NCBI GenBank assembly: GCA_005223185.1
Contig: NJBN01000010.1
Span: 62,001-126,000 of the forward strand
Source of the DNA: a candidate division LCP-89 bacterium B3_LCP
GTDB lineage: Bacteria; Electryoneota; B3-LCP
DNA length: 64,000 nucleotides
Direction of reading: 5' to 3'
The position numbers and the translations under genes were made by a program. Under the pieces are notes generated by a model. The model worked only from the letters and a program-made list of their open reading frames with translations. It was not told the DNA's origin and did not search any database. Positions 1 to 64,000 of the stretch are shown in pieces; the first letter of the stretch is position 1; every line of letters begins with the position of its first letter.

Positions 1-1628
1 TATCGGATAATACTGCTGATTCTGGATCTGCGTAAAACGGTATCGCGCTTCCCCTTTTCATCATCACGTTCCGGATAATCAGTGGTGTAGTGAAGCCCTC
101 GGCTCTCCTTGCGCAGAGCTGCTGATCTGATTATCAGTTGTGCGACTAAAGCTAAGTTACGAAGTTCGACAATGCCCTCTTCCACCGGTGCGCTTTTGTA
201 GAAATCTTCAATCTCAGATGCGATGAGTTTCAACCGGCGGCGGGCTCTAACTAGCCGGTGATTGGAACGCACGATACCTACGTAATCCCACATCAACCGC
301 TGGATTTCCGTGCGGTCGTGAGAAATTAGAACCCAACCGTCATCATCAGGCGTTCCATCCCTCTTCCAGAGTGGAAGCGACTTTGGTGGTGAGGGTACTT
401 TTTTTATCTCTTCCACAGACGCTGCCGCCGCACGCCGCGATAGTACTAATGCCTCCAATAGAGAATTGGAGGCTAATCTATTGGCGCCGTGCAATCCCGT
501 ACAGGCAACCTCTCCGGATGCAAAAAGACCGGGAATGGAAGTTCTTCCTTCCAAATCAGTGCGCACACCACCGCACATGTAATGAGCCGCCGGGACCACT
601 GGTATCGGTTCACTGGTAATATCTATATGATATTCCAGGCACCGCTTGTAGATGTAAGGAAATCTCAGTCTTGTTTTATCAGAATCTATATCGGTGAGGT
701 CGAGAAGTACATAGGGTTCTCCGGAAGTCTTCATCTCCCTGTCAATTGCCCGCGCCACCACGTCCCTTGGCGCTAATTCACCATCGGGATGGTATTTCTG
801 CATGAATCGCTCACCGGAACGATTCATGAGTACGGCGCCGAACCCCCTGACCGCTTCTGAAATGAGGAAAGACTTTGCTTCCGGATGGTACAGTGAAGTA
901 GGATGAAACTGCATGAATTCTAAATTGGCGACAACAGCACCTGCCCGATATGCCATGGCGATGCCATCGCCTGTGGCTATCTGTGGGTTGGTGGTATGAA
1001 GATAAGTATGACCGCACCCACCAGTAGCCAGCAGAGTTATCTTTGCCGCTACTAAATGAACCTCACCGCTTTCGACGTCTAAGATATAAGCGCCGTGGCA
1101 ACGCTGAAGCCGTTCTGATTTTTTTGCTGAAGTTATGGTTGGTGTGGCGAGTTCCAGGGCGAGATGATGTGGGTAGATGTTAATATTAGGATGGCTTTTT
1201 ATGCGTTCCAGCAGAGCTCGTTCAACTTCTGCACCGGTTCGATCTGATGCGTGTACTATCCTCTCGTGAGAATGACCGCCTTCTCGACCCAGAGCTAATA
1301 CAGGGGAACTTCTTTCTCCAGCTTGTGTGAATCGAACTCCCCAATCAACCAACTGCCTGATGCATTCTGGACCCTGATATATTACCTCCTTGACTACCTT
1401 TTCTCTGCAGAGTCCCGCCCCAGATTTTAGTGTGTCATCGATATGGCTCTGCAGTGAATCATCAGGTGAGACAACTGCGGCAATACCACCTTGTGCGTAG
1501 TTAGTAGAAGATTCTTGGTCGGATTTTTTGGTGATTATGGATACGGTGCCATATTCAGCCACTCTGAGTGCGAAAGTTAAGCCGCCAATTCCCGATCCTA
1601 TTAGCAGAAAGTCCGTATCCCGCCGCAT
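1..1628 (-). CDS. nadB: L-aspartate oxidase NadB (3' end cut by window edge)
   Basis: FAD-dependent oxidation of L-aspartate to iminoaspartate, the first step of NAD synthesis with NadA. The reverse strand reads from an ATG at 1628 as MRRDTDFLLIGSGIGGLTFA, an N-terminal dinucleotide-binding fold (GSGIGG). It continues with the succinate dehydrogenase/aspartate oxidase signatures: an arginine/histidine stretch near REGGHSHERIVHASDRTG, ATGG, FHPTSL, and GLFASGEVACTGLHGANRLA near the flavin site. The frame is open to base 1, giving about 542 codons. E. coli NadB is about 540 residues, so little is probably missing. It is the last visible gene of a minus-strand operon, 31 bases after the FtsB-like gene. 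The product is expected in the cytoplasm. The family could be confused with SdhA/FrdA, but the GEV..TGLHGANR motif and the neighbourhood favour NadB. Confidence 0.93.
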   Translation of the reverse strand, partial: MRRDTDFLLIGSGIGGLTFALRVAEYGTVSIITKKSDQESSTNYAQGGIAAVVSPDDSLQSHIDDTLKSGAGLCREKVVKEVIYQGPECIRQLVDWGVRFTQAGERSSPVLALGREGGHSHERIVHASDRTGAEVERALLERIKSHPNINIYPHHLALELATPTITSAKKSERLQRCHGAYILDVESGEVHLVAAKITLLATGGCGHTYLHTTNPQIATGDGIAMAYRAGAVVANLEFMQFHPTSLYHPEAKSFLISEAVRGFGAVLMNRSGERFMQKYHPDGELAPRDVVARAIDREMKTSGEPYVLLDLTDIDSDKTRLRFPYIYKRCLEYHIDITSEPIPVVPAAHYMCGGVRTDLEGRTSIPGLFASGEVACTGLHGANRLASNSLLEALVLSRRAAAASVEEIKKVPSPPKSLPLWKRDGTPDDDGWVLISHDRTEIQRLMWDYVGIVRSNHRLVRARRRLKLIASEIEDFYKSAPVEEGIVELRNLALVAQLIIRSAALRKESRGLHYTTDYPERDDEKGKRDTVLRRSRISSIIR

Positions 1629-1659
1629 TGGAAGTTAATATGATTAGGTAGTTATGTTA

Positions 1660-3648
<1,989 letters not shown>

Positions 3649-3660
3649 ACTATCACCTCG

Positions 3661-5841
3661 TTAAAATTTATAAGTCATCTTGCTGTCGGATACTTCCCAT
3701 TTGCCTTTGGCAACGTTTCTCCCCGCATGGAAGACCAGGTAGCTATATTTACCATAGTGCTTCAATTTCCTCCCCGCTTCCAAGATACCTGTCAGGCTGT
3801 TACCGCAGAAGTATCCTACGGTAATTTCCGAATTGTCAGGATGTCTCTCGACTGCCAATAGAGCCGCGTCAGCAGCAGTTTTATCGTCGCCTTCAATCCA
3901 GAAAGAATCGCCGGTTACCTTCCAGCGTTCACTGTTTATCCACTCCTTCCTGACCGCAAGATTCTCATCCGGACGACCGAAGAAAAGCAGTGCGGGACTG
4001 TTCAGGTCATCAGTGGTGATCTCATCATCTCGAAGCACGCGCGCATTTTCCATTCCGTACGAAGTCAACTGACCTGCCAAACCTCTATATGCTCCTTGCA
4101 GCTCTTCGGAAGTTGCTGTGGGGAGAACGATCAGGAGGTTCGACGTCCCGAAAACTTCAGACAGAGTCGGCGGTATTTCAGATCTGTCCAACCTGCGAAA
4201 CAGATTGAAGTCGGGATCGACGGAAAAAGACACAGGTTCGAAGATGGTGTTGAGTGTAACTGTCTGATCCTTCTCGTTAATACCGACCTGCAGGTGTGCC
4301 TCCTGGGAAGTTCCCTGCACTACGATGGGAACGTCCAATACGTAAGGTTCACCTTCCTGCAACTGCCCTATTGTCAACTGCAGTTCCCAACCGCCTGGAG
4401 TTCTTGACTTTTGAGGATCGTTTAGAGTCAGGTAAGGAGCGCCCGTTTGTTTCACCCATTGGTCGAAGAACCAGCCTAACTTCATTGCCGATTCCTTCTC
4501 AAACGCCTTGCGCACATCTTCCCAGGAAGCGTAATTCCAGACGTTATCATCATAAAAACGCTGCAGTGAACGCCAGAAATCATCATCGGTAACATAGTTA
4601 CGCAACATGTGGAAGAACATGGCACATTTGCCGTAACCCACAGCCCTTTGTGCCGGATTGTGCCTCTCCCGGAATTCCGTTAGAGCGAAATCGTTTCTTT
4701 CATTCGTGTAAGCCGTGTAATCGCGCAGGAGGTCCAGGCGGTATGCTTTAGCAGCTTCCAGTGATTCCCTTTCTTTGTAGAGATAATCAGCGCAATAAAC
4801 GGTCAGCCCTTCACACCAGTTGCCGGTTTCATAATCCACATAAACGGAATTGCCCCACCAGTTGTGGGCGACTTCGTGGCCTAAGGATATATCCACTATG
4901 AAAGGAAGGCGTAATACTTGCGACCCCAGCAAGGTAAAGGAAGGCATTCCATAGCCGGTAGCAAAGAAATTGTCCACAACCGCAAATTTCTCAAACGGAT
5001 AGGGCGCTATCAGTTCCGTGTACAAATCGACATATCTTTTACAGGCATCCAGATAACGCTGGGAAAGATCCGCTTGTTCGGGATAGAAATAAGTCAGGAT
5101 TTCTATGTTTTCATGTAATGTTTTTCCAACTTCATACTGCCCCCCTACTAAGTGAATGGCATCCATGGGATGGCGGCATACCCAAAGTTCAGTGCGTTTA
5201 TCCTCCACAACCTGTGATTCCTCCAGAGCACCCTCGGTGAGACACTGGAAAACTACCGGAGTTGTTACTTTCAGAGAAAAGGTGAAGATCTGATCCGGAA
5301 GAGTTGGATAGAAGATCGCTTCCCAACCTAAATAGATGCCTCTTCTGTCAATTATACCCGTAATCTGATTCGATACGTATTCATGACTGAAATCAGCATC
5401 GCCTAAGCTATCGCGAACAACGCCCCGGTAAGTTATCTCGATAGTCAGTTCCTTCTCTTTTACGATATCGTCCGTCAACGCGATGTGTATCATCTGGGCA
5501 CGATCATAATAGGCTGTATCTTCGGAATCGATCTTAGCTTCAAAGAGAGAAGCTTCCACTGTTTCGGTCGTTTGAAATTCAAGTGGAACTTCACCGCAGG
5601 TGATCTTTTCCACCTTAAGCCCACGCCGCAGGAGAAGATCGAAGCCGGGCTGCTTCTTCAAGAGGCGCTTCAGCGTCAACTTATCCACAGCAGAGATGGT
5701 ATTTTTATCCAGATCAAGTTCGATGATCATGTTGTGATCGATAATGCTGTAGGCTGCCTGAGGAACGGCGGGATCATCGGCAGAGATAGCTGAAAGAGCT
5801 AATACTGCTGATATAGAAACGATGAGGAGTGATTTTATCAT
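3661..5841 (-). CDS. Exported M1-like (gluzincin) metallopeptidase
   Basis: A 726-residue protein with a signal peptide (MIKSLLIVSISAVLALSAISA). An aminopeptidase-N-like beta domain covers about 30-240. The zinc site is HEVAH at 322-326 with a downstream glutamate E344 in NWCEGLTVY. The spacing between the second His and Glu is 17 residues rather than the classical 18, and the GAMEN exopeptidase loop is replaced by GYGMPSF (297-303). This suggests an M1 side-branch rather than a standard aminopeptidase N. The last 170 residues form an extra domain of unknown role. The protein should act in the periplasm or at the envelope. It is the first gene of the minus-strand operon leading to eno and nadB. 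The substrate is unknown. Confidence 0.85.
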   Translation of the reverse strand: MIKSLLIVSISAVLALSAISADDPAVPQAAYSIIDHNMIIELDLDKNTISAVDKLTLKRLLKKQPGFDLLLRRGLKVEKITCGEVPLEFQTTETVEASLFEAKIDSEDTAYYDRAQMIHIALTDDIVKEKELTIEITYRGVVRDSLGDADFSHEYVSNQITGIIDRRGIYLGWEAIFYPTLPDQIFTFSLKVTTPVVFQCLTEGALEESQVVEDKRTELWVCRHPMDAIHLVGGQYEVGKTLHENIEILTYFYPEQADLSQRYLDACKRYVDLYTELIAPYPFEKFAVVDNFFATGYGMPSFTLLGSQVLRLPFIVDISLGHEVAHNWWGNSVYVDYETGNWCEGLTVYCADYLYKERESLEAAKAYRLDLLRDYTAYTNERNDFALTEFRERHNPAQRAVGYGKCAMFFHMLRNYVTDDDFWRSLQRFYDDNVWNYASWEDVRKAFEKESAMKLGWFFDQWVKQTGAPYLTLNDPQKSRTPGGWELQLTIGQLQEGEPYVLDVPIVVQGTSQEAHLQVGINEKDQTVTLNTIFEPVSFSVDPDFNLFRRLDRSEIPPTLSEVFGTSNLLIVLPTATSEELQGAYRGLAGQLTSYGMENARVLRDDEITTDDLNSPALLFFGRPDENLAVRKEWINSERWKVTGDSFWIEGDDKTAADAALLAVERHPDNSEITVGYFCGNSLTGILEAGRKLKHYGKYSYLVFHAGRNVAKGKWEVSDSKMTYKF

Positions 5842-5878
5842 GATATTCTCTATTATTTTTTAGGGTCTTCTTCTCATT

Positions 5879-5896
5879 AAGTAAGTGAAGTTACTT
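5879..5896. promoter_or_regulatory. Short inverted repeat between divergent genes
   Basis: AAGTAA-N6-TTACTT lies in the 160-base gap between the divergently read peptidase and DUF1848 genes, about 40 bases upstream of the peptidase start. It has the size and symmetry of a dimeric-regulator operator, but no regulator is known and chance is possible. Confidence 0.25.
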
Positions 5897-6002
5897 CCTT
5901 AAGTCGAATTTTACAAAACCTGAAGCGGAAAAGCAATGAATTTCTTCAGTTTATTGCAATTACCGGTTGCTTTTTTTCGAGAACGAACCTATCTTTGGGA
6001 TA

Positions 6003-7025
6003 ATGATAGCAGAATCGCAACAACCGCTAATCATATCCGCTAGTAGAACCAAGGACATGGTTCACCGTTCGCCGGATACACTTGCAGAAATCCTCACCGG
6101 AATAAAGCAATGTCGCTGGGGACCTCATGGACCGTTTGCTCAGATTCGTCCTGATTTGATTCACACAATTGTACTATGGACAAAAGCGCCGGAAAATCTG
6201 CTCAAACACCAGAAACTTCATGAGTCTCTGCGCATTCTTCATGAAGAATACCGGATTCAGGTTTCTCTTCAAATTACTGCTACCGGTTTTGGGGGAAGTT
6301 TCCTGGAGCCAGGCATCCCCGCGTGGGAAGGAGTCTGCAACACAGTGCGTGAACTCTTTGATGAAGGCTGGATAAATCCCAAAGCCGTTATCTACCGCTT
6401 CGATCCATTTCTCCTGCTAAAGACGCCCTCAGGTAAATTATTCGGTAATATCTCCTTGGATCTCTTTAAAGATATGGCTGCGGCATTTGTATCATTGGGT
6501 ATCAGACGAGTTACCACCAGCCGTGCTGACGCCGTTCGTTACCCTAAGGTAGCTCAGCGCCTGAAAGCCTTAGGATTGGAATGGATACATATTCCCGATG
6601 ATAGAGCCGTGAAACTGTGTGAGGATATGGATGCTGTCTGCCGGAAGATGGGGGTGGATTTCAGCGTCTGCTGTGAACCTCCAGTTGATTCCTTGTTATC
6701 GCGTTGGGGCTGTATTGATGGAGTGTGGTTAAACGAAGCAAAAGGCAGGGAGTATCCACCTGCAACAGAGACACTACACAACCAGATCGGCAGACAGCGC
6801 CCTGCCTGCCACTGCACTTACAGCAGGGATATCGGGTATTCACCGGGATCCGCAACCTGCTATAGCGGCGGATTCGGATGCCTGTATTGCTATTCCCAGG
6901 GAAATGCCAAACCACCTGATCCAGAAGGTATCAGCGCAGAGATCCGCTTTTTCGATGAAAAATCTGAAGAATATCTAAGATCGAAGAACTTATCTGATAA
7001 ACTCGTTATCAGTGAAGGTTATTAA
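6003..7025 (+). CDS. DUF1848-family protein with C-terminal cysteine cluster
   Basis: A 340-residue protein. The N-terminal LIISASRTKDMVHRSPD, then HTIVLWTKAPENLL, LQITATGFGGSFLEPGIP and VIYRFDPFLLL, are the hallmarks of DUF1848, a TIM-barrel-like family distantly related to radical-SAM/spore photoproduct lyase proteins. The C-terminus has a CHC pair and the cluster CYSGGFGCLYCYSQ (about 287-300), suited to Fe-S or zinc binding. The function is unknown. I chose the ATG at 6003, preceded by GGGA, over the TTG at 5967, because family members begin close to the SASR motif. It is convergent with the MttB-family gene; the two stop codons are adjacent. Confidence 0.8.
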   Translation: MIAESQQPLIISASRTKDMVHRSPDTLAEILTGIKQCRWGPHGPFAQIRPDLIHTIVLWTKAPENLLKHQKLHESLRILHEEYRIQVSLQITATGFGGSFLEPGIPAWEGVCNTVRELFDEGWINPKAVIYRFDPFLLLKTPSGKLFGNISLDLFKDMAAAFVSLGIRRVTTSRADAVRYPKVAQRLKALGLEWIHIPDDRAVKLCEDMDAVCRKMGVDFSVCCEPPVDSLLSRWGCIDGVWLNEAKGREYPPATETLHNQIGRQRPACHCTYSRDIGYSPGSATCYSGGFGCLYCYSQGNAKPPDPEGISAEIRFFDEKSEEYLRSKNLSDKLVISEGY

Positions 7026-8510
7026 TCACTTAGGCAGGCCAGCGCCGCCAAGCCTCTTGATTTCCTCAACCATTAGCCTATCCAGTTCATCGGAAACATC
7101 TGTGCTAACATAAGGTTCACTCTCTTCAGTTAACAGTCGTTCTACTTCCGCTTGAGCGCGCTTCTCCGCTGTTTGCAGGTCTTCTAATTTATCAGAACCT
7201 CTCGCCCGGCGGTCAATCGCTTTGCCGGGGAAGGAAATCTCTTCCCTGAACCATTTCAGTGTGTGCGGATTGGTTAGCAGATGTCCCCCTTTCGGTAGAG
7301 ATTGCAGCAGTGGCAGCGCCATCAAATCATCGCGGCGGCTGATTCCGTTTAACAGCCTGTATGCCATCCCGCAAACTTCATGATCCAGCATCAGTTTTTC
7401 CAGACTCTGACAGCTCTCAAAATCCATCATCCCCGGGCCTGATACCACGTTCACTCCGGAAAGAGCAGCCAGGATTATCCCCAATCCAGATTCCTGACCT
7501 GCCTGGTAGTCAACGCCTTTGGAATCGGATAATCCCATATAGGCGTGTGTGGGTAGTCCTAACTTCTTGCCGACCGCCACGTCAACCATGTCGATCATCA
7601 TGGTTTCGATGGCGCCCATGGGAGTAGTGCCGTAGCGTAAATCCATGGCCGAGGGCGATCCCCCCCAGATTACCGGCGCGCCGGTTTGAGCAGTCTGAGC
7701 CAAAAATACACCCGCCAACGTTTCCGCTGCATGTTGCACCGCAGCGCCGGAAAGCGTAATTGGTGCGGTGGAACCGGTCAACGGCATGGATACAAATTCT
7801 GAGGGTATGCCCGCCCGCGCAGCCTCGATTACCGAATGAGAGGTCAAGTCAGACCACATCAGAGGAGGGGAAGGGCAGGCGTCAAATATAGCCAGTGGTT
7901 TTTCCTTCAGCGCACTTTCACTTCCTCTTACTGATGTCAGCATGTCCTTCATGACAGAAAAACTCTCCTTCTCGAATATACCCGTAATGACCGGTTTAAA
8001 GCCTAACTTCAAAGCTAAGTAGAGTCTATACGAATCACCGCATTTCTCAGGAACATCAGAACTTATCAGTGCGGTGGATTGAATATGATAGTTGTCCAGT
8101 TTATTCACTAATTTGATGAAGCGGCGCAGATCGTTGGTCACCGGTTTACGGATGCGGCCTTCGCTGGGATCATGTATGTAGAGCGCTGCTGATCCCGGGT
8201 CAAAATGAACCTCATCACCGCCGATGTTAATCTCATTATCACCGTTTACATCGTATAGTTGGATAGTTCGGGGGGCGGATTTCAATGCATCTTCTATCAG
8301 CGATTTTGGAAAGCTCAGTTTGCCAGTTCCCCTGACGCTATTCCCTGAGTCAATCGGTTTTGCGCCATGTTCCGACAATAATGAATAAGCTTCGCTATTC
8401 TCGACGAATATGCCCACCTTATCCAGTATAGCGAATGCCTCTTCGATGATATCATCCACAAATGAATCGGATATTATCGTCAGTTTTGGTCGCAGTGTGT
8501 GTTCGGTCAT
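7026..8510 (-). CDS. MttB-family corrinoid methyltransferase (non-pyrrolysine)
   Basis: A 494-residue member of the trimethylamine methyltransferase family. These TIM-barrel enzymes move a methyl group from a methylated amine to the Co(I) of a cognate corrinoid protein. Visible family regions include GKLSFPKSLIEDALKSAPRTI, LYIHDPSEGRIR, STALISSDVPEKCGDSYRLY and GAAVQHAAETLAGVFLAQ. No in-frame TAG occurs, so it is not a pyrrolysine enzyme. It belongs to the large group of homologues acting on quaternary amines such as glycine betaine, carnitine or proline betaine; the exact substrate cannot be read. It lies 8 bases after the homocysteine methyltransferase gene and in one operon with the corrinoid protein gene, a complete methyl-transfer set. 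Confidence 0.88.
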   Translation of the reverse strand: MTEHTLRPKLTIISDSFVDDIIEEAFAILDKVGIFVENSEAYSLLSEHGAKPIDSGNSVRGTGKLSFPKSLIEDALKSAPRTIQLYDVNGDNEINIGGDEVHFDPGSAALYIHDPSEGRIRKPVTNDLRRFIKLVNKLDNYHIQSTALISSDVPEKCGDSYRLYLALKLGFKPVITGIFEKESFSVMKDMLTSVRGSESALKEKPLAIFDACPSPPLMWSDLTSHSVIEAARAGIPSEFVSMPLTGSTAPITLSGAAVQHAAETLAGVFLAQTAQTGAPVIWGGSPSAMDLRYGTTPMGAIETMMIDMVDVAVGKKLGLPTHAYMGLSDSKGVDYQAGQESGLGIILAALSGVNVVSGPGMMDFESCQSLEKLMLDHEVCGMAYRLLNGISRRDDLMALPLLQSLPKGGHLLTNPHTLKWFREEISFPGKAIDRRARGSDKLEDLQTAEKRAQAEVERLLTEESEPYVSTDVSDELDRLMVEEIKRLGGAGLPK

Positions 8511-8518
8511 TTATGCCT

Positions 8519-9412
8519 CTAGCGAAAATTTTTGTCTATAAGAACGCGCAGGGCGCTTATATGCGTAGCATCACTGCCACAACATCCGCCGAAAGCATGC
8601 ACGCCTGAGCTTAAAATCTGTTGGGCAGATTGTGCGAATTCGTCAGCTTTCTGTGGGTAGACTACTCCATCTGGAGTTATTTCGGGCGTTCCAGCGTTTG
8701 GTTGAATGAGTAATGGTGTGTCTATTTCCGTGACTAAGTACTTCGCCAGTTTAACCATACCTTCTGCTTCCAGCGTACAGTTTGATCCTACTAAAAAAGC
8801 TCCGTTATCCGATAATGTTTTAAGAGCCTCCACTGCAGAATCGCCCATCACTGTAAAAAATCCATTCGGCGTGCTGTTGAAGGTCATTGTCACGGCTACC
8901 GGTATCGAAGGCGCGGTCTTCCTGCAGGCGTTTAAGCTGATCAGAGCTTCCTTCAGATCGTAATGCGTCTCCAGCAGAAAGAAGTCAATGCTACAGTCCG
9001 CTAAAATTCCCGCTTGTTCGATGAATGTCTTGTCTGCAGACTCTTCAGTCAGCAGACCGTGCGGTTGGAAGAATTCCCCTGTAGGTCCCATTCCGCCAGC
9101 TATATAGGTCTTCCCCTGTGACGCTTCTTTGGCAATTTCAACCGCCCTGCGGTTGATCGCATCGCATTTCCGGTCCAGAGATCCCTTCTTCAATCTGATA
9201 CGGTTCCCCCCAAAGCTACAGGTAGTGATAACGTTTGCACCTGCTTGGGTGTACTCTTCGTGAACCTGGCGGATTTTGTCAGCTTGAGACAAAATCCATG
9301 CTTCCGGCGCCTGTCCGGCAGGCAAGCCCATCCCGATCAAGCGCGAACCTATGGCGCCATCGAAAAGAAGGGGTGGCGTATGTAGGATTCTATCCGCAAT
9401 CTGTTCTTTCAC
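8519..9412 (-). CDS. Homocysteine S-methyltransferase (MetH N-domain / BHMT type)
   Basis: A 297-residue stand-alone Hcy-binding barrel. It shows LLFDGAIGSRLIGMGLPAG near the N-terminus and the zinc cysteines in VGSNCTLE (about 210) and FGGCCGSDATHI (about 275), which bind the homocysteine thiolate. It is expected to transfer a methyl group to homocysteine, giving methionine. The start is GTG directly after the TGA of the corrinoid gene, so coupling is likely. Next to a corrinoid protein and an MttB-type enzyme, the likely methyl donor is the methylcorrinoid protein, not folate. That pairing is inferred from gene order. Confidence 0.88.
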   Translation of the reverse strand: MKEQIADRILHTPPLLFDGAIGSRLIGMGLPAGQAPEAWILSQADKIRQVHEEYTQAGANVITTCSFGGNRIRLKKGSLDRKCDAINRRAVEIAKEASQGKTYIAGGMGPTGEFFQPHGLLTEESADKTFIEQAGILADCSIDFFLLETHYDLKEALISLNACRKTAPSIPVAVTMTFNSTPNGFFTVMGDSAVEALKTLSDNGAFLVGSNCTLEAEGMVKLAKYLVTEIDTPLLIQPNAGTPEITPDGVVYPQKADEFAQSAQQILSSGVHAFGGCCGSDATHISALRVLIDKNFR

Positions 9413-10054
9413 TCAAGCATCCAGAAGTTTAATAGCTAAAGCTACCGCCCGGGAAGCGTCTGGAGCATATCCGTCAGCGCCGATCTCTTCTGCCCAGTCT
9501 GAAGTTACTGGCGCTCCACCAACCAGCACTTTGACTCCGTCCCGAATTCCTTTATCGTTTAACTGATCTATCAGGTGTTTCTGGTTGATCATCGTCGTTG
9601 TAAGCAAAGCCGAGAGCACTAAAAAGTCGGGCTTATGCTGTTCGGTTTCCTGTACAAACCTGTCCAGAGCCACGTCCGCACCCAAATCAACTACCTGAAA
9701 CCCGTGAGCAGAAAGCAGCGCACAGACTAAATTCTTGCCGATTTCGTGTATGTCACCCTGTATGGTTCCAGCGATAACCGTACCGCGGGAAAGCCGGGCA
9801 GCGGATTTTCCTTCGGATGACGGAAACATGACGTCCATGGCTGCCTGCATAGCCTTGGCAGACAGCAGAAGCTGCGGCAGGAAGAACTCACCCTGATCGA
9901 ATAGATCACCAGCATGCCGTATCGCCGTGATGAACGGCTGGAGGGCTTCTGTTGGATTACTACCAGCGTTGACAATCTTTTCCGCCAATATTTTCGTTTT
10001 CCCAGCATCTCCATCGAGTATGCAGTTGTGGATTTCCTGATTTGGTTTACTCAA
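9413..10054 (-). CDS. Methyltransferase cognate corrinoid protein (MtbC/MttC type)
   Basis: A 213-residue two-domain cobalamin carrier. A helical cap (about 1-85, with LPQLLLSAKAMQAAMD) precedes a Rossmann B12-binding domain with the base-off signature GDIHEIGKNLV (DxHxxG, about 110-120) and the later SALLTTTM and VLVGGAPVTSDWAEEIGADGYAPDA segments. It carries the methyl group between the MttB-type enzyme and the homocysteine methyltransferase encoded just downstream. The start is TTG at 10054, supported by GATGAGG six bases upstream; the ATG inside that sequence is out of frame. It follows mutM by 26 bases. Confidence 0.92.
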   Translation of the reverse strand: MSKPNQEIHNCILDGDAGKTKILAEKIVNAGSNPTEALQPFITAIRHAGDLFDQGEFFLPQLLLSAKAMQAAMDVMFPSSEGKSAARLSRGTVIAGTIQGDIHEIGKNLVCALLSAHGFQVVDLGADVALDRFVQETEQHKPDFLVLSALLTTTMINQKHLIDQLNDKGIRDGVKVLVGGAPVTSDWAEEIGADGYAPDASRAVALAIKLLDA

Positions 10055-10080
10055 GGTTGTACCTCATCTGTCATATATCT

Positions 10081-10923
10081 TCATCTCTGACATTTACCGC
10101 AGTAAAATGCGCTTCTACCACCGATCTTCACCTTTTTAATCTCACTTCCGCACGCCTGACATGGTTCACCAGGGCGGCCATAAACTGCAAGCATCTCTTT
10201 GAAGCTGCCCGGCTTGTCATCCACCCGCCGGTAATCACTTATGGTGGTGCCGCATGCGCGTATCGAAGCCCGCAGGACCTGAACGACAGCCTCAGCCAAT
10301 CTCTCTCTATCTCTTTTGGTTAATTTGCCACCGTGTCGAGAAGGGCGTATTCCCGCCAGGTAGAGAGCTTCCGAAGCGTATATATTGCCGATACCCGCAA
10401 TCAACGACTGATCCATCAGCAGTGTATGCACCGCTCGTGTTCTGCGTTTATTCCCTCCGGGAGAATGGACGAACTTTAATAGCGAATCCGCTTCGAATTG
10501 AGAGGACAGCGGATCGATTCCCAGCCCTTTTAACGATTCGATCTCTTCATCAGAACGGTACAATTCCAGCCTTCCGAAACGGCGAATGTCAACGTGACCC
10601 AACCATCCGCCATCAGCGAATCGGTAACGACTGCACAGATGAGCCGGATCAGGATCGCCGTTTTTTGCAGATATAAACTTGCCCGTCATACCCAAGTGAG
10701 CGATCAGTTTATTCCCATTATCCAGATGAAAGGTTATGAATTTACCCGTTCGATCGATGCCCTGGAAGAACCGACCCATAAAGAATGCGGCGAAACTATC
10801 AAAGGTATCCGCAGTTCTTTTGAGCATATCCCCCCGTAAGAGTTCCGCACTGGTTATGCTCCGCCCCAGGCATTGCGCCCGCAGTTCGCATACTATGGTT
10901 TCCACCTCTGGCAGTTCAGGCAC
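10081..10923 (-). CDS. mutM: Formamidopyrimidine-DNA glycosylase
   Basis: A bifunctional base-excision repair glycosylase/AP lyase for 8-oxoguanine and formamidopyrimidines. The N-terminus PELPEVETIV carries the catalytic proline and glutamate. The helix-two-turn-helix region is near LLMDQSLIAGIGNIYASEALY. The C-terminal zinc finger is C-x2-C ... C-x2-CQR (CQACGSE...YCGKCQR). At 280 residues it is the usual length. The start is GTG, 9 bases after the outer-membrane protein gene. Its presence at the head of a corrinoid methyl-transfer operon is probably incidental. Confidence 0.96.
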   Translation of the reverse strand: MPELPEVETIVCELRAQCLGRSITSAELLRGDMLKRTADTFDSFAAFFMGRFFQGIDRTGKFITFHLDNGNKLIAHLGMTGKFISAKNGDPDPAHLCSRYRFADGGWLGHVDIRRFGRLELYRSDEEIESLKGLGIDPLSSQFEADSLLKFVHSPGGNKRRTRAVHTLLMDQSLIAGIGNIYASEALYLAGIRPSRHGGKLTKRDRERLAEAVVQVLRASIRACGTTISDYRRVDDKPGSFKEMLAVYGRPGEPCQACGSEIKKVKIGGRSAFYCGKCQR

Positions 10924-10932
10924 TATAACAAC

Positions 10933-11772
10933 TCACTGTAGAAAGTATCCATAACTCAGATAAAAACGATCATTATTTCCGCCCGTTGGATACCAGTGAT
11001 AAGCGCAGGATAAACGAGCGCGCCGCTTCTGGATTATACTCAACCCAAATGTCCAGTATTCATCTGATCCTGCACTCACCCAGCCACCTTGGCCTGCAAA
11101 AGAATCAGACAGGCGGATTTCTGCACCGATTCGCCATTCCGGAAGATCGAAATCCTGCAGATCTTCCCATTCCAGAGCAGAACCCTGTACTGCGGCAGTG
11201 ATTTTACCATTCATGGTCCAGGAAAGTCCCGTTAAGATACGGTATGGCACTAAATGACTTCCCGGGTGGGTGATACTCTGTACGCAGGCGCTAAAGAGCC
11301 AGGGTCCGTAAGGTAGAAGGAAACCTAAGTCTCCAGTCCAGTAGCCTTCTCTGTCCTCATCCGACCAGCGTTCGTTGATATATTTAAACGATAACCCTAC
11401 TGGAAGTCCAATCGGCGTCTTATAAACTGTCGCCATTAGTATTGCCAATGCATTACCGCCATCAAGATGACCTTTATCCAGGAATCTGTATATCCCCAAA
11501 CCCGCGCCGTGGCGCGTTGAACGGGAATAATTGAGGTAGCTGAATCCCCAATTGTCAGGCAGGTTCAGCTCGTCGAAACGGAAGGAGAAATCCATCGCCA
11601 TTCTATTTTGCAGGTACAGTCCCGCGGGATTCCAATATACGGCAGAAACGTCAGTGGGAAGGGCAACACCGGCGCCACCCATTCCCTGCACTCGAGCACT
11701 GACCGGTTCTGAAGCATTTACCTGAAACTCAGCAAGTATTAACGTGACGAGTAGTATAATGGATTTTCGCAT
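10933..11772 (-). CDS. Outer-membrane beta-barrel protein (PorV/FadL-like)
   Basis: A 279-residue protein with a signal peptide (MRKSIILLVTLILAEFQVNA) followed by ARVQGMGGAGVALPTDVSAVYWNPAGL, the entry motif shared by PorV/PorQ-type and FadL-like barrels. Alternating hydrophobic strands and an aromatic final strand (FYLSYGYFLQ) follow. The precise role is unknown; PorV-type proteins shuttle type IX cargo, which would fit the many sorting-domain proteins here, but FadL-like lipid transport is equally possible. It is the first gene of the mutM/corrinoid operon and is divergent from the diguanylate cyclase gene. Confidence 0.65.
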   Translation of the reverse strand: MRKSIILLVTLILAEFQVNASEPVSARVQGMGGAGVALPTDVSAVYWNPAGLYLQNRMAMDFSFRFDELNLPDNWGFSYLNYSRSTRHGAGLGIYRFLDKGHLDGGNALAILMATVYKTPIGLPVGLSFKYINERWSDEDREGYWTGDLGFLLPYGPWLFSACVQSITHPGSHLVPYRILTGLSWTMNGKITAAVQGSALEWEDLQDFDLPEWRIGAEIRLSDSFAGQGGWVSAGSDEYWTFGLSIIQKRRARLSCAYHWYPTGGNNDRFYLSYGYFLQ

Positions 11773-11892
11773 GTCATAGTATAAATAAAATAAATATCCA
11801 TCGCAAGTTCATTTAATTCAATCTGCTGATTGCGCTATGATGCCTCGTCATCTTTAATTATCCGAACTGCCTCAAAAATAAAGCGAAATTCC

Positions 11893-11921
11893 TTGACATT
11901 TTTAGTGCTCTGACCTATATT
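11893..11921 (+). promoter_or_regulatory. Sigma-70-like promoter for the diguanylate cyclase gene
   Basis: TTGACA at 11893-11898 and TATATT at 11916-11921 with an exact 17-base spacer, about 100 bases upstream of the ATG at 12024. Confidence 0.75.
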
Positions 11922-12023
11922 CCCGTAGATACCGTAGTTAGGACTGGAATCTGCTTAACGCTGCACGTTAAACACAACCCCGGTCGAACAAGTTTGGACG
12001 ATTAGTTTAAGAGGTACTTTGGG

Positions 12024-12950
12024 ATGAGTTATTCAATCCTGGTAGTTGATGATTCCTGGGAATCGCGGGAAGTGATTACTTCCATTCTGTCGATAAATGA
12101 AGATTATAGCTTAGCCATGGCTGAAAATGGTGAAGAAGCCATGGGCAAACTCCAGACGAATAATTTCGACCTGGTGGTTACTGACATCTCCATGCCGGTG
12201 ATGGATGGTCTGGAACTTTTAGATCATCTTGTAAAGAATAAACCGAGCCTGCCTGTGATCACCTTCACCGGATTCGGCGATATTTTCGGTGTAAAAGCTC
12301 TGGAACGAGGCGCAGAAGATTGCATCTTCAAACCCTTCGATGCCCGCGATTTTAAGCTGCGGATTGCTAAGGCGCTGAAGTACAGCCGCCTGAAGAAATA
12401 TCAGGATCTTTTGGAACAGAAGAACAAGGAGCTCCGGCAGATTTCCACTATGGATCAATTAACGCAGTTGTACAACCGGCATTATATGCAGGATGTGCTG
12501 CAGAGGGAATTTACCCGGGCTAAAAGATACCGCAACAAGCTTTCCTGTGTGATGATAGACATCGATCATTTTAAGAAGATCAATGATGAATACGGGCATA
12601 TGCAGGGAGATTCGGTCTTGAGGGAATTTGCCGGTCTCTTAAAAAATACCTGCCGCGAAGTGGACGTTCCCTGCCGCTTTGGAGGGGAAGAATTCCTCAT
12701 CATTCTACCCGAAACCGACCGTCGCGGCGCCGAATGTATGGCTGATCGCCTGCGCCGAGCCACCGAAACTATGCCTATCTTCAGGGTTGAAAGTGCGGAA
12801 CTGCTGACCGAACTGAAAATTAGCGTTTCAGTCGGTCTGTCTGCCTATCCCGATCCCCGTATCCGCAGTGAAATGGACATGATAACGCTGGCGGATGAAG
12901 CTCTCTATCTTGCTAAGAACCAGGGCCGGAACTGCGTCATGGTAGCGTGA
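12024..12950 (+). CDS. Response regulator with GGDEF diguanylate cyclase output
   Basis: A 308-residue PleD/WspR-like protein. The receiver domain (about 1-120) has the acidic pocket VVDD, phosphoacceptor D54 in VVTDISMP, T81 and K103. A coiled linker follows (about 124-142). The GGDEF domain begins with DQLTQLYNRHY and has the active GGEEF at 220-224. An RxxD inhibitory (I) site, REVD at 211-214, sits exactly five residues before GGEEF, so product feedback by c-di-GMP is expected. It should make c-di-GMP when phosphorylated. No histidine kinase gene is nearby, so the partner is unknown. It has its own promoter upstream and a terminator downstream. Confidence 0.95.
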   Translation: MSYSILVVDDSWESREVITSILSINEDYSLAMAENGEEAMGKLQTNNFDLVVTDISMPVMDGLELLDHLVKNKPSLPVITFTGFGDIFGVKALERGAEDCIFKPFDARDFKLRIAKALKYSRLKKYQDLLEQKNKELRQISTMDQLTQLYNRHYMQDVLQREFTRAKRYRNKLSCVMIDIDHFKKINDEYGHMQGDSVLREFAGLLKNTCREVDVPCRFGGEEFLIILPETDRRGAECMADRLRRATETMPIFRVESAELLTELKISVSVGLSAYPDPRIRSEMDMITLADEALYLAKNQGRNCVMVA

Positions 12951-12987
12951 AATAAAAGTATAATTTGTAAAACTGAAGCATAAAATA

Positions 12988-13019
12988 GGGGCGCTCTGGC
13001 CAAGCAGAGCGTCCCTTTT
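12988..13019 (+). terminator. Rho-independent terminator
   Basis: An 11-bp stem (GGGGCGCTCTG / CAGAGCGTCCC, one G-T pair) with a 6-base loop, followed by TTTT, about 40 bases after the diguanylate cyclase stop. Confidence 0.85.
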
Positions 13020-13025
13020 GTTGTT

Positions 13026-13073
13026 GCGTCAGGTCTTGGTTTCTCGCCCGATCGGGAAAGTGTGACCTGACGC
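13026..13073. repeat. GCGTCAGGTC inverted-repeat element, copy 1
   Basis: An outer 10-bp stem, GCGTCAGGTC / GACCTGACGC, encloses a smaller palindrome (CCCGATCGGG). The same outer stem recurs at 27943-27976 and 37168-37210 with different interiors. Confidence 0.8.
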
Positions 13074-13083
13074 TTTAAAGTTC

Positions 13084-14172
13084 CTACCTCCCCATCGATA
13101 TCCCAATCGCCTCCGCCGTCTGCACCATCTGCCCGTCGGGGTCAACGAACTTCTGCTTGCCGATAGCCTCTTCAAGAGGAACGTAAACAATTTTGGCTTT
13201 TCGCAACGCCACCATATGTCCGAACTTCTTCTTCACCACCATGTGCACCGCTTCCACGCCGAAGCGTGTGGCTAAAATGCGGTCGAAGGTGGAAGGCTTG
13301 CCACCCCGCTGGATATGTCCTAAAGTGGTTACCCGCGTATCCATTCCTAAGTTCTGGGATATTTCATATCCCACCTGCTGCCCGATACCGCCCAATCTGT
13401 CCAGACCATGCGTCTGATCCGCCGATTCCACCACAATCCTGTCACCGCCGGATGGGTGCGCTCCTTCAGCGGCTACCACGATGGAAAACTTCCTGCCGAC
13501 TTTTCTGCGCCCGTCTATCTTATCATAAATCCGATCCCAACTGAAAGGAATTTCCGGTATGAGTATGACGTCAGCGCCGCCTGCTATCCCCGATTCTAAT
13601 GCTATCCAGCCCGCGTCACGCCCCATTACTTCTAACACCATAGCGCGGTGATGCGATTCCGCCGTAGTGTGCAGTTTGTCCAGAGCCTCTGTTGCTGTAG
13701 TGATTGCCGTATCGAAACCGAAGGTAACTTCCGTAGCGGATAGATCATTATCTATGGTTTTGGGCACACCCACAACCGGAGCCCCCATTTTGTGGAGTTC
13801 ATTAGCGATATACAGACTGCCATCGCCTCCAATGACGATCAGAGCATCCACACGCAGATCGTTGAGGCATTCCATCAATTCCTTGGATTTATCCTCCTTG
13901 ACGATCTTTCCATCCCTTTCCACCGGGTAGTGGAAGGGATCTCCTCGGTTGGACGTCCCTAAAATCGTTCCCCCCCTGTACAGTAATCCGGCTACGTCCG
14001 GCATATCTAAACGCCAGGGATCGGCTTTCTGAACCAAGCCTTCGTAACCATCCTGGATTCCCAGCACGTGAGCTCCATACTGGAGTTTTGCCGTTTTAAC
14101 CGCTGCTCTGATTACGGAATTGAGTCCCGGAGCATCCCCGCCTCCGGTTAAGATTGCTATGTTGTGAAGCAT
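13084..14172 (-). CDS. pfkA: 6-phosphofructokinase
   Basis: Phosphorylates fructose 6-phosphate in glycolysis; 362 residues. Visible motifs: the nucleotide loop GGGDAPGLNSVIRAAV at the N-terminus, GGDGS (about 115), VPKTIDNDL (about 135), MGRDAGWIALESGIAGGADVILIPE, and GHIQRGGKPSTFDRILATRFG. The phosphoryl-donor residues (E. coli 104 and 124) read Gly (GGDGS) and Lys (PKTIDND). Family knowledge: Gly/Gly marks classical ATP enzymes and Asp/Lys marks pyrophosphate enzymes; Gly/Lys occurs in the mixed group III clade, usually ATP-dependent. The donor therefore needs a biochemical test. Confidence 0.95.
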   Translation of the reverse strand: MLHNIAILTGGGDAPGLNSVIRAAVKTAKLQYGAHVLGIQDGYEGLVQKADPWRLDMPDVAGLLYRGGTILGTSNRGDPFHYPVERDGKIVKEDKSKELMECLNDLRVDALIVIGGDGSLYIANELHKMGAPVVGVPKTIDNDLSATEVTFGFDTAITTATEALDKLHTTAESHHRAMVLEVMGRDAGWIALESGIAGGADVILIPEIPFSWDRIYDKIDGRRKVGRKFSIVVAAEGAHPSGGDRIVVESADQTHGLDRLGGIGQQVGYEISQNLGMDTRVTTLGHIQRGGKPSTFDRILATRFGVEAVHMVVKKKFGHMVALRKAKIVYVPLEEAIGKQKFVDPDGQMVQTAEAIGISMGR

Positions 14173-14232
14173 CTCATACCCCCGTTTTATCTTAAATATT
14201 ATTAATCATCTAAGGTATATCTGATAGTATCC

Positions 14233-14835
14233 TTATTCTAAAAATTTCCCTTTGCCTTCACGCAGCACCTGAGGAAAGTCGTCACTTAAATCGACGATAG
14301 TAGATCTCTCATCAGGCAAAATCCCGCCGTCAATGACGCATCCCAATTGGTTGCCGAATTTCTCTTCGATATCTATCGCTTCGGTGAACAATCCATAATC
14401 GGTAACCTCAGCGGTGGTAGTCAGGATCGGTTCCTCTAATTCCTGCACCAAATCTTGTACAATCTGGTTGTCGGGAACCCGAAGCCCAACTGTTTTCTGC
14501 TTCGTCAACATGAGCTTGGGGACTTCTCTGGAAGCTTGCAGGATGAAAGTGTACGGGCCTGGTAGATGTCGCCGTAATACTTTATAAGTCGAGTTGGAAA
14601 TGCGTGCATAGACTGCGATATGCTTCAAGTCCGCACAGAGAAGTGCCATCGGGTGCTTCTTGTCCACCCGTTTAATCTGATACAGTTTCGCAATAGCTTT
14701 TTTATCCCGTAGTCTGCACCCAAATGCGTACACCGAATCCGTTGGTAATGCGATAATTTCACCCTGATGCAGAATATCAACCGCTTTTCGTATCAGTCTT
14801 ATTTGTGGGTTGACGGGATTAACACTAAACAGCAT
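14233..14835 (-). CDS. YciO/YrdC/Sua5-family protein
   Basis: A 200-residue single YrdC-like domain: AVDILHQGEIIALPTDSVYAFGC, then KLYQIKRVDKKHPMALLCADL, LPGPYTFILQAS, TVGLRVPDNQIVQDL and EPILTTTAEV. True TsaC/Sua5 makes threonylcarbamoyl-AMP for t6A in tRNA. The KRxDKKHPMALLC version is closer to YciO, whose role is less certain. It lacks the C-terminal Sua5 domain. It lies about 60 bases upstream of pfkA in the same direction and could be co-transcribed with it. Confidence 0.85.
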   Translation of the reverse strand: MLFSVNPVNPQIRLIRKAVDILHQGEIIALPTDSVYAFGCRLRDKKAIAKLYQIKRVDKKHPMALLCADLKHIAVYARISNSTYKVLRRHLPGPYTFILQASREVPKLMLTKQKTVGLRVPDNQIVQDLVQELEEPILTTTAEVTDYGLFTEAIDIEEKFGNQLGCVIDGGILPDERSTIVDLSDDFPQVLREGKGKFLE

Positions 14836-14979
14836 ATTCGGTACTACCCCAAAGCAGGCTTAATTCTCTGATCCAAGTTGAAAGATAAGCATGAAACAGG
14901 GTCAAATGCAAGTTTTTTCTACAGATTGACAAGCACAAACGGTAAATTCTCTTCTAAAAACCAATGGTTACAAAAATGC

Positions 14980-15008
14980 TTGACTTTAGGCCGTTCTCTC
15001 TTTACATT
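14980..15008 (+). promoter_or_regulatory. Promoter of tRNA-Leu
   Basis: TTGACT at 14980-14985, 17-base spacer, TACATT at 15003-15008, ending 14 bases before the tRNA 5' end. Confidence 0.75.
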
Positions 15009-15022
15009 TAGCATTCCTGAAA

Positions 15023-15107
15023 GCCGGGGTGGTGAAACTGGTAGACGCAGGGGACTCAAAATCCCCCGACCCTTGCGGTCATGCGGGTTCGATTCCCGCC
15101 CCCGGCA
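15023..15107 (+). tRNA. tRNA-Leu (anticodon CAA)
   Basis: An 85-base class II tRNA. The acceptor stem is GCCGGGG / CCCCGGC. The D-arm is followed by the anticodon stem GGGGA / TCCCC with loop CTCAAAA (anticodon CAA, reads UUG). A long variable arm follows, then T-arm GCGGG-TTCGATT-CCCGC and discriminator A. The 3' CCA is not encoded. It has its own promoter and terminator. Confidence 0.96.
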
Positions 15108-15121
15108 CATCAGATATTAAA

Positions 15122-15150
15122 CAAAAGCACTGTTGTTAGCAGTGCTTTTG
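15122..15150 (+). terminator. Terminator of tRNA-Leu
   Basis: Perfect 11-bp stem CAAAAGCACTG / CAGTGCTTTTG with a 7-base loop and an internal and trailing T-rich 3' side, 14 bases after the tRNA. Confidence 0.8.
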
Positions 15151-15271
15151 CTGTTTTGTAAGAATTTCTCAGATAAAACCTGTTGAGTATATTCATATCT
15201 TTTAGTATATTACCCGAAATTGTGAATATAGTTAGAACATTATTCATACAAATCAATAGAGTGCCCCCACC

Positions 15272-16828
15272 ATGAAAAATCCGACCACAGAACCTGCAAA
15301 AGATGACCCCATCCTCCTCCAATTAGCGCGAAAAAAATATCCTGACCTTAAACCCCATGAGGAGAAGCTATTCCGCGCTGTTGAGGAGGGCGAACCAGCC
15401 GATTACAGCACTGGTGATAAAGAAAAGGATAAACCAGACAACGCCCACAATTGGGGAGAAGATCGAGTCCTGAAAGCAGAACACATCGCCTGGCTGTGCA
15501 CTGACAAGCAAGCTTCAAAACAGGTAACCCACCGTGGTATTCCGATAATTGGTGCGCGAATAGATGGTGATTTTGATTTAGCACTTGCAACAATTAGGTT
15601 CCGACTCGGTTTTAGAAGATGCTCCTTTAAAAATAAAATAGATTTAAAGCATGCAGAGATCCGAATACTGGACTTGAAGGGGACACATACAAAATCAATC
15701 AGAGCGGACGGACTAAAGGTCGGAGGTGATGTCATTCTAAAGAACGGCTTCAAAGCCGATGGCGAAGTGCGCTTTTTAGGAGCGGAAATTGGCGGTAATC
15801 TGGAATGTGATGGGAGCCAGTTCACCAACAGGGATGGATATGCTCTCCTCGCCGAAAATCTGAAGGTGAGTGGTAATGTATTTCTTCGTAGTGGTTTCAG
15901 AGTCGATGGTAAAATATCGTTCGTCGGCGCAAATGTAGGTGGTGATTTCAATTGCGATGAGAGTCGGTATGAATTCCACCAAGAAGAGGAGAAAAATTCC
16001 CCTCAGAAGGAATACATAGATGATGAAGGAGTCATCTGCCTGAAGAGAGCTGAAATCAGAGGATGTTTCAACTGGACTCGTATTGATCTGACTGATGACG
16101 TTTCTTTAGATCTTCGTTCTGCCAGAATCGGCGTTATTCTAAGTGAATTAGAAAGCTGGCCAAAAGAGGGTATGCTGCTGATAAACGGCCTGGTTTATGA
16201 TGAAATCTATATCGAAGGTGAGAAAGGTTATCAAGACAAAATTGAGTGGTTACGGTTACAACCGAAAAAAATAAAATATCCTCAACCTTATGAACAACTG
16301 GCGAAAACGCTTCTCAGTAATGGTCATGACAGAGAAGCCAAAAAAACCTTAATTGCGAAAGAACAGGATAGAAAAAAGCGCGGACCAAAACCGACGCCAG
16401 GTGCCTGGTTCTGGTATAATATATCTGGTCCTATAATCGGTTACGGTTACCGTCCCCTTCGACCAGTCTGGATTGGCCTGATAATTTTCGCGCTGGGGTG
16501 GTTACTATTCAGTATCGGTAATAATCACGGATTAATGTCACCGGTCAAGGAGGGTGATTTCTTCGCTGACGACAGCTCTGCAGTTCACCGGCTACCTCAT
16601 GATTATCCTGAGTTCAAACCGTTGGTATATTCACTGGATATGTTCGTCCCCTTAATCGATCTGCAGCAGGGCAAATACTGGATGCCCACCGGTCAGGGCA
16701 ACTGTAATATTATCGGAATACCCATCAACTGCAACATGCTGCAAATATACCTCTGGATCCATATCCTTTCCGGCTGGGCGCTCACCTCTCTGTTTATCGT
16801 CGGTTTGACGGGAATAGTCAGAAAGTGA
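15272..16828 (+). CDS. Beta-helical repeat protein with C-terminal membrane domain
   Basis: A 518-residue protein of uncertain function. Residues about 80-290 form irregular 20-residue repeats of the type G-x-I-x-G-(D/N)-F/L (ARIDGDFDLA, LKVGGDVILKNGFKADGEV, AEIGGNLECDG, LKVSGNVFLRSGFRVDGKI, ANVGGDFNCDE), which suggests a right-handed beta-helix or pentapeptide-like solenoid. After a charged linker (KKTLIAKEQDRKKRG) come two or three hydrophobic segments (about 400-418 and 495-516), so it is probably a membrane protein with a soluble N-terminal solenoid. It lies downstream of tRNA-Leu. No integrase is present, so the site proves nothing about transfer. The ATG at 15272 has only a weak ribosome site. 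Confidence 0.7.
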   Translation: MKNPTTEPAKDDPILLQLARKKYPDLKPHEEKLFRAVEEGEPADYSTGDKEKDKPDNAHNWGEDRVLKAEHIAWLCTDKQASKQVTHRGIPIIGARIDGDFDLALATIRFRLGFRRCSFKNKIDLKHAEIRILDLKGTHTKSIRADGLKVGGDVILKNGFKADGEVRFLGAEIGGNLECDGSQFTNRDGYALLAENLKVSGNVFLRSGFRVDGKISFVGANVGGDFNCDESRYEFHQEEEKNSPQKEYIDDEGVICLKRAEIRGCFNWTRIDLTDDVSLDLRSARIGVILSELESWPKEGMLLINGLVYDEIYIEGEKGYQDKIEWLRLQPKKIKYPQPYEQLAKTLLSNGHDREAKKTLIAKEQDRKKRGPKPTPGAWFWYNISGPIIGYGYRPLRPVWIGLIIFALGWLLFSIGNNHGLMSPVKEGDFFADDSSAVHRLPHDYPEFKPLVYSLDMFVPLIDLQQGKYWMPTGQGNCNIIGIPINCNMLQIYLWIHILSGWALTSLFIVGLTGIVRK

Positions 16829-16847
16829 TAATATAACCGGTGTGTGG

Positions 16848-16893
16848 CCGGGACAGCTTCCCCAAAGGGGCTGACGAAGTCAGGATGTCCCGG
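16848..16893 (+). repeat. Three-way-junction REP (family A), copy 1
   Basis: A 46-base element with an 8-bp outer stem CCGGGACA / TGTCCCGG and two inner hairpins, CCCC-AAA-GGGG and CTGAC-GAA-GTCAG. It is preceded by GTGG. It lies 19 bases after the beta-helical membrane protein gene. Confidence 0.9.
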
Positions 16894-16916
16894 TTGGATA
16901 CATTGAAATACAAACC

Positions 16917-16968
16917 AGTCGCTTCAGCGACTTTACCCAAAATTTGGGCGCATGAATTTATTCATGTG
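16917..16968 (+). repeat. AGTCGC double-hairpin repeat, copy 1
   Basis: A 52-base repeat: AGTCGC-TTCA-type hairpin, then a CATGAAT-TT-ATTCATG hairpin. It matches 39746-39797 almost base for base; the differences lie mainly in the loop and in the spacer between the hairpins. Confidence 0.8.
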
Positions 16969-17006
16969 ACGGGTGGCATGCTTCTGGATCGCCGCAGGTG
17001 AGCACC

Positions 17007-17037
17007 GTAGGTTGTGTTAAGCATAGCGCAACCCAAC
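17007..17037 (+). repeat. GTAG-headed REP (GTTGGGTT family), degenerate copy
   Basis: GTAG followed by an imperfect palindrome GTTGTGTT ... AACCCAAC. A better-preserved copy lies at 41983. A tetranucleotide 5' to a hairpin is the classic layout of REP sequences handled by RAYT transposases. Confidence 0.65.
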
Positions 17038-17185
17038 AATTACTGAATCCTGAATCCCGAATCCTGTTTACTAACTCCCCCCCAAACTCCCATAATCCCA
17101 AATATCACTTGTTTTTCACCCCCATTTTTCTTATTATTGAACGGTAAAGACACCAGGTATATAACCATTTCTATCGGGAGTATGG

Positions 17186-17231
17186 CCGGGACAGCTTCCC
17201 CAAAGGGGCTGACGAAGTCAGGATGTCCCGG
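17186..17231 (+). repeat. Three-way-junction REP (family A), copy 2, in serS leader
   Basis: Identical to copy 1 over 46 bases. It ends 2 bases before the AGGAG ribosome site and 9 bases before the serS ATG, so any serS transcript starting upstream carries the folded element in its leader. Confidence 0.9.
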
Positions 17232-17240
17232 GCAGGAGCC

Positions 17241-18512
17241 ATGTTAGACCTTAAATTTATCCGCGAAAATAAAGAACTGGTTCGCCAGAATATCAAAAAC
17301 AAGAACGAAACCGCCGGTCTGGATCGCATCCTAGAACTTGACGAAGAGAGACGCGGAATTCTGGTTGAAGTCGAAAAGCTGAAAGCCACCCGCAATCGAG
17401 TTTCCAAGGAGGTTGGCCAGAAGCTAAAGAGTGGCGCCAACGCCGATGATTTAAAACAACAGATGAGAGAAGTATCCAGCCAGATTCAGCAGTTCGATCA
17501 GAGTCTGAAGGACGTGGAGACAGAGCTTGACGATCTGATGAAATGGGTCCCCAATGTAGCTCATCCCGACACTCCTATCGGTGATTCGGAGGAATTTAAT
17601 CGTTTCTACAAGAGCTGGGGTGAGCCCCCCCAGTTCGATTTCGATTTGAAAGATCATCTGGCACTTGGTGGAGATCTGGATATATTGGACTTCCCCCGCG
17701 GTGCCAAAATAACCGGATCCGGCTTCCCGGTTTACAAGGGAAAAGGAGCTGCCTTAGAACGCGCTCTGATCAATTTCATGTTAGATCTGCACATCAAGGA
17801 ACACGGTTATACTGAAATCATGCCCCCCTTTATGACCAATGCTGAATCCATGTACGGAACCGGACAACTTCCCAAGTTAGCGGACGATATGTATTTTGTG
17901 CCCAAGGATGATCTTTACCTGATCCCCACCGCTGAAGTCCCCCTTACCAACCTCCATCGCGATGAGATAATTCCCGAAGATAACCTGCCTATAAAGTACG
18001 CGGCCTATACCCCCTGCTTCCGCCGCGAAGCTGGCTCCTACGGTCGTGATACGCGCGGCTTCCTGCGAGTACATCAGTTCAACAAAGTAGAATTGGTCAG
18101 ATTTGTCAAGCCGGAAACTTCCTACGATGAATTAGAAAAACTGCTGCTGGAAGCAGAAAAAGTACTTCAGCTTCTAAATTTACACTACCGCGTTGTCGAA
18201 CTTTGTACCGGTGATCTATCCTTCGCCTCCGCTAAAACGTATGACATAGAAACCTGGGCGCCCGCCGAAGGGAAATGGCTGGAAACGTCATCGATATCCA
18301 ATTTTACGGATTTCCAGGCGCGCAGAGCCGGAATACGGTATCGCCAGCAAGAGGGCAAGAAATCGCAATTCCTGCATACTCTAAACGGTTCGGGCGTGGC
18401 GACTTCACGCTTGATGGTAGCGCTTCTGGAAACCTGCCAGACCGATGAAGGAACCGTCATGGTACCTGAAGTCCTGCACCCATATCTCGATTTTCGCCTT
18501 ATCGATAAATAG
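17241..18512 (+). CDS. serS: Seryl-tRNA synthetase
   Basis: Charges tRNA-Ser; class II synthetase of 423 residues. The N-terminal coiled-coil tRNA-binding arm is clear (about 30-100: LDEERRGILVEVEKLKATRNRVSKEVG). Class II motifs 2 and 3 are visible (YTPCFRREAGSYGRDTRGFLRVHQFNKVE; LNGSGVATSRLMVALLETCQTDEG). I start at the ATG at 17241 with AGGAG just upstream, since homologues begin MLDLKFIREN. The in-frame ATG at 17223 lies inside the REP element. The unusual leader is discussed with that repeat. Confidence 0.97.
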   Translation: MLDLKFIRENKELVRQNIKNKNETAGLDRILELDEERRGILVEVEKLKATRNRVSKEVGQKLKSGANADDLKQQMREVSSQIQQFDQSLKDVETELDDLMKWVPNVAHPDTPIGDSEEFNRFYKSWGEPPQFDFDLKDHLALGGDLDILDFPRGAKITGSGFPVYKGKGAALERALINFMLDLHIKEHGYTEIMPPFMTNAESMYGTGQLPKLADDMYFVPKDDLYLIPTAEVPLTNLHRDEIIPEDNLPIKYAAYTPCFRREAGSYGRDTRGFLRVHQFNKVELVRFVKPETSYDELEKLLLEAEKVLQLLNLHYRVVELCTGDLSFASAKTYDIETWAPAEGKWLETSSISNFTDFQARRAGIRYRQQEGKKSQFLHTLNGSGVATSRLMVALLETCQTDEGTVMVPEVLHPYLDFRLIDK

Positions 18513-18558
18513 CCATGCAATCCCTCCCCCTTCCATTACATCCTCACAACCTTTAAGC

Positions 18559-18587
18559 TTGACATTTCCGATAAATTGGAGTATCTT
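18559..18587 (+). promoter_or_regulatory. Promoter of the microcompartment genes
   Basis: TTGACA at 18559-18564, 17-base spacer, TATCTT at 18582-18587, 36 bases before the PduL start codon. Confidence 0.7.
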
Positions 18588-18622
18588 AAGCTGTTGTACA
18601 TCTCTGTCTTTAAACTATTCCA

Positions 18623-19399
18623 GTGAAGAAGCCCATTTCTGTAGGAATTTCACCTCGCCACATTCATCTTTCCAAGGAAGATTTCCACCGGTTGTTCGGA
18701 CCGGATGCTACTCTGACCCGCACGCGTGATCTGACTCAAAAAGGGCAGTTTGCTTCTGAGCAATTCGTAACTTTGGCAACTTCGGTCGGTCGGATTGAAA
18801 ATGTGCGCGTTTTAGGACCCTTTCGCGATGCTTCACAGGTGGAACTATCCGCCACTGACGCGGTTGGACTGGGACTTAATCCTCCGGTGAGGGATTCGGG
18901 CGATCATGAAGGATCACCGGGCATAACCATCACTGGTCCATCCGGTCGAGTTGATATTCCCGAAGGCGTCATCCTGGCACAGCGTCATGTGCACATGACG
19001 CCGAAGGATGCCCGAGAATACAACGTCGTGGATAAAGAAATCGTGTTTATGGCGCTGTCAGCCCCGACGCCGAATAGCATGAGATCAGCGCCTCGCACTG
19101 TAATCTTCGGCGATGTGTTAATTCGTATTAGTGAAAACTACCGCCTCGATTTTCATCTGGATACCGATGAAGCCAACGCTTCCGGTGCTCGTACCGGTGA
19201 CTCTTCCGTGCTCTTTAAGATAGGGGGAGCTCCTCTTGACGATAATCGCCAGTATTATCCTGAGAAGCGACTGTACAGCGAATTCGATGTGAGGAAGGCT
19301 AGACAGGAAGGGATGATCATTCTAATCGAGAAGGATACCATCCTGACCCCATCTGCCTTGGATCTAGGGCGGGAAAAGGGGCTGTTCGAGTTCCGATGA
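18623..19399 (+). CDS. pduL: PduL-type phosphate acyltransferase
   Basis: Converts acyl-CoA plus phosphate to acyl-phosphate plus CoA, usually inside bacterial microcompartments. The family's duplicated beta-barrel metal motifs are visible: SPRHIHLS near residue 10 and AQRHVHMTPKDA near 115, together binding the two zinc ions. Further family segments are GQFASEQFVTLAT and VLGPFRDASQVELSATDAVGLG. At 258 residues it is longer than the usual 210 or so, owing to about 40 extra C-terminal residues. The start is GTG with no strong ribosome site. The next gene encodes a shell protein, supporting microcompartment use. Confidence 0.9.
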   Translation: MKKPISVGISPRHIHLSKEDFHRLFGPDATLTRTRDLTQKGQFASEQFVTLATSVGRIENVRVLGPFRDASQVELSATDAVGLGLNPPVRDSGDHEGSPGITITGPSGRVDIPEGVILAQRHVHMTPKDAREYNVVDKEIVFMALSAPTPNSMRSAPRTVIFGDVLIRISENYRLDFHLDTDEANASGARTGDSSVLFKIGGAPLDDNRQYYPEKRLYSEFDVRKARQEGMIILIEKDTILTPSALDLGREKGLFEFR

Positions 19400-19451
19400 A
19401 CGTTTTTTGTACAATAACTTTTGAATTTTCTAATATGACGAAGCCCTAAAA

Positions 19452-20033
19452 ATGTCTCCCGCAACCCAGAAAACGACGCCCACTCACGCTAATGCTTTGG
19501 GCATGGTGGAATTCAATTCCATTGCTGTTGGCATAGAAGCCGCCGATGCCATGATGAAGATCAGCCAGGTGGATTTAGTCGTTGCCAAGACGATCTGTCC
19601 GGGTAAATTCATAGCCATGGTGCGTGGTGATACCGCTGCTGTGCGAGCTTCCGTGGAAGAAGGCAGAAGAGTCGGTGATATCGCTCAGGTCGCTGATTTC
19701 GTAATACCCAACGTGCATCCGGATGTCTTTCCCGCTCTCACTGCCGCAACGCCTCAACATAAAGTCAATGCGCTGGGTGTGGTGGAAACTTTTTCCGTGG
19801 CTTCCTGCATCCTGGCTGCTGATCGAGCCGCCAAGACTGCAAAAATCTCACTTATGGAGATTCGCCTGGGTATCGGCATCGGTGGCAAAGCATTCTTCAC
19901 TATGACCGGTGACGTTGCCGCAGTAAAATCCGCTCTCGAAGCCGGTGCTGCCGTAGCGCAAGATGAAGGTTTGTTGGTGCGTAAAGTGTTAATTCCACAA
20001 CCTAAAGAAGAAATCTTTAATTCACTTTCCTAA
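19452..20033 (+). CDS. Tandem BMC-domain shell protein, PduT-like
   Basis: A 193-residue protein with two BMC domains (about 14-95 and 103-185), each starting with the typical ALGMVEF / ALGVVET strand. It is strikingly like PduT: VDLVVAKTICPGKFIAMVRGD carries the cysteine that, in PduT, places a [4Fe-4S] cluster at the trimer pore (KTICPGKF). The second domain has MEIRLGIGIGGKAFFTMTGD. It is therefore probably a trimeric shell protein able to pass electrons or Fe-S clusters across the shell. It lies 52 bases after pduL and 4 bases before the next gene. No hexameric (BMC-H) or pentameric vertex gene is present here. Confidence 0.9.
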   Translation: MSPATQKTTPTHANALGMVEFNSIAVGIEAADAMMKISQVDLVVAKTICPGKFIAMVRGDTAAVRASVEEGRRVGDIAQVADFVIPNVHPDVFPALTAATPQHKVNALGVVETFSVASCILAADRAAKTAKISLMEIRLGIGIGGKAFFTMTGDVAAVKSALEAGAAVAQDEGLLVRKVLIPQPKEEIFNSLS

Positions 20034-20037
20034 AATC

Positions 20038-20469
20038 ATGAATTCTCTGTCGGAAGAACAAATTCGGGTTATCGCCAGGATCGCTATGGAAGAACTGGGA
20101 TCCGAAGCCACCCTGGAAAAGATGCGGGAAATCGTCGCCAAGGCTGCTGACGTCTTGGAACGCCAGGGACCGGTAAGTTATAAATCAGAACCGGTTGGAC
20201 GTTTCCTGGTTATCTGTATCTCGGACGATGGTCTGAAGAATTCGCGCACCTTATCAGAAGCATTAAAAGAGACCAACTGTCGAATAACCGAACGATTCGA
20301 AAGAAACCTTGCCGGATTCCACACGCTCTTAGCAGTAATTGATACCCAATCCTGTTCTCTGGATTTTGCCAGCCTTAAGGGAAAACTTGCCCAAGCGGGT
20401 AATGACGCCAAAATCCGCATTATTATCCAACCTGAAGATACTCTGCTGCTTGGATCAAAAGACGACTGA
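20038..20469 (+). CDS. Unknown protein linked to the microcompartment genes
   Basis: A 143-residue protein I do not recognise. The N-terminal 45 residues (SEEQIRVIARIAMEELG...LEKMREIVAKAADVLERQG) are predicted amphipathic helices of the sort used as encapsulation peptides or linkers. The rest alternates strands and helices (GRFLVICISDDGLKNSRTLSEALKE; HTLLAVIDTQ; KIRIIIQPEDTLLLG) like a small alpha/beta regulatory fold. It starts 4 bases after the shell gene and is followed by a terminator, so it is the last gene of the three-gene unit. It may be a cargo or targeting protein. Confidence 0.6.
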   Translation: MNSLSEEQIRVIARIAMEELGSEATLEKMREIVAKAADVLERQGPVSYKSEPVGRFLVICISDDGLKNSRTLSEALKETNCRITERFERNLAGFHTLLAVIDTQSCSLDFASLKGKLAQAGNDAKIRIIIQPEDTLLLGSKDD

Positions 20470-20492
20470 TGGTAGTTATCCTGAAGAAATCC

Positions 20493-20525
20493 GGTCGTTT
20501 TGCTTTATGCTTAACGACCTTTTTT
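20493..20525 (+). terminator. Terminator of the microcompartment operon
   Basis: GGTCGTT / AACGACC 7-bp stem followed by TTTTTT, 24 bases after the last gene. Confidence 0.8.
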
Positions 20526-20576
20526 AGTCGCTTCTCATCCAACGTTAAGATTATATTAAATGTACCTTTTGTGTCA

Positions 20577-20652
20577 TTCCGGAAGGGTTTTAACCCTATC
20601 CGGTGCGTAGCACTCTCCATTGGAGTCCTTCGGACCTAAGGAGAATCCAGTG
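20577..20652. repeat. Composite palindromic repeat region
   Basis: It contains CCGGA-AGGGTTTTAACCCTA-TCCGG (related to 41940-41979) followed by a degenerate copy of the CTCC-ATT-GGAG / GTCC-TTC-GGAC twin hairpin found at 27802 and 30768, closed by CACT / AGTG. Confidence 0.6.
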
Positions 20653-20727
20653 AAGGCTCTAATAGATCTTAACTGAAGTAGCATAAGCAGTTTCACACAT
20701 TTTAATCAAAAATAAAATATGGTATAA

Positions 20728-22509
20728 ATGCCATCCCCCTACGAAGAAGATGAAATAACCGGAAAAGCGTACGACGCCCGCCTCATGAAGAGGCTGTTGA
20801 AGTACGGTTCCCCCTACAAACTGCAACTTGTTGTCGGAGTTCTTTTGTTGCTTATTGTGTCCGGGCTTGAATTGGTGGGACCGTTACTCACCAAAAAAGC
20901 TGTGGACGTACATATCCCTGCAAAAGACATCAACGGGTTACTATTTATCCTGTTTCTTTATGCGCTTGTTCTGGCAGGTATCTTCATCGGGAGGTTCCTG
21001 CAGATATACATCACCAACTGGGTGGGGCAGAAGGTGATATTCGATATTCGCAGTCAGCTTTTCGACAAATTGACGCAACTGTCCATATCCTTTTTCGACC
21101 GTAACCCTGTCGGTCGCATCATGACCCGCATCTCTTCCGATGTCGATGTCTTGAACCAGATGTTCACCCAGGGGATTGTGGCGATTTTCGGCGATATTTT
21201 CATCCTGTTAGGCATCATCATAGTGATGTTGGTGCTAAATTGGAAGCTCGCTCTGGTCACATTCGCCGTTCTGCCCATACTTTTCTGGATCGCCTTCTGG
21301 TTCAAGATCAGAGTCAGGGATGCTTTCCGGGAAATGCGCCAGCGGCTTGCTTCAGTGAATTCCTACCTGCAGGAAAACATAATTGGGATGCGTATTGTCC
21401 AACTGTTTCGCAGAGAAAAGAAGAACTTAAACAGGTTCACCGATCTTAATGCAGCGCTGCTGGATTCTCACCTGCGCACCATCTTCTATTTCGCCGTCTT
21501 TTTCCCCAGTGTTGAATTGATATCTGCGGTTGCTGTCGCCTTAATACTCTGGACTGGTGGAGGTATGATTCTCCACGACGCGTTGACTCTGGGCAGTCTC
21601 ATAGCTTTTCTTCTCTACGCCGAACGATTTTACCGTCCCGTCCGCGATCTGGCAGAAAAGTATAATATTCTCCAGAGTGCTATGGCGTCCTCCGAACGGC
21701 TCTTCAAACTGCTCGACGAAGATCCCGAAATAAAAGACCCACCAGCGCCGGCTGATCTGAAATCGACAAATTCGTCCATCGAATTTATGAATGTGAGTTT
21801 TTCCTACACCGGGCGTGAAAAAGTCCTGCAGAACGTAAGTTTCAAAGTTGAACCGGGACAGACTGTTGCTGTGGTGGGCTATACCGGAGCGGGAAAGACT
21901 ACACTGGTAAATCTGCTTTCACGGTTTTACGATGTGCAGGAAGGGGAAATACTTCTTGGCGGGATGGACATTCGCAACATCAGACAATGTGATCTGCGTT
22001 CACAGCTTGGTGTTGTGCAGCAGGATGTATTTATTTTCGCCCGCAGTGTCGAAGAGAATATCCGCCTGGGAAGCCCCATCGAATCCGATAGAGTCAAACA
22101 AGCTGCCCTGGCTACCAATGTAAATCGCTTTGCGGATAAACTGCCTGATGGTTACGATACCAAGTTGGAAGAGAGAGGCGCCACACTATCTTCAGGAGAA
22201 CGTCAGCTTCTGGCTTTTGCCCGCGCTCTGGTTCACGATCCCCCCATCCTGATCCTCGATGAAGCAACCTCAGCGGTCGATACCCAAACCGAACTGCTCA
22301 TCCAGAAAGCAATCGCCAAATTACTGGAAGGGCGAACAGCTATTATAATTGCTCACCGCCTCTCGACCATCCAACATGCTGATAAAATACTGGTTCTCCA
22401 TGCCGGACAACTGCGGGAATCCGGCACACATCAAGAACTGCTACGCAAAAAAGGTTTATATCACCGCCTCTATCAATTGCAATATCAGGCTAACAGCGGC
22501 GCTTCTTAA
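20728..22509 (+). CDS. ABC exporter (fused membrane and ATPase domains)
   Basis: A 593-residue MsbA/Sav1866-type half transporter. Six transmembrane helices lie in residues about 30-320, with coupling-helix sequence RMRIVQLFRREKK-like. The ATPase follows: Walker A GYTGAGKTT (about 390), Q-loop VVQQDVFIF, signature LSSGERQLLAFARAL, Walker B ILILDEATSAVD and H-loop IAHRLSTI. It should work as a homodimer, exporting a lipid, peptide or drug; the substrate cannot be read. It is a single gene, convergent with the cold-shock gene. Confidence 0.92.
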   Translation: MPSPYEEDEITGKAYDARLMKRLLKYGSPYKLQLVVGVLLLLIVSGLELVGPLLTKKAVDVHIPAKDINGLLFILFLYALVLAGIFIGRFLQIYITNWVGQKVIFDIRSQLFDKLTQLSISFFDRNPVGRIMTRISSDVDVLNQMFTQGIVAIFGDIFILLGIIIVMLVLNWKLALVTFAVLPILFWIAFWFKIRVRDAFREMRQRLASVNSYLQENIIGMRIVQLFRREKKNLNRFTDLNAALLDSHLRTIFYFAVFFPSVELISAVAVALILWTGGGMILHDALTLGSLIAFLLYAERFYRPVRDLAEKYNILQSAMASSERLFKLLDEDPEIKDPPAPADLKSTNSSIEFMNVSFSYTGREKVLQNVSFKVEPGQTVAVVGYTGAGKTTLVNLLSRFYDVQEGEILLGGMDIRNIRQCDLRSQLGVVQQDVFIFARSVEENIRLGSPIESDRVKQAALATNVNRFADKLPDGYDTKLEERGATLSSGERQLLAFARALVHDPPILILDEATSAVDTQTELLIQKAIAKLLEGRTAIIIAHRLSTIQHADKILVLHAGQLRESGTHQELLRKKGLYHRLYQLQYQANSGAS

Positions 22510-22544
22510 AAAAACAGACCCATACTTCTCAGCATGAGTCTGTT
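22506..22544 (-). terminator. Terminator of the cold-shock gene (minus strand)
   Basis: AACAGAC-x-CAT / ATG-x-GTCTGTT stem followed on the minus strand by seven T residues, in the gap between the convergent ABC exporter and csp genes. Confidence 0.8.
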
Positions 22545-22592
22545 GATCTGAAAAAAACTACCTTGACTGGAGTACTTAGCCGGTGTCCCCCT

Positions 22593-22826
22593 CTATGCCG
22601 GTTCCAATTCCTCCGTCAAAGCCCCCTTCAGTTTTTTCACGTTAAATGCCTGTTGTCCTTTAGGACTATCCACCAGATCGAAAGATATTTCATCCCCCTG
22701 ATCGAGGACACGGTAGCCTTTTCCTTTGATAGAGGAGAAGTGTACGAAGATGTCCCTATCTCCCTCACCTTCAACGAAACCGTAACCTTTGTTCTTGCTG
22801 AACCACTTAACGATACCTGTTGCCAA
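22593..22826 (-). CDS. csp: Cold-shock domain protein
   Basis: A 77-residue single OB-fold, nucleic-acid-binding protein with RNP1 KGYGFVE and RNP2 DIFVHFS. It probably acts as an RNA chaperone. I place the start at the TTG at 22826 (protein beginning MATGIVKWF), because GGAGG lies 5 bases upstream and the family starts this way. A TTG four codons further upstream would place the ribosome site inside the gene. The last 10 residues extend beyond the usual CspA end. Confidence 0.93.
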   Translation of the reverse strand: MATGIVKWFSKNKGYGFVEGEGDRDIFVHFSSIKGKGYRVLDQGDEISFDLVDSPKGQQAFNVKKLKGALTEELEPA

Positions 22827-22956
22827 AATGACCTCCAAGGAAGTACTTTACAATTCGCAAATCATAACACGGATTAACCCGTTCCCCGCCAATATAGAAA
22901 GCTTTCCCATAATTGTCAACCAAATATTGCCTTTTTCAGAGGGGTACACAGGAGGT

Positions 22957-23172
22957 TCAAATAGGTATGATCTTAGAGTTAAGTTGCGCTTCTTCGGTAG
23001 CTTTATGAACGTCGTCTTTATAACTTTCGTCAAATTGTATCGCTAAACCACAGCCGGATTTACTATACTTCTTGCGAGGCACAGTTTCAAAAGGAATGCC
23101 CCGCCGTATCAAAACTTGCTCAGCCTGCATAACCGAACGCGTATCTTCAAAAATGGCTAAACAGTCCGTCAT
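22957..23172 (-). CDS. DUF3343 / putative Se/S carrier-like protein
   Basis: A 71-residue protein matching the DUF3343 (PF11823, Se/S carrier-like) pattern: an opening DCLAIFEDTRSVMQAEQVLIRRGIPFETVPRK and the single conserved cysteine C41 in SKSGCGLAIQF. Family knowledge: these proteins are proposed to handle reduced sulfur or selenium; direct proof is limited. The start is the ATG at 23172, overlapping the phosphorylase TGA (ATGA), with GGAAGG upstream. It is the only visible hint of selenium metabolism in the window and matters for the TGA-containing genes at 51-60 kb. Confidence 0.75.
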   Translation of the reverse strand: MTDCLAIFEDTRSVMQAEQVLIRRGIPFETVPRKKYSKSGCGLAIQFDESYKDDVHKATEEAQLNSKIIPI

Positions 23173-24503
23173 CCTTCCCACCGTTCTTCACCCTTCGTAG
23201 TAATTTTACTCAATATTAATGGTCTTTCCTCCGGAGGATCCGCGCATATATCAAATGCTGATTCAAGGTCAGGAACTACCGCATCCAGTTTTTCCTCCGT
23301 TGATGCGTAAAGCGATAATAAAGGATCACCTGAGGATACTTGGTCGCCGCGCTTCTTATGCAGATAAATACCAGCCTTATGATCTATTCCATCTTCCTTC
23401 GTCATCCGCCCCGCACCCAAATTCATAGCAGCTTGGCCAATAACTAAAGCGTCCACTTCATTGATATATCCGGAAGAAACCGCTTTCATTGTAAATTCAT
23501 ATTGAGCGTTCGGTACCTCAGTGTAATTTTCAATTACTCCAATGTCCCCATTCTGCCACTGGACGATCTCTGAAAATTTATCAAAACCTCTGCCGGATTC
23601 AAAGGACTCCTGTACTATCCCCCTTGCTTCGGAATAATCTCCCGCTTTACCAGCCAGCACTATCATCATCGCTGCTTCTGACAATGATAGTTCAACCAGA
23701 TCCTCCGGCTCTTCACTGCCGGTCAGTACATCCAGACATTCTTTAACCTCAATCCAATTACCGACCGCACGACCCAGCGGTTGATTCATATCGGTCAAGA
23801 GTGCAGTTATCTTCAGACCTAAGTTTTCGCCTATAGTCACTAAGTTTTGCGCCAGTTCACGCGCTTCGGAAATATCCTGATAAACCGCACCTCTGCCAAA
23901 TTTAACATCAAGCAAAAGAGCATTACTACCTTCAGCGACCTTCTTTGAAAGGATGCTGCTGCATATAAGGGGAACCGATTGCACTGTACCGGTAGCATCC
24001 CGAAGCGCATACAGCTTTCTATCCGCCGGTACGATCTCTTCCGATTGACCGATGAATGCGCATCCAATTTCTTCGACTTGCCTTTGGAATCTGTGTAAGT
24101 TTAAGTCCGTTTGAAATCCCGGTATCGATTCAAGTTTATCCAGTGTGCCGCCCGTATGTCCCAATCCTCTTCCCGACATCATGGGCACGGGCACACCCAA
24201 AGATGCAACTAACGGTGCAATAATCAGGGAAGCCTTGTCGCCCACACCGCCGGTGGAATGCTTATCGACCCTGAAACCGACCGAGCTGCCAAACTCCGCC
24301 TGGTCACCCGAAGCAATCATCGCTTGGGTTAGATTGACCGTCTCCCTTTGCGTCATCCCTTTGAGGCAGATCGCCATTAACAGAGCAGCCATCTGATAAT
24401 CAGGGATCTCGCCTGACACGTAATTATCGACAGCCCACCTGATCTCATCAGGATCAAGCTCGTTGCCATCTCTCTTCTTTTTTATTATATTCTGAACGCT
24501 CAT
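23169..24503 (-). CDS. Pyrimidine-nucleoside (thymidine) phosphorylase
   Basis: Phosphorolysis of pyrimidine nucleosides in salvage; 444 residues, the usual length. The signature is KHSTGGVGDKASLIIAPLVASLGVPVPMMSGRGLGHTGGTLDKLESIPGF (residues about 81-130), with helical N-terminal domain, VDNYVSGEIPDYQMAALLMAI and the phosphate-binding KHSTGG. The C-terminal domain carries HKKRGDQVSSGDPLLSLYA. DeoA and Pdp cannot be told apart safely. Its ATG overlaps the metH TGA and its own TGA overlaps the next ATG, so metH, this gene and the Se/S carrier gene form a coupled chain. Confidence 0.93.
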   Translation of the reverse strand: MSVQNIIKKKRDGNELDPDEIRWAVDNYVSGEIPDYQMAALLMAICLKGMTQRETVNLTQAMIASGDQAEFGSSVGFRVDKHSTGGVGDKASLIIAPLVASLGVPVPMMSGRGLGHTGGTLDKLESIPGFQTDLNLHRFQRQVEEIGCAFIGQSEEIVPADRKLYALRDATGTVQSVPLICSSILSKKVAEGSNALLLDVKFGRGAVYQDISEARELAQNLVTIGENLGLKITALLTDMNQPLGRAVGNWIEVKECLDVLTGSEEPEDLVELSLSEAAMMIVLAGKAGDYSEARGIVQESFESGRGFDKFSEIVQWQNGDIGVIENYTEVPNAQYEFTMKAVSSGYINEVDALVIGQAAMNLGAGRMTKEDGIDHKAGIYLHKKRGDQVSSGDPLLSLYASTEEKLDAVVPDLESAFDICADPPEERPLILSKITTKGEERWEG

Positions 24504-26914
24504 GCTTTTCCATTTAGAAGAAGATCTATGATTTTGACAGCTTCCATGGCGTCTTTACCATAGCCGTCAGCGCCAATTTCATCGGAAAATGATTTATTGA
24601 CTACAGCCCCTCCCACGATCACCTTGGCGGGAATGCCCGCTTCTCTCATATCATGAACCACTCTGCCCATCTCTACCATCGTAGTGGTCATTAACGCTGA
24701 TAACCCCACGAATTTCGCCTTTTCCTCTGCGGCAGCTTCGATGATAACACGTGTGTTTACGTTCTTCCCTAAGTTGATCACTTCGTAGCCGTAATTTTCC
24801 AGGACCACCGCCACGATGTTCTTACCGATGTCGTGGACGTCACCCTTCACGGTGGCTAAAATTATCTTCCCCCGGTTGTGAGCTTCACCCGCTGGAAATA
24901 GCTCTTTAAGCCGTTTGAAGGCATCCTGCATAGTCTCTGCGGCTAAGATCACTTGTGGCAGGAAGAATTCCCGCTTATCATATCTCCTGCCGACTTCCTG
25001 CAAGGCGGGAATCAATACCTTCTCATTTAATCCCAACGCTTCCCATCCTTCGTTTAAAGCTTGATCTATCAGCTCTAAGATCATCTCCCTGTTCCCATAG
25101 AGGATGGTATCATAAAGACGATCCTTCAGAGGTCTCGAATCAATCGCTGCTTTGGCTTTTTCCTCCTCCACATGTCCATAGTTTGATATGAACTTCTTTG
25201 CCGCTCTGTCCCTGTTCAGCAGTACGTTGGCAGCATCGATAGTCTGCCTGGCAGATTCGCTGAATGGGTTGAGTATCGGCAGATCGAGACCGTTCTGTAA
25301 TGCCATCGACAGAAACGTGCGGTTTAGTAACGCCCGGTTAGGTAGCCCGTATGACACGTTCGACACACCCATAACAGTGGCGACGCCGACTTGCTCGTGG
25401 ATCATTCGTAGCGTTCGCAACGATTCCGCTGACCTTTTTGGCTCCGCCGAAATCGTTAGCGTCAGAGGATCGATAAATATATCTTCATGGCGTAAACCGA
25501 TTTCCAGCCCGCGTCTGACGATTTTCTGAGCTAATTTCAATCGCTCTTCAGCAGTCTCTGGAATGCCGTTTTCATCCAGTGTAAGACCCAATACCGCCGC
25601 TCCGAAATGCTTGGCTAACGGGAGTATCTGATCTAACTTATCATCCTCAGCCGTGGTGGAATTTATTAATGGTTTCCCCTCTATCTCCTCCAAGGCGACT
25701 CTGATTGCTTCCGGATTCGAGGAATCGATGCAAATGGGCAAGTTGACCGCTTGCTGAACGACCTTTATTACCTGCCGCATAGTTTCCGGTTCGTTGATGC
25801 CCGGAACTCCTACATTAATATCTAAAACGTCAGCTCCCGCCTTGGCTTGTTCGATTGCTTCCTGGCGTACCAGATGGAATTTCCCTTCTCGAAGTTCAGC
25901 CCGCAGTTTCTTTCGCCCTGTGGGATTAATCCGTTCACCGATCATTCGTATGGGTTGATCCGCGCATATTTCAATTGTGCAGTCGCGGGACGATAATCGC
26001 GATCTGCACCTGTCGCGCTTGCGAATTAAAGGCTTCAGACCTTGTATGGCATCGGAGATAGCCTTAATGTGCGTGGGTCCGGCGCCGCAGCAGGCGCCTA
26101 TGACGTTTACACCGGCGGCAACGAATTTTTTGGCATATTTGGCAAGATGTTCAGGTGATGCAGGGAAACAGGTTCGTCCCTCTTCGATGCGAGGCATACC
26201 GGCATTGGGTTCTACTACGAGAGGTAAGGTCGTCTTCCGTCGCACCAGATTGATTGCATCGAAAATCTCCTCCGGACCGGTCGAACAGTTGATCCCAAAC
26301 GCATCGGCATCCAGAGCTTCAAAAACGGTGAGTGCAGTCAGCGGATCCGTGCCGGTTACAGTATTGCGACCATCTGCAAAAGTCATCTGGGCTATAATAG
26401 GACCATCGAAATTGTGCCTCGCTGCCATCATGGCAGCCCGCGCCTCGCGAATATCCGACATCGTCTCTATAATCAGCAGGTCAACATCCGCGCCAGCCAG
26501 CGCTTTGACCTGGCCTGCAAAGGTATGGTATGCCGGAGCAAAATCCAGTTTCCCCACCGGTTTTAGATACTTACCACACGGTCCAATACAACCCGCCACC
26601 CAGGTATCCGAATTCTTAGCAGCCCGCCGGGCAATTTTGACGGCTTGCTCATTTATGACCTTCGCTTTGCTTCCCAGATTATATTCATCCAATTTAATAC
26701 TGGTGCCGCCAAACGTGTTGGTGAGGATAATCTTTGAACCCGCCTGGACGAATTCTCTGTGTGCCTGTTCCACAACGTCAGACCGGACGAGATTGAACTC
26801 CTCCGGCGCTTGGCCAATGCCTAAGCCCCGTGCTTGCAGTAACGTCCCCATCCCTCCATCAAGGATGATTATCTCCCGTTCTGTGCGGTCTAAAAATTCC
26901 TGTCGTGTAACCAC
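24500..26914 (-). CDS. metH: Cobalamin-dependent methionine synthase lacking the activation domain
   Basis: An 804-residue protein. The Hcy-binding barrel (about 1-290) has LDGGMGTLLQARGLG and the zinc cysteines in GINCSTGPEEI and VIGACCGAGPTHI. The pterin-binding domain (about 320-570) has ERINPTGRKKL and DVLDINVGVPG. The cobalamin cap and Rossmann domain (about 590-804) carry GDVHDIGKNIVAVVLENYGYEV and VIVGGAVVNKSFSDEIGADGYGKDA. E. coli MetH is about 1227 residues; the C-terminal AdoMet activation domain is missing here and is encoded as a separate protein just upstream. The start is GTG preceded by GGAAGTG. It makes methionine from methyl-tetrahydrofolate. Confidence 0.96.
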   Translation of the reverse strand: MVTRQEFLDRTEREIIILDGGMGTLLQARGLGIGQAPEEFNLVRSDVVEQAHREFVQAGSKIILTNTFGGTSIKLDEYNLGSKAKVINEQAVKIARRAAKNSDTWVAGCIGPCGKYLKPVGKLDFAPAYHTFAGQVKALAGADVDLLIIETMSDIREARAAMMAARHNFDGPIIAQMTFADGRNTVTGTDPLTALTVFEALDADAFGINCSTGPEEIFDAINLVRRKTTLPLVVEPNAGMPRIEEGRTCFPASPEHLAKYAKKFVAAGVNVIGACCGAGPTHIKAISDAIQGLKPLIRKRDRCRSRLSSRDCTIEICADQPIRMIGERINPTGRKKLRAELREGKFHLVRQEAIEQAKAGADVLDINVGVPGINEPETMRQVIKVVQQAVNLPICIDSSNPEAIRVALEEIEGKPLINSTTAEDDKLDQILPLAKHFGAAVLGLTLDENGIPETAEERLKLAQKIVRRGLEIGLRHEDIFIDPLTLTISAEPKRSAESLRTLRMIHEQVGVATVMGVSNVSYGLPNRALLNRTFLSMALQNGLDLPILNPFSESARQTIDAANVLLNRDRAAKKFISNYGHVEEEKAKAAIDSRPLKDRLYDTILYGNREMILELIDQALNEGWEALGLNEKVLIPALQEVGRRYDKREFFLPQVILAAETMQDAFKRLKELFPAGEAHNRGKIILATVKGDVHDIGKNIVAVVLENYGYEVINLGKNVNTRVIIEAAAEEKAKFVGLSALMTTTMVEMGRVVHDMREAGIPAKVIVGGAVVNKSFSDEIGADGYGKDAMEAVKIIDLLLNGKA

Positions 26915-26926
26915 TATTTCACTTCC

Positions 26927-27541
26927 TTAAGCTATGGGTTTGGCGCCTATAATGGCGGAAACTGATTTCTCAGGTATCATCAGGTAGCTATCAGTCAGTT
27001 GAATGCCTATTTGCTCCACCTGCAGACTGCCTAATAGTTCGGATTGTGCAGATATATGCCAATCTCCGTAACCGGGACTGTATCTTTTCGTCGTTGAAAG
27101 TCCCTGCTCACGCGCAAATCCGATGATCCTCTTGTTTAATTCTGCCATTGTTGCTTCAGCTGCTTCAGCACCGTAAGCATTGAGTAAAAAGGCTCTGGTC
27201 ATATCATCCGATTCGCTAAGCCGTGCGACTTCCCTATCTAAGCCCGGTCCTATGGTAACCGCTGCTAAATACAAACCGCTGCAGCCCTCCATCCAATTGA
27301 ATGCCTTACTGCTATTAATGCTGAACGATCCTTCCAACTCTATTATATTTGGTGGTATTAATTCGGCTGGCTTATAATCATAGACTGCTTTTGGAGTGCA
27401 GATTTCTTGACCGCAGAGTATCATCTCATCCACCAGTTTCTGCATGTTCTCCGGGATGCCGTCCGTTTTCCCTTTGAATCCCATCCTCGAATGGACATGT
27501 TTCAGGTCTGGTTCGCTCTTAAGATCAGTGATTATTTCCAT
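26927..27541 (-). CDS. Stand-alone MetH activation domain protein
   Basis: A 204-residue protein matching the AdoMet-binding reactivation domain of MetH: the core RYSPGYGDWHISAQSELLGSL and the end LTDSYLMIPEKSVSAIIGAK are its signature. It would rebind MetH when cob(II)alamin forms and allow reductive methylation from S-adenosylmethionine. It lies 12 bases upstream of metH, so the two halves are made together. Such split MetH systems are known in several phyla. It might also serve the separate corrinoid protein at 9.4-10.1 kb, which lacks a nearby RamA-type activator; that is speculation. Confidence 0.9.
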   Translation of the reverse strand: MEIITDLKSEPDLKHVHSRMGFKGKTDGIPENMQKLVDEMILCGQEICTPKAVYDYKPAELIPPNIIELEGSFSINSSKAFNWMEGCSGLYLAAVTIGPGLDREVARLSESDDMTRAFLLNAYGAEAAEATMAELNKRIIGFAREQGLSTTKRYSPGYGDWHISAQSELLGSLQVEQIGIQLTDSYLMIPEKSVSAIIGAKPIA

Positions 27542-27801
27542 GATTTATAATTCAAATATATAGGAGCGCTTCTGTACGCCCCGGTTATATTCACGAAATT
27601 TGGGCTCTTAAAGTTTGCGCTGATTGTTGAAGAATGAATTTAACCGTCATAATGGCAAAAATCAAGGAAAATAAATGTGAAAAGGAGTGCACCATGCCGT
27701 TTCACTGTTGTGTTAGGCATGCCTTCGGGGTCTTGTCAGTCCGTCAACCGACGGACGTAAAGGTTTTGAGCATCCCGCTTGAGCGGGATAGCATAAAATT
27801 A

Positions 27802-27843
27802 GCCCGGAAATTCTCCATAGGAGTCCTTCGGACATTTCCGGGC
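27802..27843. repeat. Three-way-junction repeat (family B), copy 1
   Basis: The 42-base element has outer stem GCCCGGAAAT / ATTTCCGGGC enclosing two hairpins, CTCC-ATA-GGAG and GTCC-TTC-GGAC. Copy 2 at 30768 has the outer stem changed on both sides (CCCGGGAAT / ATTCCCGGG), a compensatory change. Confidence 0.85.
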
Positions 27844-27942
27844 GGCGTAAGGATATTTATTCAAAAGCCATTAGGGAATCGTGACCTGATGCTGTTTAAT
27901 AGTAGGGGTCGCCCCAGACCCCGACGGTTCATTTTCACAGTT

Positions 27943-27976
27943 GCGTCAGGTCCTTAGCGAAGCGGAGACCTGACGC
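27943..27976. repeat. GCGTCAGGTC inverted-repeat element, copy 2
   Basis: The outer stem GCGTCAGGTC / GACCTGACGC is kept exactly, with a short interior (CTTAGCGAAGCGGA) unlike copies 1 and 3. Confidence 0.8.
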
Positions 27977-28059
27977 TTACTAATCATTTTTTAAATATTG
28001 CTACAGAAATACTGTCAGATGCTAAAATACACCTCGGGCAAAAACCCTACATATTTAAC

Positions 28060-28088
28060 TTGTCTTTCTGGCAGCGCTTTGATATATT
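28060..28088 (+). promoter_or_regulatory. Promoter of the ABC-2 transporter operon
   Basis: TTGTCT at 28060-28065, 17-base spacer and TATATT at 28083-28088, about 55 bases before the ATPase start at 28144. Confidence 0.65.
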
Positions 28089-28143
28089 AGCTCAAATAAT
28101 ACTTCCCAAAACGTTTACTGGTTCTCACCCTTTTGGATCATTC

Positions 28144-28887
28144 ATGATTAAACTGGAAAATTTAACCAAAGATTTCATCAGGTTACGTGCTCTCGATGGT
28201 CTGGATCTTCATGTGAAAAAGGGTGAGATATTTGGTTTCTTGGGTCCTAATGGAGCCGGCAAAACCACCACTATACGCCTCATCACAGGATTGTTACAGC
28301 CAACCTTCGGACGAGTTATCATCGGGGGCATCGACATGGCTGAACGCCCCCGGCATGCTAAGCATCAGATCGGTTATGTTCCCGATCACCCGTTCCTATA
28401 TGACCGCCTTTCAGGTAGGGAATTCATCGAATTTCAGGCGCAGCTATTTCTGTTGAAACCCGATAATTTTAAACCGAAATTAGATGAATTGACCGATACC
28501 CTTTCAATGGATGAATGGCTTGATGAACGCATCGAAAGCTATTCGCGCGGCATGCGGCAGAAAATCGTAATGGTATCCGCCCTTATTCATGATCCCCAAT
28601 TAATAGTGCTTGATGAGCCTCTGGTCGGTTTGGACCCCAAAGCAGCCAAGAATGTGAAAGATATCCTGCTGAGACGTTCTGAATCAGGGACAACCATCTT
28701 CTTCTCCACACATACTCTATCTTTAGCACAGGAATTCTGCCATAATATGGCTATCATCAACCATGGGCGTCTAATCGCTCAGGGAACCTATAGTGAACTT
28801 ATTGAGAAACAGGACCCAGATCTGGAGACGGCGTTCTTAAGACTCACTGAGGAACCCAGCGAAGCGGAGATTCAGGATGGCGATTGA
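28144..28887 (+). CDS. ABC transporter ATP-binding protein
   Basis: A 247-residue ATPase of the ABC-2/CcmA type. It has Walker A GPNGAGKTTT (about 35-44), Q-loop region GYVPDHPFLYDRLSGREF, signature YSRGMRQKI (with R in place of the usual Q/G spacing), Walker B LIVLDEPLVGLD and H-loop FFSTHTL. It powers the permease encoded directly downstream, whose start it overlaps by 11 bases. I use the ATG at 28144, because homologues start MIKLENLTKDF; the upstream in-frame TTG at 28060 lies in the promoter. Confidence 0.93.
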   Translation: MIKLENLTKDFIRLRALDGLDLHVKKGEIFGFLGPNGAGKTTTIRLITGLLQPTFGRVIIGGIDMAERPRHAKHQIGYVPDHPFLYDRLSGREFIEFQAQLFLLKPDNFKPKLDELTDTLSMDEWLDERIESYSRGMRQKIVMVSALIHDPQLIVLDEPLVGLDPKAAKNVKDILLRRSESGTTIFFSTHTLSLAQEFCHNMAIINHGRLIAQGTYSELIEKQDPDLETAFLRLTEEPSEAEIQDGD

Positions 28888-30580
28888 GTTCAAACTGCTT
28901 CTCCTTCTCCTGAATCTTAAAGCTATGGAGATGCTGGGAAACCTGCGCTCGTTGAAGCCGTCCCGCCTGTTGAGCTTCACTGTCTCCGGTGTTATAGCTG
29001 CGGTGATCGCTTTTTTGGTCTATCGCTTCGATCTTTTCGTCTTCTCCTACCTGATGGGAGTCCCGGAACTGGGACGCCTGGTCATCGCCCGCTTCTTTGA
29101 AATCGCTTTCCTGGTATTTTTCCTGGTTCTGATGATTTCAACTGCCCTAACCGCCCTTTCAATGCTTTATCGGGAAGACGAGCTATCGTTATTGCTGACC
29201 TTGCCAGTCTCATCAGCTACCATATTCACGGTGAAATACTTCGAAGTGATCCTGTTCAGCTCCTGGGCGCTGGTGGCTCTAGCGGTTCCTTTTATTCTCT
29301 CCTATGCAGTTTATTTCAAGATCAATTTCTCCGCTTATTTCACCATATTTGCAGGTTTGATGCTACCTCTTGTGTTAATTTCAGGTTCAGTAGGTGTTGT
29401 CGGTGCATTGCTCATCAGACTGCTGTTGGGTGGGAAATCACGCCGCTGGCTCTTCAAATGGAGCGCCATAGTTCTTCTTATAATCGTATTAACCGCCACC
29501 GCGCTCAAACTTTCCGGAACCAGGGTTAGCGAAAAAGGTTTAGCTTACCTGATTTCTCTATTGGAAGACAGCCAGACTGATCAGAATTCCCTCCTGCCGC
29601 ATAAGCTCATCTCGCGAGGATTCTTATCGATCCTCGAAGATCGCTGGGATCAACTCCAGCGCGTTGTCTTAACGCTTTTAGGAATGGCGGCTTTGGTAGT
29701 TCTTCTGACTCTGGATTTAGGAAAAGTACTGTACTACCGAAGCTGGCTAAAAGGCAGCGACCGCGCTCCCACTAAGGGGCGATCATCCGCTCTTCTGAAA
29801 ATCTCTTTCTGGACTCTTAAGCGCTGGATATCGCCTGTATATAGAGCGCTCTTCCGCAAAGATATCCTGGAATTCCGCCGCTATCCCCTGCAATGGGGAC
29901 AATCCTTCCTGCTGCTTGGTTTCTGGGCAATGTATGTGGTAAACTTTGTGAATATCCCGCATTATTTCAACATTGATGGCTATTTCTGGAAGATGATCTT
30001 TTACTATGGCAACTTCTGCTTTGCTTGTTTTTTCACTGCCGCTCTGGCGGGAAGGTTTGTCTTCCCCATAATCAGCCTGGAAGGTCAGGCTTTCTGGCTG
30101 TTGAAAACCGCTCCTCTGGCAATGGAAAGCTTCCTCTGGTCGAAATTCTGGCAGGCTTTTCTACCGCTGATATTCCTCTCGTCAAGCATGGTGATCATCG
30201 GCAACCTGGTACTGGGAGTCGATACCGGCCTTCAACAGGTATCCTTGCTGTCAATTATTATTATCACCATTTCTCTGACTTCAGTTTCCTTGGGATTAGG
30301 AGCCATCTTCGCCGATTTCTCCCAGCGCAACCCCATGAAAATAGCCAACACGCCCGGTGGTATTCTCTGCATTTTCATCAGCCTGACTTTCGTCGTTCTT
30401 TTAACTACTGTCTTCGCCTGGCCCGCCTACCTTCATTATAAATTCACCACTTTCCAGGGAATCTTCCCCCTAAATGAATGGATCACAGCCATAATCATCT
30501 ACATCGCTTTGGGGGTCGTAGCCACCCTCCTTCCGCTGAAACTGGGACTCAAAGCGCTAAATTCGGATCTAAAAGTCTAA
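28877..30580 (+). CDS. ABC-2-type transporter permease
   Basis: A 567-residue polytopic membrane protein with roughly 12 hydrophobic segments, in two clusters (about 35-270 and 345-560) separated by a charged loop (RSWLKGSDRAPTKGRS). The family is the large ABC-2 permease group paired with CcmA-type ATPases. The EDELSLLLTLPVSSATIFTVKYFEVI segment after the second helix is typical. The substrate is unknown. The 11-base overlap with the ATPase gene indicates coupled expression. Confidence 0.85.
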   Translation: MAIEFKLLLLLLNLKAMEMLGNLRSLKPSRLLSFTVSGVIAAVIAFLVYRFDLFVFSYLMGVPELGRLVIARFFEIAFLVFFLVLMISTALTALSMLYREDELSLLLTLPVSSATIFTVKYFEVILFSSWALVALAVPFILSYAVYFKINFSAYFTIFAGLMLPLVLISGSVGVVGALLIRLLLGGKSRRWLFKWSAIVLLIIVLTATALKLSGTRVSEKGLAYLISLLEDSQTDQNSLLPHKLISRGFLSILEDRWDQLQRVVLTLLGMAALVVLLTLDLGKVLYYRSWLKGSDRAPTKGRSSALLKISFWTLKRWISPVYRALFRKDILEFRRYPLQWGQSFLLLGFWAMYVVNFVNIPHYFNIDGYFWKMIFYYGNFCFACFFTAALAGRFVFPIISLEGQAFWLLKTAPLAMESFLWSKFWQAFLPLIFLSSSMVIIGNLVLGVDTGLQQVSLLSIIIITISLTSVSLGLGAIFADFSQRNPMKIANTPGGILCIFISLTFVVLLTTVFAWPAYLHYKFTTFQGIFPLNEWITAIIIYIALGVVATLLPLKLGLKALNSDLKV

Positions 30581-30680
30581 CCCCTAATCCCCAATCCCTA
30601 AGATATATTTATCTCCTCGACCTTGATTTTCAAGCCTATTGGATGTATATTATAGCGGTTTTAAAACTCCCTACCGTCAT

Positions 30681-30755
30681 TGTCCCATAGGGATCCCTTC
30701 GGGACGAGGACCGAAGGGACAAAGCAATCTCTTTTCGTCCCGCTTCAGCGGGACA
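30681..30755. repeat. Hairpin cluster before the DUF5677-like gene
   Basis: GTCCCATAGGGATCCCTTCGGGAC-type palindromes followed by GTCCCGCTTCAGCGGGAC (30738-30755). They use the same CTTC(A/G) loops as repeats elsewhere in the window. Confidence 0.6.
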
Positions 30756-30767
30756 GAAGTTAAATAG

Positions 30768-30807
30768 CCCGGGAATTCTCCGTTGGAGTCCTTTGGACAT
30801 TCCCGGG
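30768..30807. repeat. Three-way-junction repeat (family B), copy 2, in gene leader
   Basis: Outer stem CCCGGGAAT / ATTCCCGGG around CTCC-GTT-GGAG and GTCC-TTT-GGAC. It ends 6 bases before the ATG at 30814; its last G residues are the only purine-rich stretch that could serve as a ribosome site for that gene. Confidence 0.85.
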
Positions 30808-30813
30808 GAACCA

Positions 30814-31584
30814 ATGAGCAATTACCTTATGTATGAAAAAGAGGAAGGATTAGCGGCATATCTCCAGTATTTGCCGACAATTCTAAATCGTCGCCACAAT
30901 AATTGTAATTGCCGAGATTGCGATTTTGACTTTTTGATAATTGAAGGAATAAAACACGTACACCATCTATTCTACAGTGAGATAATATTGCTCAAGCACA
31001 ATAAGCAAACTGCTGCTGAATTAATGATTAGACCAATTGCTGAAATGACAATCGATTTAATGTTTATTGGTCTTAATATCAATAAATACCTTCCTTTATA
31101 TCTCGCCTTTGATGTTAATAGACACATCTTTTTTTATGAGGAAATTTTAGCCGGAAGATCTAATATCGAATTATCACGGCAGGAGAAAGAAAAATTAGAA
31201 GCTGATATTGCGAATAGTAAAGAGAGACTACGGAAAGAGAGTCTTCCTTTCTATTCACGATCGCAATGGATAAATATTACACTTCCAGATCAATTATCAC
31301 AACTGATTAAAAGCGAAAAGTATCCTTTTTTATTCTCTTCAAACTATAAGAATCGCATCAAATTATTGCATTTGCTGACTCACAGCTCTGCCTTTCAACT
31401 CAGTAGACGTGAAGGCTATAACATCCAATTTTATAAATCAGATGAACCAATTAAATTGACAATAGATTGGTTAATGTACTTGCTTGAGTTTGTAAAAATC
31501 CGCTTCAATAAAAACAGCATCGAAACCGATATAAAAAAATACCACAAAATGTTTTACCCTGAAAAATACACCATATCACCATGA
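30814..31584 (+). CDS. Unknown protein, DUF5677-like
   Basis: A 256-residue, mostly helical protein with a CxCRDCDF motif near residue 28-35. The segment [41 protein letters not shown] resembles the DUF5677 family seen in accessory regions; the function is unknown. The gene is clearly AT-richer than its neighbours and uses A/T-ending codons, a sign of recent acquisition. It is wedged between an ABC operon and purL, whose ATG overlaps its stop (ATGA). I start at ATG 30814, since the upstream TTG at 30793 lies in the repeat. Confidence 0.6.
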
Positions 31585-33821
31585 CACCTCCCCCCGTAAC
31601 CCTCAACCTTGCCGTCCAGCACGGCTTGAATGAAGAGGAATACGACCGTATCCTGAAAATCCTGGGAAGAACTCCCACCTTCGCTGAATTGGGCGTATTC
31701 TCCGTCATGTGGTCGGAACACTGCAGCTACAAGAATTCCATCCATGAACTTAAAAAACTGCCCCGCACCAGTCCCCGCATGTTAGCCGAAGCCGGCGAAG
31801 AGAACGCCGGGCTGGTGGACATAGGTCACGGGCTGGCGGTCGCTTTCAAGATAGAATCGCACAATCACCCTTGCGCGGTGGAACCCTACCAGGGAGCCGC
31901 CACCGGCGTGGGCGGCATCATGCGCGATATCTTCACCATGGGCGCCCGCCCCATCGCTTCCTTAGATTCCCTGCACTTAGGACCACTGGAAGTACCCCGC
32001 AACCGCTTTTTAATGGACGGCGTCGTACGCGGCGTCGGCGATTACGGCAACTGTCTGGGCATCCCCACCGTCGCCGGTGAAGTCGTATTCCATGAAGGTT
32101 ACAGCGCCAATCCCATCATCAACTGCATGGCTGTGGGTATTGTTAAAAAGGACCACATCGCATCTGCCACCGCTGAGGGCGAAGGCAACCCCGTAATCAT
32201 GTTCGGTTCCCGCACCGGCAGAGACGGCATTCACGGAGCCACCTTCGCATCTGAAGAGATCAGCGATGAGAGCGAAGAGAAACGTTCCTCCGTGCAGGTT
32301 GGTGACCCCTTTGCAGAAAAACTGTTGCTGGAAGCTACCCTTGAACTGGTCAAATCAGGTGTTCTGGTGGGCATTCAGGACATGGGCGCTGCCGGTATCA
32401 CCTGCAGTTCCAGTGAGATGTCCGCTCATGGCAAATCCGGCATTGAGATAGATCTGGATAAAGTTGCCCTGCGTGAAGAGGGCATGTCAGCATACGAAAT
32501 CCTGCTTTCTGAATCTCAGGAGAGAATGCTGGCTGTGGTGAAAAAGGGTAGGGAAGAGGAAGCTGAAGCCATCCTGAACCGCTGGGAACTTCTGCATGCA
32601 AACATCGGCAGAGTTACCTCCGATGGCAACATGAGAGTCTTCTTTCAGGGCGAACAAGTATGTGAAATCCCCTCCGAAATGTTAGCGTTAGGAGGTGGAA
32701 CGCCCGTATATCAGCGGGAATCGCGCCGCCCAGAATTTCTGGATGAAACCAATAATATTGATTTGGGTCCCTATCGGCAGGAACGCGACTGGAATGTCGC
32801 CCTTCTGTCACTTCTCGCTTCGCCTAATATATGCGATAAATCCTGGGTTACAGAACAGTATGATGCCACCGTCAGAACCAACACTATCGCCGGTCCCGGC
32901 GGAGATGCCGCAGTCATCTGGGTGAAGGATACACCTCTGGCTCTTGCTATGACCACCGACTGCAATCCCCGCTTCGTCTATCTGAATCCCCGCCGCGGAG
33001 CAGCCCTGGCGGTTGCCGAAGCTGCCCGCAACGTGAGCTGCACCGGCGCTGAACCGATTGCCATCACTAACTGCCTGAATTTCGGCAACCCCTACAAGCC
33101 CGAATCTTTCTACTACTTCAAGGAAGCTGTTGCAGGTATGGGTGAAGCCTGCCGCATTTTTGAAACTCCCGTAACCGGCGGCAACGTCTCCTTTTACAAT
33201 GAAGCAGAAGATACGTCTATCCTGCCCACTCCTGTAATCGGTATGCTGGGACTCTTGCAGGATGTCGATAAAGCGATAGGTTCGCGCTTTAAGAACGCTG
33301 GTGATAGAATCATCCTGCTGGGGCAGACCGGTCCTGATTTAGGAGGCAGCGAATACCTGTATCACATCCACGGAGTTTTAGCCGGTGATGCGCCCACGCT
33401 GGATTTAGATCTGGAAAAACGCACTCAAAAATGCCTCCGGGAAGCGATCAAACGCGGCTTGCTTCGTTCGGCGCACGACTGTTCTGAAGGTGGATTCACA
33501 GTTGCTTTGGCTGAATGCTGTATGATAAGCCAGCACGAAACTTTGGGAGCTGTGGTTCAGTTGAAAGAGGGTGACTTAACGACCACTGACCTTTTATTCG
33601 CAGAAACGCCTTCGAGGATAATCATTTCTGTTCTACCGGAACATATCAACGATGTTATCACCTTTGCTGAGTCAATGCAAGTTCCCGCCATTGAAATTGG
33701 TGAGGTTACTGATGATTCCTTAAAAATTGGAGGATGGGTTGACCTGCCCTCTGACGCCATGCGAAAAGCCTATTTTGATTCCCTTCATTCCATGTTCAGT
33801 AAAGCGCAGGCAATTGAATAG
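31581..33821 (+). CDS. purL: Phosphoribosylformylglycinamidine synthase II
   Basis: ATP-dependent conversion of FGAR to FGAM in purine synthesis, working with PurS and PurQ. At 746 residues it is the small PurL type. Motifs: [92 protein letters not shown] and the second-half repeat [14 protein letters not shown]. Its start overlaps the stop of the unknown AT-rich gene upstream by four bases, an unexpected partner. No other purine genes are in the window. Confidence 0.96.
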
Positions 33822-33866
33822 ATATATTACTCGTGGTTTATTGCATACTCGATAATACAATGAAAG

Positions 33867-36800
33867 ATGAAACCCGGAAGCTTGAAAAAAATTACACTGT
33901 GTGTTATCCTCGGACTATTCCTGCTTCTGGTAATAGCCTATTTTGGTCGCCCCCTCTACCTGCCTGATTCCACCATCATTTCCTTCATCGAAGATAAGAT
34001 TTCCAGCGAAACCGGATACCTTGTGGATATCGAGTCAGGGCATTTCCGCTTATTTAAAGAATCCACGCTGAATAACATAGTCCTACAGGATTCATCCCAA
34101 ACGTTCTCCGCATCCTTGCATCGACTTGTCGCTAGTTTTGAAATACTGCCGCTGCTGCGAAAAAGGCTTGTCCTTGACGAACTCTCTCTTGATAACCCCG
34201 TAATCAATATATCCTCATCGAGTTCTCTATCTTCTGCTGTCGTACAATCATCAGAACATTCTTCAACGGTAAGTGTTGATTCAAGTGGCATAACTCCTCA
34301 GGTTGATGCCACTACTTCAACCCTTCCATTCGATTTCGATCTTCCCATAGAAATCCTCTTGAAAAAGCTTAATATTCATAATGCCGAAATTTACTATGAG
34401 CTGATTTACGATTCAACTTTTGTGACCGCTAATCTGCAGGGATTAAACGTATATGGTGGGGATATTTTCGTTCAGGACGTCACAACTTCAGATATTCGCT
34501 TTGTGGTTGATCTGAATGATACCCTTGACCTGTCCTACGAGAGCCCTGACTTTACTTTTCAAAGTTCCTCACCGGTCGAGTTTACTCTGGATGGTCTTAT
34601 TAATTCCCAGAAGAGCATATTATCATTCTCTTCGTGTTTCACCCCACAGCTTTACATCACTTCATCAAGAATAGACCTCCCACAGATGAAATGTAACGTC
34701 CGCATGACAATGTCGGGTTTTGATAATCTCAGTCTGGATAGCCTTAATATACTATTCGGTGATCGATCTCATATTGCCGCCAATGGCTCAATGGAGGATG
34801 TCTGGAGCGAAGGGAAATACAGTCTCACCATCCATGATGGTCATCTGGATCTTACCCAACTTAAGCAACAGATACAACAGTTTACTTCTATCCTTGAACA
34901 GTCTGCTGCTCTGGAAGATATAAATCTTACCGGATCCTTACGTCTCAGTAATACAAATTTCACAGGATATTTCAGCAGAAAATATCCGGAATTACACGGT
35001 CAATTAAATTGGGATCTAATTAATATTAATCTTGATGATAGGGAGATCGGTATCAAGGTGGATAACCTTAACGTCAGGTCGCAGATATCTGGACAATTTC
35101 TTCCATCGGATCAGTACTCTACCCAATTCAATGCTGAGATTCATGTTGATTCCATCGATTACTTAACTGAATTTACTGATATTCCCATCAGCATCAGTGA
35201 GGTTGCGTTAACCTGTCAAGGTGGTGTTAATCCTCAGATGAAGATGCCTTTTCTTAATGTCGCCTGGCGGGGAAATGCACCTTATCAGTGTGATTTTGCT
35301 GGGAATATCTCCTGCACAGCAGAGATCCTTGATATTTCTGACCCGTTGGAATCACCCGGATTGTCTATCATTGGCGGAAGTTCATTGAATGATATACCCT
35401 TGGAAATGATATTACCTGAACATACATCTGGCAGCCTTTCACTGGCGGCAGATTTCAATGTTACCGGTTTGGATGACGTCAACTTGCAGCTTGGCGCCCT
35501 TTGTCCGAAGTTATCCCTTAAATATGGTGATAAAGTACTCATCATCCCGGCGTTCACAACAACATCGAACATTCATGCTGAAGTCAGCCGCGATTTAAAG
35601 AATATAAGCGCAGAGAATATTGAAATCCGGATTCCATCTTATGCGAACGCCTCTTTTACTGCCAGCATTGATTCCTCTCGCAACTGGAAGGTGGATGATC
35701 TATCATGTGATCTCAATTTAACTGAAGTTATGGAGATTGTTTATCCTATGTTGCCCCCTCAATTAGCTGGTATTTCTGTCGATGGCGAACTGGGATTATC
35801 GGGATATGCTAGAGGAAACTTGAACGACCCATTAGCAAGCTTATCATTGGAATCCGAACTAAAAATAGAACCTGCAAACCTGAATTTGCCTTATTATAAC
35901 CTTACCCTCGATTCCTTATCGACTGTCATCGAAATCACGTCAAACAACAAAACCGTCAAAATTTCAAGTCGGATGAATATTGGTTCCATTGCTATTCCAA
36001 CACTGAGACCGCAGCCTTATCGTGAAGCTTCTATAGATTTCCAGACCCAAATTCGCAATTACACGCAGTACTATGGTGGATCACTTCGTATAAAACTACC
36101 TGAAATCGGTCTTCAGGCGGAAACGTTCTTTCAACCAGCATCCGCATCCGGACAACTTCCCGAAGGTCTCTCCATGGATCTACAATTTGCCTCCACAACA
36201 CCCGTTACTCTGCTTGAAGGTTTGATCACATCCGGAAAAGCAGATGCTGAAATCAGTTTCTCTATGCTTCCGGACAGTATATATCGTACCTCAGGAATTT
36301 TTAACACCGATAGCTTGAACTTACACTACGCTGATGATTTCGATATTGCCGGGCTAAGCCTGCATATTCCCTTCGATTTTCAAGTTGGAAAAGCTGGAGG
36401 AAATTTCACTATAATCCAACTGCAAAACAAATTGTACAATCTGGATGATCCGGTGCGTTTCAGAACGGTCCAGCATCTGATCCCCACATCAGGAGAATTC
36501 GGCAGCTTTAACTGTTCCTACTTGCGAATGATGGATCATGAGCTTACAAACCTGGATGCAACTATTCAGGTGAAAGGGAATGGATTCAACATTCCCGATT
36601 TTTATTCAGAATCATATGGCGGAAATATTACCGGCTCACTTGCAGTAGGTTTAACGGCTTTAGACCCTGATTCACTGTATTATAGCTTTATAATTTCAGC
36701 AAATGATTTGAATTCTGCCTTTCTGCCCGGAGCTGACCGCAATGCAGATAAAGAGGGTAAAATTTCCGCCTTCACCAACTTCAGAGGGCAGGGAATTGAC

Positions 36801-37127
36801 TACAGGAGTAAAATACACCTCGACGGCGGTATGAAGATAACCCGCATAGGACAGGGTGTTGCGGATAACATCTTGAGATTCTTGGACCCTGATCAGGTTG
36901 ATCCCTCAATTCAGACGTACAGAAGGTATATCAGACAGGGTTGGGGTGTCAAAGTCTTCTCTTTCGATGTTAAGGACGATTTTGTTTACGTATCCGTCAC
37001 ACCGACTAAACCTCCCATAACTAAACCGGGCTTCTTTATCCTTTCTCGCCTGGTGGGTCTGGGAAAGCATATCTCCTTCGGTCGCCTCCCTTTAAGATAC
37101 TTCCTGAATCCAGGGCAGACGCAATAA
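33867..37127 (+). CDS. AsmA/TamB-like envelope protein
   Basis: A 1086-residue protein with an N-terminal signal anchor (KKITLCVILGLFLLLVIAYFG) and then LPDSTIISFIEDKISSETGYLVDIESGHFRLF..STLNNIVLQD, the AsmA/TamB opening (first repeats with a target-binding beta groove). The remainder is long, beta-rich and low in cysteine, and the last 120 residues (GKISAFTNFRGQGIDYRSKIHLDGGMKITRIGQGVADNILRFLDP) resemble the AsmA C-terminal domain. Such proteins bridge inner and outer membranes and are linked to phospholipid transport. It lies 45 bases after purL. Confidence 0.75.
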   Translation: MKPGSLKKITLCVILGLFLLLVIAYFGRPLYLPDSTIISFIEDKISSETGYLVDIESGHFRLFKESTLNNIVLQDSSQTFSASLHRLVASFEILPLLRKRLVLDELSLDNPVINISSSSSLSSAVVQSSEHSSTVSVDSSGITPQVDATTSTLPFDFDLPIEILLKKLNIHNAEIYYELIYDSTFVTANLQGLNVYGGDIFVQDVTTSDIRFVVDLNDTLDLSYESPDFTFQSSSPVEFTLDGLINSQKSILSFSSCFTPQLYITSSRIDLPQMKCNVRMTMSGFDNLSLDSLNILFGDRSHIAANGSMEDVWSEGKYSLTIHDGHLDLTQLKQQIQQFTSILEQSAALEDINLTGSLRLSNTNFTGYFSRKYPELHGQLNWDLININLDDREIGIKVDNLNVRSQISGQFLPSDQYSTQFNAEIHVDSIDYLTEFTDIPISISEVALTCQGGVNPQMKMPFLNVAWRGNAPYQCDFAGNISCTAEILDISDPLESPGLSIIGGSSLNDIPLEMILPEHTSGSLSLAADFNVTGLDDVNLQLGALCPKLSLKYGDKVLIIPAFTTTSNIHAEVSRDLKNISAENIEIRIPSYANASFTASIDSSRNWKVDDLSCDLNLTEVMEIVYPMLPPQLAGISVDGELGLSGYARGNLNDPLASLSLESELKIEPANLNLPYYNLTLDSLSTVIEITSNNKTVKISSRMNIGSIAIPTLRPQPYREASIDFQTQIRNYTQYYGGSLRIKLPEIGLQAETFFQPASASGQLPEGLSMDLQFASTTPVTLLEGLITSGKADAEISFSMLPDSIYRTSGIFNTDSLNLHYADDFDIAGLSLHIPFDFQVGKAGGNFTIIQLQNKLYNLDDPVRFRTVQHLIPTSGEFGSFNCSYLRMMDHELTNLDATIQVKGNGFNIPDFYSESYGGNITGSLAVGLTALDPDSLYYSFIISANDLNSAFLPGADRNADKEGKISAFTNFRGQGIDYRSKIHLDGGMKITRIGQGVADNILRFLDPDQVDPSIQTYRRYIRQGWGVKVFSFDVKDDFVYVSVTPTKPPITKPGFFILSRLVGLGKHISFGRLPLRYFLNPGQTQ

Positions 37128-37167
37128 CCTATATACTTGTTGGAGTCACCTGCCCCTGGTATGCGTT

Positions 37168-37210
37168 GCGTCAGGCTCTTGTCCGTCAGCCGATGGATGT
37201 GACCTGACGC
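37168..37210. repeat. GCGTCAGGTC inverted-repeat element, copy 3
   Basis: GCGTCAGGCT / GACCTGACGC outer stem (slightly decayed on the left) around TCCGTC-AGCC-GATGGA. Confidence 0.75.
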
Positions 37211-37244
37211 TTTATAAATAAATGTTGGCGACAAGTGAACATAA

Positions 37245-37272
37245 AAAGGGCGAACCTTGAGGTTCGCCCTTT
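37245..37272. terminator. Bidirectional terminator
   Basis: Perfect 12-bp stem AAAGGGCGAACC / GGTTCGCCCTTT with TTGA loop and A/T tracts on both sides, between the convergent AsmA-like and small exported protein genes. Confidence 0.85.
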
Positions 37273-37308
37273 ATCTATAGAAATAAACTGATCACACTGA
37301 ATTAACCA

Positions 37309-37662
37309 CTATCCATTGTGACGTATTTCTGACCGTATATTGGGTACTTGTGGTCCCGGATGACCGGGATTTTCTACTTTTATGCACCCGTTGTCACCTC
37401 CATCTAACGGAATTGAAGGCTGAGTGCCTAAACCGGTACCACCCTCCAGTATTGGCGGTGTGAAACCAAATGAGCCATTGAGAATCACCGATAAAATCCC
37501 TCCGAACATTTGGGCCGGGTTATCTGTAATCGTCGTCCAAATGCTTTGATCGACGCTACTTTTTACCGGTGTAGCACCCTGAGTTTGCGGCGCAGATACG
37601 AAGATGAACAGGAGAATAACCGCCGCGGTTATCGTGATTTGGAATGGATTGTTTCTCTTCAT
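37309..37662 (-). CDS. Small exported protein of unknown function
   Basis: A 117-residue protein with a clear signal peptide (MKRNNPFQITITAAVILLFIFVSAPQTQGA). The mature part of about 88 residues is glycine- and proline-rich, with one cysteine (GGDNGCIKVENPGHPGP). I recognise no family. Its ATG overlaps the TGA of the upstream HTH gene, so the two are translationally coupled; this suggests the regulator-like protein and the exported peptide act together. Confidence 0.6.
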   Translation of the reverse strand: MKRNNPFQITITAAVILLFIFVSAPQTQGATPVKSSVDQSIWTTITDNPAQMFGGILSVILNGSFGFTPPILEGGTGLGTQPSIPLDGGDNGCIKVENPGHPGPQVPNIRSEIRHNG

Positions 37663-38672
37663 GATTGATTCTCCTCTATTGAATCACTCCTTTGACGATC
37701 CGCCAAACCAAAATAGAAGGTAAACGGATGCACTTCCCTAAGATCACTCTCTTGGCTGGCTAATATACCCTCGTGTTCAACGAATTTTCTGACCTCATTG
37801 TACACGCATCGGGCAGCCGAAGGCGTGAGATGATACCAGTGGTTACGGATCATTGATGTTGATTCGGGATCGTTGAAGCGTGCTTTTATTACTTCCAATA
37901 TTGCTTCAGAAATCGGTGGTCGAGTCCCAGGATTTTTGTTTGGCGCACTCCCTATGTAGAAATAATAGGGCTTTGTTACTGAATTTGCTTCACTGCATTC
38001 ATGTTCGTAAGCGTTTCCAGTCCCTAACAAAAATTCATGAATTGCCTTGTGAAGTCCTCTTGCTTGGCTGTGACTGACCGCAAAGATCTTGTATAAAGGT
38101 CTGCCTATGGTGTTGTTATAGGCATTTATGTGTGTCAGCAAACCTGATACTCTGGATGATAGGTCAGTCGTATCAAAGAGACTTATGTGTGGCCCCGAAG
38201 CATTAAAGTAGGTCGCGCCATTCTCCTCGGAAGTTCTGAGTATGTCCTTTTTGACCATATCCCGAAGGATGGTCTTCAAGGTGCGTTTCTGTAGATCGTG
38301 CGGTGCGTGAATTAAGTAGGATATTTCGTGCAGTATCTGCTCTTCAGTCTGGGGCTCAGCTAAAAGGATGATGGTGATTTCCTTCTGAATCTCACGTATT
38401 TTGACGAACCCGCTGGTGAGGTCTTGTACTTCCTCCAGCGCTTTCAGCGAATACTGAACGTTCCGGAGCGAAATCCCTAAATCCGCAACGATCGCCATCT
38501 GCCCGGCCAAAGTTGATTTATCCTCATGCCGCTTATGACACGTATCAACCATGGCTAACTTTAGCAGATTCTTCATGCCGGATATGTCCTTATATCCGGT
38601 GTCCAATGCCCAGCCGCATATACTCTGAAAAAGACCATAAAGCAACTGGGTGTTATTGTCTCGCACCTGCAA
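37659..38672 (-). CDS. Probable winged-helix DNA-binding protein, unknown family
   Basis: A 337-residue protein. Residues about 45-95 (STLAGQMAIVADLGISLRNVQYSLKALEEVQDL) look like a winged helix-turn-helix. A second helical unit (EEQILHEISYLIHAPHDLQKRTLKTILRDMVKKDILRTSEENGATYF) looks like another wHTH, and a C-terminal half (about 180-337) has no family I recognise. No membrane segments are seen. The start is TTG at 38672, favoured by GAGGAGG about 6 bases upstream. Transcription passes into the small exported protein gene. Base use is similar to the genome average. Confidence 0.6.
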   Translation of the reverse strand: MQVRDNNTQLLYGLFQSICGWALDTGYKDISGMKNLLKLAMVDTCHKRHEDKSTLAGQMAIVADLGISLRNVQYSLKALEEVQDLTSGFVKIREIQKEITIILLAEPQTEEQILHEISYLIHAPHDLQKRTLKTILRDMVKKDILRTSEENGATYFNASGPHISLFDTTDLSSRVSGLLTHINAYNNTIGRPLYKIFAVSHSQARGLHKAIHEFLLGTGNAYEHECSEANSVTKPYYFYIGSAPNKNPGTRPPISEAILEVIKARFNDPESTSMIRNHWYHLTPSAARCVYNEVRKFVEHEGILASQESDLREVHPFTFYFGLADRQRSDSIEENQS

Positions 38673-38981
38673 GGTTGCCTCCTCGTTAGTTCAGGTCACG
38701 AAATTGCCATCTACTATAATTATACGAAACCAGATGATATAAGTCAAGTGCAATTTTTTGCATCTATTCATTATCACCTGATGCACCACCTATAATATAA
38801 GCTCTTATTTTGCCAAATGCAATAGTTTTTTTATTTTCTCGAAAATTTTAAAAAGTGACATATTCGACCGACACGATGCAGTGTCCGTCATTTTCTGCGT
38901 CTGTTTTGTGCTTGGAAATAATAGTGGGAGACAGATTTGTCTTTTTATTGGGATTTGGGATTCACTGGTAGAGATGATTAT

Positions 38982-39035
38982 GGGTGAGTGGCCAGACCCT
39001 TCAGGGTCGGGTTTCATATAGGACATTAGAAATAG
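38982..39035 (+). repeat. GTGG-headed hairpin repeat (family D), copy 1
   Basis: A 54-base direct repeat with 39398-39451: GGGTGAGTGGCCA, hairpin GACCC-TTCA-GGGTC, then a shared tail GGTTTCATATAGGACATTAG. The stem differs from copy 2 at paired positions. Confidence 0.85.
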
Positions 39036-39037
39036 CT

Positions 39038-39080
39038 GTAGGGGGGACTAAGCGAAGACGTAGTCGAAGCGCAGTCGACC
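39038..39080 (+). repeat. GTAG-headed REP (GACTAAG family), copy 1
   Basis: GTAG then GGGGGGACTAAGCG ... CGCAGTCGACC. Related copies lie at 39161-39202 and, inverted, at 61152-61194. Confidence 0.7.
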
Positions 39081-39160
39081 AATTATTTTCAGCCCCCTTC
39101 AGGGGGGGTTTTACTATCCGTAGGCTGGTGCTTCAGCGCCAGACACTCCCTGCAGCAAGT

Positions 39161-39202
39161 GTAGGATAGACTAAGTGCAGACGAAGTCAAACGCAGTCTA
39201 CC
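39161..39202 (+). repeat. GTAG-headed REP (GACTAAG family), copy 2
   Basis: GTAG followed by GATAGACTAAGTG ... ACGCAGTCTACC, an imperfect palindrome whose arms (TAGACT / AGTCTA) pair. Confidence 0.75.
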
Positions 39203-39329
39203 AAGAATCCGTGTATACAGCGAGGGTGGCATGGGTGTAAGCCCCCTTACGGGCTTCTGGACACGCAGTGGACGAAGCATGTCTTTCCACTGGGTGGTTA
39301 TGAACCATTCCATAACCGCTTGTTGAACA

Positions 39330-39353
39330 GTGGCATGGATCAATCCATGCCAC
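39330..39353. repeat. Perfect 11-bp palindrome
   Basis: GTGGCATGGAT-CA-ATCCATGCCAC, a perfect inverted repeat with only two central bases. Its arms resemble the GGTGGCATG strings seen near 16971 and 39226. Confidence 0.75.
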
Positions 39354-39397
39354 CCTAGATACAAGCCTCAGGTCACATCCGCCAGTCAGGATGTCCC

Positions 39398-39451
39398 GGG
39401 TGAGTGGCCAGATCCTTCAGGATCGGGTTTCATATAGGACATTAGAAATAG
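39398..39451 (+). repeat. GTGG-headed hairpin repeat (family D), copy 2
   Basis: As copy 1 but with stem GATCC-TTCA-GGATC; the C-to-T and G-to-A changes keep pairing. Confidence 0.85.
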
Positions 39452-39745
39452 TAAGATAGACCCGCACCCAACATGAGGCCTTTCACTGCGTTCACCGTAG
39501 GAGTCCTACGGACAGGATGACAACAAAATGAGGGCTCCTGTATATAATATACAACAATTGTTCGGAAAAAGCAAGAGAAATTGCGATGATATCTGATCCC
39601 CCCTTTGTTCCACCTTAACAAGAGAGCGTTCCAACCAGATCCGCGCGAAGGGACACAGGATTGCTCCAAGGGAGTCCCTATGGGAAAATCCTATGCCCAA
39701 TCTCTCAGGCAAAGTGGATAAATCCACTATTTAGAAATAAAGGAC

Positions 39746-39797
39746 AGTCGCTTTAGCGACTTTACCTAGAATCCGGGCGTATGAATTTATTCATGCG
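39746..39797 (+). repeat. AGTCGC double-hairpin repeat, copy 2
   Basis: Matches 16917-16968: AGTCGC-TTTA-GCGACT hairpin, TTTACC, then CATGAATTTATTCATG. Confidence 0.8.
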
Positions 39798-39844
39798 TCT
39801 ATAGCAGCTCCACCAAAATTTCCCCCCACAAAATATCTCCCCAC

Positions 39845-39873
39845 TTGACTTTTGCCGATTTTTTTAGTATATT
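39845..39873 (+). promoter_or_regulatory. Promoter of secreted T9SS protein gene
   Basis: TTGACT at 39845-39850, 17-base spacer, TATATT at 39868-39873; the ATG follows about 70 bases later. Confidence 0.75.
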
Positions 39874-39943
39874 GACTATCATCACTCTTTTCCAGTCTGA
39901 AAATTTCCATTTTGCAATTTGCATTTTGCAATTGGAGGATGCC

Positions 39944-41596
39944 ATGCGAACCAAAATCTTAATCCTGCTCGCTTCTTTCCTGCTTCTAACTCTAACCTGC
40001 AGAGCACAAGGTCAGCTCTACTCCAACTACTGGTTCGCCTATAGTACGGTTGAAGTGGACAGACCAATTGCCGCTGACTCGTCAATCTACCAGTCAAGCT
40101 GTTCAGCCATTCCCTTCGGAGAAGATCGCATGATTCATTTTTACTCAGAAGAGGATTTTGGTGATTGTTATCAAATTTATAACATTTATGGCGAAGAGGT
40201 TTTTTCAACCCCGCAGTTGCTTCTCCCTGCGCTAGATCCAGATTATATGGGCATTCCCCATGTTGTACTAGATGGAATAGGCGGCCTATTTGCTGTGGTC
40301 AGAATCTCAAATCTACAAGATGAAGGATTATACGCCCAGCGGTTGGATTCAGAAGGAAACAGGCTCTGGGGAGATGCAGGGATATTGTTATCTGAGGAAG
40401 AATTTCACTCTACTTTAGAAGCCAGCCCTGATGGTGTGGGTGGTTTTCTTTATACTTTCAGACATGCAGATAGCAACGACATCATAGTTCAGCGAGTAGA
40501 TTCAACAGGTCAGAAAGAATGGGGTGATAATGGAGTTATTGTTTGTGACAATCTATATCAGCAGGACATACCAGCAATAACTCATGACGAATGTGGCGGA
40601 GCGTATGTCATCTGGCGAGATTATCGACCTCCGCATGTATTCCCATCGGGAAGAGCCTATATTCAAAAGGTTGATTTTGTTGGTAACACAATTTGGGCAA
40701 CCAACGGTGTCCAATTTAGCAGCATTAACCGCCAGCCTTGGTTCTTTCAGCTAATCCCTGATGGTGAAGAAGGATTCGTTTTACATGAAGGTAGTGGTGT
40801 GTATAACTTCGCCCACCGAGTCGATCCAAACGGTCATCTTCTCTGGGAGAGGGACTATGTGAGCTGGGGAGATGAAGCCCAAATTGCTGAAGGCGATTCA
40901 GGCTTCTTTTATACTGCCTGGTGTTCTGAATTTGCAGACAGTATTTATGCCCAAAATATTGACATGGATGGCAACTTTCACTGGGGGGATTTCCCCGGAG
41001 TTTTAATGGCTACCGGTAATAATATATACAGTAATCTTGTGGACGTATACTATAATAATTCACACCTTTTCGGCGCCTTTTATTTCGGTGAATCTTCGCC
41101 TTCTTGGGATCTGCACATTCTTGCTCAGTGCTTGGATTCTAATGGTCAATACCTGTGGGGACCTGAAGGAACCATGGTGAGCAGTAATGCTGAAGGCGGT
41201 TGTTTCAATATTAGCATTGTCTCAGATCAAATTAACGGTGCCACAACTTTTTTCGATGTCCATTTTAACGGTGAGCATAACGTTTTCGCGAAGCATATAA
41301 ACGCCAATGGCTCCTTAGGCGGTCCAAAGCCAGTTAGGGTTATCCCACCTATAAGAACTCAGATATCCGGCATTTCCGAGGGCTTAGTGCGCTATAATAT
41401 TTCTAAACCAGGCATAGTTAATATAGATCTTTATAACCTCTTAGGACAACACATAAAAACTATCCAAAACAATTATCAACAGCCCGGCACCCACACCACT
41501 CACATAGACCAATCCTCCCTCTCCTCTGGCATCTATTTTCTACGGTTACACACCCCCACCGGCAGTAATGTTTCTAAGATGGTGGTGATGAGGTAG
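39944..41596 (+). CDS. Secreted protein with C-terminal type IX sorting domain
   Basis: A 550-residue exported protein starting MRTKILILLASFLLLTLTCRAQG, a signal peptide. I chose this ATG because GGAGG lies 5 bases before it. The body has six or so repeats of the form ...LYAQRLDSEGNRLWGDAGILLSE, ...IIVQRVDSTGQKEWGDNGVIVCD (about 45 residues each, with W-G(D)-G), which resemble beta-propeller blades. The last 80 residues (VRYNISKPGIVNIDLYNLLGQHIKTI...SLSSGIYFLRLHTPTGSNVSKMVVMR) are a Por/type IX secretion sorting domain. It is therefore expected at the cell surface. Substrate unknown. Confidence 0.85.
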   Translation: MRTKILILLASFLLLTLTCRAQGQLYSNYWFAYSTVEVDRPIAADSSIYQSSCSAIPFGEDRMIHFYSEEDFGDCYQIYNIYGEEVFSTPQLLLPALDPDYMGIPHVVLDGIGGLFAVVRISNLQDEGLYAQRLDSEGNRLWGDAGILLSEEEFHSTLEASPDGVGGFLYTFRHADSNDIIVQRVDSTGQKEWGDNGVIVCDNLYQQDIPAITHDECGGAYVIWRDYRPPHVFPSGRAYIQKVDFVGNTIWATNGVQFSSINRQPWFFQLIPDGEEGFVLHEGSGVYNFAHRVDPNGHLLWERDYVSWGDEAQIAEGDSGFFYTAWCSEFADSIYAQNIDMDGNFHWGDFPGVLMATGNNIYSNLVDVYYNNSHLFGAFYFGESSPSWDLHILAQCLDSNGQYLWGPEGTMVSSNAEGGCFNISIVSDQINGATTFFDVHFNGEHNVFAKHINANGSLGGPKPVRVIPPIRTQISGISEGLVRYNISKPGIVNIDLYNLLGQHIKTIQNNYQQPGTHTTHIDQSSLSSGIYFLRLHTPTGSNVSKMVVMR

Positions 41597-41876
41597 GGGA
41601 AGAGAAAAACCTGAACCGCTGATTACCACTGATTTAACTGATTTCGCTGATTAACGGGGAAATGTCATTCCTGCCTGCCCCTTCGGGGCTGTGGGTTTTC
41701 CTGCGTCAGATGTCCCCTCCTGAGAAACCCCCATCCACCCTGAAAAAACGTGGGTTTCAACCCACTGAAATTACTTCGCCCGAGGAATTGATTCCCGGGC
41801 GTTCATATTTCCGAGGTGGTATAACCCGTTCCATGCCACCATTTAGTATCAATCACGGAATTGTCCGAGCGGGTGG

Positions 41877-41922
41877 CCGGGACAGCTTCCCCGAAGGGGC
41901 TGACGAAGTCAGGATGTCCCGG
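41877..41922 (+). repeat. Three-way-junction REP (family A), copy 3
   Basis: 46 bases, one loop change from copies 1 and 2 (CCCC-GAA-GGGG), preceded by GGGTGG. Confidence 0.9.
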
Positions 41923-41982
41923 ATGTATCTATTAAGCAATGTCATTCTGGGAGGGTTTCAGCCCTATTCGGAATCCAGCTAA

Positions 41983-42071
41983 GTAGGTTGGGTTAGCGAA
42001 GCATAACCCAACACCGCGCACGTCACGAATAGTTGGATTACATTCGCCTTTGGCGTCAGAACCAAACCTAC
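41983..42071. repeat. Inverted pair of GTAG-headed REPs
   Basis: GTAG with hairpin GTTGGGTT-AGCGAAGCAT-AACCCAAC at the left end; the right end closes with the complement, AACCTAC at 42065-42071. This gives a BIME-like unit of two opposed elements. Confidence 0.8.
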
Positions 42072-42096
42072 AATTCTACTCGCCCTGTAGATCATA

Positions 42097-42315
42097 TTAC
42101 TCTTCCCTGTCGGTCGGTCGCGACGCAGCCTTTTGGGATGCTTTTTCTTTCTCTTTTCTCTTCTTCTTGGCGCCCATCAGCCCACCGGTGATCATTATGA
42201 ATCCTAACACGATAAACACTGCCGTAATGCTGTTATCGATGATGTCAAACAATCTCAATGCACCTACTACAATGGCAAAACCGATCAGTATCCAGCCTAC
42301 ATTTTTCTCTGTCAT
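42097..42315 (-). CDS. Small two-helix membrane protein
   Basis: A 72-residue protein: hydrophobic helix at about 7-22 (WILIGFAIVVGALRLF), a short turn (DIIDNS), a second helix at about 30-47 (AVFIVLGFIMITGGLMG) and a highly charged tail (AKKKRKEKEKASQKAA), which should face the cytoplasm. No family recognised. It is flanked by REP elements on both sides. Confidence 0.6.
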   Translation of the reverse strand: MTEKNVGWILIGFAIVVGALRLFDIIDNSITAVFIVLGFIMITGGLMGAKKKRKEKEKASQKAASRPTDREE

Positions 42316-42343
42316 AATTTCTCAGTTGAAATATAGCGGGTGG

Positions 42344-42385
42344 CCGGGACAGCTTCCCCAAAGGAGCCCTCATGGGATGTCCCGG
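42344..42385 (+). repeat. Three-way-junction REP (family A), variant copy 4
   Basis: The outer stem CCGGGACA / TGTCCCGG is intact. The second inner hairpin is replaced by CCC-TCAT-GGG and the first becomes CTTCC / GGAG, so the two-hairpin layout is kept with different bases. Confidence 0.85.
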
Positions 42386-42396
42386 ACGGGTGATGT

Positions 42397-43920
42397 TCAC
42401 TCTAAGCTACCCACTTTTCCTTCCACCTCTTCCAAAATCTCACAAGATTTCACTAGTTCTTTCATGCGGGTGTGATCGGGGTATAGCGGTCGGTCGATAT
42501 CCAGGAATTTGACGTATTTGCGGATGATTTCGTGGGCTTTTTGAACGCCTTTACCGGGGCTGAATTCACGTAAATCCAGCGCCTGTGCAGCAGCCATGAA
42601 TTCAATACCTAAAATCCCGTAAGCATTATCCAGGATCTGTCCGGTCTTGATAGCGGTGTTCATCCCCATAGAGACGAAATCCTCCTGATCGGCAGCAGCG
42701 GGAATGGATTGGATCGAAGCAGGCGCTGATAAAATCCGCTGTTCGACGATTAGTGTATCTGCGGTGTATTGCGAGAGCATCAACCCTGAGAACATACCCG
42801 CGCCTTTAGTCAGGAAAGCAGGTAATCCTGCTGATAACGCAGGGTTGTTGAGACGATTCATGCGCCGTTCGGACATCACCGATACCATAGTTACGGCAGC
42901 GCCTACCATATCCATCGGTAGAGATACCGGCGTCCCCTGGAAATTGGCGCCCGTCAAGGTAAGCTTATCTTCCGGTATGAAAACGGGATTATCACCGACG
43001 CCGTTAAGTTCGATTTCAACCTGCTTCTTAGCCCATGCTATTGCATCGTGAGCAGCGCCGATAACCTGCGGCGATGAACGCATGGAATAGGCATCCTGAA
43101 CCCTGATCTTCATCTTGCCGGTCTGCAGGTCACTACCTCCGATGCATTTCAGAATCGCGCGGGAACTGCGGATTGCTCCGGCGAAGCCGCGTTTCATATG
43201 CAAGCGCTCATCGTATGGTTTTAAGTTTGCCAGCAGGGCTTCCAGAGTCATCGCGCCGGCGATTTCCGCCTGTTTCAACCAGCGGTTAATATCGTAAAGG
43301 TGCAATGCCGACATGGCGGTCAGCAGGTTCGATCCGTTGATCACCGACAATCCATCCCGTGCTTTGAGACCCGGAACGGGGATCCCCGCTTTGTCCAGTG
43401 CTTCCTTGCCGGGCATGATCTTACCCTGATAGTAGGCTTCCCCTTCGCCCATCATCAGCAGACCGATCTGGGACATGGGAGCTAAATCTCCGCAGGCACC
43501 CACCGATCCCTTCTGACAAACTACCGGCGTTACCCCCTTGTTAAGCATATCCACCAGCGTCTGCGTGATTTCCGGACGGCAGCCGGAATTGCCGTGAGCG
43601 TGCACGTTGATGCGTCCAGCCATGGCTCCGCGCACGTATTCGATAGGCGCTGGATCGCCGATGCCAGCGGCGTGGTTGTAGATCAGGTATTTCTGGAAAT
43701 CCTCAACCTGCTGGTCATCCAAGACGACTTCGGAAAATTCCCCGATGCCGGTGTTGACGCCGTACATGATCTCCCGCGCCTTTATCTTCTCTTCCAGCAT
43801 GGCACGGCAGACCTTGATCCGTTCCAGCGCTTCTTTGTCTAACTCAACCTTCTCTCCGTGGCGCGTAATGCGCTCTAACTTCTCTATGGTCAGGGATTGT
43901 CCGTTTAAGGTGATGGGCAT
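42397..43920 (-). CDS. Histidine ammonia-lyase-like MIO enzyme with Ala-Cys-Gly triad
   Basis: A 507-residue member of the HAL/PAL family, which eliminates ammonia from histidine (giving urocanate) or an aromatic amino acid. Family motifs: YGVNTGIGEFS (53-63), NHAAGIGDP, GRINVHAHGNSG, and KGSVGACGDLAPMSQ around 137-151, VGDNPVF, GANFQGTPVSLPMD and QEDFVSMG. The MIO cofactor normally forms from Ala-Ser-Gly; here the codons read Ala142-Cys143(TGC)-Gly144, with numbering that coincides with Pseudomonas HAL Ser143. The start is the ATG at 43920 with GAGGACC upstream; a longer frame would run into a REP. No other hut genes are nearby, so the substrate is open. Confidence 0.85.
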   Translation of the reverse strand: MPITLNGQSLTIEKLERITRHGEKVELDKEALERIKVCRAMLEEKIKAREIMYGVNTGIGEFSEVVLDDQQVEDFQKYLIYNHAAGIGDPAPIEYVRGAMAGRINVHAHGNSGCRPEITQTLVDMLNKGVTPVVCQKGSVGACGDLAPMSQIGLLMMGEGEAYYQGKIMPGKEALDKAGIPVPGLKARDGLSVINGSNLLTAMSALHLYDINRWLKQAEIAGAMTLEALLANLKPYDERLHMKRGFAGAIRSSRAILKCIGGSDLQTGKMKIRVQDAYSMRSSPQVIGAAHDAIAWAKKQVEIELNGVGDNPVFIPEDKLTLTGANFQGTPVSLPMDMVGAAVTMVSVMSERRMNRLNNPALSAGLPAFLTKGAGMFSGLMLSQYTADTLIVEQRILSAPASIQSIPAAADQEDFVSMGMNTAIKTGQILDNAYGILGIEFMAAAQALDLREFSPGKGVQKAHEIIRKYVKFLDIDRPLYPDHTRMKELVKSCEILEEVEGKVGSLE

Positions 43921-44127
43921 ATTTTGGTCCTCTTTTTTGTAGCCGTCTAAAAAAATATGTTCGCCGGTCATTGCCCCGTAGAAACTCCTATGGAGCAATG
44001 ACATTTCAGTGATTTGGTGGCGGTAATATAACAAAAAAAATCCAGTTAATAAACTGGAAAATAGGGGAAGTGGGATGGGAGGGTGTTGGTAAGGCTTAGG
44101 ACTCATTAGATGGTAACGGACGGGTGG

Positions 44128-44173
44128 CCGGGACAGCTTCCCCAAAGGGGCTGACGAAGTCAGGATGTCCCGG
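44128..44173 (+). repeat. Three-way-junction REP (family A), copy 5, left of RAYT
   Basis: Identical to copy 1 over 46 bases, preceded by GGGTGG; 15 bases from the 3' end of the transposase gene. Confidence 0.9.
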
Positions 44174-44188
44174 CTAAGCTAAGAAATT

Positions 44189-44725
44189 TCACCACCAATT
44201 TATCTTATCCATTTCTATTAGACCAGTTTCTCCTGTAGTATAATAGTTTGCACTGGACCATTTCCAATCCAGAGACGACGTGACCAGATGCTCCCTCACG
44301 GGATTCAGATGAATGTACTCCAGAGTATGATCGAATGTTTCCTTTTCAAAGATGTTTCGATCATATCCTCCTCCTGCCTGCCAGAATACTCGAATCGTTC
44401 TTGATCCTTTCTTAACGAATAGATCATAATGCAAATCCGGCCAGAGATCACGAATGTGATTTAGTGCATGATGGCTGAAAGGTTGCTTGATAGCCCTCAG
44501 AATCGCCGAAATCGAAATATTGATATTGGGTTGGATCAACAGATGGACGTGATTGGGCATCACGACAAACCCAAAGAGTTTATAAAGTCCACGATGGCGG
44601 GCATGGTCCAAGTACTTGATAATTAAATAATATAGATAGTCATCTTTGAATAAGTGCAGGTGTTTATAGCAGGAAAATGTAAGATAATGGATGTGAGGAT
44701 GGTGATTGTAATGTTTAGGAGGCAT
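44189..44725 (-). CDS. REP-associated tyrosine transposase (RAYT, Y1/HUH family)
   Basis: A 178-residue single-strand DNA nuclease of the IS200-like Y1 family. The HUH motif is H59-V-H61 in MPNHVHLLIQP. The conserved block VFWQAGGGYDRNIF and the helix EYIHLNPVREHLV hold the probable catalytic Tyr137. The C-terminal WKWSSANYY is typical of RAYTs. Family knowledge: RAYTs cut at a tetranucleotide beside REP hairpins and spread them without forming classical insertion sequences. Here family A REPs flank the gene on both sides in opposite orientation, which strongly ties enzyme and repeat together. All visible key residues are intact, so it may be active. Confidence 0.93.
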   Translation of the reverse strand: MPPKHYNHHPHIHYLTFSCYKHLHLFKDDYLYYLIIKYLDHARHRGLYKLFGFVVMPNHVHLLIQPNINISISAILRAIKQPFSHHALNHIRDLWPDLHYDLFVKKGSRTIRVFWQAGGGYDRNIFEKETFDHTLEYIHLNPVREHLVTSSLDWKWSSANYYTTGETGLIEMDKINWW

Positions 44726-44755
44726 TGTTTTGGTATTTTATGGTGTTTAGTGCGA

Positions 44756-44800
44756 CCGGGACATCCCCTGCGGGGTGGCTGAAGCCACAAGCTGTCCCGG
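44756..44800 (-). repeat. Three-way-junction REP (family A), inverted copy 6, right of RAYT
   Basis: On the minus strand: CCGGGACA outer stem, then GTGGC-TTCA-GCCAC and CCCC-GCA-GGGG hairpins, then TGTCCCGG. The outer stem is identical to the others, and both inner hairpins differ in sequence but not in form. GTGG precedes it. Confidence 0.88.
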
Positions 44801-44837
44801 CCACACACCCGTCGGTGTGATGCAATTTAGAGGTAAA

Positions 44838-46445
44838 TTATTCATAAGATAAAGAAAGCTGCCCTTGAAGCTCTTCAGAAGTAGGTTTTCTAGGCTTATC
44901 GTATGAATTTGAAGACGATGTCTGCGGCGAGTCTTTTTGTACTTTGTCAGTAGTTTGGCTAGGCTCAACAGAAATAGGTTCTCTAAGTTTATCAAATAAA
45001 ATTAATGGTGAGGCTCGCAGTAAATCTTTTCGTGCTTTCTCATCAGTTTGACCAGGTTCAACTTGGTTGAATTTTCGCGGTCTAGCATTGTCATACAATG
45101 AAATATCAAGCATGTACGCTTCATATCTTCTCCCGTCACTTGGTGCTTTGCTCGTATTATGGTCAACAAGATGTAAAATACGAAGATCAACAAGCTCCCT
45201 TATAGCTTGCCTTCCTTGATCGTCGGATTCTAAGTCATCTTTTGCGATTAAAAAAGTATTAGTCCTCTTCTCATCGTATACATATCTCTTTATCCGTTTT
45301 AAGTAATCTTCCAAAATTACATCTTCATCACCAGAGTCACGTTTCATTGATTCGAGCTTGTTTCCAAGATTCGCAATAGCAGACTCATTTACTTGGGTCT
45401 TACCAATGAGTCCGTCTGAGGAAACTATATTATTAGCTAGCTTTACAAACAACCATAGGAAATCGCGTGGTACGCCCCCTGAAGCAAGACATAACTGTGG
45501 AAACCCATCACCCGAGAACATTTTATCAATATCTACGTGTGCACATGATTTTTCTATAGCATTACTTAGTAGTTGGTGCATGAAGGCTTGAAGCTCCTCA
45601 GAGTTGTCAAGGGTATAATCCATGTCAATTTCGAAAATATCATGGCCTATCTCGACACCTATGATTTTATCTTCAGGCCTTCGATATAATTTTGTTCTAT
45701 ACTTAATTGTAGCCAGTTTAAGAAAGAGGTCTGTTCCTTTTGTTATTCGATGGAAATAATCAACTAATTCCGGCTGGCTATTCTTATCAACAAAATAAAA
45801 ATCGTCAAGGACTAAATAGATATGTGCATCATTGAAGATTTCTTTTATATTAATAAGTAGTGATTTATATCCTGTAAGTTTGAGCCTGAGATAATCTATT
45901 TTGTTTTTTGGTAGTTTTCTAATTATCTCTTTAGATTTTCCGATCTGCCCTTTAGCCCCAGCAGCCATAGAGCTCCTCTGGGCAGAAACGCTTAACAGAA
46001 GGTTTTCATTCTTGGTTGTTTTAACATCAATAGTTTCTTGGTCAGGTTCATGTATGTATTGCTTAAGTCCCTTCACTGTCTGATATATTCTGTAAGTCAC
46101 ACGGATTACCTTTGGACGAAATCGCCAGAATCGAATACTCATACGAATTTGTTCTTTTAAAGAATTGAATAATTCGACTAATACATGAATAACAATATTT
46201 GGAAAAGTAATATCTTTATAATCTTCAAGATTCAGGTATACATAGATGTGTTTGTTGGTATTTTTTATTGCTTGGACTAAAGACGTTTTTCCAGCTCCTC
46301 GCCGTCCAAACACTACGTGGTTCTGTCCGGATAATAGTCGAGTTCGAAAGTGTCGAGCATCTACAAAACTTAGACCTGCTATTTGTGAAGCTCTAAGATT
46401 TTCTTCGATGAAAGTAACTAGCTTTGCTATCTCTTTGGTATCCAT
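44838..46445 (-). CDS. Orphan P-loop ATPase with C-terminal tandem repeats
   Basis: A 535-residue AAA+/STAND-like ATPase. It has Walker A GRRGAGKTS (about 47-55), Walker B IYLVLDDF (about 210-217), a sensor-like region KLATIKYRTKLY and LASGGVPRDFLWLFV, the GGxPR type of motif seen in archaeal/STAND ATPases. The C-terminal about 70 residues contain two degenerate 30-residue repeats: VEPGQTDEKARKDLLRASP and VEPSQTTDKVQKDSPQTSS, each followed by D-K-(L/P)-R-(E/K)-P. The gene is AT-rich relative to neighbours and lies next to the RAYT element. The function is unknown; orphan ATPases of this kind are often part of phage-defence or mobile regions, but no effector partner is seen. Confidence 0.7.
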   Translation of the reverse strand: MDTKEIAKLVTFIEENLRASQIAGLSFVDARHFRTRLLSGQNHVVFGRRGAGKTSLVQAIKNTNKHIYVYLNLEDYKDITFPNIVIHVLVELFNSLKEQIRMSIRFWRFRPKVIRVTYRIYQTVKGLKQYIHEPDQETIDVKTTKNENLLLSVSAQRSSMAAGAKGQIGKSKEIIRKLPKNKIDYLRLKLTGYKSLLINIKEIFNDAHIYLVLDDFYFVDKNSQPELVDYFHRITKGTDLFLKLATIKYRTKLYRRPEDKIIGVEIGHDIFEIDMDYTLDNSEELQAFMHQLLSNAIEKSCAHVDIDKMFSGDGFPQLCLASGGVPRDFLWLFVKLANNIVSSDGLIGKTQVNESAIANLGNKLESMKRDSGDEDVILEDYLKRIKRYVYDEKRTNTFLIAKDDLESDDQGRQAIRELVDLRILHLVDHNTSKAPSDGRRYEAYMLDISLYDNARPRKFNQVEPGQTDEKARKDLLRASPLILFDKLREPISVEPSQTTDKVQKDSPQTSSSNSYDKPRKPTSEELQGQLSLSYE

Positions 46446-46660
46446 TTTCTCTATTCCTAATTATCTAAAAAATCGAACACATAAAGAATCACATTTCATT
46501 AATACGGTGAAGAATGACTCTGTGAGGATTTATCCACCTCTCTTCCAATCTAAACACCTAGTTAACATTTTTCAACCTTGTTTTTCAATATTTCTCATCG
46601 TTCTATAGAAAACGCGTCAGATTCTGGACTGGGCCAGAATGACGCTTTTTGTCTGGGTGT

Positions 46661-46706
46661 CCGGGACAGCTTCCCCAAAGGGGCTGAAGAAGTCAGGATG
46701 TCCCGG
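46661..46706 (+). repeat. Three-way-junction REP (family A), copy 7
   Basis: 46 bases with one change in the second hairpin (CTGAA-GAA-GTCAG), 24 bases from the 3' end of the TonB receptor gene. Confidence 0.88.
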
Positions 46707-46730
46707 TTGAATGCTACAGAACTCCCAGAT

Positions 46731-49160
46731 TCAAAAATCATCCTCTCCGAAATCGTTCTGCTGGCGTCCCTTCTCCTTCTTATCGCGGTAGTTGTTGATG
46801 GTGTATTTTAAGTTGAACATGACGATGGGAGCTTCTCTTTGGTAAATGCTGTGTGAATAGAATCCGGGAGCCTCTGAGGTCGATTCGCGTTTGGCAGTCT
46901 GAAACAGGTCATTGACTTGTAGCGTGGCGGATAAATCCCCCTCGAAGAATTCCTGCTTCAGAGCAACATTGGCCATGAAATACCCTTCCCGCTGCCCCTG
47001 CGCCGAAGCGGAAGGGCTGTTGTATCGCCCGTTTATCTGCAGCTTGGTGGAGCGGGTCAGATCGAAGGTATTGTTGAGCCGCAGGTTCCAGTCGAAGCTC
47101 TCTTCGGAAAACGGTTCACCGTACAGGGTTCCTTCGATGCGGTAGTTGAATAGATTCACCATGCAGTTAATATCCCACCATTTCATGGGATTGCCGTTGA
47201 CCATCAACTCGGTTCCTAAGGCGTAATCGGTGCCGACATTTTCAGGAGTACGCAAAGTAACACTGGTATCATAAACGCTACGCACGAATTCGATCACGTT
47301 ATGCGTAACCCGGTAATAGGCTTCGGTCGAGATGAAATATTTACCTAAAAATGTCTGATACCCCGCCTCGAAGGAATCTATGTACTGTGGTTTCAAGTCC
47401 GGGTTTCCCGTGCGCACGTTGTAGGCATCGGTCCAGGTTATGAACGGCTCCAAATGCCACCCCCGTGATCGCTGAATCCGGCGGGAATAACTCGCCATGA
47501 GCTGTTTCCTGCCGTTAAATTGATAGGACGTATGCAGAGTGGGAAAATAATCCCAGCGCTCTATGGAAAAGCGCTCATTTTCGCCGACCAAATCTATATT
47601 GCGGTTGGTGTATTCGCCACGTAGTCCTCCCTGATACCCGAAGCGCCCCATCTCACCGGAATATATGCCGTACAATGCATGAATGTCGCGGCTGTAATCC
47701 ACAGAGTGGCTGTAATCGGGTCGATACTCGTATATTCCCGTTGCGGGATCATATTCGTATAATCCAGTAATGTCTTCATGAGCGCCGAATCGTCCCTGGT
47801 AGCCGGATTCAAATTTATTGGTTTTACCAAGGGGAAGGGTGTAATCGACATTGACAAATATCCGCCTGCCAGGACCATCCTCCGTGGAAATCTGTCCGCT
47901 GGTTAACAGATCGTTGGCATCTACCAGTTCGTTGGTTCCTTCTTCTTCCATATCACCGCGGAAGATTGACAGCCGGCTGGTGATCTCATGATCCTTCTTC
48001 CCGAAACGGCGGCGGTATTCCAGATAAGCCATAGAGAATGCGCCGGAACGTTGCATGTCGCTTATGCTGGTATAATAGGTATGCAACAGCGCAGGTTCCG
48101 ACCACTCATCGTAATTCAGGTCTGACGCGTGTACCATCTCTCGCCTGCCCCAGCGAAAGCCTACACCTAACAGGTCATTAGAGGATAGATCCAGGTCTAA
48201 ACTCCCGCGAATCCCGTAGCCCGTTCTGCCCCAGAGCTTACTCCCTTCAGAGTTGATGTAGGTCTTATTCCCCCCCATAGTAGTATAACTCTCCACTGTT
48301 GAAGATCCCGGAAAGTGGCGTTTGCTATAATTCAATCCGAAGGTTGCGCTGGCTATGCCTCTGCGATAATTGAGCAGAACGTCTCCGCCGTACCTGTCGT
48401 CCAATCCACCGTTTAAGTTGATGATACCGCCACCACCCAGCAGCCGGTTTTTCTTTAAAATAACATTGATGATACCAGCTATGCCATCGGGTTCATACTT
48501 GGCGGAAGGATTGGTGATGATCTCGATATTGTCTATGGTGCTGGCAGGGATCTGCTGCAGGGCATCGTTGGCATCCAGGATAGTCGGGCGACCGTCGATG
48601 AGCACGGTAAAATTGCCACTCCCCCGCAGGCTGACGTTGCCTTCGATGTCCACGATTACCGAGGGGACGTTTTCCAGAACGTCAACTGCAGTACCTGAAA
48701 CAGCGGTGAGATGCTGTTCCACGTTGATGATCTTCTTGTCGATGTGGTATTCGACGGGCGGTTTTTCAGCGGCTATCGAGACGTCATCCAGTTTTAAAGC
48801 AATCTGATCAAGCAGTATGTTCCCCAGATTGACTTCTCCTGAACGGGGACGTACTTCAACCCTATCAATCGTCTTCTTGACATACCCCATAAAGGAAATT
48901 TCCAGGAAATAGTTTCCCGGACGCAATTCCGTTATGAGAAAGAGCCCATTTTGATCAGTAATTGTGCCGGTTACCTGCGAACTATCCCGCAGGCTGTAAA
49001 GGACGATATTGGCGTACTCAATCGGCACTTCAAGCGCAGAATCAAAGACGTGCCCACGGATAGATCCTCGAGGTGAAGCGCCTCTCTCTCTAGGTTGAGC
49101 ACTGATGCTGTACGTTATTGTCAGTAATAAGATTATTGCCAGAACTATGCGGCTATTCAT
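46731..49160 (-). CDS. TonB-dependent outer-membrane receptor
   Basis: An 809-residue protein with a signal peptide (MNSRIVLAIILLLTITYSISA) and a carboxypeptidase-regulatory-like domain (about 33-105: IRGHVFDSALEVPIEYANIVLYSLRDSSQ...GLFLITELRPGNYFLEISFMGYVKKT). The plug follows (about 120-225: TAVDVLENVPSVIVDIEGNVSLRGSGNFTVLIDGRPT), then a 22-strand-type barrel ending in NLKYTIN. It resembles the Bacteroidetes OMP_b-brl_3 receptors for peptides, siderophores or glycans, but no SusD gene is next to it. The ligand is unknown. The C-terminal tail (KKEKGRQQNDFGEDDF) is unusually charged for a barrel end. Confidence 0.9.
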   Translation of the reverse strand: MNSRIVLAIILLLTITYSISAQPRERGASPRGSIRGHVFDSALEVPIEYANIVLYSLRDSSQVTGTITDQNGLFLITELRPGNYFLEISFMGYVKKTIDRVEVRPRSGEVNLGNILLDQIALKLDDVSIAAEKPPVEYHIDKKIINVEQHLTAVSGTAVDVLENVPSVIVDIEGNVSLRGSGNFTVLIDGRPTILDANDALQQIPASTIDNIEIITNPSAKYEPDGIAGIINVILKKNRLLGGGGIINLNGGLDDRYGGDVLLNYRRGIASATFGLNYSKRHFPGSSTVESYTTMGGNKTYINSEGSKLWGRTGYGIRGSLDLDLSSNDLLGVGFRWGRREMVHASDLNYDEWSEPALLHTYYTSISDMQRSGAFSMAYLEYRRRFGKKDHEITSRLSIFRGDMEEEGTNELVDANDLLTSGQISTEDGPGRRIFVNVDYTLPLGKTNKFESGYQGRFGAHEDITGLYEYDPATGIYEYRPDYSHSVDYSRDIHALYGIYSGEMGRFGYQGGLRGEYTNRNIDLVGENERFSIERWDYFPTLHTSYQFNGRKQLMASYSRRIQRSRGWHLEPFITWTDAYNVRTGNPDLKPQYIDSFEAGYQTFLGKYFISTEAYYRVTHNVIEFVRSVYDTSVTLRTPENVGTDYALGTELMVNGNPMKWWDINCMVNLFNYRIEGTLYGEPFSEESFDWNLRLNNTFDLTRSTKLQINGRYNSPSASAQGQREGYFMANVALKQEFFEGDLSATLQVNDLFQTAKRESTSEAPGFYSHSIYQREAPIVMFNLKYTINNYRDKKEKGRQQNDFGEDDF

Positions 49161-49304
49161 GGTGATTCCTTTGAATTTCTACATATTAGACGAAGCGATT
49201 AGGTTTTTATTCCATTTTAGACACCCGAAAGATATATAGTTTAATAAAAAAATCCAGGATTTTACAGTTTTTTTACCGAAAATTTTCATTTTTTTAAAAT
49301 CCGC

Positions 49305-49333
49305 TTGACTTTTACAATTAAATGAATTATATT
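49305..49333 (+). promoter_or_regulatory. Promoter of beta-helix gene 0
   Basis: TTGACT at 49305-49310, 17-base spacer, TATATT at 49328-49333, 41 bases before the ATG. Confidence 0.75.
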
Positions 49334-49374
49334 ATAGCTTCAGACTGCAGCTAACTTGCGAGAGAGGAACATCC

Positions 49375-51351
49375 ATGAGACGGTCATTTACAGCATTCAT
49401 CCTTATAGCCATTCTGACCAGCATATCATCAGCGCAGCTTTCCGGTCCCTTGAGTGGTACTTATGGTCCCGGGAGTTTTGCCATTATCGGTGATATTTCC
49501 GTACTGGAGGGTGATTCTCTGGTAATTTTACCGGGTACCAGTTTCCTCTTTGGCAGTTACACATCGCTGAATTTCGAGGTTTACGGTTATCTGTATGCTG
49601 TGGGCACGGAAGCGGACAGCATTTACCTGATGCCGGAAATTCCTGCTTATTCCTGGCATGGCGTGGATTTCAACGATTCCTGCGACGATTCCAGCAGGTT
49701 GGGATACTGCCAGATCAGCGGCAGTAACGCCAGCGGCGTGGACTGTTTCAGTTCCGGACCGACTATCGCTAACTGCTCTATATACGACAATACAGGTAAT
49801 TTTGGTGGGGGACTATACAGCAGCAATGGAGGCAGTCCCAAGATTTATGATTGTGTCGTCAGTGGCAACGCCAGCAACGTTTGCGGCGCAGGCATGTGGG
49901 CCTCATCATCGGATATAGTAATCGATAATTGCATTTTCACCGGCAACAATGCGGGCAATTCTGCTGGTGGGATTTACTGTTACCAGTCTTCCGCGCTAAT
50001 CACCAACTGTACGGTAACTGAAAACACATCCACAGCCGGTGCGGGAGGGATCTTCTGTCGTGGCACGAATCAAGTCATTTCCAATTGTACTATATCAGGT
50101 AATTCCACAGAAACCATTGGCGGAGGGATATGCTGCAATAACGCCACTACGGTGATCGATCACTGCACAATAACCGATAATTACGCGGGAATCGCCGGTG
50201 GTGGGATAGAGGCTTACATCTCCACGCCAACGATTGAGAACTGTACTATAAGTGGAAACATGACACCAGGCGCTGGCGGTGGTATAGAGAGTTACGATTC
50301 CAGTCCGATAATCATCAACACCATCGTGGAAGGAAACTTCGGTCAGGGTGGTATATACTTCTTCAATGGATTGGGCGCTGATGTCACTTACTGCGACTTC
50401 AATGATAACGAAGGTGGAGATTTCATCGGCTACTATTTACCGGAGCTGGGTCAAATCACTGCGGTCAACGCTAACGGTGATTCTTGCGATATGTTCTGCA
50501 ATATCTTCGAAGATCCTGTGTTTTATGCAACATCCGGTGATTCGGCATATTTTCTAAATCCCGATTCACCCTGTATAGACGCGGGTGATCCTGATCCTCA
50601 ATATACCGATCCTGACGGAACCGTTGCAGACATCGGTGCTCACTATTATCACCAGGAGAGCACTTCACCGATAACCATCACGCTCACTCCCTACAACCCA
50701 CCGATTACAATCCCTGCTGCTGGCGGAAGTTTAGATTACAATATAGGCTTAAGCAACAACGAACCTGCAGCGCAGAATTTCGATCTATGGATTATGGTGA
50801 TATTACCTAACGGAACTCAGTATGGTCCAGTATTGGGACCGGTGGATCTGACTCTCGATGGTAATACTTCAGTTGCTCGCGACCGCAACCAGGTCGTTCC
50901 TGGCAATGCTCCTGAAGGGACTTATACTTATGAAGGCCGGGTGGGAATTTACCCGGACATCGTGTGGGATACAGACAGCTTCCCATTTGAGAAGCTGGGA
51001 ACAGACTTCAGCGGAAATGCCACTGGCTGGTTCAACAGCGGGGAGGAATTCCATTCAATCGAGGAGACATATACAGAAGCGAACCCGGACGATCTGCCTC
51101 TGTTATCAGCCTATCCTAATCCCTTCAATCTATCCACAGTATTTGGCTTTACTCTACGGCAGGATGCCTATATCGAACTATCGCTTTTCGATATAGCGGG
51201 CAATCTCGTTTGCACAGTTGAGGAGGGTAATTTTCTACAGGGATACCATGAGATCAGCTTTGATGCCACTGACTTATCATCAGGGATTTATGTAAGCAGA
51301 TTAAGGGCTGAAAATACCTGTATCAGTAGCAGGGTGATCTTGATAAAGTGA
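49375..51351 (+). CDS. Secreted parallel beta-helix protein with T9SS sorting domain (no in-frame TGA)
   Basis: A 658-residue exported protein with a signal peptide (MRRSFTAFILIAILTSISSA). A right-handed beta-helix covers about 80-310, with repeats such as NCTVTENTSTAGAGGIFCRG, NCTISGNSTETIGGGICCNN and NCTISGNMTPGAGGGIESYD. The SPCIDAGDPDPQYTDPDGTVADIGA segment is seen near 400, an Ig-like module follows, and the T9SS sorting domain closes the protein (YPNPFNLSTVFGFTL...GIYVSRLRAEN...VILIK). It is paralogous to the three TGA-containing genes downstream, but at the equivalent point it reads straight through (GQGGIYFF, codons GGT GGT ATA TAC). Its own stop is TGA. Surface role unknown. Confidence 0.88.
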   Translation: MRRSFTAFILIAILTSISSAQLSGPLSGTYGPGSFAIIGDISVLEGDSLVILPGTSFLFGSYTSLNFEVYGYLYAVGTEADSIYLMPEIPAYSWHGVDFNDSCDDSSRLGYCQISGSNASGVDCFSSGPTIANCSIYDNTGNFGGGLYSSNGGSPKIYDCVVSGNASNVCGAGMWASSSDIVIDNCIFTGNNAGNSAGGIYCYQSSALITNCTVTENTSTAGAGGIFCRGTNQVISNCTISGNSTETIGGGICCNNATTVIDHCTITDNYAGIAGGGIEAYISTPTIENCTISGNMTPGAGGGIESYDSSPIIINTIVEGNFGQGGIYFFNGLGADVTYCDFNDNEGGDFIGYYLPELGQITAVNANGDSCDMFCNIFEDPVFYATSGDSAYFLNPDSPCIDAGDPDPQYTDPDGTVADIGAHYYHQESTSPITITLTPYNPPITIPAAGGSLDYNIGLSNNEPAAQNFDLWIMVILPNGTQYGPVLGPVDLTLDGNTSVARDRNQVVPGNAPEGTYTYEGRVGIYPDIVWDTDSFPFEKLGTDFSGNATGWFNSGEEFHSIEETYTEANPDDLPLLSAYPNPFNLSTVFGFTLRQDAYIELSLFDIAGNLVCTVEEGNFLQGYHEISFDATDLSSGIYVSRLRAENTCISSRVILIK

Positions 51352-51422
51352 GATATTTAGTTATATTACTGATCCTATTAGATTTATTAACTTGAGAAAT
51401 CCGGGTGAATTTAAAATAGTGC

Positions 51423-51451
51423 TTGACAAATTGCGATTTTTTTATTATATT
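51423..51451 (+). promoter_or_regulatory. Promoter of TGA-containing gene 1
   Basis: TTGACA at 51423-51428, exact 17-base spacer, TATATT at 51446-51451; consensus-grade. Confidence 0.8.
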
Positions 51452-51511
51452 AGTTATGATATAAAAGTTGTGCGAAGCTAATAAACCAATCATAGCGAAC
51501 GGAGGTTATCC

Positions 51512-53071
51512 ATGAAGAAAGTCTTAATGCTAACGCTTGCATTAACGTTTCTGTCTCTCACCGCATATGGAGCAACACTGTTAGTGCCGTCTCAATATAC
51601 CACGATTCAGGCGGCGATAAATGCTTCCAGTGATGGAGATACAGTTTTGGTAGCAAGCGGAACCTACACGGGTGAAGGTAACAGGAACCTCGATTTCTGG
51701 GGACGTGCCATTGTGGTGATGTCCGAAAACGGCCCGCTGAACACCGATATTATCTGTGATAATAGCGGCCGAGGGCTTTATTTCCATTCAGGTGAAACCA
51801 GCTCTTCTGAGTTCCAGGGCTTCACGATTGCAGGCGGGAGTTCAGCCTATGGTGGTGGTATAAATATCACCAATGCCAGTCCGTACATCCACCACTGCAT
51901 AATCTGGAATAATTCCAGTGCCAACAGCTACGGTGGCGGTGTATATATCACCAATGGAAGCCCCATTATCGAGCACTGTACCATCTCAGGTAACTCCTCC
52001 AAGTACGGTGGTGGTGTTTATGCTGCTGCCTCGAATATGGAGTTCAATTCGAATATCGTGTCTAATAACACGGCATCTGGTTGAGGCAGCCTCTGCAGTG
52101 GGATCTACTGCGCTTCTGGAAGTCCAACCATAACTTACAACGACATCAACAACACTGGTGGCAATTTCTACGGTGGCGCCGTTCCTGCAGGAGCTGGCAC
52201 CATAACCACCACTAACTACAACGGCGATCCCTGTGATCAATACTTTAACATCTTCATGGATCCTGCTTTCATCGGAGTCAGTGGCGATTTCCGGCTGTCC
52301 GAAAATTCACCGTGCATCGACGCCGGTGATCCGGCATTGCCAAATGACCCGGACAATACCATCAACGACCAGGGAGCCGTTTACTTCTTAGCACCTTGCG
52401 TTCAGTGTACTACTACCCCTGAAAATCCGCCAATCTTCATTCCTGCTACCGGTGGAAGTTTCAATTTTACCATAGAGCTCGAAAATATCTGCGACAGCTT
52501 AGTAGTCGTTGACGTCTGGACGGACGTCACGCTTCCCAACGGATCTCCCTATGGTCCGATAATTCTACGTACTGGAATGTCTCTGCCGGTTGGTACACTT
52601 ATCACCAGAGACCTCACTCAGGATGTTCCTGCAGCAGCGCCTTCAGGTTACTATACCTACAGGTTCGCTGCGGGCACCTACCCGAGTGACGTAATTTCCG
52701 ATGATACCTTCAACTTCGGAAAGGTAGGGAATGACGGCGTCTCCGGACCTGGTGGTGAATGGATGCTTTCCGGATGGGAAGAAGATTTAGTGCAGACAGT
52801 GGCACCGTCTGATTACGGTCTATCGTCTGCTTATCCGAATCCCTTCAATCCCGAAACCAAATTGACATTCACCTTGCCACAAGCCGGTGAAGTTTCGCTG
52901 TCAGTTTATGACCTCTCAGGTCGCGAAGTAGCCACGCTCTACGACGGTTACTATCCTTCCGGAAGTCATGAAGCGATTTTCAACGCACAAGGCTTGACCA
53001 GCGGTGTTTATTTCATCCGCTTAGCAACCGGTGATTTCCAGCAGACACGGAAGTTGATGCTGCTGAAGTAG
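51512..53071 (+). CDS. Secreted beta-helix T9SS protein with in-frame TGA at codon 191 (candidate selenoprotein 1)
   Basis: Read as one gene of 520 codons if TGA at 52082-52084 is decoded. GGAGG precedes the ATG and a signal peptide opens the protein (MKKVLMLTLALTFLSLTAYGA). A beta-helix follows (VPSQYTTIQAAINASSDGDTVLVASGTYTG ... GGGVYITNGSPIIEHCTISGN). After NTASG comes the TGA, then in the same frame GSLCSGIYCASGSPTITYND, SPCIDAGDPALPNDPDNT, an Ig-like module and the sorting domain (YPNPFNPETKLTFTL ... GVYFIRLATGDFQQTRKLMLLK), ending in TAG. If TGA were a stop, the 190-residue product would lack the sorting domain and the second half would have no start site. Two paralogues share the TGA position. 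Confidence 0.8.
52082..52084 (+). other. In-frame TGA, candidate selenocysteine codon 1
   Basis: Context GCA TCT GGT TGA GGC AGC. It is identical in placement to 53859 and 59880; the downstream frame is open for 328 codons. Confidence 0.65.
52094..52112 (+). promoter_or_regulatory. SECIS-like hairpin 1
   Basis: TGCAGTGGGATCTACTGCG: stem TGCAGT / ACTGCG (five Watson-Crick pairs and one T-G), 7-base loop GGGATCT. The loop starts 15 bases after the TGA and opens with G, as in bacterial SECIS elements. Confidence 0.6.
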
Positions 53072-53102
53072 GGTAGAAAACAGAGAATAGGAGACAGAAA
53101 TT

Positions 53103-53133
53103 GGGGCTGTCCTGAAGAGGTCAGCCTCTTTTA
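53103..53133 (+). terminator. Terminator of TGA-containing gene 1
   Basis: GGGGCTG / CAGCCTC stem followed by TTTTATT. The same stem recurs after the other two TGA genes. Confidence 0.8.
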
Positions 53134-53224
53134 TTATCCCGGCAGAAGTTCGGATGTATTTCAGGCAGCTTTTTCACTTATATTCTAAAGAGCCCTCCTT
53201 TCTATGATGCAATTAAGAATATTG

Positions 53225-53253
53225 TTGACTTTGAATTGAAATGGGGTTACCTT
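53225..53253 (+). promoter_or_regulatory. Promoter of TGA-containing gene 2
   Basis: TTGACT at 53225-53230, 17-base spacer, TACCTT at 53248-53253; the -10 is weaker than its relatives. Confidence 0.55.
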
Positions 53254-53294
53254 ATCATGGATAGGGTAGAACTTTACACATGGGGAGTTAGAGA

Positions 53295-54779
53295 ATGAAA
53301 AAAATAATCATAGTAGTGATGGTTCTCGCTTTAGTAGCTACGAGCGCTACTGCCACGGTTCTTTCCGTTCCTGATTCTTATTCTACCATACAAGCAGGAA
53401 TAAACGCTGCCAACGAAGGGGACACGGTTATAGTAGCCGATGGCGTTTATGAGGGGACTGGAAACTGCGCAATCAACTATTACGGCAAATCCATCGTGGT
53501 TATGTCAGAAAACGGACCTGATGACTGCATTATCACTTGCGGTGGTCAAGCGCAGGGTTTTATTTTCATTTCCGGTGAGACGAATGTTGCCGTCCTTCAA
53601 GGATTTACGGTAACCAGCGGTTCAGCGATCAATGGCGGTGGGATTCACATAGCTAATTCAAGTCCCACAATTATGCGCTGTATTTTCTGGAATAACAACG
53701 CTGGTAATGGTGGCGGTGTTTACGTGAACAGTGGAGACCCGCGATTCATCAACTGTACTATCTGCCAGAATTCGGCTACTAGTGGCGGCGCTATCTATCT
53801 GGTGAATTCAGATATGGTAATAAATAGCTGCATTATAGCTCAGAATTCGGCATCCGGTTGAGGCAGCCAATGCAGTGGGATCTACTGCGTATCCGGAAAC
53901 CCAACCATCACCTACAATGACATAGACAACAGCGGCGGTAACTTCTATGGAGCCAGCATACCGCCGGGTGCAGGCACCATCACCACCACCAACAATAATG
54001 GCGATCCATGCGATCAATACTTCAATATTTTCCTGAATCCCGAATTTGAGGGTGGAACCAGCACTTTCGCTCTGGCGACCACGTCTCCCTGCAGGGATGC
54101 TGGACATCCTCAACTGCCACTTGATCCCGATGCCACCATCGCGGATATCGGCGCACTTTACTATCTTCCATCTGCAGTTGTAGGTACATCCACTATCCAG
54201 CATTTGTTCGGTGCGGTAACCGTGGGACAGGATTTGACCCTACCGCTGACCATCTACAATTACGGCGAACTGGAGCTGGTTATCTACGATGTATTTACCA
54301 GCGATCCCTGTTACACTACCGATTACAATGAAGCAGATAGCCTTGTTGCAGCCGGGGATAGTCTGGGAATCAATGTAACGTTCACACCAACTGAAGCGGG
54401 GCCGTATATCGAGACCCTCACCATCGAAAACAACGATGAAACGGTTGAGGTGGGATTACTGGGCATAGGTGAAGGTTCTGCAGGTATCACTCCGGTAGAA
54501 GTTGATAACCAGCCGGATAGATTTGCACTTTATCCACCTTACCCCAATCCCTTCAATCCGGAGACTACCATCAGTTACTCATTACCGATGGCGGGAATGG
54601 TAAACCTGTCCGTGTACGATATTTCAGGCAGCAGAGTTGCCAATCTGGTCAATGGCTGGCGCCTTGTGGGAACACACGAGCTAACTTTCGATGCATCAAA
54701 ATTGTCTGATGGTGTGTATATCGCCAGGCTCATCGTTGGTGATTTCCAGCAGACACGGAAGTTGATGTTGGTGAAGTAA
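53295..54779 (+). CDS. Secreted beta-helix T9SS protein with in-frame TGA at codon 189 (candidate selenoprotein 2)
   Basis: 495 codons if TGA at 53859-53861 is decoded. It has a signal peptide (MKKIIIVVMVLALVATSATA) and a beta-helix (VPDSYSTIQAGINAANEGDTVIVADGVYEGTGN ... GGGVYVNSGDPRFINCTICQN). The TGA follows QNSASG, and in frame after it comes GSQCSGIYCVSGNPTITYND. The C-terminal half differs from genes 1 and 3: an ASH-like module (STIQHLFGAVTVGQDLTLPLTIYNYGELELVIYDV) replaces the Ig-like one. The sorting domain then follows (YPNPFNPETTISYSL ... GVYIARLIVGDFQQTRKLMLVK), ending in TAA. That the TGA site is kept while the rest has diverged argues against a shared recent nonsense mutation. Confidence 0.8.
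53859..53861 (+). other. In-frame TGA, candidate selenocysteine codon 2
   Basis: Context GCA TCC GGT TGA GGC AGC; 305 open codons follow in the same frame. Confidence 0.65.
53871..53889 (+). promoter_or_regulatory. SECIS-like hairpin 2
   Basis: The same 19 bases as at 52094-52112, at the same distance from the TGA. Confidence 0.6.
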
Positions 54780-54810
54780 TTGCAAGATACAAGTTGTATT
54801 TCATGAATTA

Positions 54811-54844
54811 GAGGCTGTCCTGAAAAGGTCAGCCTCTTTTTTTT
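54811..54844 (+). terminator. Terminator of TGA-containing gene 2
   Basis: GAGGCTG / CAGCCTC perfect 7-bp stem and eight T residues. Confidence 0.9.
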
Positions 54845-54890
54845 ATGCGAAAGGGAGATGTAAAAAACTGCAAAATGTGAAAAATATTAC

Positions 54891-54919
54891 TTGACATACG
54901 CTTAAAAATTCCTTATTTT
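54891..54919 (+). promoter_or_regulatory. Promoter of the HTH/Cys-cluster regulator gene
   Basis: TTGACA at 54891-54896, 17-base spacer, TATTTT at 54914-54919; the ATG follows about 60 bases later. Confidence 0.75.
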
Positions 54920-54979
54920 ACATAAAACACATAAAATCCATAATATCACTATAAACCAGAAAGCCCTCTCTCTAAAACT

Positions 54980-55738
54980 ATGAGTGAATTTCTCACAACT
55001 GGAAAAGCTGCTGCACTTTGTTCCGTAACACCGGATACCGTGCTCAAATGGGTGAAGGCGGGCAAGATCCCTGCCAAACGCACTGCCGGCGGACACTGCC
55101 GCATTCGGAGGGGGGATTTATTCGCGCTTCTCAAGCAGATGGATGATCAGCAGCTATCAGTTATTGAAGATGATCGCCAGTTTAAGTTTTGCTGGGAATT
55201 TTACTCTGAAACGGAAGAGATCCAGGCTGAATGTAGTCAGTGCATCGTGTACAGGTCGCGTGCGCATCGGTGCTATGAAATGAGTCAACTTCCTTATGAG
55301 AACGGACACGCAAAACTTCACTGCCAGGAATCTTGTGAAAATTGTGGCTACTATCATCTTGTAAGATGGCAGAATCAGAATATCCTCGTAATCACGGAAC
55401 AGCATTCATTACAAACAGAGTTGGAAGATGGTACCAGCCTAAAACAGTATAACCTTTGCTTCACGGACAGCGAGTATAAATGCTCCATGCTGATGGAAGA
55501 CTATCGTCCCGACTATATAATCTTAGATTGTTCGATAGGATCAGGTAGAGTCTGGCACTTTGTACGGAATATTGCAGCAGATCCTCGCATCCCGTTCGTC
55601 AAGATTGTATTAGTTGGGGAAGGGTATGAATTCCCTCAGGATTGTGAGAAAGAGATATTTGCTCAGGTTGAAAGCCCATTAACCAGAGTAACATTAATGA
55701 AGCTTTTAGGAGCTTCGAATCAGAATTCCTACGATTGA
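54980..55738 (+). CDS. MerR/excisionase-type HTH protein with cysteine cluster and receiver-like domain
   Basis: A 252-residue protein. Residues 1-50 (LTTGKAAALCSVTPDTVLKWVKAGKIPAKRTAGGHCRI) are a HTH_17/MerR-like DNA-binding domain. Residues about 70-130 hold eight cysteines (CWEFYSETEEIQAECSQCIVY...HRCYEM...LHCQESCENCGYYHL), a likely metal or Fe-S site. Residues about 135-245 look like a receiver fold with an aspartate in DYIILDCSIG and a KIVLVGEGYEF strand. The domain set suggests a redox- or metal-sensing regulator. It precedes the DsrC/DsrMK-like cluster and probably controls it; that is inference from position. Confidence 0.75.
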   Translation: MSEFLTTGKAAALCSVTPDTVLKWVKAGKIPAKRTAGGHCRIRRGDLFALLKQMDDQQLSVIEDDRQFKFCWEFYSETEEIQAECSQCIVYRSRAHRCYEMSQLPYENGHAKLHCQESCENCGYYHLVRWQNQNILVITEQHSLQTELEDGTSLKQYNLCFTDSEYKCSMLMEDYRPDYIILDCSIGSGRVWHFVRNIAADPRIPFVKIVLVGEGYEFPQDCEKEIFAQVESPLTRVTLMKLLGASNQNSYD

Positions 55739-56072
55739 TATACAGTAATGGCATAGGAAGATCACAAGCCAAATGTGAGGAGTCAGTACTGGTAGAATAG
55801 AGTCAGGAGGGTATATAGAGAAGCCCGACGGGTTTGCTGGAGCCACCAACCTCCCGTCGAGCTATGGTGCAGTTCATCAGGGTTCCGAACTCTGTTCGGG
55901 ATACCCTGCTTCACCGCACTTTAATGTACAAAAAAGCAGGTTCTGAAGTCAAGCTTTAATCGTATTAATACCCTCCTCATTACCTTTAAGTCCTATAAAT
56001 GCACGTGTGGTGGACACCAATCCCAGGATAGCTATATACCACAAAATCCTTAGTAAAAAGTTAGGAGGAGAA
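55739..56072 (+). other. Structured untranslated leader upstream of the DsrC-like gene
   Basis: A 330-base gap with no credible gene. It contains two sizeable hairpins at 55823-55908 and ends in a strong ribosome site (AGGAGGAG) for the DsrC-like gene. Confidence 0.6.
55823..55908 (+). ncRNA. Candidate structured RNA or leader element
   Basis: Hairpin 1 is GCCCGACGGG / CCCGTCGAGC (10 positions, one mismatch) around GCTGG...CCACC. Hairpin 2 is CAGGGT / ACCCTG, with inner CGAAC-TCT-GTTCG, and may extend through GGTG / CACC. No T-tract follows. It matches no riboswitch I recognise. Confidence 0.35.
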
Positions 56073-56384
56073 ATGGACACCGCTGACAATCAGAACAATC
56101 AAGAGACCATTGATGGTTACGTAAAAGAGATGTCCAATTGGAGTCGCGAGCTGGCCAAAGAGCTTGCCGCCAGGAATGATATTGGTCCTCTTACAGATGA
56201 TCACTGGAAAGTGATTGAACATATCAAGGAATACTATCAGGATTACCATCAGGGACCACCAATCCTCAAACTGTGTAGAGACACGGGATTTACCAGGAAA
56301 TATATCTGCGAACTATTTCCTTGCGGCTATGTTCGTGGCGCGTTCAGATTGGCTGGACTACCCAGACCTGCGGGCTGCATCTAA
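56073..56384 (+). CDS. DsrC/TusE-family protein with only the C-terminal cysteine
   Basis: A 103-residue DsrC-like sulfur carrier: GPLTDDHWKVIEHIKEYYQDYHQGPPI, then LFPCGYVRGAFRLAGLPRPAGCI. True DsrC has two conserved cysteines 11 residues apart on a flexible C-terminal arm. Here the penultimate Cys102 (CysA) is present but the partner position is Phe91 (GAF instead of GAC). Another cysteine, C84, lies in FPCG. The start is ATG 56073 with AGGAGGAG six bases upstream; an upstream in-frame GTG/ATG lacks support. It is first in a cluster with DsrM-, DsrK- and tandem DsrC-like genes. Confidence 0.88.
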   Translation: MDTADNQNNQETIDGYVKEMSNWSRELAKELAARNDIGPLTDDHWKVIEHIKEYYQDYHQGPPILKLCRDTGFTRKYICELFPCGYVRGAFRLAGLPRPAGCI

Positions 56385-56465
56385 GTTGATAACAATTGTG
56401 ATTTGAGTAATTCAGTATAGGCTATGGATGAAATCGTAGCCGTATATAAATGAAAGGAATGAATC

Positions 56466-57167
56466 TTGAGTAACCTAATCGGATTGATACTACCCTTCAT
56501 CACGGTGCTTATTTTCGTGATCGGAATGGGATACAGGTTTTATATCTGGACAAAAACACCCCAACCGGGAAAGATGACCCTTTTCCCCACGCCAACTCCA
56601 GGCGGTGGAACCTTCATAAGCATAATTAAGGAATCGTTCTTCTTTCCGGGACTCTTCAAGGGTGATAGATCGCTGTGGATTGCTGCCTGGGTTTTTCATG
56701 CTTCCCTGGCATTGATCATCTTAGGGCATCTGCGTGTGTTTTCAGGATTCTTCGATCGAATTCTGATCAATATGGGCGTTGACGTTGACTTGATGAGCTC
56801 CACGGGTGGGGGTGCGGCGGGGATTCTCATCCTGATAACCGCGATCTGGTTGTTGCTGAGAAGGTTCGCTTTAAGGCGGGTCAGAGAGATCTCCAATGCC
56901 TCCGACTTCCTGGCGCTCCTCTTAGTTTTGGCGATTATTTTTACCGGCAATTCGATGAGATTCGGGGAACACTTTGATCTCGAGATCACCAGAAATTACT
57001 TCGCTCATCTGTTTACGTTTTCCTTCGCCGAAATGACGCTACCTCAGAGTGGTATATTCTGGACTCATTTCTTCTTAGTCCAGTTGCTTATAATGTACAT
57101 TCCCTTCAGCAAGATTCTGCATTTCGGAGGGATTTTCTTCACACAGTCGTTAATCCAGAAATCATAG
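56466..57167 (+). CDS. DsrM/NarI-like membrane cytochrome b subunit
   Basis: A 233-residue integral membrane protein with about five hydrophobic helices and histidines placed in helices (WVFHASLALIILGHLRVFSG; RNYFAHLFTF; WTHFFLVQLL), as in the NarI/DsrM haem b family that takes electrons from the quinone pool. It is shorter than typical DsrM (about 330). The start is TTG 56466 after AAAGGAA; the nearby ATG runs into a stop after four codons. It should form a complex with the DsrK-like protein encoded 15 bases downstream and deliver or accept electrons for DsrC-type disulfides. Confidence 0.85.
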   Translation: MSNLIGLILPFITVLIFVIGMGYRFYIWTKTPQPGKMTLFPTPTPGGGTFISIIKESFFFPGLFKGDRSLWIAAWVFHASLALIILGHLRVFSGFFDRILINMGVDVDLMSSTGGGAAGILILITAIWLLLRRFALRRVREISNASDFLALLLVLAIIFTGNSMRFGEHFDLEITRNYFAHLFTFSFAEMTLPQSGIFWTHFFLVQLLIMYIPFSKILHFGGIFFTQSLIQKS

Positions 57168-57182
57168 AGAGGGAATCTAACA

Positions 57183-58532
57183 GTGTCAGACGAAAATACT
57201 ATATCACACGAGAAAGTCCGTGAAGAAGTTATCAACGCTATCAAGGCGATTGATAACGGGCCGCAAGTTCTCAAATTATACATGGAGATGTGCGCCAGAT
57301 GCGGAACTTGTGCTGAGCAGTGTCCTGTTTACTATGGCGAACCCACCAAGGAACGCAACCCGGTGCTTCGCTCCGATCTCATTCGCAGCACCTTCAAGAA
57401 ACACACCACAATTGCAGGTAAGCTTTTAGGCGCTCTGGATGGAGCGGGTGACTTCGATGGCGATATGGAAAAGTGGGTTACCCAGTTCTACGAATGCACA
57501 GGCTGTCGACGTTGCGCCACGTTCTGCCCTTTCGGGATCGATAACTCGGTTATCACGCGGAAAGGTCGCGCCATCGCCGATAAACTGGGACTGACACCCG
57601 ACACCATGAAAAGCGTCGTCAAGACGTCTCTGGAAACCCACAATACCGACGGCGCTTCTCCGGAAGCTTTCAAATCTGCAATCGATTTTCTCGAAGAAGA
57701 GATGAAGGACGAGCACGGGATCGACATCAAGATTCCCGTCGATGTAGAAGGCGCTGAATTCTTCTACGTCCCACCATCGGGCGACGTGTTGGTCAATCCT
57801 GAAGCCACTACTGGCATAGCCAAGGTGTTCTACGTACTGGGGATGCAGGACAACTGGACCATGAGTTCGAAGTGCTTCGATGGCGCAAATTACGGTCTCT
57901 TCACCGGCAATGATACTGACATGAAAGCCGATAATAAACCTTATGTAGATGAGGCAATAAGCCTTGGTTCCAAGTATATGTTCATGGGTGAGTGCGGTCA
58001 TGCGTACAGAATTATGAAGATGATGATGGAGAAGGGAAAATGGTGGGGCGATCTTCCCTTCAAGGTTGTCAACTGCATGGAATGGACCGCAGACCAGATC
58101 GAAGCGGGTCGGCTGGAATTCGATAAAAGCAAGAACCCGATGCCGGTCACCTATCACGACCCCTGCAACTTTGGGAGGAGTTGCGGGATTGTCGAAGACC
58201 CGCGAGTAATCCTCAAAGCTACTTGCCAGGATTTCAGGGAGATGTATCCGAACCGTGGTGAAAACTGGTGCTGCGGAGGTGGCGGCGGGCTCTCGGCGAT
58301 GGATGACATCCACGATTTCAGAATGAATGTGTCGGGTAGAAAAAAGATGGAACAGGTTAAAGACACCGGAGCAAAATATGTTGCTACAGCATGTTCCAAC
58401 TGTAAGCGGCAGTTCATGCAGCTAATTGAGTATCATAAAGCTGACTTCGCCGTGGGCGGCGTCCACGATATGCTCTCCAGAGCGATCATGATTAATGGAA
58501 AAGCTGCCGAACGCATTGACTACGAATCGTAG
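57183..58532 (+). CDS. DsrK/HdrD-like iron-sulfur reductase subunit
   Basis: A 449-residue protein with two [4Fe-4S] ferredoxin motifs, CARCGTCAEQCPVYYGE (about 37-53) and CTGCRRCATFCPFGID (about 105-120). Two CCG-type cysteine regions follow, one around CNFGRSCG...NWCCGGGGG and a final CSNCKRQF, the site of the unusual non-cubane cluster that handles disulfides in HdrB/D and DsrK. It probably exchanges electrons between the DsrM-like cytochrome and DsrC-like proteins encoded on both sides. The start is GTG with GAGAGGGAA upstream. No dsrAB sulfite reductase genes occur in the window. Confidence 0.9.
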   Translation: MSDENTISHEKVREEVINAIKAIDNGPQVLKLYMEMCARCGTCAEQCPVYYGEPTKERNPVLRSDLIRSTFKKHTTIAGKLLGALDGAGDFDGDMEKWVTQFYECTGCRRCATFCPFGIDNSVITRKGRAIADKLGLTPDTMKSVVKTSLETHNTDGASPEAFKSAIDFLEEEMKDEHGIDIKIPVDVEGAEFFYVPPSGDVLVNPEATTGIAKVFYVLGMQDNWTMSSKCFDGANYGLFTGNDTDMKADNKPYVDEAISLGSKYMFMGECGHAYRIMKMMMEKGKWWGDLPFKVVNCMEWTADQIEAGRLEFDKSKNPMPVTYHDPCNFGRSCGIVEDPRVILKATCQDFREMYPNRGENWCCGGGGGLSAMDDIHDFRMNVSGRKKMEQVKDTGAKYVATACSNCKRQFMQLIEYHKADFAVGGVHDMLSRAIMINGKAAERIDYES

Positions 58533-58574
58533 GTTCATGCTGACTTAATACGAACATAATACCGGGGAATAAAC

Positions 58575-59237
58575 TTGAGTAATATTGAACCTGAAACAGT
58601 AACTTTTGCAGGAAAAATCTACTCTCTCGATCAGCGGGGATTTCTAAAATCCCCGGAACAGTGGGATGAGGATTTTGCTGAAGGTATGGCGGAAGTGCAG
58701 GAGATCTACGGCGGTTTGACAGAGAAGCACTGGGATTTGATACATTACATCAGAAGGAAATTCACTGAAGAGGAGACAATCCCCGTTGTGGTTTTAGCCT
58801 GCGCCGATAACAATCTAAAGCTAAGCGATCTGAGGTTCCTCTTTCCCACCGGTTATCATCGCGGCGCTTGCAGGATTGCGGGGATAAACTACGACTTCAT
58901 GTATAAGACCAATTTCTGGCTCACGTATGAAACCACTACCCTACAAAAAGAGGAATATAAGCTGACCCATCGTGGGTTTCTGGAAGATTTCAGCAAGTGG
59001 GATGAGCGTTTCGCACAGATTATCATCCGTGAATGGAAACTGCCCGGAGGACTTACAGACAGGCATCGGGAGATCATCAGTTATCTGCGTGATTTTTATG
59101 AAAGAATGAAGAACATCCCCACGTTTTTCGAAATGTGCAAAGCCAATAATTTAGACGTAGATGAGTTCAAAGAGCTATTCCCCGAAGGATACCGGCGGGG
59201 AGCATGCCGAATAGCGGGACTGCCGTTTTTCGGGTGA
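58575..59237 (+). CDS. Tandem DsrC-domain protein with only the upstream cysteine in each domain
   Basis: A 220-residue protein made of two DsrC/TusE domains (about 1-108 and 128-220), each with the DRGF(L)..P..W(D/E)...A motif (DQRGFLKSPEQWDEDFAEGMA; THRGFLEDFSKWDERFAQ), a LT(E/D)(K/R)HW helix and the LFPxGYxRGACRIAG arm. Both domains keep the CysB equivalent (Cys99, Cys211). Neither has CysA: domain 1 continues into a linker and domain 2 stops nine residues after Cys211. This is the mirror image of the single-domain protein encoded upstream. The start is TTG after GGGGAA. Cytoplasmic. Confidence 0.88.
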   Translation: MSNIEPETVTFAGKIYSLDQRGFLKSPEQWDEDFAEGMAEVQEIYGGLTEKHWDLIHYIRRKFTEEETIPVVVLACADNNLKLSDLRFLFPTGYHRGACRIAGINYDFMYKTNFWLTYETTTLQKEEYKLTHRGFLEDFSKWDERFAQIIIREWKLPGGLTDRHREIISYLRDFYERMKNIPTFFEMCKANNLDVDEFKELFPEGYRRGACRIAGLPFFG

Positions 59238-59309
59238 TTCGACTGCCAATGTATATCATTAGAAAATTATGCTAAATCCACTAAAATCAAGATGAAAGGA
59301 AAGTTAATT

Positions 59310-60890
59310 ATGGTTAGGTTATCTTCAGCGCTGCTCGCTGTCATGCTTCTGGTTCTGGCTGCAAGCGGTACAACACTACTGGTTCCCAGCCAATATGGCA
59401 CTATCCAGGCCGGCATTGACGCTGCCAGCAATGGCGATACCGTTTTGGTAGCAGATGGAACTTATACTGGAACTGGAAATAAAGACTTGGATTTCGGCGG
59501 TCGGATTATCGTCGTCATGTCCGAAAACGGACCGGATGTTTGCATCATCGACTGCGAAAACGACGGTCGTGGATTCTACTTTCACTCCGGTGAAACCGCA
59601 GATGCAGTTATTTACGGCTTCATGATCCGTTATGGTTATGCCAGCAACGGTGGTGGAATCAATGTTACAGATTCCAGTCCCACTATCGATCATTGCATTG
59701 TCTGGGATTGTGCCAATGGTGGTACTGCCGGCGGCGGTATCTACTTGAACAACGGTCATTCACTGATCGTCCACTGCACCGTTAATGATAACTTCTCCGG
59801 TCATGGAGGAGGAATTTACGCCATAAACTCGAATATGACGGTTAGTAGCTGCATCATTTCCGATAACTATTCAACTGGTTGAGGCTCCAATTGCAGTGGG
59901 ATCTACTGCGTTTCGGGTAATCAAACAGTCGAATATACCTGCCTTTACAATTCCGGTGGCAACTTCTGGGGTTCAGCCATCCCTGCAGGAGCCGGACAAA
60001 TCACAACCACTAACAACAATGGCGATCCCTGCGACGTCTATTACAACATCTTCCTGGATGAGCAGTTTGTAGGAGCTGGTGATTTTCATCTGCAGCCTAA
60101 TTCACCCTGCATCGATGCCGGTGATCTGACGCATCTGCCGGACCCGGATGCCACCATCTGCGAAATGGGTGCTCTATACTATCCACAATCAGCGCCAGAC
60201 TTGACTTTAACAATGACACCTCTGGGTACAACTAATTTCCCGCCAACTGGAGGTCTCTTAGAGTACAATATCGCCGCTCAGAATAACGGAACTTCGACGG
60301 AAATCGTGGACATCTGGGTGGACGTATCATTACCTACAGGCGGTCTGTACGGACCTGTCCTGGGTCCAGTCAGCGATTTCACCATGGCAGGCGGCTTTTC
60401 CGCTGATAGAGATCGCGAATTGACCGTTCCCGGTGCAGCGCCTCCTGGCCCATATTCGCTCAATGGATACTTAGGTGAATACGATCCAGTCAGCCCGATT
60501 ATCTATGCTGAAGATAGCTTCAACTTCAATAAAGCTTCCTTCGGTGATGGTGGAGAATGGATCAGCAATTGGTTTGTCGATAGCGGCGAATCGTTCGAGG
60601 AGCTGGCTGAAACTGTCAACTCAGTCGAGGTGTACGGTCTGATTCAATGCTACCCCAATCCGTTCAATCCGGAGACCCAACTGAACTTCAGTTTACCGGA
60701 AAATGGGGAAATATCGTTAATCGTTTACGATATTCAGGGTCGTGAAGTTGCTACGCTTTACGATGGCTGGTATCAAGCCGGAAGCCACAAAGCAACTTTC
60801 AGCGGAGCCGCTCTGCCCACCGGAGTTTACTTCGCCCGCTTAACTGCAGGCAGCGTCCAGCAGACACAAAAGCTGGTCCTGATGAAGTAG
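59310..60890 (+). CDS. Secreted beta-helix T9SS protein with in-frame TGA at codon 191 (candidate selenoprotein 3)
   Basis: 527 codons if TGA at 59880-59882 is decoded. I start at ATG 59310 because AAAGGA lies in front of it, giving MVRLSSALLAVMLLVLAASG as signal peptide and placing TGA at codon 191, as in gene 1; an ATG six codons earlier lacks a ribosome site. The beta-helix (VPSQYGTIQAGIDAASNGDTVLVADGTYTGTGN ... GGGIYLNNGHSLIVHCTVND) leads to NYSTG, TGA, and in frame GSNCSGIYCVSGNQTVEYTC, SPCIDAGDLTHLPDPDAT, an Ig-like module and the sorting domain (YPNPFNPETQLNFSL ... GVYFARLTAGSVQQTQKLVLMK). The final stop is TAG. It lies just after the Dsr-like cluster. Confidence 0.8.
59880..59882 (+). 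other. In-frame TGA, candidate selenocysteine codon 3
   Basis: Context TCA ACT GGT TGA GGC TCC; 335 open codons follow. Confidence 0.65.
59892..59910 (+). promoter_or_regulatory. SECIS-like hairpin 3
   Basis: The same 19 bases as in genes 1 and 2, although the codons just before (TCC AAT) and after (GTT TCG GGT) differ. Confidence 0.6.
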
Positions 60891-60921
60891 GGACTATCAG
60901 CTAAGATATGTATACTAAAAA

Positions 60922-60952
60922 GGGGCTGTCCAACACGGGGCAGCCTCTTTTT
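60922..60952 (+). terminator. Terminator of TGA-containing gene 3
   Basis: GGGGCTG / CAGCCTC stem followed by TTTTT. Confidence 0.85.
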
Positions 60953-61151
60953 AGTAACGAGGTTGTTCTTAAAAGGGTCACTCTGTTCGTAGGACTCGTA
61001 CGGAGAGTCCGCCTAAGGCGGATAAACCCGTTGAAAACGAAGCGAAGAGTATCATGTCGGGGTCGGGGGTGACCCCGAATACGGAAATAATTGGAGCTTG
61101 GTCGAAGTAAAAAAGCTGAACCGCAGATTCCACAGATTTCGTAGATTAGCT

Positions 61152-61194
61152 GGTAGACTGCGTTCCGGCTACGCTTACACTTAGTCTACCCTAC
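61152..61194 (-). repeat. GTAG-headed REP (GACTAAG family), inverted copy 3
   Basis: The minus strand reads GTAG, then GGTAGACTAAGTG ... AACGCAGTCTACC, matching 39161-39202. Confidence 0.75.
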
Positions 61195-61248
61195 AGGCTT
61201 TCTGTCACTCCCGCGAACGCGGGAGTCCAGTGAATGAGGGTAGAACCA

Positions 61249-61333
61249 GGGTGGCCAGATCCTTCAAGATCAGGTTTCATCTAAATTTTCAGGAACAATA
61301 AGAGAAACCCGGCTCTGAAGAGCTGGACCACCC
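61249..61333. repeat. Inverted pair of family D hairpin repeats
   Basis: The left arm is GGGTGGCCA-GATC-CTTCAA-GATC-AGGTTTC; the right arm on the minus strand is GGGTGGTCCA-GCTC-TTCA-GAGC-CGGGTTTC. Each has the GGGTGG head and a TTCA-loop hairpin, facing one another 30 bases apart. Confidence 0.75.
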
Positions 61334-61336
61334 GTC

Positions 61337-62230
61337 CTATAAGAATTGGGAGATTGTTCTCCATTCGCTATTTTTCACCGGAAAATTAGTACCTTGAAAA
61401 TGCCTTAGAATTGATAGACTACCTAATTCAGCCATTCCTTTGAGCGTCTTCTTTAAAACTGGCTTATTGATTAATCTTCTTAATATTGTCATTTCAACAC
61501 GAATTTCGTTCTCTTTTTCTGATGTTCCTAACCAATACTTCTTCTCTGCTGGGAATTCTGCCTTAAAAGATGGATCAGATTCGATTCGTGTCAATGCATA
61601 TATTCCAGCATCAGCTCCTGACATCCATATTAATCCAATGTGGCCTTTCTTAATCTTCTTTCTATGTTGATTAACAAGCCAATGAATGTTATTTCCTATT
61701 TCAGCATCAGAGAGTGCGTTTAGAATATCGTATCTCTGAGGATTTCCTTGAAATATCCATGCAGAAATATCGTTGTCATCGGTAGAATCGATTAAGGATG
61801 AAGTATCTCCGGTTTTCGAAGAAGCGTCACTTTCAAATGAACTACGGTCATCAAGAAACGTATAGTCATATTTCTTAGCAAGTTCAGAAACGGAGGAAAT
61901 CCCGAGCTCTTTACATTCTATTCCTATATTCTCAAGGAATAATCGTCTCTCCTTGGGTATAACATTTGCGCATAAAATCATCTCATAAAAATCAGTGGGG
62001 TACTGACTCTTCAAAAGCCCGTAGTATTCAGCAATCTGACCGGAGGCTTCTCTACTTAGTATTCCTCTTTTTACTTCAATTATCACCTTCCTGTCAAATT
62101 TATCCTCAAAAAGAATATCAATTCTTCTTCCTCCAATTGGATACTGCTGGCGGATAAGTTTAAAACCTTCTTCGGGAAAAATATCTTCAGGATGCTCTGC
62201 GATCAGATTCTCAATGTCTTTCTCTAACAT
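61337..62230 (-). CDS. NucS/DUF91-like nuclease fused to an EVE domain
   Basis: A 297-residue protein. Residues 1-125 (EKDIENLIAEHPEDIFPEEGFKLIRQQYPIGGRRIDILFEDKFDRKVIIEVKRGILSREASGQIAEYYGLL) show the PD-(D/E)xK core D...ExK of the DUF91/NucS nuclease family. Residues about 152-290 (ISAWIFQGNPQRYDILNALSDAE...IHWLVNQHRKKIKKGHIGLIWMSGADAGIYALTRI) are an EVE/PUA-like domain that, in other proteins, reads modified bases. The pairing suggests a modification-dependent restriction enzyme. AT-rich, with GAGGAAAC upstream of the ATG and no methylase nearby, which fits a type IV-like role. Function inferred. Confidence 0.8.
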   Translation of the reverse strand: MLEKDIENLIAEHPEDIFPEEGFKLIRQQYPIGGRRIDILFEDKFDRKVIIEVKRGILSREASGQIAEYYGLLKSQYPTDFYEMILCANVIPKERRLFLENIGIECKELGISSVSELAKKYDYTFLDDRSSFESDASSKTGDTSSLIDSTDDNDISAWIFQGNPQRYDILNALSDAEIGNNIHWLVNQHRKKIKKGHIGLIWMSGADAGIYALTRIESDPSFKAEFPAEKKYWLGTSEKENEIRVEMTILRRLINKPVLKKTLKGMAELGSLSILRHFQGTNFPVKNSEWRTISQFL

Positions 62231-62320
62231 TGTTTCCTCATATTGAGAGTTATACTTATCTATATCTGAAATGAATCCTATTCACCGGACTAAAGTTCCA
62301 GTGCTCAAATTCAAGATCCA

Positions 62321-62336
62321 ATTGACTTAAGTCAAT
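62321..62336. promoter_or_regulatory. Perfect 16-base palindrome
   Basis: ATTGACTTAAGTCAAT lies about 90 bases upstream of the NucS/EVE gene start (minus strand). It could be an operator; no regulator is identified. Confidence 0.3.
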
Positions 62337-62432
62337 AAGTTATTAATACCTCAGTCTCTTCAGAGACTTGGATCTATATTATGAGCACCCGAATTTTAAT
62401 CGGGTGGTGTTGACTGATTGATCCGGGGGTCT

Positions 62433-64000
62433 CTACCTAAACCTCCTATGCTCCCTGGAAAAATAATCCTTCTGCCAGGTAGCGACTTTTACTGCTAAGA
62501 TTAGCAGCGCTAAGAGATTGGGGAAGCTCATCAGAGAGAGCGCCACGTCGCCTAAGCCCCAGACTACCTCCAGCGCCAGTATCGAACCTAAGAAATTGAA
62601 GCATACGTACACCCATTTATAGGGCAATACCGCTTTATCTCCCCAGAGATACTGCACGCTGCGGTCGCCATAATACGACCAGGAAATCATCGTGGAAATG
62701 GCGAACAGAAAGACGCCTATGGTCACCAGCCAACTGCCCCAGGGACCGCCACCCAATCCAATCGAGAAGGCGAAGCTGGTCAACAGCGATCCGTTCTGGC
62801 GCATCATGCCGTACACTAACAGATCACCGGTTTTGACTTCACTATCCACAACCGCAATGTTGCCGTCATCATCGACAACCAGCTTTCCGTTGAACGGTTC
62901 ATCCTCAGTATATCCGATCAAGGCGCCGTCTATAATCCCGTGATTGGCGGCTAAACTGACCTCTTCCGGTTTACCATAATTCACCACGAATTCACCTACG
63001 AACTCTTCCCCGTCCAGTTTTGTGTTCGTTGTGTATTCTGAGCCCGGCTGCAAAAATTCTACATCGGTCAATGGTTTGTTGGTCATCTGCTTGCCTGTCC
63101 AGGCGCCGGTTACCAGTATGACCAGACCGGTCATCGTGCAGATTATCAACGTATCCAGCAGTGGTCCTACCATGGCGACTGCGCCTTCGCGGATCGGTTC
63201 TCCGGTTTTGGCTGCAGCGTGAGCTATCGGCGCTGATCCCTGCCCGGCTTCATTAGAAAAAAGACCCCGCTTCACGCCCCAGTTAAGAGTGTACAGCATG
63301 GTGGCTCCGGCGAATCCCCCCAATCCCGCCAGCGGCGTGAATGCTCCTTCCATGATGCGCCCGAAGGCAACGGGTATTTCGGAGAAATACATTCCTAATA
63401 TCGTCAGCGCCGCGATGATGTATAGAGCGCTCATGAAGGGAACCAGTTTGGATGCCACCAGTCCGATCCGCTTGATTCCCCCGATGATCACTAACGCCAC
63501 GAGAGAAGCGATGGCGAGCCCGGTTACCCAGGTAGGAATGCCGAATTCAGTGCGGAAGCTGTCCGCTACGGTGAAACTCTGCACCATGTTGCCGGTGCCG
63601 AAACTGCACAGCACCGCGCAGAAGGCGAAGATGACTGCCAGCGGTTTCCAGCCCGTACCCAGCCCCTTTTCGATGTAGTACATAGGACCGCCGGATGCAG
63701 AACCATCCGGATTGATCTTGCGGTATTTTTGCGAAAGCGTGCATTCGACGTACTTGGTGCACATGCCGAAAAATGCCGTAACCCACATCCAGAAGAGTGC
63801 TCCGGGACCGCCGTAATGAATCGCTGTCGCCACACCGGCTATATTGCCGATGCCGATAGTCGCCGACAGTGCGGCCGATAACGCCTGGAAATGGGTTATG
63901 TCACCAGCGTCCTCAGGATCGTCATAGACTCCTCGGATGATCTCCCAGGAATGTTTCAGTTTGCGTATCTGCACGAAACGCATGCGCAGCGTTAGATAAA
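62433..64000 (-). CDS. AGCS-family sodium:amino acid symporter (5' end beyond window)
   Basis: The frame is open to the right edge (YLTLRMRFVQIRK...), so the internal ATG at 63983 is not the start; family members carry about 60 more N-terminal residues. Signatures: TIGIGNIAGVATAIHYGGPGALFWMW (Na/substrate site), GSASGGPMYYIEKGLG, and SNEAGQGSAPIAHAAA. About ten hydrophobic helices are seen. After TGLVILVTGAW there is a soluble insertion of about 85 residues (VEFLQPGSEYTTNTKLDGEEFVGEF ... DGNIAVVDSEVKTGDLLVYGMM), which standard AGCS proteins lack. It carries alanine or glycine with Na+. Confidence 0.93.
   Translation of the reverse strand, partial: YLTLRMRFVQIRKLKHSWEIIRGVYDDPEDAGDITHFQALSAALSATIGIGNIAGVATAIHYGGPGALFWMWVTAFFGMCTKYVECTLSQKYRKINPDGSASGGPMYYIEKGLGTGWKPLAVIFAFCAVLCSFGTGNMVQSFTVADSFRTEFGIPTWVTGLAIASLVALVIIGGIKRIGLVASKLVPFMSALYIIAALTILGMYFSEIPVAFGRIMEGAFTPLAGLGGFAGATMLYTLNWGVKRGLFSNEAGQGSAPIAHAAAKTGEPIREGAVAMVGPLLDTLIICTMTGLVILVTGAWTGKQMTNKPLTDVEFLQPGSEYTTNTKLDGEEFVGEFVVNYGKPEEVSLAANHGIIDGALIGYTEDEPFNGKLVVDDDGNIAVVDSEVKTGDLLVYGMMRQNGSLLTSFAFSIGLGGGPWGSWLVTIGVFLFAISTMISWSYYGDRSVQYLWGDKAVLPYKWVYVCFNFLGSILALEVVWGLGDVALSLMSFPNLLALLILAVKVATWQKDYFSREHRRFR

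Follow-up and report, generated by a model that had tools for sequence, protein, structure and literature searches.

We find that three genes of the bacterium B3_LCP very probably form part of a new selenoprotein family in which an internal UGA is decoded as selenocysteine (Sec). The conclusion rests on computation only; there are no protein data, and selenium incorporation has not been shown. The genes, numbered 1 to 3, lie in a stretch of 64,000 nucleotides (the window). Their parts, together with a neighbouring paralogue that offers a natural comparison, are as follows.

49375..51351, + strand: neighbouring beta-helix paralogue without the TGA loop; its normal stop is TGA
51512..53071, + strand: gene 1, encoding a beta-helix protein predicted to contain Sec, with a T9SS sorting tail; 519 aa when read through TGA
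52082..52084, + strand: in-frame TGA of gene 1 (predicted Sec codon 191), in the same column in relatives
52095..52111, + strand: GAU-loop hairpin of gene 1 (SECIS-like), GCAGTGG-GAT-CTACTGC
52832..53059, + strand: T9SS type A sorting domain of gene 1 (Por_Secre_tail)
53295..54779, + strand: gene 2, like gene 1 except that a HYDIN/choice-of-anchor-D domain precedes the tail; 494 aa
53859..53861, + strand: in-frame TGA of gene 2 (predicted Sec codon 189)
53872..53888, + strand: GAU-loop hairpin of gene 2
54540..54767, + strand: T9SS sorting domain of gene 2
59310..60890, + strand: gene 3, organised like gene 1, 526 aa; ATG 59292 is a possible alternative start
59880..59882, + strand: in-frame TGA of gene 3 (predicted Sec codon 191)
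59893..59909, + strand: GAU-loop hairpin of gene 3
60651..60878, + strand: T9SS sorting domain of gene 3

The sequence-only reading of this DNA had placed an in-frame TGA at codons 191, 189 and 191, with each frame continuing for 305-335 codons to a TAG or TAA. All of these coordinates hold: the frames stay open after the TGA for 328, 305 and 335 codons in genes 1, 2 and 3, and end at TAG 53069, TAA 54777 and TAG 60888, respectively. The context given for the TGA, (A/T)SG, is correct for genes 1 and 2, where A-S-G precedes it, but not for gene 3, where the residues are S-T-G. The proposed motif U-G-S-x-C-S-G-I-Y-C, with its U-x3-C pair, is matched exactly in all three genes, and the different downstream domain noted in gene 2 is the HYDIN/choice-of-anchor-D domain, found in that gene alone among the three. 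Downstream of the TGA, a type A sorting domain (Por_Secre_tail/TIGR04183) scores above the curated cut-off in three of three genes, and the N-terminus of each protein, as judged by eye, is hydrophobic and resembles a signal peptide.

The idea of a candidate new selenoprotein family is strongly supported by computation, but its extent had been understated. In the B3_LCP genome (3,794,239 bases, 18 contigs), searches indicate at least 14 TGA-bearing beta-helix genes as well as a second form of the site, and these counts are lower bounds. Nearly all members place a Cys after the Sec position, as U-x3-C in type I and as U-x2-C in type II (e.g., T-U-G-S-C-G-G-G-G-I-R-C; contigs 2, 4, 7, 13, 16 and 18), and two sites in the genome (U-G-P-N and U-N-T-S) have no Cys at U+3 or U+4. 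The TGA-carrying loop is missing from most other beta-helix paralogues of the same genome. TGA-bearing beta-helix genes also occur in seven related genomes (G001-G005, G010 and G015) and in a TA06 genome, which belongs to another phylum (loci L078 and L288). All of these genomes are metagenome bins, and the relatives are not independent of each other.

A profile built from 17 type II loops was compared with 386 genomes. The top 33 hits, with E up to 1.3e-30, each contain exactly one TGA, and a 34th TGA-containing match is a partial copy on contig 16 (E 1.5e-22). Sense-coded matches begin at 2.5e-25, and the U-x2-C insert is missing from the ones examined over their full length (L305-L307). Among the 34 close homologues in the 386 genomes, no sense-codon version of the type II loop was found; similarly, a motif scan of the loci examined gave no sense-coded form in a beta-helix context. 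Neither the 386-genome profile search nor the motif scan returned a homologue of the beta-helix family with Cys coded at the Sec position.

Structure prediction (pLDDT 87.8, pTM 0.89) indicates that the domain is a right-handed beta-helix. Its best structural matches in the PDB are the beta-helices of pectate lyase, pectin methylesterase and PL6 (E ~1e-3), while the full-length model matched Ig-like domains only and no PDB sequence match was obtained; type II members carry PF13229. We propose that (I) SelB and tRNA-Sec(UCA) would decode the internal UGA as Sec, an insertion that is inferred, (II) an in-frame hairpin, located 17 or 20 nt downstream and capped by the GAU loop, would direct this decoding, (III) the full-length product may be exported, with its C-terminal T9SS tail sorting it to the cell surface, again an inference, (IV) Sec would lie within a loop inserted between rungs of the predicted right-handed beta-helix, and (V) Sec and Cys may form a reversible selenenylsulfide bond serving a surface redox step, likewise inferred.

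For this last step, a reversible selenenylsulfide redox role at the surface appears the most likely chemistry, although we give it only about an even chance. A structural or metal-binding role comes close behind as a serious contender, at somewhat short of even odds: Sec would still be inserted, but would staple a surface scaffold by pairing with Cys, or bind a soft metal there, without catalysis. In favour of such a role, the beta-helix resembles only generic beta-helix enzymes, and no known active site was recognised among those matches (E ~1e-3). The two sites lacking a Cys at U+3 or U+4 point the same way, as do the other cysteines that are invariant in type I (C82, C129, C195, C241 and C268). 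Sec is costly, and is usually retained where its reactivity counts, which speaks against a purely structural use. So does the spacing of the type II pair, since U-x2-C is the commonest redox motif among known selenoproteins (PMC13188914).

Alignment of 24 sites from the TGA onward reveals one common element, a stem capped by a GAU apical loop that starts 17 or 20 nt downstream of the TGA. The hairpin was first noticed by eye at sites selected for their TGA, and was then tested on others. All seven of its seven pairs have changed on both sides, 95.2% of cells are paired, and none of 500 shuffles reaches the observed values; as a control, slid partners pair at 33-61%. For 18 sites outside the model, pairing is again 95.2%, with a covariation score of 0.786 versus 0.26. 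Two of the five measures in this set (pairs with double change, and pair types) are not clearly above shuffles because the set is small and consists partly of close relatives.

When the covariance model was run over the B3_LCP genome (150 of 1189 candidates scored), 15 matches had E < 0.02, and all 15 lie in-frame in TGA genes, either of the beta-helix class or encoding a redoxin. Three of these genes were new to the model, and they have an in-frame TGA and encode the same kind of protein. Two sites used in building the model (a VCBS gene and the first redoxin) are missing from its genome matches. Within the window, the three strong matches are genes 1-3, and those elsewhere are at noise level. 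Of the 2515 TGA triplets in the window, three are followed at distance 17 by a GAU stem of at least four Watson-Crick pairs, and none at distance 20.

Published bacterial SECIS criteria, in our own implementation, are passed by 27 of 38 sites versus 3.5% of control TGAs, and 11 of the 38 miss the published energy limit. No Rfam match for the hairpin was found in positions 51000-61000 of the window. Single-sequence folding of 47-nt stretches gave weak z-scores, so the evidence for the hairpin is comparative. It also departs from the bacterial SECIS consensus (bSECIS model, PMC13188914 Fig 2A), in which the loop has G followed by G or U, whereas here it reads GAU; unlike in that model, the spacing here is fixed at 17 or 20 nt after the TGA. 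The atypical loop, the sites over the energy limit and the missing Rfam match count against decoding as Sec, together with the lack of a Cys-coded homologue, the absence of protein-level data and the reliance on metagenome bins only.

On contig 18, two genes for AhpC/TSA-type redoxins have the same hairpin after their TGA. At these sites, HFWKSN-U-RQC and FFEYG-U-SFC, Sec would take the place of the first Cys of CxxC. Cys-coded homologues exist for the two redoxins, but the searches described above found none for the beta-helix family. The check on the Sec machinery that the sequence-only reading had called for turned out positive, with selA, selB, selD and tRNA-Sec all present. In fact, B3_LCP has two tRNA-Sec (UCA anticodon), two SelA (43% identical) and two SelB (38% identical), along with one Sec-type SelD that contains its own UGA.

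These results bear on an alternative in which ordinary stop readthrough, or a suppressor tRNA, inserts a standard amino acid and yields a short and a long form without selenium. A hairpin 3′ of a stop codon can promote readthrough, and no Cys-coded homologue was found that would document a Cys/Sec exchange at the beta-helix site. Nevertheless, we consider this alternative improbable: the same hairpin follows the UGA of the two redoxins at the first Cys of CxxC, the Sec machinery is duplicated, and none of the homologues found has a sense codon for any standard amino acid at the site, which would be unexpected if one were inserted. A global reassignment of UGA is likewise rejected, as UGA is the commonest stop and ends 19 of 40 other window genes and a fourth paralogue.

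This fourth paralogue, on contig 4, contains the same internal TGA and has TGA as its own terminal stop. Homologues from four related genera, and from a further family within the phylum, retain the internal TGA. Among ten type I genes, the codons at +4 to +9 after the TGA, which form the hairpin, agree in 221 of the 222 comparisons with a shared residue; codon identity elsewhere in these genes is ~0.40, and the best of 292 other windows reaches 0.645. Such comparisons show strong constraint on the hairpin at the RNA level. On either side of the TGA, pN is ~0.3 against a pS of ~0.75, and because pN is far below pS the downstream region is under protein-level selection. The fourth paralogue, the retention of the TGA in relatives, the codon identity and the low pN bear out the earlier argument that a shared chance nonsense mutation is unlikely. 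Homologues ending at the TGA, named beforehand as a finding that would refute the Sec reading, were not seen; those found carry the same downstream domains. Decay of the genes into pseudogenes, or a TGA that arose in sequencing or assembly, is already refuted for genes 1-3 and retains next to no probability: one of the 14 genes, a further copy at contig 16:55017, does have a broken upstream frame, but the same TGA recurs in independent assemblies from several other genera, pN lies well below pS on both sides of it, and the hairpin shows the constraint described above.

The duplicated machinery has a restricted distribution. Among 193 genomes, two tRNA-Sec occur in exactly six (G000-G005), and the other 97 positive genomes have one. 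The tRNA-Sec fall into types a and b, which track SelB clades a and b; SelB-b is sister to the single SelB of family f2, and SelB-a groups with the single SelBs of families f4, f5 and f8. In one of the six, G003, SelB-b is accompanied by a fragment at a contig end that shares 70% identity with SelB-a. G010 and G015, bins that are 77-79% complete, contain both SelBs and one tRNA-Sec each. Strong GAU hairpins (E < 1e-4) are found in exactly the eight two-SelB genomes of the 39 in the phylum, a correlation over few lineages. The TA06 genome has one SelB of another clade, one tRNA-Sec and two GAU-type genes, and two Sec systems are therefore not strictly needed for GAU hairpins. The GAU hairpin cannot be assigned to either SelB-a or SelB-b in particular, given this genome and the lack of a strong GAU site in relatives that have just one of the two. 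We offer as a tentative suggestion, more doubtful than not, that two Sec systems, a and b, both old and co-inherited, coexist in this family; each would have a SelB and a tRNA-Sec to itself, and one of them would be specialised for GAU-loop hairpins and serve an enlarged set of surface selenoproteins, with SelD keeping a different hairpin. Photobacterium profundum 3TCK has been described as a bacterium with two Sec operons and two tRNA-Sec genes that are not identical (PMC5330540); here, in contrast, the six genera of a single family retain two tRNA-Sec types alongside two SelB clades.

A 2026 catalogue of 119 prokaryotic selenoprotein families has no beta-helix or T9SS-sorted entry (PMC13188914). 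The 2025 deep-Sep scan lists LCP-89 bacterium B3_LCP (GCA_005223185.1) with four known and no new selenoproteins (PMC12013277); our analysis indicates ~14 further ones. Nearly all known selenoproteins have a Cys-coded homologue, and the deep-Sep authors note that those without may be filtered out (PMC12013277), which is likely why the beta-helix family, where such homologues are seemingly absent, was missed. The closest parallels are the UxxC selenoproteins (Prx-like thiol:disulfide oxidoreductase, thioredoxin and DsbG-like; PMC13188914 Table 1), which share the UGA, a downstream hairpin and Sec followed by Cys, here at +3 (type II) or +4 (type I). However, those proteins have a thioredoxin-like fold and Cys homologues, whereas here we find a predicted right-handed beta-helix, a T9SS tail and no Cys homologue. 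The letters U-G-S-C of the UGSC-containing selenoprotein NF041046 recur at several type II sites, and neither NF041046 nor other selenoprotein models match the type II proteins. Fold and sorting tail are those of the T9SS-sorted beta-helix surface proteins of the FCB group (PF13229 and TIGR03804 with Por_Secre_tail TIGR04183), but the ordinary paralogues in B3_LCP lack the Sec-bearing loop. If the Sec reading is correct, Sec would extend to surface proteins with a sorting tail, a class without catalogued Sec before; the hairpin would provide a sharp model for finding more such genes, and the lineage, with its two Sec systems, would be one in which SelB/SECIS specificity is directly testable.

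Genes 1-3 flank a cluster of DsrC, NarI-like and HdrD-like genes. A link to sulfur metabolism was considered and dropped, as these neighbours did not turn up beside the TGA genes in the relatives' loci examined (flanks of up to 4 kb) or beside the fourth copy.

The hairpin also follows the TGA in a second family, with VCBS repeats and the motif YG-U-C-x-x-A-x-P-x-I-V-D-W (YA-U-C in one member). Two copies of the TGA-containing VCBS gene are found in each of G004 and G005, and in B3_LCP, G002, G004 and G005 such a gene directly follows tRNA-Sec. The selD-tRNA-Sec neighbourhood itself is retained in all six of the six genomes of the family.

The genome of B3_LCP (G000; C, contig) by itself holds the genes for Sec insertion in two complete sets, and SelB types are co-inherited with tRNA-Sec types throughout the family's six genera.

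G000 C18:55476 and C13:102551, two tRNA-Sec genes
G000 C16:189863 and C18:232578, two SelB genes
G000 C7:557388 and C6:6896, two SelA genes

Immediately 3′ of tRNA-Sec, in four genera, lie genes for VCBS-repeat proteins with a YG-U-C site, a candidate second selenoprotein family. We note that these genes carry the same GAU hairpin (a SECIS-like stem with a GAU loop) as the beta-helix genes.

L031 831 (-), VCBS TGA gene
L278 1158 (-), VCBS TGA gene
L283 4015 and 5654 (+), two VCBS TGA copies
L284 1087 and 2749 (-), two VCBS TGA copies

SelD (loci L049 and L057), in contrast, has a conserved sequence after its UGA without the GAU hairpin, and a GG-type loop fits this sequence; therefore, there seem to be two or more types of hairpin side by side.

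Type II (U-x2-C) TGA beta-helix genes with the hairpin are also found in a TA06 genome from another phylum, which has one SelB, from a different clade. Either horizontal transfer or independent use could account for them. A further type II copy has a broken upstream frame; this gene may be in decay, or the break may stem from faulty assembly.

L078 2663 (+), TA06 type II gene
L288 2272 (-), TA06 type II gene
L143 1541 (-), G000 C16:55017, broken-frame type II copy

In an LCP-89 relative, a surface protein (L081 1845, -) contains an in-frame TGA (WCSG-U-GGGSW) at which the GAU hairpin is absent; it is possibly a further selenoprotein.

Between genes 2 and 3, two of the window's beta-helix paralogues, lie the genes given below, among which the double DsrC is an unusual fusion.

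56007-59237, DsrC, NarI-like, HdrD/DsrK-like and double-DsrC genes
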